From a virus, in the IMG/VR virus record IMGVR_UViG_3300049830_000133, positions 1 to 35,053 of that record: a DNA stretch of 35,053 bases; one strand, written 5' to 3'. A program made the translations under genes and the position numbers. Below, one piece after another: positions 1 through 35,053 of this stretch; positions within the stretch are counted from its first letter, which is position 1, and the number at the start of each line of letters is the position of its first letter. The notes under the pieces are model-generated. The model searched no databases. It was not told the origin of the DNA and saw nothing but the letters and a program-made list of their open reading frames with translations.

Positions 1-283
1 CTTCCAGCTTGGTCAGCGCAATGGCATTCTCGCGGCAGGCATACCGGCCAGACTGGAACGCACGCAAGCGATCACACAGCACAGCAAGCAGTGCCTCGTG
101 CGTGATGCCGTTGACGCCAGCCTCGGCAATCGGGCCGTTCTGGAAATCCAACTGCACGCTGCCGGTCACGTAGGTCAGGCTGTACTTGTGAGAAGCCCCG
201 CCGTGGCCGGGCTCATCCAGCACCACGATGTCGATCTTGTCGTTGGCGGGATTCACTTTGTGGTCATTGAGAACTGTACGCAT
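1..283 (-). CDS. Acb2/Tad1-like phage protein, C-terminus cut by window edge
   Basis: The reading frame starts at ATG 283 behind a clear AAGGAG site and stays open for 94 codons to the window edge, so the C-terminus is missing. The N-terminus (MRTVLNDHKVNPANDKIDI) and the middle (FQNGPIAEAGVNGITHEALL) match, from memory, a very common small phage protein. Its last helix, ACRENAIALTKLEE, resembles the helical hairpin of the Acb2/Tad1 group. Acb2 and Tad1 are known to bind the cyclic nucleotides and ADP-ribose signals of CBASS and Thoeris defence. A sponge role here is inferred from this resemblance only. It is the last visible gene of the leftward early operon, a plausible place for a counter-defence gene. 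The alternative is a conserved phage protein of unknown role. Confidence 0.6.
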   Translation of the reverse strand, partial: MRTVLNDHKVNPANDKIDIVVLDEPGHGGASHKYSLTYVTGSVQLDFQNGPIAEAGVNGITHEALLAVLCDRLRAFQSGRYACRENAIALTKLE

Positions 284-307
284 CGTCGTCTCCTTGGTTG
301 TGAGGGG

Positions 308-583
308 CTACTCCCCCTCCTTGGTTGATTCAGCGGCGCGGGCGGCGTCGATGGCGGCGTCAGCGTGTTCAGAATTCCACGCACTGAAAGACCCGTTGAA
401 TATCGCAATGAACGGCTTACCGTCATGCGGGTCAACATGGTCCCGCAGCCACCTATACCTCGCAGCATCCGCCACCAGCGCGGCCACCAATTGGTCGACG
501 CGGGCGCGGGCTGGCACAGGATCTTGCCAGCGCATACCGGCGAGGTTCACCAGCGCATCAAGCGCATCGGATAGCTCGCTCAT
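308..583 (-). CDS. Conserved small phage protein, 91 aa
   Basis: A 91-residue, mostly helical, acidic protein. It contains DAARYRWLRDHVD around residues 39-51 and ends in an Ala-rich stretch with DAAIDAARAA. The RYRWLRD motif followed by a C-terminal AIDAA segment recurs in small early proteins of many proteobacterial phages, none with a known function. Its start codon overlaps the stop of the upstream gene by 4 bp (ATGA at 580-583), which indicates translational coupling in the leftward operon. No signal peptide or membrane segment is seen. The gene is very likely real; its role is unknown. Confidence 0.75.
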   Translation of the reverse strand: MSELSDALDALVNLAGMRWQDPVPARARVDQLVAALVADAARYRWLRDHVDPHDGKPFIAIFNGSFSAWNSEHADAAIDAARAAESTKEGE

Positions 584-885
584 ACACCCTCCAAAGCCGC
601 CACTGCCGCTAGCACTGCCGTGAGGGGAGTGGGGCCGCGACCCACCGTTACGGCTGGCTCGTCGGTTGAAGTAAATATCAAAAAATCAGATTGCCTGTAG
701 TACTCCAATGCGAAGTCCGATCCAATCTCTGCAAACTTTCTAAAAAGCGCCATGCAGAGTTCGTCGTCGGATACGCGAAGCGTCTGTGATGCCCAGTCAG
801 GCGCATCAGTCTTGCGCCAAATGCCCTGACGGTCTGCGCTGTACTCAGACCCCAAGAACTTCGCTGCGGCCTCTAGGTTAGTCAT
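580..885 (-). CDS. Hypothetical phage protein, 101 aa
   Basis: A 101-residue protein of the leftward early operon, coupled by 4-bp ATGA overlaps to the genes on both sides. It looks like a compact alpha/beta domain. The C-terminus reads VGRGPTPLTAVLAAVAALEGV (the final V excluded, 20 residues), a pattern seen at the end of several small phage proteins in which a hydrophobic helix packs against a sheet. I see no catalytic motif and no cysteine cluster. I do not recognise a function; the call rests on coding context, overlap and length. Confidence 0.7.
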   Translation of the reverse strand: MTNLEAAAKFLGSEYSADRQGIWRKTDAPDWASQTLRVSDDELCMALFRKFAEIGSDFALEYYRQSDFLIFTSTDEPAVTVGRGPTPLTAVLAAVAALEGV

Positions 886-1088
886 GGGCGTACACCGAAG
901 TCACGAACATCCACTGGGCCGATACCTATGCGAATAACCTTCTCCCAGCCGATTTCGGTATATCTGTCTTTCCGTCCAGGTGGCCAAGCAAAGTCTGCAA
1001 TATCTTCTGGCCCAATATGCAGATGCCCAAGGAAATTGCGCTCTGTTAAGGAGATTGGCCAAAACTGCTTTGGCTCAAATAGGCTCAT
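882..1088 (-). CDS. Hypothetical protein, 68 aa
   Basis: A short 68-residue product starting MSLFEPKQFWPIS. It overlaps its downstream neighbour by ATGA at 882-885 and its upstream neighbour by ATGA at 1085-1088. It is rich in aromatic residues and prolines (FWP, WPPGRKDRY) and has no cysteine pair or membrane segment. The tight overlap on both sides is the main reason to accept it. No family is recognised. It could be a host-interaction peptide like many genes in early accessory operons, but nothing in the sequence shows that directly. Confidence 0.65.
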   Translation of the reverse strand: MSLFEPKQFWPISLTERNFLGHLHIGPEDIADFAWPPGRKDRYTEIGWEKVIRIGIGPVDVRDFGVRP

Positions 1089-1366
1089 GGCTGCTGCTCC
1101 CCTGTGCTACGCGAGGCGGCGTCGATTACGTTGTCTAGTGATATCAGCAATGGGAATTGTCTCAGCGCGTCTGCCAACTTGAGCGACCAACCTTCACCCA
1201 TACGGGTGTCAATGGTGCGCACGGTATCCGCATCGCGCACCAGCCCCGCGAGCAGATGGTCGAGTTCATCCCGCTTGTCGATTGAGCCAGCTTCAAACAT
1301 GCCGTATGCATCCACGGCTGTAATCAACGCATCCACAGCGGAGGCGAGTTCGGAGAGGGTGGTCAT
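1085..1366 (-). CDS. Hypothetical helical protein, 93 aa
   Basis: I place the start at the second methionine (ATG 1366, protein MTTLSELASAVDALI). That gives the same ATGA overlap with the upstream gene that is used throughout this operon; an ATG five codons earlier would give a longer overlap. The product is about 93 residues, acidic and probably all-helical, with the layout of other small early phage proteins: an N-terminal amphipathic helix, DELDHLLAGLVRDAD in the middle, and an Asp/Ala-containing tail. No catalytic motif is visible and the function is unknown. Confidence 0.7.
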   Translation of the reverse strand: MTTLSELASAVDALITAVDAYGMFEAGSIDKRDELDHLLAGLVRDADTVRTIDTRMGEGWSLKLADALRQFPLLISLDNVIDAASRSTGEQQP

Positions 1367-1695
1367 GGCGTTGGTTCCCACCTGCTATGAACGATCTCAG
1401 CTTTGCTGTCGTCATTTCCATACGCGATTTCCGCCCATTCAAAATATTGCTGTCGTGAATCCCCTGCCTCTAGCCAAGCTCTGATCTTTGCCCTAGCCAA
1501 GTCGCCAATATCGCTTTCATGCCAGCCCTCCTTGCTGCCATCGGGTGCAATCAAGAGCGTGTGATACCCATTGATCGGAGATTCATCCGGCCCGATGACT
1601 TTTGCCCCAACAGACTTCGCAAAATCTTCCGCCGCCACCAAGGCAGCGGCCTGAAAACCGGTGACGATGATTGCGTTGTGTCTAATGTGTCCCAT
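1363..1695 (-). CDS. Conserved phage protein with DGSKEGW-type motif, 110 aa
   Basis: A 110-residue protein beginning MGHIRHNAIIVTG. It carries NGYHTLLIAPDGSKEGWHES around residues 42-61 and YFEWAEIAYGNDD near the C-terminus. From memory, this arrangement (basic N-terminus, an IAPDGSKEGW-type motif, an acidic FDW/FEWAE segment) is a widespread small phage family without a known function. It is coupled to the next gene by ATGA, and the 49-residue membrane gene upstream ends directly before its ATG. The family match is good; no biochemical role can be given. Confidence 0.8.
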   Translation of the reverse strand: MGHIRHNAIIVTGFQAAALVAAEDFAKSVGAKVIGPDESPINGYHTLLIAPDGSKEGWHESDIGDLARAKIRAWLEAGDSRQQYFEWAEIAYGNDDSKAEIVHSRWEPTP

Positions 1696-1845
1696 CTACA
1701 ACCCCTCATCCTTCCCGGCATACACCGCGTATGCCAGGGCAATTAATGCGGTGATACAGACGATTCCAAACATGTGCCGTGGCCAGCGCATGCATGCAGC
1801 CATCCCAGTGATGGCGATCAATGCGCCCTTGTCGCCGACTGTCAT
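1696..1845 (-). CDS. Small single-pass membrane protein, 49 aa
   Basis: ATG at 1845 overlaps the stop of the zinc-finger-like gene (ATGA at 1842-1845), and the TAG at 1696-1698 lies immediately upstream of the next ATG. The product has 49 residues. A basic region (CMRWPRHMF) is followed by one hydrophobic helix (GIVCITALIALAYAVYAG) and a short charged tail (KDEGL). The arginine and histidine before the helix suggest an inner-membrane protein with the N-terminus inside. It fills the only gap in an otherwise gap-free operon, which supports it. Function unknown; such membrane peptides often act in host takeover or superinfection control. Confidence 0.65.
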   Translation of the reverse strand: MTVGDKGALIAITGMAACMRWPRHMFGIVCITALIALAYAVYAGKDEGL

Positions 1846-2024
1846 CGGCGGCGTATCCACTGCTGATATTCAGGCGGCTGATAGTACGCATAGCTCATCC
1901 CCGTCGCACGCTCACGCTGGCACTCCTTGCAGTGACTGGACAGGCCATTGCGCTTCAGATCACACCGGGTAAATTCCGTGGCATCCTTCAATCGACGGCA
2001 CCGACTGCACAGCGACTGGATCAT
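1842..2024 (-). CDS. Small zinc-ribbon-like protein, 60 aa
   Basis: A 60-residue basic protein with two cysteine pairs, C6-x2-C9 and C32-x2-C35, in the frame CSRCRRLKDATEF ... HCKECQRERA. This is the pattern of the short zinc-finger proteins found in many phage early operons, where the motif ends in HCKxC followed by basic residues. It probably binds one zinc ion and may contact nucleic acid or a host protein. It overlaps the membrane gene downstream and the 75-residue gene upstream by 4 bp each. The zinc-site assignment is an inference from spacing. Confidence 0.75.
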   Translation of the reverse strand: MIQSLCSRCRRLKDATEFTRCDLKRNGLSSHCKECQRERATGMSYAYYQPPEYQQWIRRR

Positions 2025-2248
2025 GGGTTCCTAACCCCCAGCGTTCGGGTAAGAGTAATGCCCATAAAAACTAACTTACAGGTTGGCAAGTCATAAGGAT
2101 CGTACTTGGTAAACTTTTTCATGTGTTCACACATGGCATCCCATTCTTCTGTCGTCACCTGAAAACCAATCCTGTCTCTGTCGATATGGGACGGCAGGCC
2201 GTGATGCAGATTGCTACATGCCATGACTATCTCGCTGGGGGTCAGCAT
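2021..2248 (-). CDS. Hypothetical protein, 75 aa
   Basis: A 75-residue product starting MLTPSEIVMACSNLHHG. It overlaps its neighbours by ATGA (2021-2024) and by 7 bp (2242-2248). Its cysteines and histidines do not form a clear metal site. It ends with a short hydrophobic strand (KLVFMGITLTR). I do not recognise a family. The call depends on continuity of the leftward operon and a normal mix of residues; function unknown. Confidence 0.65.
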   Translation of the reverse strand: MLTPSEIVMACSNLHHGLPSHIDRDRIGFQVTTEEWDAMCEHMKKFTKYDPYDLPTCKLVFMGITLTRTLGVRNP

Positions 2249-2439
2249 CTGCGATCCCCCACCCGCCGCTCATGGCGCGTGTGCCGCTCATACCCGACAC
2301 CCACCTGCCAGAACGGATCCACCACAGGCCGGCGCAGGGTCGAGCGGTCAGGGTCTGGCAGTTTGCGGCGGGGCTTGCTGCACAGTATGCCCACCACAAT
2401 GAACAGGCAGCACAGTACGAAAAACACACCCTCATCCAT
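2242..2439 (-). CDS. Small membrane-anchored protein, 65 aa
   Basis: ATG at 2439 overlaps the end of the upstream gene by 8 bp, and the TGA at 2242 overlaps the next start. The 65-residue product begins with a strongly hydrophobic segment (VFFVLCCLFIVVGILC, about residues 5-20), followed by a basic, Arg-rich cytoplasmic tail (SKPRRK, RHTRHERRV). That is the layout of a signal-anchor protein with a soluble basic tail. A much longer frame starting at 2562 is possible but would overlap the upstream gene by about 130 bp, so I prefer the short form. Function unknown. Confidence 0.6.
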   Translation of the reverse strand: MDEGVFFVLCCLFIVVGILCSKPRRKLPDPDRSTLRRPVVDPFWQVGVGYERHTRHERRVGDRRC

Positions 2440-2653
2440 TGACCGTCTCCTGGGGCCGCACAGGCTTCGGGCTCCCCTTACTGGCATGGCGCTGGAATTC
2501 AGCATACAGCTCGGCATGGGCAGGCGATTGCCGGCCAATCGACCAGAGCTTGTCCGCCTCATCCGCCCCGCGTGTCCACACCAGATGATCGTCCGTGTAG
2601 TGGTACATCCAGTCGTGCTTTTCCAGGCGGTCGTAGTATTCGGTTAACGTCAT
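2432..2653 (-). CDS. Hypothetical protein, 73 aa
   Basis: A 73-residue acidic protein starting MTLTEYYDRLEKHDWMYHYT, with many aromatics in the first half and a hydrophilic, Pro-containing tail (GSPKPVRPQETVNG). From memory, the N-terminal YYxxLExHDW...YSDDxxV pattern recurs in small phage and prophage proteins of unknown function. Its start overlaps the stop of the exonuclease gene (ATGA at 2650-2653), so the two are probably translated together. No catalytic motif is seen. Confidence 0.7.
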   Translation of the reverse strand: MTLTEYYDRLEKHDWMYHYTDDHLVWTRGADEADKLWSIGRQSPAHAELYAEFQRHASKGSPKPVRPQETVNG

Positions 2654-3321
2654 GTGACCCCCTGAATCAGTTTAAACAGCCGCCTGACGCGCTCGACATC
2701 GGCCTGACAGTGTTCGGCTACCATCAGCGGCTTCTGTTTCCAGTAGAACGCTACCTCTGACCCGTCGATGTCGGTGCCGGTATCGCCCAGCAGTTCACGG
2801 GACAGGTCTTTCAGCTTCACGTAGCCCTTGTAGCCTGCCCATATCCGCATGGTGTCGCGCACATCAGGCCGGCTTGTCCAGTCGAAGGCATGACGGATGC
2901 AGGCAGGTACTTTCACGCCCAGTCGCACACAGCGCTGGAACAGGAAGCGCAGGTCGAACTCGATGTTGTGACCGACCGGTATCAGAGGCATCGGATTGCC
3001 ATGCTCTGTGGCTGCAAAGTCCATTGCTTCAAATGCGAACCGCAGCAGGGCGGCTTCATCCTGTTCTGGCGTCTGCATGGCGACCATGACAGGGCCGTCA
3101 TCAATGGCCCAGGCCACGCAGGCGATGGACCCGTACAGGCCATCCAGGGCTGTCTTGGCCAGTTCTTCCTGAGTAGCTGACTCAGCATTGGCTGCCATCC
3201 ATTCGGCAATGGACTCAGGCTTTTTGTACTGACCGGGCGGCTTCACCCCGGCCCTGATTTTGTCGATCAGGGCCGGGTCGGTGCTGCTGAGAGTTTCGAT
3301 GTCGATATGGAGGTAGCGCAT
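2650..3321 (-). CDS. DEDD-family 3'-5' exonuclease (RNase H-like fold), 223 aa
   Basis: A 223-residue protein with the three exonuclease motifs of the DEDD group. Exo I is HIDIET (D7, E9), Exo II is GHNIEFDLRFL (D123), and Exo III is HCQADVERVRR (D208). The four acidic residues would bind two metal ions to trim DNA 3' ends. The spacing of the fifth residue (H204, four before D208) is that of the DEDDy class (YxxxD), but it is histidine instead of tyrosine. The gene sits next to an SSB-like gene, so a role in phage replication or recombination is likely. It is a stand-alone nuclease with no polymerase domain. Confidence in the fold is high; the substrate is not shown. Confidence 0.85.
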   Translation of the reverse strand: MRYLHIDIETLSSTDPALIDKIRAGVKPPGQYKKPESIAEWMAANAESATQEELAKTALDGLYGSIACVAWAIDDGPVMVAMQTPEQDEAALLRFAFEAMDFAATEHGNPMPLIPVGHNIEFDLRFLFQRCVRLGVKVPACIRHAFDWTSRPDVRDTMRIWAGYKGYVKLKDLSRELLGDTGTDIDGSEVAFYWKQKPLMVAEHCQADVERVRRLFKLIQGVT

Positions 3322-3323
3322 GA

Positions 3324-3704
3324 CTAAAACGGCACTTCTTGCTCGTCCATATCATCAGCGGGCGGGGGCGATGCCACAGGCTCGGCCTGCACCGGCTTAC
3401 CCTTGCTCAGCTCCAGCTTGATGCCGCCGACAATCTTGCCGCCGAATTCGACGGTGGGATCATTGGTCAGCCGCACCTTGCGGCCGATCCAGTGGTCGGT
3501 GTCATCGCCATACCCGGCCTCAAGCTGTTTGATCTTGGTCTTGTTGAGTGCGAGCCCTTTGGTCGATTCCAGGAAGTACAGAATGGGCTTCTCTTCGCCC
3601 TTGGCCACTTCCTCGATGGCAAGGTACTTGATCGTATAGACCGTGGGCTTCACGAAGTCGTCGCGTTTCAGGAATCGGGAGGGGAGCAAATCTGAGACTT
3701 TCAT
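3324..3704 (-). CDS. Probable ssDNA-binding / replication accessory protein, 126 aa
   Basis: ATG 3704 is preceded by AAGGA at good spacing. The 126-residue product looks like a small beta-barrel (VYTIKYLAIEEV, KPILYFLE, GRKVRLTNDPTVEFGGK), then a Pro/Ala linker and an acidic end DDMDEQEVPF. That tail closely resembles the acidic tip of bacterial SSB (DFDDDIPF), which docks partner proteins. The exonuclease follows two bases downstream, which fits a shared role in DNA replication. The call as an SSB-like protein rests on the tail and context, not on a clear OB-fold alignment. The homologous phage proteins I recall are mostly annotated as hypothetical. Confidence 0.6.
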   Translation of the reverse strand: MKVSDLLPSRFLKRDDFVKPTVYTIKYLAIEEVAKGEEKPILYFLESTKGLALNKTKIKQLEAGYGDDTDHWIGRKVRLTNDPTVEFGGKIVGGIKLELSKGKPVQAEPVASPPPADDMDEQEVPF

Positions 3705-3807
3705 ACAGGTTCCTTGTCGTGATGGATTGGTGCCAGTCGAGATACGCAGGGTCAGCGCGCAGGGTTTCCTGAAATTCCAGATACCGTCGCTGCTCTTCGT
3801 CGTTCAT
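3520..3807 (-). CDS. Possible first ORF of the leftward operon (overlaps SSB-like gene)
   Basis: ATG 3807 opens a 95-codon frame. Its first 30 or so residues look protein-like (MNDEEQRRYLEFQETLRADP, then AYLDWHQ). From about residue 36 the frame runs opposite to the SSB-like gene's better-supported frame, with low-quality composition. It has no Shine-Dalgarno but starts about 10 nt behind a candidate -10 box. It may be a short leader whose translation opens the downstream AAGGA site, a remnant of a decayed gene, or chance. Confidence 0.3.
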   Translation of the reverse strand: MNDEEQRRYLEFQETLRADPAYLDWHQSITTRNLYESLRFAPLPIPETRRLREAHGLYDQVPCHRGSGQGRREAHSVLPGIDQRARTQQDQDQTA

Positions 3808-3817
3808 GGCGGGAGGG

Positions 3818-3847
3818 AGTAGATCATGCGTAATGCACCCGTGTCAA
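3818..3847 (-). promoter_or_regulatory. Leftward early promoter (candidate PL)
   Basis: On the minus strand a perfect TTGACA (3847-3842) is followed by 18 bp and TCTACT (3823-3818), which is 4 of 6 to the -10 consensus. It points into the exonuclease/accessory operon. Its -35 box lies only 3 bp from the -35 box of the rightward promoter, so one bound protein could block both. Confidence 0.6.
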
Positions 3848-3877
3848 GCATTGCACTACGTATTAGGTTGTGCTATT
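3831..3877. promoter_or_regulatory. Candidate Cro operator half-sites between the divergent early promoters
   Basis: Three copies of a GTGCNATN half-site lie here: GTGCATTA (minus, 3838-3831), GTGCAATG (minus, 3856-3849) and GTGCTATT (plus, 3870-3877). They overlap the leftward spacer, the rightward -35 and the rightward -10 respectively. Multiple related sites across back-to-back promoters are what a Cro-type regulator normally uses. Binding is inferred; no full palindrome is perfect. Confidence 0.4.
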
Positions 3878-3879
3878 GA
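3851..3879 (+). promoter_or_regulatory. Rightward early promoter (candidate PR)
   Basis: TTGCAC (3851-3856), a 17-bp spacer and TATTGA (3874-3879) face the Cro-like gene. The ATG at 3888 is only 8 nt beyond the -10 box and has no Shine-Dalgarno, so the message probably starts at or next to the ATG. Confidence 0.5.
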
Positions 3880-3887
3880 TTGCGCCC

Positions 3888-4085
3888 ATGAAAACGAGCG
3901 AAGCCGCAGCCTACTTCGGCAGTGAATATAAGTTGGCAAAAGCGTTGAAAATACAGCAATCCAATGTGACTCGATGGAGGCTCAAAGTGCCTGAAATTTG
4001 GGCGCGCAGACTCCATGACATGACAGGAGGAAAATTGGCATTTTTGCCGGAAGATTATCCGCCCCACCTTAGAAAACGCACATGA
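3888..4085 (+). CDS. Cro-like helix-turn-helix regulator, 65 aa
   Basis: A 65-residue protein starting MKTSEAAAYFGSEYKLAKAL. It has the classic small Cro layout: SEAxxYFG, then a helix-turn-helix (KLAKALKIQQSNVTRWRLK), an IPE-like turn (VPEIWARRLHDMTGG) and a short C-terminal strand (LAFLPEDYPP). It would act as a dimer at the divergent early promoters next to it. I chose ATG 3888 over a GTG six codons upstream because the family starts at MKxSEA and because the upstream option overlaps the promoter. It lacks a Shine-Dalgarno and is probably leaderless. Its stop overlaps the HNH gene by 4 bp. No matching CI repressor is found beside it. Confidence 0.8.
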   Translation: MKTSEAAAYFGSEYKLAKALKIQQSNVTRWRLKVPEIWARRLHDMTGGKLAFLPEDYPPHLRKRT

Positions 4086-4726
4086 ACTATATTGATATGA
4101 CCGGGAAGGTTTTTGGCGACATAACTGTTATAAGAAAAGACAGAAGTGCCAACGGTGTTTATTGGCTTTGTGAATGCGCGTGCGGAAACAAGACAGTAGT
4201 TTCTGGAAGATCTTTGCGCTTTGGATCTACAAAAAGCTGTGGATGCGGATCTATTAGGCAGGCTCGGCTAAATTCAAATGCAGCAAGAATTAAGAAAATG
4301 GTTGGATCCCCGCACAGCAGGAAATTAAAAGACCTTCGTTCAAATATTTTGGATCGGTGCTTTAATCCAGCAAATAAGCGATGGAATAGGTATGGCGGCA
4401 GGGGAATTTCGGTATGCGATGAATGGGTAGCCAATGGGCGCGTGTTTTATAAATGGTGCTTGGAGAATGGTTACGAGCCAGGTTTGCAGATTGATAGAAT
4501 TAACGTTCATGGAAACTATGAGCCAAATAATTGTCGTTTCGTAACCGCAAAAGTCCAGCAGCGCAATACAACCAGAAATAGGTTGTTGACTTGGGATGGG
4601 CAGACAATGCCTGTTTCCCAATGGGCTGAAAAACTTGGTGTTAGAGGGCAAGCATTACAGCACAGAGTAGACAGAGGATGGGACATTAAAAGGATTTTCA
4701 CGCAGAAATTTCGCGGTAGGAATTAA
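4082..4726 (+). CDS. HNH homing-type endonuclease, 214 aa
   Basis: A 214-residue protein with an N-terminal cysteine-rich module (CECACG near residues 30-35, CGCG near 53-56, likely zinc), a central RWNRYGGRGISVCDEW segment, and an HNH-type core (GLQIDRINVHGNYEPNNCRF, about 138-157). A C-terminal DNA-reading module (SQWAEKLGVRGQALQHRVDR) resembles the helix-turn-helix repeats that follow HNH domains in free-standing homing enzymes. The gene is visibly richer in A+T than the genes around it, a sign of separate origin. It is wedged between the Cro-like and helicase genes with ATGA and TAATGA junctions, so it inserted without breaking the operon. Role: a selfish nuclease; host benefit unknown. 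Confidence 0.85.
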   Translation: MNYIDMTGKVFGDITVIRKDRSANGVYWLCECACGNKTVVSGRSLRFGSTKSCGCGSIRQARLNSNAARIKKMVGSPHSRKLKDLRSNILDRCFNPANKRWNRYGGRGISVCDEWVANGRVFYKWCLENGYEPGLQIDRINVHGNYEPNNCRFVTAKVQQRNTTRNRLLTWDGQTMPVSQWAEKLGVRGQALQHRVDRGWDIKRIFTQKFRGRN

Positions 4727-6114
4727 TGAAGTTGCGCCCGTACCAAATAGCGGCGACTGAAAAAATTCGTACTGCATTCAAAACGCAGAAATCGGTATTG
4801 CTCCAATTGCCAACAGGGGCCGGGAAAACGCCCACGGCCTGTCACATCATCCAGCGGGCAGTGGCTCGCAGAAAGAATGTGTTATTCCTGGCGCATCGCG
4901 CTGAACTGATCCGGCAAGCCAGTGACAAGCTGACCGCATTCGGTGTAGAGCACGGGATTATTCGCTCTGGTAAACACATGGCACTTCGCCATCAGGTTCA
5001 GGTCGCCAGCGTGCAGACGCTTGTGCGCCGCCTTGACTACGTGCGGTTTATCCCGCATTTGATTTTCATCGATGAGGCGCATTTATCTATTGCTCCAACT
5101 TATAAGAAAATCCTTTCTGAATTCCCGGAAGCTTTCATTTGCGGGATGACTGCATCCCCGATTCGTTTGGATGGCGCGGGCCTTGCTAAGTCAGAAGGCG
5201 GGCATTTCGATACGCTTATCTGCGGCCCGTCATTCAATGAACTGATTGCAGATGGCTACCTTGTGCCTATGCGCTGTTTCACGGCTGAGCATCAGATTGA
5301 CTTATCGGGCATTGGCTCGGTCGGCGGCGATTACAATCAAGGCAAGCTCAGCACGGCCATGGACAAGCCTGTTATCACGGGCGACGCCGTTAGTCACTGG
5401 TTACGGATCGCGCAGGGCAGGAAAACACTCGTGTTCTGCGTATCCATTGAACACGCACAGCATGTGTCGGCGCAGTTCAACGCGTCCGGCATCCAATCAG
5501 TTGCGGTAGACGGGAATTGGACTGACGAGAACCGCGAAGGAGCAATCAAGGATTTCGAGTCGGGAAAAATTCAGGTGCTTGTGAATTGCCACCTGTACAT
5601 TGAAGGGCTGGATATTCCCTCAGTCAGTTGCATTGTAAATCTTGCCCCTACCATGAGCCTTGGCCGGTTTCTCCAGAAAGCCGGACGCGGCAGCAGACCA
5701 GCAACGGGCAAGGTTGATTGCATTTTCCTTGACCACGGCAACGATGTTTCGCGCCATGGCATCCCGACTCAGGACAGGGAGTGGACGCTCAATGGCCGCA
5801 TCAAACGCAAACGCAGCCCGCGCAACGAAATCAGCATCCGCATCTGCCCCGCCTGTTTCGCCGCCAATCCAGGCGGGACCGCTGTCTGCCGGGAATGTGG
5901 CAACGAATGGCCGATTGAAGCGCGGCAAGTCGAAACCATAGACGGCGAACTGGTCGAGTGGGTGCAGCCGCCCAAGGGACCGACGCCGGCCCGTATCGAG
6001 GAATGGAAGGCGCGCACGCTTGAGGACTTGATCGAGCTGGGCAAGCAGCGGGGCTATTCAGAAGGGTGGGCGCGCATGCGGTATGCGGCCAGACTCCGTA
6101 AGGTCGGCGCGTGA
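4726..6114 (+). CDS. SF2 DEAD/DEAH-box helicase with C-terminal zinc ribbon, 462 aa
   Basis: Helicase motifs appear in order: RPYQ at residues 4-7, Walker A PTGAGKT at 29-35, DEAH at 116-119, TAS at 142-144, and motif VI QKAGRGSRP at 317-325, with arginine fingers at R321 and R324. After the RecA-like pair comes a four-cysteine ribbon (C374, C377, C388, C391), then a Pro-rich linker and a helical tail. The layout is that of phage helicases of the RecG/UvsW/SSL2-like group, which remodel branched DNA during replication. It starts at TAATGA directly after the HNH gene with AGGA upstream, and overlaps a 58-residue gene downstream. Confidence in helicase activity is high; the exact substrate is inferred. 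Confidence 0.92.
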   Translation: MKLRPYQIAATEKIRTAFKTQKSVLLQLPTGAGKTPTACHIIQRAVARRKNVLFLAHRAELIRQASDKLTAFGVEHGIIRSGKHMALRHQVQVASVQTLVRRLDYVRFIPHLIFIDEAHLSIAPTYKKILSEFPEAFICGMTASPIRLDGAGLAKSEGGHFDTLICGPSFNELIADGYLVPMRCFTAEHQIDLSGIGSVGGDYNQGKLSTAMDKPVITGDAVSHWLRIAQGRKTLVFCVSIEHAQHVSAQFNASGIQSVAVDGNWTDENREGAIKDFESGKIQVLVNCHLYIEGLDIPSVSCIVNLAPTMSLGRFLQKAGRGSRPATGKVDCIFLDHGNDVSRHGIPTQDREWTLNGRIKRKRSPRNEISIRICPACFAANPGGTAVCRECGNEWPIEARQVETIDGELVEWVQPPKGPTPARIEEWKARTLEDLIELGKQRGYSEGWARMRYAARLRKVGA

Positions 6115-6290
6115 TGGACTGGTACCGATCCTCCCGCTTTGTCATGGACAGCGATCCGCCGGGGTTCAGGATTGTGAAGCAGCCGATTGATGACGAGCTG
6201 AAATGGTATGCGCTGTTCAAGGGCAGTGAACTGATCAAGTCGCACCACGACTACCAGATATTGATGGCTGAGGCGGAGAAGCTGGCATGA
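6114..6290 (+). CDS. Small hypothetical protein, 58 aa
   Basis: ATG 6114 shares one base with the helicase stop (TGATG), and the stop overlaps the next ATG (ATGA at 6287-6290). The 58-residue product (MDWYRSSRFVMDSDPPGFRI...) looks like a small beta domain: GFRIVKQPIDDELKWYALFKG, then a helix, YQILMAEAEKLA. From memory, similar ~60-residue proteins of this plan (xKWxALFxGxxLI, short helix) occur in phage replication regions. No function is known. Seamless coupling to both neighbours makes it very likely to be real. Confidence 0.7.
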   Translation: MDWYRSSRFVMDSDPPGFRIVKQPIDDELKWYALFKGSELIKSHHDYQILMAEAEKLA

Positions 6291-6490
6291 AGGTTAAGTA
6301 TTTCACCGCCGGACAGTTCTATTGCGGCGAGTGCTGGCAGCCCCTTGCGCAGAAAGGCAGGCCAGACAGGCGCACGAATTCAGTCACTATGTATTGCGGC
6401 AGCTATTACCGATGCAGCCAGCATCGAGTGCTGATTAAAGTCTCTGTCACCATGCAGGCCGCTTATGGCAGCCCGGATGCCGACACATGA
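6287..6490 (+). CDS. Small Cys-rich hypothetical protein, 67 aa
   Basis: A 67-residue protein with C13-x2-C16 (CGEC) and C37/C43 plus nearby histidine (CGSYYRCSQH). This is consistent with one zinc site of the C4 or C3H type. The rest is short beta-strand-like sequence. It overlaps both its neighbours by 4 bp inside the rightward replication operon. A nucleic-acid or protein-binding ribbon is plausible from the cysteine spacing alone; no family is recognised. Confidence 0.65.
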   Translation: MKVKYFTAGQFYCGECWQPLAQKGRPDRRTNSVTMYCGSYYRCSQHRVLIKVSVTMQAAYGSPDADT

Positions 6491-6861
6491 AAGAAAGTGA
6501 CCTCTCCCGCCTGATCCAGATTGAACTGTCAGCCGATGGCGTGCGTCTCTGGCGCTTCGCTGTCGGGAACTATGAACTGGTCGACGGTCGGCGACTGACA
6601 GTGGGCATCCCTGGCATGTCAGACCTGCTAGGGTTCACGCCCGTGACAATCACTCAGGGCATGGTGGGGCAGACGCTGGCCGTATTCACGGCAGTGGAAG
6701 TGAAGCGGCCCGGGGCCTACACGGAAAAGAAACGCCTTGCCGCCCAAGATATGTTCTGTGCGACTGTGCGCCGGTACGGCGGGCTGGCAGGGATAGCCAA
6801 TTCGGTCGAAGAAGCCCGCGTCATTGTCGGGCAGCTCGACTGGCCCGGTACTGAGGGCTAG
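6487..6861 (+). CDS. VRR-NUC domain nuclease, 124 aa
   Basis: A 124-residue, single-domain protein that matches the VRR-NUC plan. It has a helix with E (SDLSRLIQIELS), GIPGMSDLLGFTP containing the catalytic Asp (about D45-D46 region), VFTAVEVKRPGAYTEKKRLA with the E-x-K pair, and a final helix with GGLAGIANSVEEA. The stand-alone VRR-NUC proteins of phages are PD-(D/E)XK nucleases thought to cut branched DNA such as Holliday junctions. Lying between a helicase and a primase, it probably resolves replication or recombination intermediates before packaging. Starts at ATGA overlap. Fold call is strong; junction specificity is family knowledge, not shown here. Confidence 0.88.
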   Translation: MKESDLSRLIQIELSADGVRLWRFAVGNYELVDGRRLTVGIPGMSDLLGFTPVTITQGMVGQTLAVFTAVEVKRPGAYTEKKRLAAQDMFCATVRRYGGLAGIANSVEEARVIVGQLDWPGTEG

Positions 6862-6867
6862 CCGGCA

Positions 6868-9036
6868 GTGGACATTGCAGAATTCGCCAGTACCCTCCTG
6901 GCACAGTCTGAATCACTCCTGCGCGAGTGGTTGCCGGCCGGGAAGCGGGTCGGCTCGGAGTGGCGGTGCGGATCCATTGCGGGCGATCGGGGCGAATCGT
7001 TCAGCGTCAACATGCAGACCGGCGTGTTCTGCGACTTCGCTAACCCGGATATCAAAGGCGGCGACCTCCTAGCCCTGTATGCAGCGCAGCACGGGTTGAA
7101 GCAGGGAGAGGCGGCCAAGCGGTTAGGCTGGACGAACGGCAGCACACGCCCTGTCGTGCCAGCCACTACGAAGCCCGTACAGCCGTCGTGCCAGCCAATC
7201 CCGGCCGATGCACCCCCACTGCCCGGACCCGACCCTGCGGCGGTCTATAGCTACCGGGATGCGGCTGGCATTGAACTGTTCAGGATTGCCCGCTACGAGC
7301 CAGAGGGTGAGCGCAAGTCGTTCAAGCCGTGGACCTGGAGAGGCAAGTGGGTAGCGAAAGCCTATCCCGCCCCACGGCCCCTGTATGGGCTGGAACTGCT
7401 CGGCAGTAAGCCGGTGCTGCTGGTCGAAGGGGAGAAGGCGTGCGACGCCGCCCGCACGCTGCTGGGCCGCGCCTATACGGTCATGACATGGGCGGGCGGG
7501 GCGGCAGCCATCGGCACCGTCGATTGGTCACCCCTCTATGGCCGCACGGTCGATATCTGGCCGGATGCGGATGAAGCGGGCAACAAAGCCGCCGCTGACA
7601 TTGCCGAGAAACTGATCGGGCGGCTAGGCACCGGCCGCTTGCGTGTGCTGGCACAGGACGGGCAGCCGACAGGCTGGGACATTGCCGATGCCGTCGTGGA
7701 TGGCTGGGACATGAAGCGTCTCATTGCCCATATCCGGCGCGAGGGGGACAAGTACATCCGCACGATTGCCGCCCCCCAGGTAGGCAGGCCGCATGACGGG
7801 CAGGCACCGGTTGCGGTGGTCGAGCCGGCAGGGTCAATACGGGCGCAGATAGAATCGCTGGGCCTTCAGTGCAATTCGGGCGGCATTCCATATCCGAACG
7901 AGGACAACGCCGTCCGTATCCTGAGCGGGCATCCCCAATTCGCCGGCAGCTTATGGACTGATTGCTTTGCGCAGAAACTGATGATTGGCGACCGTGCATT
8001 CACGGATGAGGACGCTGTGCGCGCCCTGATCTACATACAGGGGCAGCTTGGCATCCACAAAATCCCCCTGTCAGCCATCGAACGAGCCGCGCCCATTGTC
8101 GGGGCTGCGAATCGGCGCCACCCCGTGCGTGCATGGCTTGAGGGATTGAAGTGGGACGGCGTGCCGCGCCTTGCATCGGTCATGGCCGACGGGTTCGGCA
8201 CCGGACAGAACGAGTACACGGCAGCCGTCGGGCGATGCTGGTTCGGCAGTATGGTCGCCCGTGTCATGCAGCCCGGGTGCAAGGCCGACTATATGCCCGT
8301 GTTCGAAGGCCGGCAGGGGATTAGGAAATCTTCGGCCATGCGCGTGATTGGCGGCCAGTGGTTCATGGAGTCTAACGAGGATCCCATACACAACCGAAAG
8401 GACTTCCTGCAATCCTTGCAAGGCCGCTGGCTGGTCGAAATCCCCGAAATGCACGCCATTGCTGGCAGGGGATCGGGGATCGAGAAAATCAAGTCCATCA
8501 TTTCGACGCAAACCGACTGGTTCCGCGTCCCGTATGGCCGGGGCGTGCAGGAATACCCGCGCCAGTGCATCTTCGCCGGCACCACAAACCAGGACCAGTG
8601 GAACCCGGACCCGACAGGTGGCCGGCGGTTCTGGCCGATTGCATGCGGCGCTATCGAGCTAGGGTATCTGGGGGATCAGCGCGAACAGCTATTCGCTGAA
8701 GCGGTGGCTGTGTACAAACAGACAGGAGATTGGTGGACCGTGCCGGTGGAACTGGCGCTGGCCGAGCAAGACGCACGCCGGGAGCGTGATGCTTGGGAGG
8801 ATTTAATCCTGCCATGGCTATCGAGTAGGCCCCAATCAGATATAACCGTTGCACAGGTCCTCACAGACGTTATCGGCATAGAGCCGGGCCACTGGAAGCA
8901 ACCCGAGCAAAACCGCGTAGCGCGGGCCTTGAGGGCTAACGGGTGGTACCGGCATCGGCTGAATACGGGGGACCGGCCATGGGTCTATCGGAACTCGCGC
9001 AGGAACGAGCCTGTGCAACTGTCAGAGGAATTCTAG
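6868..9036 (+). CDS. Primase-helicase: TOPRIM primase fused to VirE/VapE-type P-loop helicase, 722 aa
   Basis: GTG start 6 bases after the nuclease gene. Residues 1-90 form a primase-type N-terminal domain (CGSIAGDRGESFSVN, FCDFANPDIKGGDLLALY), similar to CHC2-like entry domains but without a full zinc cluster. Residues about 180-290 form a TOPRIM domain: PVLLVEGEKACDAA with E187, and DIWPDADEAG with acidic residues near 229-236. After a linker, residues about 400-720 form the virulence-associated-E-type ATPase: Walker A GRQGIRKSS (481-489), WLVEIPEMHA (521-530), FRVPYGR, GTTNQDQW and TGGRRFWP. It should prime and unwind phage DNA. The Walker A has Arg where most relatives have Gly (GIRKS for GIGKS). 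It is the last gene of the rightward early operon. Confidence 0.9.
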   Translation: MDIAEFASTLLAQSESLLREWLPAGKRVGSEWRCGSIAGDRGESFSVNMQTGVFCDFANPDIKGGDLLALYAAQHGLKQGEAAKRLGWTNGSTRPVVPATTKPVQPSCQPIPADAPPLPGPDPAAVYSYRDAAGIELFRIARYEPEGERKSFKPWTWRGKWVAKAYPAPRPLYGLELLGSKPVLLVEGEKACDAARTLLGRAYTVMTWAGGAAAIGTVDWSPLYGRTVDIWPDADEAGNKAAADIAEKLIGRLGTGRLRVLAQDGQPTGWDIADAVVDGWDMKRLIAHIRREGDKYIRTIAAPQVGRPHDGQAPVAVVEPAGSIRAQIESLGLQCNSGGIPYPNEDNAVRILSGHPQFAGSLWTDCFAQKLMIGDRAFTDEDAVRALIYIQGQLGIHKIPLSAIERAAPIVGAANRRHPVRAWLEGLKWDGVPRLASVMADGFGTGQNEYTAAVGRCWFGSMVARVMQPGCKADYMPVFEGRQGIRKSSAMRVIGGQWFMESNEDPIHNRKDFLQSLQGRWLVEIPEMHAIAGRGSGIEKIKSIISTQTDWFRVPYGRGVQEYPRQCIFAGTTNQDQWNPDPTGGRRFWPIACGAIELGYLGDQREQLFAEAVAVYKQTGDWWTVPVELALAEQDARRERDAWEDLILPWLSSRPQSDITVAQVLTDVIGIEPGHWKQPEQNRVARALRANGWYRHRLNTGDRPWVYRNSRRNEPVQLSEEF

Positions 9037-9051
9037 GGGTTTCCGTCATAC

Positions 9052-9090
9052 AAAAAAAGGCCCGATATCAGGGTGAGTGATAACGGGCCT
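9052..9090 (-). terminator. Rho-independent terminator of the leftward accessory operon
   Basis: Read leftward, a 13-bp stem with one mismatch (AGGCCCGTTATCA pairing with TGATATCGGGCCT; arms 9078-9090 and 9058-9070) encloses a 7-nt loop and is followed by eight T (9058-9051 region). On the plus strand no T run follows, so it acts mainly on leftward transcripts. It separates two converging operons. Confidence 0.85.
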
Positions 9091-9123
9091 GTAAAAGCCA
9101 GTCCGGTCTAGAGACTGGCGAGG

Positions 9124-9390
9124 CTACCTATAATTACCGTTGTGACCGTCGATGATCTGCACCTGTCCTGGCAGATCAGCCAATGCCGCACGGGCATCTA
9201 TCAGTGCGGGGTTAGTCTGGCCAGCCTGCCACGACTGCGGGTCAAGGTCGCGAAGCATGCACTCCACGCGCTCAAGCTGTTCAACGCACTGGCGTAGAGC
9301 TGCTATGCAGCGAATGACGCGCGGATCCTGCAATGGCGACTGTATCCGGCGCAGCTCAGCCAGGAATAGCTCGCGTGCTTCGGTAGTCAT
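9124..9390 (-). CDS. Hypothetical helical protein, 88 aa
   Basis: The last gene of the leftward accessory operon; its stop lies 34 bp before the terminator. The 88-residue product (MTTEARELFLAELRRIQSPL...) is mainly amphipathic helix with a Leu/Glu/Arg-rich middle (CIAALRQCVEQLERVECMLR), which could form a short coiled coil. It starts in an ATGA overlap with the Ala-rich gene. No catalytic motif or membrane segment is present, and no family is recognised. Confidence 0.7.
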   Translation of the reverse strand: MTTEARELFLAELRRIQSPLQDPRVIRCIAALRQCVEQLERVECMLRDLDPQSWQAGQTNPALIDARAALADLPGQVQIIDGHNGNYR

Positions 9391-9908
9391 GACACAACCT
9401 CCAGAAACCTAGCGCGCTGAGCGGCCCGAGCAGCGGCCAAAGCAGCGTCCCCAGCAGCGTCCCCTTCCCCAGCAGCGGCACAAGCAGCGGCCCGAGCAGC
9501 GTCCCCAGCAGCGTCCCAAGCAGCAGCGGCACAAGCAGCGTCCCCAGCAGCGTCCCAAGCAGCAGCGGCACAAGCAGCAGCGGCACAAGCAGCGGCCAAT
9601 TCACTTCCCGTCGCATCACCGTTAGCGAACCGTTCCGCCACATCGAGCGCGGCAATAGAGCAGGCATCCGTCATCAGGTGCTGGACCTGTCGGGCGCACC
9701 AGACAGCGAACAAGCGCCATTCCTTATCATGCCCAGGCTCGCAACGCATCGCCCACAACGCATCATCCAGCCCATTACTTTCAAGGATGACGGCATACGG
9801 CAACGGCTCATCATCAGGACCGGTTTTGTTGAGATGCGCCAACAGTTTCTGCCAGCCGTCTGTACAGGGGTTGTGAGCGCGTATCCGGTTCAGTGTCGTT
9901 GTGATCAT
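9387..9908 (-). CDS. Phage protein with Ala-rich tandem-repeat C-terminus, 173 aa
   Basis: I place the start at ATG 9908, which overlaps the upstream stop (ATGA); a longer frame to 10184 would run through two other genes. Residues 1-110 form a conserved part with DDEPLPYAVILESNGLDDAL and EWRLFAVWCARQVQHL. The C-terminal 60 residues are runs of Ala broken by WDAAGD and CAAA, including two adjacent near-identical 13-residue units. From memory, this N-terminal domain followed by variable AAWDAA-type repeats is a known family in phages and prophages of proteobacteria, with no assigned function. The repeat number probably changes by slippage because the DNA repeat is almost perfect. Likely a helical rod. 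Confidence 0.75.
   Translation of the reverse strand: MITTTLNRIRAHNPCTDGWQKLLAHLNKTGPDDEPLPYAVILESNGLDDALWAMRCEPGHDKEWRLFAVWCARQVQHLMTDACSIAALDVAERFANGDATGSELAAACAAAACAAAAWDAAGDAACAAAAWDAAGDAARAAACAAAGEGDAAGDAALAAARAAQRARFLEVVS
9502..9579. repeat. Tandem repeat, two 39-bp units (38/39 identical)
   Basis: Units at 9502-9540 and 9541-9579 differ only at the last base. They sit in a wider GCAGCG/CCAGCAG-rich tract (about 9420-9600) that codes on the minus strand for the Ala-rich tail of the 173-residue protein. Each unit adds 13 residues in frame, so length changes keep the gene open. Confidence 0.85.
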
Positions 9909-10033
9909 CGTATGGCCCTCCACACATAGTACAGACCAGCAGGGACCAGGAACACCAACAGGCCGGCGATGTACAGCGTGGCCGCAATCACGATGTAATC
10001 GGCACAGTCGAGCGGGGGTGGGGTGGGGTTCAT
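9905..10033 (-). CDS. Small membrane protein, 42 aa
   Basis: ATG at 10033 and TGA at 9905-9907 both sit in ATGA overlaps with the neighbouring genes, which makes this short frame convincing. The product starts MNPTPPPLDCADY and has one long hydrophobic helix (YIVIAATLYIAGLLVFLVPA, then GLYYVW), ending in a short basic tail RAIR. The positive-inside rule predicts the C-terminus in the cytoplasm. Function unknown; it resembles the small inner-membrane peptides often seen in phage accessory operons. Confidence 0.7.
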   Translation of the reverse strand: MNPTPPPLDCADYIVIAATLYIAGLLVFLVPAGLYYVWRAIR

Positions 10034-10239
10034 GACACGCGCTCCCGCGCATTGTCGCGCTCCCACTGTGCCCAATGGGCATCATTGCAAGATACATCAC
10101 GCCCGCCGGCATCCAGTGCATCCGCACGGTCAAAATCCGTGCAAAGCACATAGTGGGCAGGCATGACTCCCAGGAACCGCGCACCCTCGTACGCGGGCGT
10201 ATCAGGGAAGTAAATCAGGTATTCAGTGCGGGCGCTCAT
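10030..10239 (-). CDS. Hypothetical protein, 69 aa
   Basis: A 69-residue product starting MSARTEYLIYFPDTPAYEGA, with 4-bp ATGA overlaps at both ends. The residues before ALDAGGRDVSCND look like a small alpha/beta fold; the tail is polar and charged (WERDNARERVS). I see no motif that names a family. It belongs to the same nine-gene leftward operon as its neighbours. Confidence 0.65.
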   Translation of the reverse strand: MSARTEYLIYFPDTPAYEGARFLGVMPAHYVLCTDFDRADALDAGGRDVSCNDAHWAQWERDNARERVS

Positions 10240-10568
10240 GCGGCCTCCAGTGCATCGTCAATCAGGCTGGTGGCAATCTCCTGCCAGTCGATCAGCCCAA
10301 GCGCGTGGCCGAGTAAATCAGCCATGACGCCAGTCACTTCCGGCCGCTGCTCGTCATGCCACTCTTCCAGCCACTGCGCGAGCTGCTGCGTCGCCGTGTC
10401 CTTGTCATGCCCCGACACGTTGCCGTCGTCGTCCAGTTCCTGATTGGCCTCCAAGAACTCGCGCGCCTGATCGGCCGCGAATTCGCTCGTCCCCTGATCG
10501 TTGTCCATCCAGAGCTTGCAAACCCAAGTCTGGTAGTTCGTCCAGCCGTTGTATTTCTGGTCAGTCAT
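10236..10568 (-). CDS. Conserved NGWTNYQTW-motif protein (DUF7249-like), 110 aa
   Basis: I start at ATG 10568, giving MTDQKYNGWTNYQTWVCKLW, with GAGG upstream; an ATG five codons earlier is possible. The N-terminal NGWTNYxTWxxxLWxDND block is the hallmark of a family found on phages, plasmids and other mobile elements, which I recall as DUF7249. It has no proven function. The rest is acidic and helical (EFLEANQELDDDGNVSGHDK, LIDWQEIATSLIDDALE). A Trp-rich acidic protein like this could be a DNA mimic or host inhibitor, but that is speculation. A strong stem-loop lies directly upstream in the message. Confidence 0.8.
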   Translation of the reverse strand: MTDQKYNGWTNYQTWVCKLWMDNDQGTSEFAADQAREFLEANQELDDDGNVSGHDKDTATQQLAQWLEEWHDEQRPEVTGVMADLLGHALGLIDWQEIATSLIDDALEAA

Positions 10569-10616
10569 GATAGGTTGCCTCATATCGTTTCGGTTATAGA
10601 TCGGGATAGATCGGGC

Positions 10617-10671
10617 GGGCTAGCCACCCCCATTGCACCCTGCTACCAGGATGCAACAGGCGGGTTAGCCC
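10617..10671. other. Long imperfect inverted repeat / RNA stem-loop
   Basis: GGGCTA (10617-10622) pairs with TAGCCC (10666-10671). Nested inside, TTGCACCCTG pairs with CAGGATGCAA around a CTAC loop. The hairpin begins at the stop of the 89-residue gene and ends about 50 bp before the next start in the leftward message. Just beyond it lies a direct repeat AGATCGGG-AT-AGATCGGG. There is no T run on either strand, so it is not a standard terminator. It may protect the message end or control the next gene. Confidence 0.5.
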
Positions 10672-10931
10672 TTGTCCATGATCCGCGTGATGGCGGCGCG
10701 CTCCGCGTCGTCAATTGGCGCAGTCACGCCAGCCGCACGGCGGTACATGTCCCAATTGCGCGAGGCTTCAATGCGCGCCTTGTCTGCAATCATGATGGCA
10801 TTAACGGAACCCTTCGAAAATCCGTTATCAGCCATGTACTCGCGGATGCATTCCGCCTCGTTCCCGCACAGGTCGCGGCACGCCACAATGGCGGTTGCCA
10901 AAGCCTCAATATGTTCCTGCCATGTTTTCAT
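10665..10931 (-). CDS. Hypothetical protein, 88-89 aa
   Basis: I choose ATG 10931 (protein MKTWQEHIEALATAIV) because GGAGG lies 7 nt upstream; a TTG two codons earlier would be too close to that site. The product is helical and cysteine-containing (CRDLCGNEAECIREYMADNG). A middle KGSVNAIMIADKARIE stretch may be part of a helix-turn-helix-like fold. It ends DDAERAAITRIMDKG. No clear family. The strong Shine-Dalgarno and a real gap after it suggest independent translation within the operon. Confidence 0.65.
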   Translation of the reverse strand: MKTWQEHIEALATAIVACRDLCGNEAECIREYMADNGFSKGSVNAIMIADKARIEASRNWDMYRRAAGVTAPIDDAERAAITRIMDKG

Positions 10932-10946
10932 ATCCAATCCTCCAGG

Positions 10947-11147
10947 TTAACGAACGGGATGCAGCCGACTGACAGTCCGGGCCAGCCCGGCAGCGTCAAT
11001 CCAATTGCGTGCCACGGCCAGCCACAGGGCCTTGGAAGGCCGATCACTGGCAGCCCGGGCGCGGGCCATGCAGGCATGGGCGTGGGCGAGGTAGGCCCTA
11101 TAGGGGAGCCGGGCGCAGCCCTGCTGATAGGCCTGATAGCGGCTCAC
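10947..11147 (-). CDS. Small basic phage protein, 66 aa
   Basis: Starts at GTG 11147, which overlaps the upstream stop (GTGA). It reads VSRYQAYQQGCARLPYRAYL and ends with LARTVSRLHPVR. From memory, the block ARLPYRAYLAHAHACMARAR is strongly conserved in a small family of proteobacterial phages. It is basic, Ala/Arg-rich and helical, so nucleic-acid binding is possible. A longer frame from 11201 would overlap its neighbour by over 50 bp and is less likely. Function unknown. Confidence 0.7.
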   Translation of the reverse strand: MSRYQAYQQGCARLPYRAYLAHAHACMARARAASDRPSKALWLAVARNWIDAAGLARTVSRLHPVR

Positions 11148-11347
11148 GCTGCACCCCCATGGCGGGCAACATACCGCCGACACAGTGCAAGCGCGTGGCA
11201 CGCCTTGGGGCGGGCAGTGCGGGTCATATCCTCGCCAAGTTCGTACCAGTAGTCCGAACCATCCGCCAGCCTCACAAGGCGCAACGGTAGCTTGTGGGCA
11301 ATGGCGAACTGGCGAACTGCCACCGGGATACGGCTGGGGGCGCTCAC
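11144..11347 (-). CDS. Hypothetical protein, 67 aa
   Basis: Start at GTG 11347, inside a GTGA overlap with the 24-residue gene upstream. The product (VSAPSRIPVAVRQFAIAHKL...) carries LRLVRLADGSDYWYELGEDM and a basic C-terminal half with ACHALALCRRYVARHGG. The strand-strand-helix pattern could be a tiny DNA-binding fold, but no family is recognised. A longer ATG frame to 11395 exists; I prefer the GTG because it reproduces the junction style of the next gene. Confidence 0.6.
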   Translation of the reverse strand: MSAPSRIPVAVRQFAIAHKLPLRLVRLADGSDYWYELGEDMTRTARPKACHALALCRRYVARHGGAA

Positions 11348-11418
11348 AGGATCACCCTCAAGGCCCGCACAAACGTCAGGCCAGAGATCACACAAAGACC
11401 GAAAATCACGTACGTCAT
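11344..11418 (-). CDS. 24-residue membrane peptide, first gene of the accessory operon
   Basis: ATG 11418 follows GGAGG at 4 nt, and the TGA overlaps the next GTG start. The peptide MTYVIFGLCVISGLTFVRAL-RVIL is almost entirely one hydrophobic helix with a basic end. Strong ribosome site, coupled stop and position about 36 nt behind a good promoter all support it despite its size. It may serve as a coupled leader as well as a membrane peptide. Confidence 0.6.
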   Translation of the reverse strand: MTYVIFGLCVISGLTFVRALRVIL

Positions 11419-11461
11419 ATAGCCTCCATTCCCCAGTCGGGTTATCCGCTGGTGTGGGCGT

Positions 11462-11490
11462 AGTATCGGTCAGTGCTTGCTAGTAGTCAA
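11462..11490 (-). promoter_or_regulatory. Sigma70-type promoter of the leftward accessory operon
   Basis: On the minus strand TTGACT (11490-11485), a 17-bp spacer and GATACT (11467-11462) give 5/6 and 4/6 matches at ideal spacing. Transcription would begin near 11455, leaving a short leader with GGAGG before ATG 11418. It lies between the HTH gene and the nine-gene operon. Confidence 0.7.
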
Positions 11491-11514
11491 GTACTGTTTG
11501 TGAGAATTCGGGAT

Positions 11515-11751
11515 TTATTTCCGCCGACACTGCTCCGCATACTCTTTTGCCATCGCTATGAGCCCGACACACTTCCACCTGTCAGGCACCACGTAGCCAC
11601 CGTAGTAGTTGTTGAACGTGGTCAACGACAGCCCGCAACCCTTCGCAAACTCTCCGCGCCCCATCCCTGGCACGGACACAATCGCCCTGAACTCGTCCAA
11701 AAACTGGTCCGGATAACACGCGTATAGCTCAGTCGAGTACGGCTTCTTCAT
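11515..11751 (-). CDS. Small helix-turn-helix regulator, 78 aa
   Basis: A 78-residue basic protein with GAGG 8 nt before ATG 11751. Residues about 30-55 (GRGEFAKGCGLSLTTFNNYY) fit a helix-turn-helix: a helix, a GCGLS turn, and a recognition helix TTFNNYYGG; a second helical part follows (CVGLIAMAKEYAEQC). It lacks the C-terminal peptidase or dimer domain of CI repressors. It faces away from the terminase genes, and its upstream region is the GGGACA/TGTCCC array, so it is the best local candidate to bind that array. The downstream operon has its own promoter. Whether it represses, activates or both cannot be read from sequence. Confidence 0.7.
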   Translation of the reverse strand: MKKPYSTELYACYPDQFLDEFRAIVSVPGMGRGEFAKGCGLSLTTFNNYYGGYVVPDRWKCVGLIAMAKEYAEQCRRK

Positions 11752-11772
11752 CGGTGATCCTCATAGTGGAAT

Positions 11773-12066
11773 ATTTGTCCGGTATACGAACAAATGTACA
11801 GTAGTTGGATATATCACCTAATTCGACCGTATTCAAGTAGATTTGGGACAGTAGAATCGGGACAAATATCCCACTCGTCTAGGCTGTCCCACTCTGTCCT
11901 CCACTTTGCATGGAGCGTTTTCAACGTACCCCTATAGTTCACGTTTTATGCACTATGGTGCTATCTGTAATTATCAATCTATACTGGGACATACTGGGAC
12001 AGTGGGACAGTTACCGGGAGGTATCAATCAGTTACAGGCATGTCCCAGTCTGTCCCAGTCTGTCCC
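11773..12066. promoter_or_regulatory. Array of GGGACA/TGTCCC sites upstream of TerS
   Basis: Nine perfect cores occur: GGGACA at 11845, 11859, 11986, 11996 and 12004; TGTCCC at 11885, 12041, 12051 and 12061. Degenerate copies are seen at 11776 (TTGTCC), 11868 and 11895. The last six form ACTGGGACA repeats facing TGTCCCAGT repeats across a 31-bp gap, mostly at 10-bp steps, that is, on one DNA face. ATTTGT/ACAAAT (11773-11795) adds an inverted pair near the HTH gene. This is the 350-bp gene-free stretch between the HTH gene and TerS. It may be an operator, a terminase loading site or an origin. Confidence 0.75.
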
Positions 12067-12106
12067 AGTACTGGTGACCGCTGTTTTCCCTGTATGCTGC
12101 CCGCCC

Positions 12107-12589
12107 ATGGACGATGACGACGAGCTACTGGCGGGCCTGCTGGACTTGCCGGCAGTCGGGGCCGACCCTGCCACCCTGGCAGCTCAGGGGGCGACCGTGG
12201 CTGAGATAGCCCGCCGAACGGGCCAGCCCATCGAGTCGGTGACAGCCGCCCTGGTAGCCGCTGGCATTGCGCCTGACAGTGCAGCGCACAAGCTGCGGGC
12301 ATTCGACGCCCTGTACCAGCGTGGGGTTGGCATGACCGTATCGAGCGAGGTCATGACCCGCGGAGGGCCGGTCAGTCTGGACAAGCAGCTGCCCCCTGAT
12401 CCCGCTGCGCTAGCCGCTTACCTGCAAGCCACGATGCCTGACCGGTTCAAGGCCGAACAAGCGCCGGCCTTAGTCCAGTACGTGGTGGCCCTTCCGCCAC
12501 CATCGGCCGATGGCCGCACGTGGCTGGCCGACATTGGTCGGGATGAGTCGGGCAGGGTAGTGGCCACTGTGCCACGTCAGACCGACTAG
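12107..12589 (+). CDS. Probable terminase small subunit, 160 aa
   Basis: A 160-residue acidic protein starting MDDDDELLAGLLDLPAVGAD. It contains a helix-turn-helix of the kind TerS proteins use (GATVAEIARRTGQPIESVTA, then ALVAAG) and a helical middle with DKQLPPDPAALAAYLQATMP-DRF, a YLxxxxPDxF-type segment I associate with small terminases. It lies before TerL with an intervening small gene. I choose ATG 12107; an in-frame ATG 67 codons upstream would translate the repeat array, which is unlikely. There is no Shine-Dalgarno; a TATGCT box ends 8 nt before the ATG, so the message may be leaderless. TerS would bind the phage packaging site, possibly the array just upstream. Confidence 0.65.
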   Translation: MDDDDELLAGLLDLPAVGADPATLAAQGATVAEIARRTGQPIESVTAALVAAGIAPDSAAHKLRAFDALYQRGVGMTVSSEVMTRGGPVSLDKQLPPDPAALAAYLQATMPDRFKAEQAPALVQYVVALPPPSADGRTWLADIGRDESGRVVATVPRQTD

Positions 12590-12826
12590 GACGCGATATG
12601 GGCGGTCATCGACCTGCCCCCTACCCTGCCCCAGCTAGGTACTGAGACCGGTCACCATGGGCTCAGACAGGCCCCCGGCTTTGCCCGACCGAGGCGGATC
12701 CGGACCGGATCCGTTAGCGGTACTGTCGCGGGTTGCGCTGAGTCAATACAGAAAAACTCATTTCTGCCCTGCCCTATTAGCGGCAAACACTACCCCCACC
12801 CCTGTTTTTGCTGCTATAACCAGCGA
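12590..12826. other. Gene-free TerS-TerL spacer with 19-bp perfect palindrome
   Basis: No convincing gene is seen in these 237 bp. At 12695-12713 lies CGGATCCGGACCGGATCCG, a perfect palindrome of two 9-bp arms around one base, each arm holding CGGATCCG. GACCGGTC sits about 50 bp earlier. Such symmetric GC-rich sequence beside terminase genes could be a cos or pac element, or a transcription pause site. No T run follows. Confidence 0.5.
12812..12820 (+). promoter_or_regulatory. Extended -10 promoter before the TerL leader gene
   Basis: TG-C-TATAAC (12812-12820) is an extended -10 element with five of six bases matching. The -35 region is C-rich and poor, as is usual for extended -10 promoters. 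The next ATG (12827) is 6 nt away, so a transcript would start almost at that codon. Confidence 0.5.
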
Positions 12827-13015
12827 ATGTCTGGGAAAATCCAGAAAAAACAGCGGCTGGAGGTGCCCATTTTGCTGCACTGCTATAAGTACGGGCACAC
12901 GTGGGTCATTTTCGAGTGCAGCACGGGGTATGCGATCTGTCGGAAGCAGGGCCGTCATGACATTTCTGTTATGAGGGAGCATATATCAGGTGGGTTATAT
13001 GCCGATGCCCAGTAA
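12827..13015 (+). CDS. Small hypothetical protein before TerL, 62 aa
   Basis: A 62-residue basic product (MSGKIQKKQRLEVPILLHCY...). It has HCYKYGHTW and CSTGYAICRKQGRHD, whose cysteines and histidines might bind a metal. It lacks a Shine-Dalgarno but starts 6 nt behind an extended -10 box, so leaderless translation is possible. Its end overlaps the first codons of TerL by 17 bp, which could couple the two. No family is recognised, and chance coding cannot be excluded. Confidence 0.5.
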   Translation: MSGKIQKKQRLEVPILLHCYKYGHTWVIFECSTGYAICRKQGRHDISVMREHISGGLYADAQ

Positions 13016-14444
13016 CACCCAGACGGTCTGGTCTCCTAACGCGGGTCCCCAAACCGCGCTCATCATGTGCCCCGTGTTTGAAGTGTTCTTCGGTGGTGCT
13101 CGTGGTGGGGGTAAGACCGCAGGCATGTTAGGGGAATGGTTGAATCACTCCAGCCAGTACGGCGCAGACGCCAATGGCCTGATGGTCCGCCGCAGCTTGG
13201 CCGAGTTGCAGGACACGATCCGTGAGTCGAAGGCGATCTACACGCAACTGGGAGCGACGTACAACGAGACAGGCAAGCGCTGGACGATGCCGAACGGGGC
13301 GACGCTGACGTTTGCGTTCCTTGAGAATGATGAGGATGCGCAGCGCTACCAGGGTTGGGCAGCCACCAGACTATATGTGGAGGAGATTGGCAACTTCCCG
13401 CAGCCCGATCCGATCATGAAGCTGATGGCGATCCTGCGCTCCAGCAAGGGCGTACCTGTCGGCTTCCGTGCGACGGGCAATCCGGGTGGGCCCGGTCACC
13501 AGTGGGTGAAGGCCCGCTATATCGATCCAGCGCCTGCTGGTTACAAGCTGATCCGCGACGATTCGGGGTTGGAGCGGGTGTTCATACCCAGCCGCGTGTC
13601 TGACAATGACGCTCTATTGAAGGTCGATCCGACCTACGTCGATCGCCTCCGTGCCAGCGGCAGCAAGGAACTGGTCCGCGCATGGCTGGAAGGCGACTGG
13701 TCAGTGATTACAGGGGCGTACTTCCCCGAGTTCAGCCATAGCCAGCACTTGATCCTACAGACTGACCTGCCTGCCCACTGGACGCGCATCCGTGCGATGG
13801 ACTGGGGATCTGCTGCGCCGTTTGCAATCTTGTGGGGGGCAGTGTCTGACGGGACAGCCGTCAACAACACCGGCCTGTACTACCCGAAGGATTCCATCCT
13901 GGTGTACCGGGAGTGGTACGGGTGGAACGGGACGCCCAATAAGGGGTGTCGGATGGATGCGCGGGAGGTAGGGGCGCAGATCCGTGACATCGAGCTAGCC
14001 GCCGACGAGGACATGCACGACTCGGTACTCGACCCTGCCGCTTTCGCCTCTGACGGCGGTCCATCCATTGCAGAGCGACTCGATTGCAACTTCCGGCGTG
14101 CCGACAATAAGAGAGTCCAGCGGCTGGGGGTGTCAGGCGGGTGGGATGCAATCCGTGAACGGCTTCGCGGTACTGATAGCTCCGAAGGCCGGCCCCTCTT
14201 GTATTTCATGGACAGTTGTGTCCATATTGTGCGCACCCTGCCGGCATTGCAGCACGATTTGCATCGTCCGGAGGATGTAGACAGCACGGGTGAGGATCAC
14301 GCGCCAGACGCGCTCCGTTACCTATGCATGAGTCGGCCGCTGACTCAGACAGCTCGCAAGCACGAAAACCGGCGCTTCGAGACGCAGTTGACGTTCAATG
14401 AGATCGTCGCACGTCAGAGAAGGAAACGGTTGGCTGATGGTTAA
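12999..14444 (+). CDS. Terminase large subunit (ATPase-nuclease), 481 aa
   Basis: I take ATG 12999 because AGGTGG lies 5 nt upstream; a GTG three codons earlier is the alternative. The ATPase half has Walker A GGARGGGKT (residues 32-40) and Walker B RLYVEEIGNF. The nuclease half has the RNase H-like acidic residues in MDWGSAAPF (about D268), SVLDPAAF (about D345) and EDHAPDALRY (about D433). It drives DNA into the procapsid through the portal and cuts it. Length and motifs are typical of Terminase_6-type enzymes in podoviruses. The C-terminus overlaps the next gene by 8 bp. Confidence 0.95.
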   Translation: MPMPSNTQTVWSPNAGPQTALIMCPVFEVFFGGARGGGKTAGMLGEWLNHSSQYGADANGLMVRRSLAELQDTIRESKAIYTQLGATYNETGKRWTMPNGATLTFAFLENDEDAQRYQGWAATRLYVEEIGNFPQPDPIMKLMAILRSSKGVPVGFRATGNPGGPGHQWVKARYIDPAPAGYKLIRDDSGLERVFIPSRVSDNDALLKVDPTYVDRLRASGSKELVRAWLEGDWSVITGAYFPEFSHSQHLILQTDLPAHWTRIRAMDWGSAAPFAILWGAVSDGTAVNNTGLYYPKDSILVYREWYGWNGTPNKGCRMDAREVGAQIRDIELAADEDMHDSVLDPAAFASDGGPSIAERLDCNFRRADNKRVQRLGVSGGWDAIRERLRGTDSSEGRPLLYFMDSCVHIVRTLPALQHDLHRPEDVDSTGEDHAPDALRYLCMSRPLTQTARKHENRRFETQLTFNEIVARQRRKRLADG

Positions 14445-14613
14445 GCTTACATCTGTACAAGCGGTCGCACCGACTAAACCTGTCGGCACTATGGCACCCA
14501 AGGCCATGAAGGTTCCACGTGGAACCAGTGAACCCATTGCATCGGCCCAGCGCCATGCGTTCGAACCCACCCTGATAGCGGCGCAGCTTGCCCGCGCCCT
14601 CACAAGGAAATAA
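14437..14613 (+). CDS. Small basic protein, 58 aa, carrying a parS-like site
   Basis: ATG 14437 overlaps the TerL stop by 8 bp. The 58-residue product (MVKLTSVQAVAPTKPVGTMA...) is basic, Pro/Ala/Lys-rich in the first half (APKAMKVPRGTSEP) and helical at the end (LIAAQLARALTRK). I do not recognise it. The codons for VPRGT contain the 16-bp palindrome GGTTCCACGTGGAACC. An ATG frame from 14398 is longer but runs deeper into TerL. It may be a minor packaging or head protein, or kept partly for the DNA site it carries. Confidence 0.6.
   Translation: MVKLTSVQAVAPTKPVGTMAPKAMKVPRGTSEPIASAQRHAFEPTLIAAQLARALTRK
14511..14526. promoter_or_regulatory. parS: Perfect parS-like palindrome
   Basis: GGTTCCACGTGGAACC is a perfect 16-bp inverted repeat. 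Its 14-bp core GTTCCACGTGGAAC matches the chromosomal parS consensus known from proteobacteria such as Pseudomonas (TGTTCCACGTGGAACM). parS is the loading site of the ParB CTPase clamp. One chance match to a fixed 14-mer in 35 kb would be rare (about 1 in 7,000 by simple counting). No ParA or ParB gene is seen here, so a host or off-window ParB would have to be the partner. Confidence 0.6.
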
Positions 14614-14615
14614 CG

Positions 14616-14858
14616 ATGCAGTCCACATTTGCCAATTACGGTCATGCGATTGCCGTGACGCCTTCTGACACGACCCGCATTAGTTGTCGCGCGATCTATG
14701 TGGGCGGTGCAGGGAACGTGGCGATCAGTTCTGACGCATCGGCCACGGCAGTCGTGTTCACGGCTCCCCCTGTCGGCACCATTCTTCCCCTCGCGCTCGA
14801 TCAGGGCAGGATCATGGCGACGGGTACGACAGCGACACTGCTGGTAGCTCTGGCATGA
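14616..14858 (+). CDS. Spike-base-like small virion protein, 80 aa
   Basis: An 80-residue, mostly beta protein (MQSTFANYGHAIAVTPSDTT...) with AIYVGGAGNVAI and a final GRIMATGTTATLLVALA. This order (VTPSDTT, IYVGGAGxVA, an F-rich strand, GTxLPL, ATGTTAT) matches, from memory, the family called spike base protein RCAP_Rcc01079. Those are small trimer-forming proteins at the base of phage or gene-transfer-agent spikes. Start ATG 14616 is two bases after the previous stop, with AAGGAAATAACG as its ribosome site. It suggests a head spike or fibre attachment made by this phage. Confidence 0.7.
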   Translation: MQSTFANYGHAIAVTPSDTTRISCRAIYVGGAGNVAISSDASATAVVFTAPPVGTILPLALDQGRIMATGTTATLLVALA

Positions 14859-15187
14859 GCGTCCCCCCGTCTTTTTTCGGCATGGGTGCCCCGCAGCGCA
14901 TACCCGGGCCTGTGGCCCCCATGACGCCGCAAGTGGGTGTGACGGGGCCGAACCCGTATTCACAGGCACCCGCACCGCCCGCGCCTGTGATGGGTGGCAA
15001 TCCTGGCGTGGCCCCGCCTGTCATGACGGGCATGCCCGGCCGGCAGATGACGCCCATGCCGATGTCAGTCCCGATGGTTGCGCAGCAGTTGGCTGGCGGA
15101 TTGATGGCCGGCCGGCGTGATGGGATCCCGGGCGGTACACCGCCTGCGCCGATCCAGACCCCGTTCAATGGGCCGATGAAGCGTTAG
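14855..15187 (+). CDS. Pro/Gly/Met-rich hypothetical protein, 110 aa
   Basis: A 110-residue low-complexity protein starting in an ATGA overlap. Most of it is Pro, Gly, Met and Ala (APAPPAPVMGGNPGVAPP, TGMPGRQMTPMPMS). A short helix near the end (MVAQQLAGGLMAGRR) is followed by another Pro-rich tail. It is likely disordered. Similar Pro-rich linker proteins sit before portal genes in some podoviruses; what they do is not known. It may accompany the small spike-base protein. Confidence 0.65.
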   Translation: MSVPPSFFGMGAPQRIPGPVAPMTPQVGVTGPNPYSQAPAPPAPVMGGNPGVAPPVMTGMPGRQMTPMPMSVPMVAQQLAGGLMAGRRDGIPGGTPPAPIQTPFNGPMKR

Positions 15188-15190
15188 TTT

Positions 15191-17635
15191 GTGGGTGATG
15201 TCACTTACAATGCGCCTGAGCCTACGCCAGATCAGGTCATCGCCACTGAGAAGAAGGCCCGTCGCTGGAAGTCCGAGCTGGATCTAGCCGGTACCCGCGA
15301 ATCGACATGGCGGGACAAGGCGAAGGGGATCATTGACAAGTACAAGGGTAAGAACCCGAAGAAGAACGGGTTCAACATCCTGTGGGCGAATACGGAAATC
15401 CTGCGCCCGGCCATCTATAACAGCACGCCCAAACCTGATGTGCGTCGCCGCTTTCGTGATAGCGACCCGATTGGTAAGGCGATTGCGGAGATCATCGAGA
15501 GGGCCCTGTATGTCGTCATTGACCACTACAGTACGGATCAGAGTTTTAAGCTCGATGCACTCGATGCATGCCTTGTGGGCCGTGGTGTGTCGCGCATTCG
15601 GTATCTGGCCAAGATCGATCAGGTTCCGCATCAGATCGGGGTCGATGCCGAACCGTCGGACGATAACGACGACCCGGACGAGCCGCAGTACGATGAACGA
15701 CTGGAGTACGAACAGTGCTGCATCGAGCACGTTAACTGGCAGGACTTCCGGCACGGGTTCGGACGCGATTGGTCAGAAGTCACTTGGGTCGCATTCCGTC
15801 ACAAGCTGACGGAGGCTGAAGCTGAGGACAAGTTCGGTGAGGCGGCTGTTGAGGACATCAAGTTCTCCACGCCCGAAGTCGAGGATGAGAAGCGTCGCGA
15901 GACGGCCACTGAAGTCGAGAAACAGGCCGAGTTCTGGGAAGTGTGGGACAAGAACAGTCGCACGGTGTTTTTCACCAGCACTGATACCCCGAAATGCCTG
16001 TACCCGCTCGATACGCCCAATGGCGAGCCGCCGCTGGACTTCAATGGCTTCTTCCCTGTCTGTGAGCCGCTGAAGCTCATCGAGACGAACGACACGCTCA
16101 TCCCGGTGCCGATCTACACGCTGTATGAGCAGCAGGCCATCGAACTGGATGACATCAGCCGCAGGATTATCAAGATCGTCCAGGCGCTGAAGCTCCGTGG
16201 CGTCTATGACGCGACGTTGGGCGAGTTGGCAGATGTGATGGCCGCTGATGACAACGATCTGGTGCCGATTGCGAAGGCTGCCGCTTGGAGAGACAACGGT
16301 GGCATTGATAAAGCCATCAGTTGGGTACCGATTGGACCGGCTTCCCAGGTACTGGAGGCACTGACCAATGCGCGCGAGAGTGCGAAGTCGGTTATTTACG
16401 AGATTACGGGCATCAGCGACATCATTCGCGGTGCGAGCGTGGCTTCCGAGACGGCGACTGCGCAGCAGATCAAGGCTAACTATGCCGGCGCTCGCCTCAG
16501 AAAGATGCAGAAGGAAGTTGAGCGCTATACGCGGGACATGGTGCGTCTGGCGGCGGAAGTGGTGGCCGAGAAGTTTGGTTCTGACACGCTATCGAAGATG
16601 ACGGGCCTGAACTTCCCCACGGCTGAACAGCAGCAGCAGGCGCAGCAGCAGATCCAGATGGCGCAGCAGCAGTACCAGCAGGTGGAGCTCCAGGCGCAGC
16701 AGATGGGCCAGCAGCCCCCGCCGCCCCCGCCCCCGCCGGATGCGAACGTGCAGACGATGCTATCCATGCCGAACTGGGATGTCCTGACCCAGACGATGCA
16801 GAACGATGCGCTGCGTGGGTTCAAGATCGATGTCGAGACGGATTCGACTATTGCCAGCAGTGTCGAATCTGACATGCAGGGCCTGACGCAGGTGACGCAG
16901 GCGCTGGGTCAGACGATGCAGGTATTTGCCCCCCTTGTGCAGGAAGGGGCGATGCCGCTGGATGCTGCCAAGCAGATTCTGTTGGCCGTGTGTCGGCGGG
17001 CGAAGCTGGGGCTGGCTGTAGAGGATTCGATTGAGTCCATGACCCAGCCGCCCCCGAAGCAGCCGGATCCGCCCCCGCCTGACAGTGCCCCGCAGGTGGC
17101 GCAGATCAAGGCCCAGTCGGATGCGCAGATCACGCAGGTGAAGTTGCAGGCCGATGCCCAGGTGAAGCAGGCTGAAGCGGCTCTGAAGGATCAGGCCGAG
17201 CAGCGTGAACTGGCGTTCAAGGCGCAGATGGAGCAGGTGAGTAAACAGCATGAGTACCAGTTGGAACAGCTCCGCACTGACGCAGAGAATCTCCGAACTG
17301 CTACTCAGCTTGAAACTCAGCGACAGATTGCTGATGCTTCCAATGCCACCCAGTTGCAGATTGCAGAACTGGCGAACAATCACGCAATGGCCTTGCAGCA
17401 AGCGAAGTCAGCGAGTGATCAGGCTATCGCCTCGATCAAGTCGGAAAGTGACCAGAAACTTGCTCAACTGAAGGCGATTGCCCCGCCCAGCACTGATGCG
17501 GCCCCGAAGGCCGCTGACTACAAGCAGGTCGAGTCGGATTCACATGTGCAGGTATTGTCTGAACTGGTGAAGCAGATCAGTAAACCGAAGCGTGTCATTC
17601 GTGACTCGTCGGGTTCGATTACGGGTGTCGAGTAA
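15191..17635 (+). CDS. Portal protein, P22-like with long Q-rich coiled-coil tail, 814 aa
   Basis: GTG start 4 bases after the previous stop. Residues 1-480 carry the portal core: an N-terminal helical part (WRDKAKGIIDKYKGKNPKKN, FNILWANTEILRPAIYNSTP-KPDVRRRF), an acidic segment, the TEAEAEDKFGE and AEFWEVWDK strands, and the long stem helices (EQQAIELDDISRRIIKIVQA). Then follow Q-rich runs and two Pro-rich linkers (PPPPPPPP; PPPKQPDPPPP) and a long heptad-like coiled coil to the end. It forms the ring through which DNA enters and leaves. The length (814) and 330-residue tail exceed P22 gp1 (725). The tail may form the barrel that reaches into the head. Confidence 0.88.
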   Translation: MGDVTYNAPEPTPDQVIATEKKARRWKSELDLAGTRESTWRDKAKGIIDKYKGKNPKKNGFNILWANTEILRPAIYNSTPKPDVRRRFRDSDPIGKAIAEIIERALYVVIDHYSTDQSFKLDALDACLVGRGVSRIRYLAKIDQVPHQIGVDAEPSDDNDDPDEPQYDERLEYEQCCIEHVNWQDFRHGFGRDWSEVTWVAFRHKLTEAEAEDKFGEAAVEDIKFSTPEVEDEKRRETATEVEKQAEFWEVWDKNSRTVFFTSTDTPKCLYPLDTPNGEPPLDFNGFFPVCEPLKLIETNDTLIPVPIYTLYEQQAIELDDISRRIIKIVQALKLRGVYDATLGELADVMAADDNDLVPIAKAAAWRDNGGIDKAISWVPIGPASQVLEALTNARESAKSVIYEITGISDIIRGASVASETATAQQIKANYAGARLRKMQKEVERYTRDMVRLAAEVVAEKFGSDTLSKMTGLNFPTAEQQQQAQQQIQMAQQQYQQVELQAQQMGQQPPPPPPPPDANVQTMLSMPNWDVLTQTMQNDALRGFKIDVETDSTIASSVESDMQGLTQVTQALGQTMQVFAPLVQEGAMPLDAAKQILLAVCRRAKLGLAVEDSIESMTQPPPKQPDPPPPDSAPQVAQIKAQSDAQITQVKLQADAQVKQAEAALKDQAEQRELAFKAQMEQVSKQHEYQLEQLRTDAENLRTATQLETQRQIADASNATQLQIAELANNHAMALQQAKSASDQAIASIKSESDQKLAQLKAIAPPSTDAAPKAADYKQVESDSHVQVLSELVKQISKPKRVIRDSSGSITGVE

Positions 17636-18297
17636 TGGCTATCTCGCTAATGCAATCGAAGTACATTGATGCGGGCACGACGGCCAGCACGACTATTTCG
17701 TTTGCCAGCAATGTCACTGCCGGGAACACCCTGTTCCTTGACGTTCGTGTCGGGGCCAATGGCGTCACGATTACCGTTTCTGACAACCTCAATGGCACAT
17801 GGCCTGCTGTAGACGTACAGAGCAACCAGGTGGGCGGGGAGATCAACTGCTTTAGCTTCCCAAATACCAAGGCCGGAGCTTGCACGGTGACTGTTGGTCT
17901 ATCGGCCAGCAACACATTGCGACTGGCTGTTGAGGAAGTATCAGGGCTGGTATCCAGCAGTGTGCTGGATCAGACAGCGACCAATCTTGCGGCCAGTGGT
18001 ACGGCTGCCACGGTGGGCCCGATTACGGTCACGACGCCAAGCAGCTACGTGCGCTTCATTCTGGACTCGTTCAACGGGCAGACGTATTCCAACTTCGGAT
18101 TGTGGAACTTGGATGCGGATACAGGGGTTCACAAACTGGTGAATTTCTTTCAAGTCACCTATACGGGCGGTTCCTACACGGGTTCTGCCACGCTAGGTGC
18201 ATCTGACTTCTGGTGTGCGTGTCTCGCGAGCTACAAGGGCTTGCCTAACTCGACTGGAAACATTCCACGCGGTCAACTGGTGTATACGCTGCCATGA
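17635..18297 (+). CDS. Beta-rich probable virion protein, 220 aa
   Basis: ATG 17635 overlaps the portal stop (TAATGG). The 220-residue product is rich in Ser, Thr, Gly and Val with regular beta-strand spacing (TTISFASNVTAGNTLFLDVR, ANGVTITVSDNLNGTW, TVTVGLSASNTLRLAVEEVS). That fits an immunoglobulin-like or jelly-roll fold of the kind used in capsid decoration. There are few charged residues and no catalytic motif. It stands first in a group of four similar genes. Decoration of the head is an inference from composition and place. Confidence 0.6.
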   Translation: MAISLMQSKYIDAGTTASTTISFASNVTAGNTLFLDVRVGANGVTITVSDNLNGTWPAVDVQSNQVGGEINCFSFPNTKAGACTVTVGLSASNTLRLAVEEVSGLVSSSVLDQTATNLAASGTAATVGPITVTTPSSYVRFILDSFNGQTYSNFGLWNLDADTGVHKLVNFFQVTYTGGSYTGSATLGASDFWCACLASYKGLPNSTGNIPRGQLVYTLP

Positions 18298-18650
18298 CAT
18301 TCATCATTGGGACGCCTCACACACGTAATGCTGGGTACCTGTGCAATAACCAGGATTTATCCATTGCGAAGCGTGAAGAAGCAGATATTCGCACCTGCAC
18401 GCATTGCCAGACCGTTATCAAGATGAAGGAATGGCGTGATGATGGGGCGTGGTGCAGCAAGTGCAATGCGCCTGTATGCGCGCATGGAGTGTGCGCGAAG
18501 AAAACTGAAGAACTGGGCTGTATTCCTTATATCAAGTACATCGAAACAGTGCTTGAGGGGCAGACGAGCCTTGAACAATTTCGCAAGATGGCCGGGGTGG
18601 ATAGCCAGCCCGCCGATTACAAACCGGCTATCTACGTAGCCTCACGATAG
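18294..18650 (+). CDS. Zinc-finger-like protein, 118 aa
   Basis: Starts at an ATGA overlap. It has eight cysteines in a metal-binding spacing: C35-x2-C38 (CTHC), C54-x2-C57 (CSKC), C62 and C67 (CAHGVC), with C17 and C76 flanking. Two zinc sites of the treble-clef or cross-brace type are likely. The last 40 residues are helical and conserved-looking (YIKYIETVLEGQTSLEQFRK). From memory, proteins with this plan are found near portal genes of podoviruses. A structural or assembly role is possible; no enzyme motif is seen. Confidence 0.65.
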   Translation: MTFIIGTPHTRNAGYLCNNQDLSIAKREEADIRTCTHCQTVIKMKEWRDDGAWCSKCNAPVCAHGVCAKKTEELGCIPYIKYIETVLEGQTSLEQFRKMAGVDSQPADYKPAIYVASR

Positions 18651-18659
18651 GAGTCTGAC

Positions 18660-19166
18660 ATGGCTGATTTCACTGCAACTCAGGGCGGCACGTATACCCC
18701 GGCGGCATCCGCTGGCGGCTCTGCCGCAGTTCCGAACTGGGCGCTCTCTCCTGGCACGGGTGGTGGCGCTGGTACTGCTGGCGCGATGGCGAAGGTGAAG
18801 TACATTTCGTGGGGCGGTCGCGGCACCACTTCCACTGGCTATCGCACGCGCTGGGCACGTACCTCGACTGATCCGACTGGGGCGGGTACAGCTATCACGC
18901 CGGGCAAGAGCAACCCGATTGTGGCCAACGTCTGTGCGACCTGTTCGAGCTTCGCCACGACCAATCCGACGATCCCGACGGAGCCCTCCAACCTGTACGC
19001 GCAGGACTGGAACCTGTTGGGCGGCGGCGGAATTCTGGTGCTGCCCATCGGTTCCGAGTGGGTGATTGTGTCCAGCGCCACGGCCGGAACGGGCTATATC
19101 GTTTGCCAGAACGTGGCCGGTACGGATGCCAATGCGAGCGGTTACGACGTTCAGTGGCAGGAATAA
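18660..19166 (+). CDS. Gly/Ala/Thr-rich probable virion surface protein, 168 aa
   Basis: AGGAG lies 6-7 nt before ATG 18660. The 168-residue product opens with low-complexity MADFTATQGGTYTPAASAGG and GGGAGTAGAM. It then has a beta-rich domain (KVKYISWGGRGTTSTGYRTR, YAQDWNLLGGGGILVLPIGS) with two close cysteines (CATC). Composition is like head fibres or cement proteins. A strong ribosome site suggests high output. No family is recognised with certainty. Confidence 0.6.
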   Translation: MADFTATQGGTYTPAASAGGSAAVPNWALSPGTGGGAGTAGAMAKVKYISWGGRGTTSTGYRTRWARTSTDPTGAGTAITPGKSNPIVANVCATCSSFATTNPTIPTEPSNLYAQDWNLLGGGGILVLPIGSEWVIVSSATAGTGYIVCQNVAGTDANASGYDVQWQE

Positions 19167-19169
19167 TCC

Positions 19170-19724
19170 GTGGCTGGCGGTCTTTACTACGTTGAGACAC
19201 AACCGCCGTTCCTGATCGCGGATCAGGCGGCGGTGACGCCTACCACGACGTTCAAGAACGTATGGGCTAACGGCGCGTCGTCTCCCACGATTCTCCCGGC
19301 GAACTTCTGGACGCTGGGCAAGAAAGTTAGGTTGACTGCAAACCTCAAGTTAACCACTGGCGTTGCGGGTAACTCGCAGTTCGGCATGGCCTATGGGGCA
19401 ACAGACGCCCCGGCAGCGAACGTTGCGACGGCTGCCCGGGCCAAGGTGGCCTCAGTCGGCCCGTTTGGCGTGTACATCACAGGGTTTGCTACCTGCCGGT
19501 CTATCGGTACTGCGGGAACGCTGTCCATGCATGGGTTTGTGGCCCCTGATTTGGGCGCTTTCCTGTCCACCACGGACAACTGGGTATTCCCATCGGGTGG
19601 AACTACTGTGGTCAGCACGATTGACACGACCGTGGCGACCAATTCGCTGTTTTTCCAGTACCTGACGAGTGCGGGTACGGATTCGATTGTGGCGACGGAT
19701 ATCCACATGGAAATCCTGAACTGA
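19170..19724 (+). CDS. Beta-rich probable virion protein, 184 aa
   Basis: GTG 19170 lies 3 bases after the previous stop. The 184-residue product (VAGGLYYVETQPPFLIADQA...) is strand-rich with LGKKVRLTANLKLTTGVAGN, FGMAYGATDAPAANVA and NSLFFQYLTSAGTDSIVATD. The closing pattern (shift between measured strands, 'TDIHMEILN') is like small jelly-roll surface proteins. It pairs with the preceding gene in composition and may form a complex with it. Function is inferred from context. Confidence 0.6.
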   Translation: MAGGLYYVETQPPFLIADQAAVTPTTTFKNVWANGASSPTILPANFWTLGKKVRLTANLKLTTGVAGNSQFGMAYGATDAPAANVATAARAKVASVGPFGVYITGFATCRSIGTAGTLSMHGFVAPDLGAFLSTTDNWVFPSGGTTVVSTIDTTVATNSLFFQYLTSAGTDSIVATDIHMEILN

Positions 19725-19732
19725 GGTAGTCC

Positions 19733-21217
19733 ATGTTCAGAAGGCCAGGAGCAAAGGGGCCGGGCCTTCATCCGTGGCTGGTACAGCGCACGGGCACGCA
19801 GCCTGCGGCGACTTCCCCCGGTGGGGTTGAGTACCAGTACGGCTCGCACGAAGCGGCCATCAAGGGCTCTGTTGCAGCCGGATACGGTCTGGTATTCGGC
19901 GCAGCCATTGCGCTGTTCGCGGCTCCTGCGGTTGTCAGGCCGGCCAAGTTCGTCCAAACGGTTCCGCAAGAGCCGACGTATCAGGCCAGCTACGTCAATG
20001 CGCCTAGCCCCGCCCTATACGCGGTAGCCGCCAAGCCGGTCATCCACTCGATACTGGGTCAGGGTCAGGAGAACCTAGAGCAGCGGGGCAGCGCAACGTA
20101 TGGCATCCAGCAGGCCCAACGGCCTGTGTTCGGTACCATACAGACCGTCCCGCAGCAGTCGCCAGAGCAGGCCCCCAGTGCGGTCTACACGACCACGACG
20201 CGACTCCAGAGGCCCCTGTTCGGGCAGGTACTGACCGCCCCACAAGCGGATCTGTCGAATAACGCATCGGCCACTTACCGGGCACAAATTGTCCCGGTAA
20301 CTGCCGGATCCCCCGTCATAGCGTCGATTCTCGGCTCTAGCCAGCAGGATTTGACCCAACAGGGCAGCGTGGTATTCCACCTGCCACCAGCCCAGCGGCC
20401 GCTATTCACGGCAATCCTGACGGCCCCGCAAACGGATCAGACGCAGCCGGGTTCTGTGATCTATGGACTGGCCCCGCAGCCGGTTGCAGCGACACCTGCA
20501 CTGCGTCCGTGGCTCCAGACATGGCCTCAGGAGAGCCAGCAACAGGCCCCCTCAGCGGTTTACGCGCAGACCCCGCCCACGGTAGCCCCGCAGGTACCGG
20601 GCCTCACTACGGCGATCCTGACAGCCGCTGAATGGCCACAGATAGGGCCGTCGAGCGTCCAGACAACTAACATACCGTTGGCGCTGGCGGCTCCTGCCCT
20701 GAAGGGCTCAATTGGGACGCAGGCAGAACAGCCACAACCGGTCCCGTCGTGGTCGCTGGTCAACACGGCGATCCTGCCCAGCTTCGTTGCGGGTATACCC
20801 CCGCTCACGACATGGATACAGACGATCCCGCAGGATCAGGGACTGTATGACGTCAATGCAAGCGTCGTGCAGACGCCGACGGCTGCGAACATCCCTGATA
20901 CGCCCCCGCCAGTGGCGGGCAGCAATCCAGGCGACGGGGTGGGCGGGTCAGGCGGAGATCAGTACCCTGACCTGAATAGTCGGTACAACACCCGCGAATC
21001 AGCCCGATTTGAATTTGCCAAGAAATCGCGTACAGTCCCCGATGTTGTCGTCACGTTAGGCGACAATGCAGCGCAAACCGCTGAAGTCGCCATCAATGAA
21101 GTTCCACGAACTTCGCTGTCTGACGACGATCTGGCTGTGATGCTGCTACTGGGTGTCCAAGTCAGTGAAATCAGGCGGGATGATGACGATGAGGCCATCA
21201 CAGTGCTGCTGATATGA
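19733..21217 (+). CDS. Repeat protein, about ten ~31-residue units plus C-terminal domain, 494 aa
   Basis: A 494-residue Pro/Gln/Ala-rich protein. From about residue 69 to 384 it is made of roughly ten degenerate units of 29-34 residues with consensus RPhh..IhT.PQ....Q.sSs.Y, for example RPVFGTIQTVPQQSPEQAPS then AVY, and RPLFTAILTAPQTDQTQPGS then VIY. The N-terminus (GLHPWLVQRTGTQPAATSPG) looks like one more unit. A Gly-rich linker (about 397-412) leads to a C-terminal charged domain ending SEIRRDDDDEAITVLLI. No enzyme motif, signal peptide or coiled coil is visible; one hydrophobic stretch (about 50-68) could be a membrane-active segment. It may be a beta-type fibre or linker in the virion. 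I do not recognise a family. Confidence 0.7.
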   Translation: MFRRPGAKGPGLHPWLVQRTGTQPAATSPGGVEYQYGSHEAAIKGSVAAGYGLVFGAAIALFAAPAVVRPAKFVQTVPQEPTYQASYVNAPSPALYAVAAKPVIHSILGQGQENLEQRGSATYGIQQAQRPVFGTIQTVPQQSPEQAPSAVYTTTTRLQRPLFGQVLTAPQADLSNNASATYRAQIVPVTAGSPVIASILGSSQQDLTQQGSVVFHLPPAQRPLFTAILTAPQTDQTQPGSVIYGLAPQPVAATPALRPWLQTWPQESQQQAPSAVYAQTPPTVAPQVPGLTTAILTAAEWPQIGPSSVQTTNIPLALAAPALKGSIGTQAEQPQPVPSWSLVNTAILPSFVAGIPPLTTWIQTIPQDQGLYDVNASVVQTPTAANIPDTPPPVAGSNPGDGVGGSGGDQYPDLNSRYNTRESARFEFAKKSRTVPDVVVTLGDNAAQTAEVAINEVPRTSLSDDDLAVMLLLGVQVSEIRRDDDDEAITVLLI

Positions 21218-21558
21218 GCCGTAAAACTTACCGCTGGATCGACGGGGTTCTTACCCTTGTCGCGGTAGATGGGCGCTACTTCGACGAAAATAGTCCCAAA
21301 TCGGCCACTATCCAGCCTGACATTCCGGGTTACGTCTCACCCGTGACGGGCCAGTGGATTGAGGGGCGGAAAGCCCGTCGTGAGGATCTACGCCGCACCG
21401 GATCCCGCCCCTATGAGGGCCGGGTGGCTGAAGAAGCCGAAGCTGCCAAGTACCGCGCCGAACAAGAGCGGAAAACTGATCAACTGGCCGAACGGATGGC
21501 TCACAGAGCCTGGGCGGAAGCGCCTGAATCCGTTCGTCGTGTATTCCGATCCAAGTAA
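21214..21558 (+). CDS. Conserved podovirus head-region protein, 114 aa
   Basis: A 114-residue protein starting in an ATGA overlap. It begins MSRKTYRWIDGVLTLVAVDG and has PDIPGYVSPVTGQWIEGRKA followed by REDLRRTGSRPYEG, then a charged helical end (EEAEAAKYRAEQERKTDQLA). The block GYxSPVTGxWIEGRxARREDL recurs, from memory, in proteins coded just before scaffold genes of phages with this gene order. An assembly role is plausible; biochemistry is unknown. Confidence 0.75.
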   Translation: MSRKTYRWIDGVLTLVAVDGRYFDENSPKSATIQPDIPGYVSPVTGQWIEGRKARREDLRRTGSRPYEGRVAEEAEAAKYRAEQERKTDQLAERMAHRAWAEAPESVRRVFRSK

Positions 21559-21569
21559 GGGAAAACCCC

Positions 21570-22757
21570 ATGGCCGCTGAAGAACTGTCCATCGATGACG
21601 AGTTGCGCGCTGAGTACAAACGTATCTATGAGGGCAAGACGGACGAGCCTGAGCCGACACCGGATCCTGAACCGGCACCGGCAGAAACACAGGCTGAACT
21701 GCCCCTAGATGAGCCTGCTCCCCGCGCACCCGATGGCAAGTTCCTCAGTCGCACCAAGCAAGAGCCCCCGGCACAAGCCAAGGCAACCACGGCCCCGGCA
21801 GATCCTCCCGCTACCCCTGCCGAAGTGCCTCCCACCGCCGACGCACAACCGGGGGCTCTTGCACCCCCTGCTGACGCCCCTGCCCGGGACATCAATCGGG
21901 CTCCCAGTTCATGGAAGCCGGCGGCCAAGGCCACCTGGGACAAGCTGCCGCCTGAAATCCGTGCCGAAGTGCATCGCCGGGAAGCCGACTTCCTGAAAGG
22001 CCAGTCCAGCCTCCTGCCCGATGCTGAAATGGGCCGCACCCTGCGGCAGGTCATTGAACCCTACCGGATGCTGATCGATTCAGAGGGCAGTACGGCTGAA
22101 AAAGCCATCGGGGAACTGTTCCGAACGGCCTCCATCCTGCGCATGGGCACGCCCCAGCAGAAGTTCCAGACCCTATCGGCCATTGCCCAGCAGTATGGGA
22201 TCCAGCCCCCCCAAGGGCAGCAGACCCCGCCACCCGCAGATCCTAACCAGCCGGCCCCGAACTACGACCCGCGTGTGGACGGTCTGATGCGCCAGCTCCA
22301 GCAGCAGCAGCTCCAGCAGCAACAGGAGCAGCAGCAGCGGGCGAGCGCGGCCCAGCGGGAAGTGGAATCCGTCGCCACGGCATGGATTGCCGAAGCGGAT
22401 CCGACGGGCAAGCCCCTGCGTCCGTATCTGGACAATGTGATGGATGGCATGAACGTGCGTGTTCCACAGATTCGCGCGTCCAACCCTTCCCTATCGCACA
22501 AAGAAGTGCTACAAACGGCGTACGAGCAGGAAATTTGGGCGCACCCCGAAATCCGGCCCATTTTGTTGAAAGAGCAGCAGGAGGCTGCTCAGGCTAGAAG
22601 CCGCACTGAGAACCAGGAGCGGGTAAACCTTGCCAGAAAAGCGACTAGCGTGAACGTCCCCCGTAGGGGTTCGTCCCTCGCCCCGGCTAAACCCGGAACG
22701 ATCGATGACACCATCCGAGAGACAGCACGCGCACTGGGAATGATTACCTCGCAATAA
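21570..22757 (+). CDS. Scaffolding protein, 395 aa
   Basis: A 395-residue acidic, Pro/Ala/Gln-rich protein just before the coat gene, the normal place for a scaffold. Residues 1-110 are disordered (EPEPTPDPEPAPAETQ); 110-200 are helical (WKPAAKATWDKLPPEIRAEV, HRREADFLKGQ); 225-265 contain Pro linkers and a Gln run (QQQQLQQQQEQQQRAS). The C-terminal third is helical with DDTIRETARALGM at the very end. Long helices, charge and lack of a compact fold fit a protein that guides coat assembly and leaves or is cleaved. The KAxWDKLPPEIRAEVxRRE block is, from memory, common in such proteins. Confidence 0.8.
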   Translation: MAAEELSIDDELRAEYKRIYEGKTDEPEPTPDPEPAPAETQAELPLDEPAPRAPDGKFLSRTKQEPPAQAKATTAPADPPATPAEVPPTADAQPGALAPPADAPARDINRAPSSWKPAAKATWDKLPPEIRAEVHRREADFLKGQSSLLPDAEMGRTLRQVIEPYRMLIDSEGSTAEKAIGELFRTASILRMGTPQQKFQTLSAIAQQYGIQPPQGQQTPPPADPNQPAPNYDPRVDGLMRQLQQQQLQQQQEQQQRASAAQREVESVATAWIAEADPTGKPLRPYLDNVMDGMNVRVPQIRASNPSLSHKEVLQTAYEQEIWAHPEIRPILLKEQQEAAQARSRTENQERVNLARKATSVNVPRRGSSLAPAKPGTIDDTIRETARALGMITSQ

Positions 22758-22772
22758 CCTGGAGTTCTCACC

Positions 22773-23774
22773 ATGCCAGCAGGCATCAGTTCAATCTTCA
22801 CCACGTGGTCGGAGCTTGCTTCCACCACGTTCCGCAAGCACAGCAGCGATGTGGCTGATAACGTCAGCAAGCACAATGCGCTGTATCGTCGCATCTCATC
22901 CAAGGGTCGCATTCGTACGGAAGATGGTGGCCTGTCCATCGTCTCCCCGCTCGAATATGCGAGCAACAGCACGTACCAGCGCTACTCGGGCTTCGATGCG
23001 CTGAGCATCAACGCGGTCGATGTGCTGACGGCTGCCGAGTACCAGTGGCGTCAGGTCGCCGTGAACGTGGCCGCATCCGGTCTGGAACTGCGCACGAACA
23101 TGGGTGAGTCGCGCATCATCAACTTCACGAAGGCGAAGATTCGCAATGCGATGAACTCCTTCAAGAACGGTCTGTCCACCGACGTTTATTCGGACGGTAC
23201 GGCCAGCAACCAGATCAACGGCCTTCAGGCCCTGATTGCGGATGCGGGCACCGGCACGGTCGGCCAGATCAACTCCAGCACGTTCCCGTTCTGGCAGAAC
23301 ATCGTCCAGTCGGCGGCTGCCCCCCTTCAGGGTGGTGGCGCGATTACGGTGTCGGCCACGACGTTCGAATCGCTGATGGCCCCGCTGTACTACAAGCTCA
23401 CTCGCGGTACCGACCAGCCGGACGTGATTGTCCTGTCGGACGATTACTACACGTTCTTCGAGCAGAGTCAGGTGTCCCTGAAGCGGTACACGAACGATGC
23501 GAGCGAGACCGATTCGTACAACGGTACGGCCGGCTTCGTCTCGCTCAAGTACAAGGGCGCTGATGTGTTCTTCGACTCGTCCGGTGGCATCCCCGCCGCT
23601 CACGGGTACTTCATCAACACCGACTACATGGAACTGGTTGTTCATCGTGATGCCAACATCACGCTGATGGATCAGCTCCAGAGCGTCAACCAGGACGCTG
23701 TGGTCATCCCGGTGCTGTGGATGGGCAACCTCGTTTGCTCAAACCGCTCGCTCCAGGGCGTTCAGAAAGCCTAA
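22773..23774 (+). CDS. Major capsid protein (HK97 fold expected), 333 aa
   Basis: GGAG 9 nt before ATG 22773 and the place after the scaffold mark this as the coat gene. The 333-residue product has the usual plan of compact HK97-fold coats of this phage group: an N-terminal helix (FTTWSELASTTFRKHSSDVA), an extended arm with RISSKGRIRTEDGGLSIVSP, a spine helix region (RIINFTKAKIRNAMNSFKNG), a P-domain strand block, and a C-terminal strand set (ADVFFDSSGGIPAAHGYFIN, YMELVVHRDANITLMDQLQS). Size matches the coat of BPP-1-like podoviruses. No protease domain is fused. Coat proteins dominate codon use: this gene is strongly biased to C/G third positions. Confidence 0.85.
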   Translation: MPAGISSIFTTWSELASTTFRKHSSDVADNVSKHNALYRRISSKGRIRTEDGGLSIVSPLEYASNSTYQRYSGFDALSINAVDVLTAAEYQWRQVAVNVAASGLELRTNMGESRIINFTKAKIRNAMNSFKNGLSTDVYSDGTASNQINGLQALIADAGTGTVGQINSSTFPFWQNIVQSAAAPLQGGGAITVSATTFESLMAPLYYKLTRGTDQPDVIVLSDDYYTFFEQSQVSLKRYTNDASETDSYNGTAGFVSLKYKGADVFFDSSGGIPAAHGYFINTDYMELVVHRDANITLMDQLQSVNQDAVVIPVLWMGNLVCSNRSLQGVQKA

Positions 23775-23789
23775 CAGGAGCAATCAAAC

Positions 23790-24506
23790 ATGGCATGGGC
23801 AACTATTTCCCCTCTCGCTGGCACGCAGCCACAGGGCGATTTCTTCGTCTCCAGCACCGTTCAGGCGGCTCCGCTGGGCGAGACGATCACGGCTGTCGAT
23901 CCCTTTTGGGGCACCGGCACGTTCGTGTACGTCAAGTCCACGGCTGCGATCCTGAAGGGTTCGCTGGTCATCTGGGACGAGCTGTATCAGGCAGTTCTAC
24001 TGCCGAACACGGCCAACCAGGGTTTCGGCTTCGGCGTGGCGATGTATCCGGCCGCTTCCAGTAACTTCTTCTGGGCGCAGGTGGCGGGTCGTGCAGTGTA
24101 TGCAACGAACGCGACTGTTGCTGCGGATGCGGCTATCGGTATCGGTGCGGCCGGCATTGCCGGTACGAACTCGGCTGGCAAGCAGTTGCTGGGCGTTCGT
24201 AACCGCGTGGCCGCGACTGCGACCATCGTCAAGAATGCCACGACCGTGACGAATTCGTCGGTGCTGCTGTTCACCAGCGGCTATGACGGCTTCTTCCTCG
24301 GTATGGCTGTCACGGGCACCGGTATCCCGGCCTCGTCCGTGGTGGCTGCGATGGATCCTGATGGCAAGCGCCTGTCCATCGGTTCTGCCATCGGCACCAT
24401 CGACAAGCTGGCAACTGCGACGGGTTCGGCTGCGATGACCGGTACCTATACGGGCTTCGGGTCTGGCATTCTCATCGCCCCGACGGCTCAGGGCGCGATC
24501 ACGTGA
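23790..24506 (+). CDS. Capsid-associated (cement or decoration) candidate, 238 aa
   Basis: AGGAG 10 nt before ATG 23790; directly after the coat gene. The 238-residue Ala/Gly/Thr/Val-rich protein is strand-rich (FVYVKSTAAILKGSLVIWDE, GFGFGVAMYPAASSNFFWAQ). Its second half has a regular sheet with TNSSVLLFTSGYDGFFLGMA and TGTYTGFGSG. Proteins in this place in related phages coat or stabilise the head. A terminator follows, so coat and this gene can be made in excess over the tail genes. Exact role not proven. Confidence 0.65.
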   Translation: MAWATISPLAGTQPQGDFFVSSTVQAAPLGETITAVDPFWGTGTFVYVKSTAAILKGSLVIWDELYQAVLLPNTANQGFGFGVAMYPAASSNFFWAQVAGRAVYATNATVAADAAIGIGAAGIAGTNSAGKQLLGVRNRVAATATIVKNATTVTNSSVLLFTSGYDGFFLGMAVTGTGIPASSVVAAMDPDGKRLSIGSAIGTIDKLATATGSAAMTGTYTGFGSGILIAPTAQGAIT

Positions 24507-24512
24507 TCCATG

Positions 24513-24543
24513 GGGGCTGGGACTACACCAGCCCCTTTCTTTC
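24513..24543 (+). terminator. Rho-independent terminator after the coat/decoration genes
   Basis: A perfect 8-bp stem GGGGCTGG (24513-24520) and CCAGCCCC (24528-24535) encloses loop GACTACA and is followed by TTTCTTTC. It lies in the middle of the late gene run and probably reduces, rather than stops, transcription into the neck and tail genes. Confidence 0.85.
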
Positions 24544-24564
24544 GGCCAGTAGGAGAAAACCTCC

Positions 24565-25197
24565 GTGTTGAATATTCCTGTTTCGTTTGACAAGCGTCCT
24601 CCGTTCGTTCGTTTCGAGGAACGTGAGTACGGTCGGAATGTCGAGGCCAGTGAGGCTGCCGGCAGGCCGATTCCGAAGATCGTGGTGATGGCCTGTATCA
24701 CCCCGTTCGCCAGCAAGGACTGCATTGAGAAGCCCGCGACTGAGTGGCTTGAGCAGATCCGTGGAAAGGCGGCGAAGGGTGAGTATCCGGCTGAGTGGGC
24801 AGTGGGCTTTCAGAACCAGTACAACGAGTACCTGAAAGGCAACGAACTGCCGCGTGAGGGCACGCCGATTGTGACTTGGCAGATGCTGACCAAGGAACAG
24901 CAGATGCGCCTGAAGTCACTGGACATCACGACGGTGGAGGATCTTGCCCTCATACCCGATAACGGGCTGGGCATGATCGGACTGGATGGCCGGGTGATGC
25001 GCGATACGGCACGCTCGTGGATTGCAGAGGCCAAGGACAAGGGTGTCGTGGCCCAGGAACTGAACAAGGCGAATGCCAAGATCACTGAGCAGGCCGAGCA
25101 GATTGCTCGGCTCACTCAGCGACTGGACGAATTCATGCAGGGGACTGCCCCTGAGAAGCGCGGGCCGGGCCGTCCCCGGAAGGACGAGGCGGCGTAA
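24565..25197 (+). CDS. Hypothetical late protein with coiled coil and AT-hook-like tail, 210 aa
   Basis: GTG 24565 with AGGAG 9 nt upstream. Residues 1-130 form a globular part (FDKRPPFVRFEEREYGRNVE, KIVVMACITPFASKDCIEKP). Residues 115-150 contain a helix-hairpin-like unit (LKSLDITTVEDLALIPDNGL) as in small DNA-binding folds. Then comes a coiled coil (AQELNKANAKITEQAEQIAR) and an end with KRGPGRPRKDEAA. GRPRK is the core of an AT-hook, which binds the minor groove. It is placed between coat and head-tail genes, so it may touch packaged DNA. From memory, phage proteins of this plan are annotated only as hypothetical. Confidence 0.65.
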   Translation: MLNIPVSFDKRPPFVRFEEREYGRNVEASEAAGRPIPKIVVMACITPFASKDCIEKPATEWLEQIRGKAAKGEYPAEWAVGFQNQYNEYLKGNELPREGTPIVTWQMLTKEQQMRLKSLDITTVEDLALIPDNGLGMIGLDGRVMRDTARSWIAEAKDKGVVAQELNKANAKITEQAEQIARLTQRLDEFMQGTAPEKRGPGRPRKDEAA

Positions 25198-25214
25198 CAT
25201 GAGAGGGCGGCTGA

Positions 25215-25940
25215 ATGTCACTATTGTCGATCGTGCAGGCAGCCGCCCCCCGTTTCGGTCTGGCCATCCCCAATACGGCAGCCAGTAGCAGCGACCAGAA
25301 CATTCAGCAGATGGTGGCCTTCGCAAACGAGGAAGGCCAGGAACTCGCCGCCGCCCATCCATGGCAGGCGCTGCGGTATGAATCGAATTTCACGACGCTG
25401 GCGGCTGAGAATCAGGGCAAGATTGCCACGATCTGTACGACTGCGAACCCGCAGGCCCCGTTCCAGACGATTGTGAACGAGACGATCTGGAACCGCAGCC
25501 AGCGTCGGCCCATCTTCGGCCCCAAGTCTCCTGCTGAGTGGCAGCAGTTGAAGGCCCAATTCGTACAGGGCCCGTGGTATCAGTACGTGATCCGGGGTGG
25601 CAGCATCCTGTTCACCCCTATCGCCACCGCAGGCCAGTCCTGTTATTTCGAGTACATCACCAGCGCATGGGCGACCAATGCGGCCGGGACCACGGGCAAG
25701 TCCGTGATGACGGCGGATGATGATGTCGCGGTACTCGATGAGCGCCTGATTACACTGGGCTGCATCTGGCGGTTCCAGCAGGCGAAGGGCCTGGACTACA
25801 CCATCAGCTTTGAGAAGTACGATTCTGCCGTCAAGGATGCACAGGCCAAGGACGGGGGTGCGGCCACCCTGAATCTGAAGGGGTACAACACCAGCGTGTA
25901 CCCGGGTACACTAGTTCCGAGCGGGAACTGGACTTTGTGA
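25215..25940 (+). CDS. Head-tail connector / packaged-DNA stabilisation protein, gp4-like, 241 aa
   Basis: A 241-residue protein starting MSLLSIVQAAAPRFGLAIPN. It then has a helical part with IQQMVAFANEEGQELAAAHP WQ (about 32-53), a strand block (IRGGSILFTPIATAGQSCYF) and an end helix pair. The order (short N-terminal helix, ANEEGxELAxxxxWQxL, then a beta domain with EYITSAWA) is that of the head-completion protein below the portal in podoviruses, like P22 gp4. It should plug or extend the portal after packaging. The HNH gene now lies between it and the next neck gene. Confidence 0.8.
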   Translation: MSLLSIVQAAAPRFGLAIPNTAASSSDQNIQQMVAFANEEGQELAAAHPWQALRYESNFTTLAAENQGKIATICTTANPQAPFQTIVNETIWNRSQRRPIFGPKSPAEWQQLKAQFVQGPWYQYVIRGGSILFTPIATAGQSCYFEYITSAWATNAAGTTGKSVMTADDDVAVLDERLITLGCIWRFQQAKGLDYTISFEKYDSAVKDAQAKDGGAATLNLKGYNTSVYPGTLVPSGNWTL

Positions 25941-25957
25941 TGTACCGGATATACAAT
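25929..25957 (+). promoter_or_regulatory. Candidate promoter of the second HNH gene
   Basis: TGGACT (25929-25934), a 17-bp spacer and TACAAT (25952-25957, 5/6) point at ATG 25965, which lies 7 nt beyond and lacks a Shine-Dalgarno. The -35 overlaps the end of the connector gene. A private promoter would let this selfish gene be read independently of the late operon. Confidence 0.5.
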
Positions 25958-25964
25958 TCGGTGC

Positions 25965-26525
25965 ATGAAACTCACAGCATCGGAGCGCACCCGTCTGTGG
26001 CGCATAGCGAACCCGGAAAAACTTGCCGAGCAACGCAAACGCGAGGCAGAACGGGAAAAGAATTTGGAAGTGAAAGCCAAGCGGAGAGCGTATCGCTTAG
26101 CTCATCGACGCAAGCCGGAAGTGAAAGAGCGGATTGCGAAAAGGAAAACTCTCTGGATGCAGAAACCAGAGAACAAAGCGTACTACTTGCAGTATTACCG
26201 AGACAAAAACGACCAGTACCCATGGCTGATGCTAATAGCCAAAGCGAAATTCAGGTGCAAAACCGTTGGCCTGGAATATTCGCTCTCCAAGGAATGGGCT
26301 ACAGCAATGTGGGATGGGAAATGTTCTGTGACTGGCTTGCCATTCTCAAGGGGAAATGGCCGCACTCACATTCTGTCTCCTTCTCTAGATCGGATCGACT
26401 CATCCAAGGGTTACACACCGGAGAACTGCCGGTTCGTCTGCTGGGGGATCAATCGATTCAAGGGCGAGGATTCGGACGCAGACATGATCTTGCTTGCTCG
26501 CGCAATGCTGGAGCGGCTTGAGTAA
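25965..26525 (+). CDS. HNH homing-type endonuclease, 186 aa
   Basis: A 186-residue protein. Residues 1-75 are very basic, Lys/Arg/Glu-rich helix (KRREAEREK-like, VKAKRRAYRLAHRRKPEVKE), likely a DNA-binding arm. The HNH core follows: CSVTGLPF (near 118-125), SPSLDRIDSSKGYTPENCRF with the catalytic D-R-I-D and the N-x-x-F of the last helix, then VCWGINRFKG. It is AT-richer than its neighbours and sits between two neck genes that are usually adjacent, like a free-standing homing endonuclease. Its stop overlaps the next start (TAATG). ATG 25965 has no Shine-Dalgarno but a promoter-like motif 7 nt upstream. Confidence 0.82.
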   Translation: MKLTASERTRLWRIANPEKLAEQRKREAEREKNLEVKAKRRAYRLAHRRKPEVKERIAKRKTLWMQKPENKAYYLQYYRDKNDQYPWLMLIAKAKFRCKTVGLEYSLSKEWATAMWDGKCSVTGLPFSRGNGRTHILSPSLDRIDSSKGYTPENCRFVCWGINRFKGEDSDADMILLARAMLERLE

Positions 26526-28096
26526 TGTTCGGCCTCTCACAAACAGATCGCGCCAAGAAATTCCAGCTTCGTACGCAGAAGTCTGGGACGGCCTCTGTCC
26601 CCGCCTGTGTCGGTGGCTGGAATGCGCGTGACTCGCTGGCGAACATGCCAGAGACGGATGCAGTCAGTCTCATCAACTGGTTCCCGACCCCGGCCGATGT
26701 CGGTGTGCGCAAGGGGTTCAGTAATTGGGTGACGGGGTTCTCCAATGCGGTCGAAACCCTCATGCTCTATGAGGGAGACACGCAGGAGAAACTGTTCGCA
26801 GCGGCTGGTACGTCCTTCTTCGATGCGACCAGCCCGGGTGCTGTCGGTGCGGCTGTCCAGACGGGCCTGACCAATGCCCAGTGGATTCATACGAACTTCA
26901 CCACGACGGGTGGTGTTCGGTATCTGGTGGCCGTGAACGGGGCAGACAAGCTCCGGCTGTGGAACGGGGCGGCATGGATTGCGGTGGATGGCGCATCGAC
27001 ACCGGCCATTACTGGCATTACGACCACGGCGATCAATTACGTCACCACCCACAAGTCTCGCTTGTGGGTGACGATCAAGAACACCATGGAAGTGTGGTAC
27101 TCGCCGGTGGGTGGGTTCGGAGCATTCCTGCTCATGGACCTGCGGCCCGTGTTCAAACGAGGCGGAACCATCACGGCAGTCGAAACATGGTCGCTCGATG
27201 GCGGCTATGGCATGGACGATCATCTGGTGTTCATGTCCAGCAACGGCGAGATTGCCGTATATCGCGGCACTGACCCGTCAAGTGCCAACACCTGGAGCAT
27301 GGTGGGTCTGTATTACTTCTCAACCCCTATTGGCAAGAAGCCTCTGTACAAGTTCGGTGGAGACCTGCTGGTGCTGTGTTTCGATGGCATGTTGCCTCTT
27401 GCCCAGTCCTTGCAGTCCTCGCGGGTCAATACACAATCGGCCCTGACGGACAAGATCCAGTATTACCTGGCGAATCAGATTTCCAGCACGTTCACGACGT
27501 ATGGCTGGCAGATGACCAGCACGCCGACTGAAAATGCGCTGCTCATTAACGTTCCGACCTCGACCACGAATGTGTTTGAGCAGTATGTGATGAACACCAT
27601 CACAGGCGCGTGGTGCCGGTTTCAGGGCTGGAACGCCCGCTGTTGGGAGACTTGGAAGGACCAGCAGTATTTCGGCACAGGCACGGCGGTGTGCAAGGCA
27701 TTTGACACGTTCTCTGATGGTGGAACGTCCATCAATACAGACATGAAAACGGCGTTCAACTACTTCGGCACTCGCGGGCAGTTGAAGCAGTGGACCATGT
27801 GCCGCCCGATCTTTCAGGCCGATGGCAGCAACGGTGCGCTGTATGGCCTGAATGTCGATTTCGCAGATGACCTGCCTACAGGATCCCCCTCATTCACGAT
27901 GTCTACCGCCGCTGCATGGGATGCGGGTGTGTGGGACAGCAGTGTGTGGGGCGGGTCACTGGCCGTCCAGAAGCAGTGGCAGTACCTGTCGGGATTGGGC
28001 TACTGCGCAGCCTTCCGCATGACCACTCAGTCCAATGGCACCCAGTTGCGACTGTCCAGCGTGGACTATGTGCTGAAAACGGGCGGTGTCCTGTGA
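26525..28096 (+). CDS. Neck/tail hub protein, gp10-like DNA stabilisation, 523 aa
   Basis: Starts at ATG 26525 in a TAATG junction with the HNH gene. The 523-residue product opens with SVPACVGGWNARDSLANMPE, then TDAVSLINWFPTPADVGVRK, the usual entry of the podovirus tail-hub/stabilisation family (P22 gp10 type), in which GGxNxRDxLAxMPxxDAxxLxNxxP is conserved. The rest is a beta-propeller-like series of strands (YLVAVNGADKLRLWNG; SSNGEIAVYRG; DLLVLCFDGMLPLAQS). It should form the ring under the connector and hold the fibre. Confidence is high for the role class. Confidence 0.82.
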   Translation: MFGLSQTDRAKKFQLRTQKSGTASVPACVGGWNARDSLANMPETDAVSLINWFPTPADVGVRKGFSNWVTGFSNAVETLMLYEGDTQEKLFAAAGTSFFDATSPGAVGAAVQTGLTNAQWIHTNFTTTGGVRYLVAVNGADKLRLWNGAAWIAVDGASTPAITGITTTAINYVTTHKSRLWVTIKNTMEVWYSPVGGFGAFLLMDLRPVFKRGGTITAVETWSLDGGYGMDDHLVFMSSNGEIAVYRGTDPSSANTWSMVGLYYFSTPIGKKPLYKFGGDLLVLCFDGMLPLAQSLQSSRVNTQSALTDKIQYYLANQISSTFTTYGWQMTSTPTENALLINVPTSTTNVFEQYVMNTITGAWCRFQGWNARCWETWKDQQYFGTGTAVCKAFDTFSDGGTSINTDMKTAFNYFGTRGQLKQWTMCRPIFQADGSNGALYGLNVDFADDLPTGSPSFTMSTAAAWDAGVWDSSVWGGSLAVQKQWQYLSGLGYCAAFRMTTQSNGTQLRLSSVDYVLKTGGVL

Positions 28097-28578
28097 TCGA
28101 GATTCGTATGATCGAGGATTTGGGCCTCGTCATCGAGGAACTTTCTGCCCTGCATCGGCTGCACTGGGACGAATTAGGTACTGGTGGAGAGTTCAACTTC
28201 CGCTATGACCTGCTGCGTCGCATGTGGGAGCAGAACATGGTGCGCGTGCTGGGCCTGTTCGATGGCAACAATCTCGTGGGTCATGCGACGGGCTACATAC
28301 TGACGGACATGATGACTGGGGCCAAGACAGCCGTTGAACAGTCGGTGTACCTGCTCCCAGCCTACCGGGGTAAGTCCTATGGGATGCAGCTTGGACTGCG
28401 GGCGATTGAGGAAATGCGCAAGGAATGCATCACCCGGGCGCGCATGACCTGTGCGCTGAATATTCCGGCCAATAGCCTGATACAGAAACTCGGCTTCAGG
28501 CACGTGGGCAACGTTTACGAGTACGACTTAAACACTGTGAGTGAAACACATGCAACCCGACGCACCGCAAGCGCCTGA
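28093..28578 (+). CDS. GNAT-family N-acetyltransferase, 161 aa
   Basis: Starts at GTG 28093 in a GTGA overlap (or ATG 28108). The 161-residue product has the GNAT plan: an N-terminal helix pair, LGLFDGNNLVGHATGYIL strands, VEQSVYLLPAYRGKSYGMQL with the acetyl-CoA loop RGKSYG, a helix (RAIEEMRKEC), and LNIPANSLIQKLGFRHVGNV then YEYDL at the end. It could acetylate a small molecule, tRNA, host protein or phage part; sequence does not tell. Small acetyltransferases at this place are known in podovirus late operons. It overlaps the next gene by about 29 bp. Confidence 0.82.
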   Translation: MIEIRMIEDLGLVIEELSALHRLHWDELGTGGEFNFRYDLLRRMWEQNMVRVLGLFDGNNLVGHATGYILTDMMTGAKTAVEQSVYLLPAYRGKSYGMQLGLRAIEEMRKECITRARMTCALNIPANSLIQKLGFRHVGNVYEYDLNTVSETHATRRTASA

Positions 28579-29434
28579 CTACGCCGGCGCTGCCGGTGTA
28601 CAGGGACAGCAAAACCTTGCCAATACCCGGCTGGCGAACCAATTAAATAAGGTCAACACGAATACGCCGTGGGGTAACCTGACGTATACCCACAATACGG
28701 GCAACGGCAACCAGGATGACTGGACGAGCAACATCACGCTCTCCCCGGACCAGCAGAAACTGCTGGATGCCCAGAACAACATCAGCCAGACCGAAGCTGG
28801 GGCTGCCCAGGGGTATGCCCAGCAGGCGGCTGATGCGGCCACACGGGGCATCAACTACAACGGCCTGCCCAGCCTGTCGGCCGGTCCCCAGTCGGGCGAC
28901 TTCTCCGGCATGAAGGACAGCGCCTACAACGATCTCATGTCCAGGCAGAACCAGCAGTTCAGCCAGCAGGACGAGTCGTTGCAGGCCCGGCTTGCCAACC
29001 AGGGCCTGACGCCCGGCAGTGAAGCCTACAACCGCGCCTACCAGCCGCTGAATCAGGCCCGGGTGGATGCCAGCACCCAGTCGGATCTGGCCGCCAATGC
29101 CCTTGAGAACCAGTATTTCCAGCAGGGCCAGTCTGCCGCGAACATGGGCAATCAGGTGCGCGGGCAGGGGATTCAGGAACAGGCGTTCGCACAGTCGAAC
29201 CCGCTTAATATGCTGAACGCCCTGCGCTCTGGCAGTCAGGTACAGCAGCCCACGTTCGGCATGGGCGGTTCTGGCGGTGGCGGCGTTGGAGCTCCGCAGG
29301 CTGGCAATTACCAGCAGGCGGCGGGTCAACAGGGGGCGTGGGATCAGGCGATGTACGGGGCTAACGCTAGTACGTACAACGCCAATGTCGGTCTGGCTGG
29401 CACTGCCGCCATGGCTGCGGCGACGTATTTCTAG
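28550..29434 (+). CDS. Ejection/internal virion protein candidate, gp7-size, 294 aa
   Basis: I take ATG 28550 with GAG 8 nt upstream; a GTG three codons before is the alternative. The 294-residue protein is Asn/Gln/Ala/Gly-rich. It has NTRLANQLNKVNTNTPWGNL (about 25-44), SPDQQKLLDAQNNISQTEAG, then LQARLANQGLTPGSEAYNRA and a Gly-rich end that closes with a short hydrophobic helix (GLAGTAAMAAATYF). First of three proteins whose sizes (294, 492, 659) parallel the P22 ejection set gp7, gp20, gp16. It would leave the head with DNA and help it across the envelope. From memory, the LxNQGLTPGSEAYxxA block is very common in such proteins. Confidence 0.7.
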   Translation: MQPDAPQAPDYAGAAGVQGQQNLANTRLANQLNKVNTNTPWGNLTYTHNTGNGNQDDWTSNITLSPDQQKLLDAQNNISQTEAGAAQGYAQQAADAATRGINYNGLPSLSAGPQSGDFSGMKDSAYNDLMSRQNQQFSQQDESLQARLANQGLTPGSEAYNRAYQPLNQARVDASTQSDLAANALENQYFQQGQSAANMGNQVRGQGIQEQAFAQSNPLNMLNALRSGSQVQQPTFGMGGSGGGGVGAPQAGNYQQAAGQQGAWDQAMYGANASTYNANVGLAGTAAMAAATYF

Positions 29435-30141
29435 TGGAAACGATTTTCCAGTTCAGCGGTGGCAAGGATTCGCTGGTGTGTCTGCACCTGCTCAAGCCAC
29501 GGCTGGATGACATTCTTGTGGTGTGGTTGAACTCTGGAAGCGCGTTCCCTGAAGTGATCGAACTGATGGATGAAGTGCGCTCAGAAGTCCCTCACTTCCA
29601 CGAGATTCGATCAGACGTACTGGCCGATGTCCAGCAGTTCGGGATCCCTGCTGATGTGGTGCCGATTGCCAATACAATGTTTGGCGGGCAACTCACGGGC
29701 ACAGGTGGCCTGAAGGTTCGCTCATGGATTGAGTGCTGCGGCAGGAACCTGTGGACTCCGATGCAGGAGTTTGTGCGCCAGTGTGGGGCGACGCATGTGA
29801 TTCGTGGGCAGCGCGATTCTGAGCGGTACAAGTCCACTGTGCGCAATGGGGATACCGTCGATGGGATCACATACGAGTTCCCCATTGAAGGTTGGTCTGA
29901 CGCCCAGGTGCTTGAGTACCTGATGGTCAATGGCATTCAGATCCCTGAATACTACCAGTACACGGATACGTCGCTGGGCTGCTGGAACTGTACGGCGTAC
30001 ATGGATGAGGAATTGGGCCGGGTGCGCTACATGAAGAAGTTTCACCCGCAGAAGTACCAGAACGTATTGAAAAACCTGTGGGCGCTTGATTCTGCTGTCA
30101 CTGGCAGGATGAAGGCTGTCAAGGATGCGATCAATGTCTAA
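29434..30141 (+). CDS. PAPS reductase-family ATP pyrophosphatase, 235 aa
   Basis: GTG 29434 shares one base with the previous stop. The PP-loop SGGKDS is at residues 8-13, the ATP-binding signature of this family. It goes on with VVWLNSGSAFPEVIELMDEV, RSWIECCGRNLWTPMQ, THVIRGQRDSERYKS, FPIEGWSDAQVLEYL and a Cys pair in GCWNCTAYMDEE. PAPS reductases proper and their DndC-like relatives use such domains in sulfur transfer. In phages the role is unsettled: sulfur supply, DNA or tRNA thiolation, or a scavenging gene. It lies between two ejection-type genes, so it is an inserted moron. The fold is sure; substrate is open. Confidence 0.88.
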   Translation: METIFQFSGGKDSLVCLHLLKPRLDDILVVWLNSGSAFPEVIELMDEVRSEVPHFHEIRSDVLADVQQFGIPADVVPIANTMFGGQLTGTGGLKVRSWIECCGRNLWTPMQEFVRQCGATHVIRGQRDSERYKSTVRNGDTVDGITYEFPIEGWSDAQVLEYLMVNGIQIPEYYQYTDTSLGCWNCTAYMDEELGRVRYMKKFHPQKYQNVLKNLWALDSAVTGRMKAVKDAINV

Positions 30142-31612
30142 CCCGTTCGTCCAGCAAATTCAGATCAATCCTGACGATCCGACGGCCAATGCCTACCAGA
30201 TCCAGCGGGCGCAAGCTGTTGCGAAGATGCTTCAGGATCAGGCATCTGACCCTGAACTGGGCATGCCGCAGCACAGTCCTATGGCTGTGGCTTCCCCGTG
30301 GAGCGTGCTGGTTAAGGGACTAATGGGGTATGCCGCCGGGCAGAAGCAGGCTGAAGTGGCTAATGCCTTGAAGCAGCAAGATGCACTCCAGAAGGATCGA
30401 AACACCGGCATGGTTAATACCCTGACGGCAAGGCCCCAGCAGTTGAATTCTGTCGATCAGACAGATGCGCCTGTTGCACTGACTAGCCTGCCTGACAAGA
30501 ATGATCCGCAGGCTGCCAAGCAGCTTGCCGGGCTCTTGCAGGGCATGAACCCGCAGGATCAGAACAAGCTCCTGACGCAGAAGATGGCTGACCAGATGTT
30601 CCCGAAGGCCCCTACCTACCACAGCATCGGTCAGGGCGATGGCGTATTGGACGAATCCACCGGGCAAGTGACACCGGGAATGCCTCCGAAGCCTGAAAAA
30701 GCGCCCGCGCCGCTGACTGAAATTGGCAAGTTGAATGCCGCACTTGCGAGTGGGGAAATCACAAAAGATCAGTACGACAAGAAAATGGTCTTGGAGACTA
30801 CTCGGGCTCCCAATGCCAGCATTGATTTGATGACCAATCCCACAGTACAAGCCGGGGTTGATTCGGATGCCAAACTGGTTGCCAGGGGGCTTGCTCCCCT
30901 GCCACCCATGGGTGGATTCGGCGCTTCCGGTATCCGTAATGCTCAAGTGCGCCAGAAAGCCATGGAACTGAATCCGAACCTTGATGGGACGCTTTATACG
31001 AAGCGTCAGGCCGTGGAGCGCTCGTTTTCAGCAAGTGTTGACGGCAGAAATATGGATTCCTATAACACCATTGCTCAGCACTTGGATGTGGGCGAGAAGG
31101 CATACGCTGCCTTGCAGAATGGAAACATTCCGGTGCTACAGAATATCGCTAATACATTTGGCATCAAATACGAAGGCAAAGCGCCGGCCGATGTATATCG
31201 CAATATCGCCACTTTCCTTGGCAACGAAACAGCCAGAGCCACCATTGGCGGTACCAACGGAGAAGGCGACCGGCAGGCGCTTTCAAAGATGTTCTCTGAT
31301 GCGGCATCACCGGATCAGGCAGCGAGCAACTACGCAGCCGCAAAAGCGCTTATCGGTGGGCGCATTAAAAGCACTCGCCAGCGCTTTGAATCCAGCGCTG
31401 CGACGTTCGACCCTGCCACGCAAGCAATGATTACTAACCCACAAGAATTTGACGCCAAACTCACTCCTGCCGCCAAGCAGTTTGAGACATTGGCCGTTGG
31501 CGGGCAGACACCGCCGTCTGGTGGTGGGGCTCCGCAGGCCGCGCTGGATTACCTGAAGGCTCATCCAGAAGCGGCTGGTGCATTCAAGGCGAAGTATGGC
31601 TACGCCCCCTAG
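30134..31612 (+). CDS. Ejection/internal virion protein candidate, 492 aa
   Basis: I start at ATG 30134 (MSNPFVQQIQINPDDPTANA) with AAGGA 8 nt upstream; ATG 30125 would leave no room for that site. The 492-residue product is helical, Gln/Ala-rich and hydrophilic, with YQIQRAQAVAKMLQDQASDP near the start, a Gly/Ala-rich part, and an end QAALDYLKAHPEAAGAFKAK followed by YGYAP. The C-terminal ALxYLxxHPxxAxxFxxKYG block is a frequent ending in phage internal proteins and may bind the portal or peptidoglycan. Size is near P22 gp20 (471). Role by place and composition. Confidence 0.7.
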   Translation: MSNPFVQQIQINPDDPTANAYQIQRAQAVAKMLQDQASDPELGMPQHSPMAVASPWSVLVKGLMGYAAGQKQAEVANALKQQDALQKDRNTGMVNTLTARPQQLNSVDQTDAPVALTSLPDKNDPQAAKQLAGLLQGMNPQDQNKLLTQKMADQMFPKAPTYHSIGQGDGVLDESTGQVTPGMPPKPEKAPAPLTEIGKLNAALASGEITKDQYDKKMVLETTRAPNASIDLMTNPTVQAGVDSDAKLVARGLAPLPPMGGFGASGIRNAQVRQKAMELNPNLDGTLYTKRQAVERSFSASVDGRNMDSYNTIAQHLDVGEKAYAALQNGNIPVLQNIANTFGIKYEGKAPADVYRNIATFLGNETARATIGGTNGEGDRQALSKMFSDAASPDQAASNYAAAKALIGGRIKSTRQRFESSAATFDPATQAMITNPQEFDAKLTPAAKQFETLAVGGQTPPSGGGAPQAALDYLKAHPEAAGAFKAKYGYAP

Positions 31613-33575
31613 CGCCAATCCATTCGACCAGTTCGACGCAGCGCCTGCGGCGAATCCGTTCGATCAGTTCGATGCGCCAAAGGCTGTACCCGAACAGCCG
31701 TCTCTGCTTCATACCATGATGCGGAAACTGCTCGGTCTTGGGGATTCCGTGCTGGGTGGCATATCGGCCGATACGGTGGGTCTGACAACGCCCCTGGCCG
31801 GTGTTGCCGCTCGCTTGACTGGCCATGACCCGAATGCTTGGAAGCAGGCATACGACAATGCCATGGTCTATCACTCCCAGACCCCTGAAGGTCAGGCCAT
31901 AGATCATTCAGCAGATTCTGTGCTGGTTCCTGTACAGAACGCTATTGGTAAGGGCGTTAACACGGTCGATCAGGCCGTTGGTAAATATGCTGGCCCTGGC
32001 GTTCAGACGGCTGTGAGGGATTTTACGGGCGCGGGTCTGGACCTTGCGGGTTCATTGCCGATAGCTGGATTGGGCGCTCAAGCGGTAGATAGGATTGGAT
32101 CATCAATTGCTGCCAGAGCTGCCAATTCTGCCGTTGCCCGTGCGCCTGATGAAGTTGCGCAGGCTGCTGGGTTCAAGGTACGTCCTACCGATGTGAAGAA
32201 TGCAACCGGCGTGTCCAGCCAGCCTTCACTGACATCCCAACTGGCGGAAGATGCCGGCGGGGCGAAAGATACTCGAATTGAGTTCATTCGCCATAACAAG
32301 GCTAATGGAAGTGATATAGCGGCGCAGGATATTGGACTACCGCCCAAGACTCCCCTGACAGATGAAAATCTTGCCAAGGCAAAAAAGCCATTCGCGGCAG
32401 TTTATGACAAGGTAGAGGCCATCCCTGCGGTATCAATGGACGATCAGAAGTTCATTGATGCTGCCATGGCGGCAGGGAAGCGCAAGGACAGCGTATTGCA
32501 TCTTCCGGCTACGGTTGACAAGGCCATAAGAGATGTACTGTCTAAACCTACCATGACAGGCAAGCAGATGGTGGATACCATCAGCGACTTGCGGGATAGA
32601 GGTTGGAGACAATTCTATTCGGAGAACGCTGATGAACATGCTACTGGAATCGCTCATCTCGATTTGGCTAACGCTCTTGATGATCGGCTTGCTGCTGCTG
32701 CTAACGCTGTCGATCCTGCTCTTGGCAATCAATACTTGGAATCGCGTGTCGGGTTCTCAAAGATACAGACCGTCAAGAACGCACGGGTTGGACTCGATGT
32801 GGACCCCCAGCGTTTGGCTCGCGCTGCTGCCAAAACGAATGCGATAGACGGCGGCTTGAAGGTCATTGCCGACACGGCAACGGCTTTCCCTAAAGTAATG
32901 ACTCTGAAGGTTCCTGAGCCTTCAGAGGGGATGCTCAAGAAGATCAAAAACTACGGGACACTGGGTACGGTTCCTGCCGTCCAGAAACTGTCCCGTATGC
33001 TGCTCAGCTCAACCCGTGGCGAAGCCGCCGCCCCTATGCTTGGAGAGGGTGGCCCGCTGGGCTACTACTACCGTGATCGGCCCACGGACACGCGCAGCCC
33101 GTTTCCAGATAGGCCACCGTTTGCGCCTGACAGTGGGCGGCTGTTGCCTAGCCCTTCCGATGTATCCATTGACCTTCCCAATCAGGGACTGAACGCGGCT
33201 GACAGGTCTGTTGGATCGTATGGGCACCCTGGCGAGCCTGCTCCGTTCAATAACAGTCGGTTTCCTGCCCTGCCAGCCCCTGGTCAAGAGACGCAGTTCG
33301 GTATCCCGCCTGTCACACCTATGGGAACTGAATCGATCAATCTGGCCGATACGATCAGGCCGTTCCCGAATCATCCTGGGACCGCTCGTGCGCCGATACT
33401 GCGTTTACCTGCTCCCGGTCAGACGACCGTGACTGATATTGCACGGCTCCTGATGGAGCCGAGTGTTGGGTTGAATCATCCGGGTGCGCCTAACCTCAAA
33501 TCGACTGTTACTGAAGCCCAGCGCAAAGCGCGTCTGGAACATCTGATAAACGTTCTTTCGAGAACGGGAGGGTAA
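31596..33575 (+). CDS. Large ejection/internal virion protein candidate, 659 aa
   Basis: I start at ATG 31596 (MATPPSANPFDQFDAAPAAN), overlapping the previous gene by 17 bp. The N-terminus has two NPFDQFDA copies, about 12 residues apart, a motif common at the start of phage internal and tail-lysozyme proteins. A Gly/Ala-rich segment follows (LGLGDSVLGGISADTVGLTT; AGLDLAGSLPIAGLGAQAVD), which could insert into a membrane. Then come helical domains and a Pro-rich tail (about 500-640) with repeats such as RPFPNHPGTARAPILRLPAP. No lytic catalytic triad is clear. Size is near P22 gp16 (609). It is last of the three ejection-type genes. Confidence 0.7.
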   Translation: MATPPSANPFDQFDAAPAANPFDQFDAPKAVPEQPSLLHTMMRKLLGLGDSVLGGISADTVGLTTPLAGVAARLTGHDPNAWKQAYDNAMVYHSQTPEGQAIDHSADSVLVPVQNAIGKGVNTVDQAVGKYAGPGVQTAVRDFTGAGLDLAGSLPIAGLGAQAVDRIGSSIAARAANSAVARAPDEVAQAAGFKVRPTDVKNATGVSSQPSLTSQLAEDAGGAKDTRIEFIRHNKANGSDIAAQDIGLPPKTPLTDENLAKAKKPFAAVYDKVEAIPAVSMDDQKFIDAAMAAGKRKDSVLHLPATVDKAIRDVLSKPTMTGKQMVDTISDLRDRGWRQFYSENADEHATGIAHLDLANALDDRLAAAANAVDPALGNQYLESRVGFSKIQTVKNARVGLDVDPQRLARAAAKTNAIDGGLKVIADTATAFPKVMTLKVPEPSEGMLKKIKNYGTLGTVPAVQKLSRMLLSSTRGEAAAPMLGEGGPLGYYYRDRPTDTRSPFPDRPPFAPDSGRLLPSPSDVSIDLPNQGLNAADRSVGSYGHPGEPAPFNNSRFPALPAPGQETQFGIPPVTPMGTESINLADTIRPFPNHPGTARAPILRLPAPGQTTVTDIARLLMEPSVGLNHPGAPNLKSTVTEAQRKARLEHLINVLSRTGG

Positions 33576-33579
33576 TCCA

Positions 33580-34704
33580 CTGGCGCGCGACGGCTCTGGC
33601 AACTATTCACTTCCAGCCGGCAACCCTGTTGTCACTGGCACGACCATATCGAGCACCGTTCAGAACAACACAATGAACGATGTGGCCTCCGCCCTTACCC
33701 AGTCGGTGAGCAAGGACGGTCAGACCGCGATGACTGGCCCACTGAACATGGGCAGCAATCCGATCAATAGTGTGACGACGTTAACGGGTCAGAAGCTGGC
33801 CCTGACGAGTGCTGTTGCTGGCCCAGTGCTGTCGGTGGCGGCTCCTAGTAGTGGGACGGCAATGACCTTAGTGGGTGCTGCCGCTACCCAGCAGGCAGTT
33901 ATCTGGGATGGCCCAGTAGGTGTGTATCACACCTACAAATCAAACGGCTCTCAAGTCGGATTGATTGGTGACAGGAATGGCGTTACGGGCGGAACGACGG
34001 GTTCCCTGGCAATTCGCAGTGACGGTTCTCTGGTATGGTCATCGGGCGGCGCTACCGAAAGACTGATTGCGTCAACTACGGGTAACTTCACCAGCAATGC
34101 CCCAACGGCTGGCGTGGCATGGACGATCAATGGATTCTCCACCCAGAACATCCTGAATCTGGTTACGGCAGCCTCTGGCGTCAATGGCGTCAGTCTGACT
34201 GATGGCACCATGACGGCGGTGATCCAGACGGGTCAGGCCGCTGGCCCGTTCATTGGCACGACCAGTAACCATCCGACCACGATTGGCAGCAACAACGCCA
34301 ATCGTATTGTGGTGGCTGCTAACGGCACAGTCACGGTCAATCAATCCACGGGTACGGCTACTCTGATATCGAGTGGTGGTTCGTACACGCCAACCAATCC
34401 TATTGGCAACTCAGGTACGGCGTTCACGGTCGATTGCAGCAAGTCCAATGTGCATACCGTGACGATGAATGGAATTGTTCCGGCCAATGGGATGACGATC
34501 AGCAATTTGCAAGATGGTCAGTCGGTGACTCTGAAACTTACGCAGGCTGCTGCTGGTCCGTGGACACTCGGAAATGCCACGGGCGTGAAGTGGGCCAATA
34601 ATGTCGTGGGTGTACTCAGCACGGCGGCTGGCTCGATTGACATCATCACGTTCTACAACATCGGTGGAACGACGTTTGCGGCGATACAAAAGGCGTTTGC
34701 CTGA
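33580..34704 (+). CDS. Tail fibre protein, apparent CTG start, 374 aa
   Basis: The first in-frame ATG is at 33673, but 31 upstream codons read like the standard entry of phage fibres: ARDGSGNYSLPAGNPVVTGT then TISSTVQNNTMND. The codon before them is CTG (33580), with GGAGG 8 nt upstream, so I start there. The body has KDGQTAMTGPLNMGSNPINS, a motif shared by many fibres, then a long beta-rich shaft (TLISSGGSYTPTNPIGNSGT; SVTLKLTQAAAGPWTLGN) and an end domain with AGSIDIITFYNIGGTTFAAI. It should attach to the tail hub by its N-terminus and reach the cell by its C-terminus. The start codon needs proof. Confidence 0.8.
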   Translation: MARDGSGNYSLPAGNPVVTGTTISSTVQNNTMNDVASALTQSVSKDGQTAMTGPLNMGSNPINSVTTLTGQKLALTSAVAGPVLSVAAPSSGTAMTLVGAAATQQAVIWDGPVGVYHTYKSNGSQVGLIGDRNGVTGGTTGSLAIRSDGSLVWSSGGATERLIASTTGNFTSNAPTAGVAWTINGFSTQNILNLVTAASGVNGVSLTDGTMTAVIQTGQAAGPFIGTTSNHPTTIGSNNANRIVVAANGTVTVNQSTGTATLISSGGSYTPTNPIGNSGTAFTVDCSKSNVHTVTMNGIVPANGMTISNLQDGQSVTLKLTQAAAGPWTLGNATGVKWANNVVGVLSTAAGSIDIITFYNIGGTTFAAIQKAFA

Positions 34705-35053
34705 TGTCCTGGCTATCCGGACCTATGTTCAACGCAGGCTTCGTGCCGGTCACATCTGACCATACTTCAGGTACGGGCACAGAGACTGCCCCTGTCGGCG
34801 CATCATTCGTCACCATCGAAATCGTCGGACCCGGTGGCATCGGTGGGCAGGGTAACTCTGCCAATCCGGGTGGCGGCGGTGGTGGCGGCGGCGGGTACTC
34901 CAAGAAAAACTCGTTCGCCATTGTCGGTGGCCAGACGTTCACCTACACGCTGGGGGCGGGATCGACAACCGTCGTGAACGGCACAGCCCCTGCCACTAAC
35001 ATGACAGCCAATGTCGGCAGCACGGGCACGAACAGCGGCGGTGGCGGCACGGG
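34704..35053 (+). CDS. Glycine-rich fibre/adhesin, C-terminus cut by window edge
   Basis: ATG 34704 overlaps the fibre stop (TGATG). At least 116 residues are open to the edge. After a short entry (MSWLSGPMFNAGFVPVTSDH) come VTIEIVGPGGIGGQGNSA, a run of nine Gly, KKNSFAIVGGQTFTYTLGAG and another Gly-rich stretch. The alternating strands and Gly loops fit the glycine-rich domain family of receptor-binding tips (a polyglycine sandwich as in gp38-type adhesins). It probably decides host range together with the fibre before it. The C-terminal part is missing. Confidence 0.75.
   Translation, partial: MSWLSGPMFNAGFVPVTSDHTSGTGTETAPVGASFVTIEIVGPGGIGGQGNSANPGGGGGGGGGYSKKNSFAIVGGQTFTYTLGAGSTTVVNGTAPATNMTANVGSTGTNSGGGGT

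Follow-up and report, generated by a model that had tools for sequence, protein, structure and literature searches.

To our knowledge, few phages other than the model systems have a known origin of replication. In phage P4, short iterons are read by the fused primase-helicase alpha. The P4 repeat resembles GGTGAC-type variants found among the relatives described below, but P4 differs from the phage studied here in its protein arrangement and in having a second cis region, crr. SaPI Rep, as summarized in PMC7581432 (citing Ubeda et al. 2007), uses its C-terminal domain to recognize a short-iteron origin directly 3′ of its gene, and apparently binds as two hexamers. For SCCmec Cch2, binding of the C-terminal domain to direct repeats downstream of the gene, a putative origin, was measured in vitro (PMC7581432). 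The plasmid pRN1 has an essential origin region directly 3′ of orf904, a primase-helicase-winged-helix gene, and the authors of that work propose a like placement of the origin for some phages, e.g. Bordetella phage BIP-1 (PMC4234260).

We analyzed an IMG/VR virus record of 35,053 bp (42% A+T; hereafter "the window", meaning the whole stretch) that contains an array of GGGACA/TGTCCC repeats. As far as SaPI Rep/PriRep1 is described in the summary cited above, the window resembles it in having a VapE-family helicase with several short iterons 3′ of the gene. It differs in the iteron itself (TGGGACA), in the fused Toprim-like primase part, and in the 2.8 kb between gene and array; moreover, the window belongs to a tailed phage rather than a satellite, and its origin is a predicted one. 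As for Cch2, the helicase is predicted to read repeats 3′ of its gene via a C-terminal domain, whereas Cch2 itself is a helicase of the D5/Primase_Cterm type, its repeat is AAGTG, present three times, and its primase-polymerase is a separate protein (PMC7581432). The right-hand cluster of repeats in the window can also form a long stem, as in pRN1; however, the pRN1 origin depends on a stem-loop, and no iterons were found there (PMC4234260), whereas the window carries iterons arrayed at multiple sites. Overall, the array fits the Rep/PriRep-type kind of helicase origin. A literature search for GGGACA in phages returned nothing relevant, and an iteron origin is undescribed for these phages in the literature searched, with most subscription journals outside its scope.

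A two-strand repeat array and a PriRep1 homologue

We observed nine exact GGGACA/TGTCCC sites within 222 bp, between genes 11515–11751 (−) and 12107–12589 (+). The exact cores (GGGACA at 11845, 11859, 11986, 11996 and 12004; TGTCCC at 11885, 12041, 12051 and 12061) are split five to four between the strands around an A+T-rich 85-bp spacer (Table 1). By contrast, the densest 222 bp in 500 dinucleotide shuffles held at most four sites (mean 2.05), indicating that the repeat array claimed in the sequence-only reading is real. GGGACA ranks top among the hexamers of the window for clustering on both strands, and no 300-bp stretch of the window outside the array has more than three sites.

Table 1. 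Coordinates of the proposed origin and initiator in the window. Degenerate sites differ from the core by one mismatch.
Feature	Position	Strand	Details
Proposed initiator, 722 aa, Toprim-like part and VapE-type helicase	6868–9036	+	Pfam PF05272, E = 1.2e-67
C-terminal winged helix, residues 658–709, proposed iteron reader	8839–8994	+	Predicted structure and motif co-variation
Second A+T-rich block	11761–11844		65% A+T; holds degenerate TGTCCG at 11776
Left iteron cluster	11845–11900		GGGACA at 11845 and 11859; TGTCCC at 11885; degenerate TATCCC at 11867 and TGTCCT at 11895
A+T-rich spacer between iteron clusters, proposed unwinding region	11901–11985		61% A+T, versus 42% for the window
Right iteron cluster	11983–12069		ACTGGGACA at 11983 and 11993; AGTGGGACA at 12001; TGTCCCAGT at 12041, 12051 and 12061

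If the one-mismatch site at 11895 is included, the orientations are (++)(−−) at 11845–11900 and (+++)(−−−) at 11986–12066. The right cluster had been described as three copies facing three, mostly at 10-bp steps, across a 31-bp centre. The centre is as claimed (12010–12040), and the three TGTCCCAGT copies are exact; on the facing side, however, only two copies are ACTGGGACA, the third being AGTGGGACA. Similarly, the 10-bp steps hold for both intervals among the right three sites and for the first interval among the left three, but the second interval on the left is 8 bp. Since a left cluster exists besides the right one, it is a larger gap, of 85–90 bp, that parts the two clusters. The steps between consecutive cores across this gap (TGTCCC, TGTCCT and three copies of GGGACA) are nearly equal in the window (10, 91, 10 and 8) and at L204 (9, 88, 9 and 8), one of the loci from our surveys.

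Only 0.5% of the 85-bp stretches of the window are equally A+T rich as the spacer, and the gap was more A+T rich than its flanks in 19 of the 24 arrays with a two-cluster layout, window included (Wilcoxon p = 0.001). At five loci (L092, L103, L110, L117 and L120), the inter-cluster gap is alternating purine-pyrimidine (GT/GC; GTGTGCGCGTG) rather than A+T rich; alternating purine-pyrimidine sequence can favor Z-form DNA. As a single strand, the right cluster (11982–12070) has a long predicted hairpin (z = −6.2). GC skew shows just a local low near 12 kb, which tracks gene direction. Elsewhere in the window, tandem repeats with 12-, 39- and 54-bp units occupy 9420–9597, inside a leftward ORF (9387–10184; phrog_18326, unknown function).

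The proposed initiator is a homologue of staphylococcal PriRep1. The AlphaFold model of the 722-aa protein (mean pLDDT 87.6) has as its best Foldseek match 7pds, the structure of PriRep1 with dsDNA (E = 3.6e-27), and a profile search with hmmsearch likewise matched 7pds_A (E = 8.2e-95), with PriRep1 outscoring every other solved structure by far; matches to Toprim were weak. The predicted elements of the C-terminal winged helix are H661–669, H678–690, E693–697 and E705–709. The sequence-only reading had put forward the 78-aa HTH protein and the 160-aa TerS candidate as binders of the array, neither of which has a significant family match, and had overlooked this likelier binder. The best GenBank match of the primase-helicase is in Burkholderia phage Mica. 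Exact peptide patterns from the 160-aa and 722-aa proteins turned up no relatives, a DNA-level comparison with GenBank phages gave just one 65% TerL match, and the collections searched held no close relative of the window phage.

Position of arrays relative to primase-helicase genes

We scanned viral contigs for runs of three closely spaced TGTCCC sites, and examined 118 loci among the matches listed. Each strand carried two or more sites in 79 of these 118 loci. By contrast, a control hexamer, CCCTGT, gave many array matches, nearly all of them single-strand, with sites on both strands in 3/118 among the matches listed; raw match counts are therefore misleading, and we required sites on both strands. 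Among the matches listed, 83 loci, window included, have at least seven sites, and 55 of the 83 encode a VapE-like or AAA_25/RepA-like primase-helicase, all from a single linked cluster. The array is 3′ of the primase-helicase in all 58 such genes among the matches listed (median distance 13 bp), although some of the motif-picked loci are near-duplicates, such that these counts overstate independence. In relatives, the array is often inside the primase gene or 1–100 bp past the gene end.

Because these first loci had been chosen by motif, the next loci were chosen by protein alone. For viral relatives of the window's VapE-type primase-helicase, we observed a dense short-repeat array (some hexamer present eight or more times in 350 bp, within 4 kb) on the 3′ side in 31/80 and on the 5′ side in 3/80. 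For RepA/AAA_25-type primases (at least seven copies, two or more on each strand), an array was present 3′ in 51 of 70 and 5′ in none of 70, and for VapE genes in bacterial genomes, 3′ in 40 of 76 and 5′ in 2 of 76. Thresholds are unlike across the three surveys, the 3′ segments include the final 300 bp of the gene itself, and 5′ DNA is short or missing at some loci, making the 5′ controls somewhat smaller than stated. Many VapE relatives have no array by the criterion used. The repeated word varies among VapE loci (TGGGAC, TATGGAA, TTAGGAA, GTTGGAC, GGTGAC) and among AAA_25 loci (CGGGACA, CGTAACA, CGCAACA, CGGACA and others). GGGACA-like iterons are common to AAA_25 loci (L418–L496) and VapE loci (L338–L417).

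The 3′ position of the array thus holds family-wide, and the window array is also on the 3′ side of its primase-helicase gene, at an unusually large distance of 2.8 kb. Most array-bearing relatives have the array adjacent to the gene; however, the offset is 1.1–1.8 kb in several relatives and 2.83 kb in Mica. Of the readings that had been offered for the array, this comparison lends good support to an iteron-type replication origin. Unannotated iteron-like arrays 3′ of primase genes, which are probable origins, occur in the isolated phages Mica (L328, 11147–11353; motif GGTGAC), PS3 (L331, 6762–6993), CRP-831 (L335, from 6169) and Haddon (Pseudomonas; L330, 8580–8849). We also found an AGTGCT/AGCACT array directly 3′ of the VapE gene in the Gluconobacter plasmid pGO128 (L577, 2688–2938), where it is probably the plasmid origin. 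This 4.3-kb plasmid has five annotated genes, none of them a terminase, and in pKNA06 an array is likewise directly 3′ of VapE with terminase absent from the listed genes, the gene table being incomplete for both plasmids.

These surveys bear on a second reading, in which the array is a terminase (pac/cos) site: the small subunit would bind the repeats just 5′ of its own gene, and cutting would begin there. Consistent with this, the array ends ~40 bp before the putative small-subunit gene (12107–12589), which is followed by TerL (12990–14444), and the arrays at L107, L123, L139 and L173 also overlap or precede a terminase gene. However, a GGGACA array was present in only 1 of 80 TerL relatives (51–64% identity), many of whose loci are short, making the absence of an array uninformative in some; at the one exception, L056, the array overlaps a gene for a RepA-like helicase at its 3′ end. 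Moreover, the arrays of PS3 (Marinobacter), CRP-831 (Roseobacter) and Mica are 3′ of primase genes with no terminase annotated nearby, equivalent arrays occur in pGO128 and pKNA06, which have no annotated terminase, and the 160-aa small-subunit candidate was assigned by position only. We therefore consider it very improbable that the array is a packaging site.

A role in transcription control, with the repeats as operators for a phage regulator (e.g. the 78-aa HTH protein) that switches the late operon from 12107, also accounts for some of the local layout. The array is between divergent genes, 11515–11751 (−) and 12107 onwards (+), at the border between replication and packaging genes, and an origin could double as a regulatory region. 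Nonetheless, a search for promoters of the sigma-70-like type found none in 11700–12200, the proposed regulator has no family match, and relatives keep the array 3′ of the primase, as does a 4.3-kb plasmid, such that we give this explanation very little weight. A P22-Cro-like regulator is encoded at 3870–4085 (+; Pfam P22_Cro, E = 9e-11), adjoining leftward genes, and this region is likely to be the early or lysogeny switch. We find no support for the suggestion that the array serves as a phage-switch operator: this gene is ~8 kb away, and GGGACA is absent from 2805–4679, which led us to reject a lysogeny-switch operator.

Co-variation of repeat motif and winged helix

The repeat motif and the C-terminal winged helix co-vary. 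Among 46 non-redundant VapE proteins, similarity of the iterons was correlated with similarity of the C-terminal domain when the helicase domain was controlled for (partial r = 0.18, p = 0.005). By contrast, we observed no significant correlation with the helicase domain when the C-terminal domain was controlled for (0.06, p = 0.18). These sequence comparisons suggest that the repeat tracks the winged helix modestly better than the helicase domain. Nearest-neighbor prediction of motif class was hardly better with the C-terminal domain (23/38) than with the helicase (21/38). The C-terminal domains closest to that of the window are mostly from GGGAC-type loci, whereas the closest helicase domains are from TATGGAA-type loci.

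The array could be a true origin whose iterons are read by some other protein, from the host or a small one encoded separately by the phage, with the primase-helicase recruited secondarily. In favor of such a reader, GGGACA is common to VapE and AAA_25 loci, and we detected no homology between the C-terminal domains of the two groups (hhalign probability 1.8%). However, a common host factor would predict a single motif, whereas motifs vary widely among relatives. Moreover, the helicases of L204 and L404 are 98% identical, yet their recognition helices differ, as do their motifs (GTGGGAC and GTTGGAC, respectively), and the work on SaPI Rep and Cch2, to the extent that PMC7581432 recounts it, implicates the C-terminal domain of the helicase itself. 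Hence, we regard a separate reader as very unlikely. We conclude that the array is very probably the phage replication origin, with its iterons bound by the phage's own VapE-type primase-helicase via the C-terminal winged helix.

A model for initiation and its implications

By analogy with SaPI Rep, we propose that copies of the primase-helicase would bind the GGGACA/TGTCCC iterons through the C-terminal winged helix, so that two helicase assemblies of opposite orientation would flank the spacer. These assemblies would melt the A+T-rich spacer and then load, the fused primase part of the initiator would make primers, and polymerases would then proceed in both directions. We infer the binding by the window primase-helicase, the strand opening and the bidirectional start.

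The position rule that emerges, of both-strand repeats with a variable motif 3′ of a primase-helicase gene, offers a means to predict origins in phages, prophages and phage-plasmids. The natural variants of the motif provide a way to work out how winged helices read iterons, and near-identical pairs such as L204/L404 make this reading directly testable. We tentatively suggest that many VapE/RepA-type tailed phages carry a self-contained replicon in which iteron and winged helix co-evolve, and that VapE and AAA_25 initiators share a GGGACA-like motif range, although we hold this broader proposal to be less likely than not. That C-terminal domains with no detectable relationship share this range may perhaps mean that the iterons are also primase start sites. 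If iteron and winged helix do evolve together, both the origin and the specificity with which it is read would be predictable from sequence for these phages.
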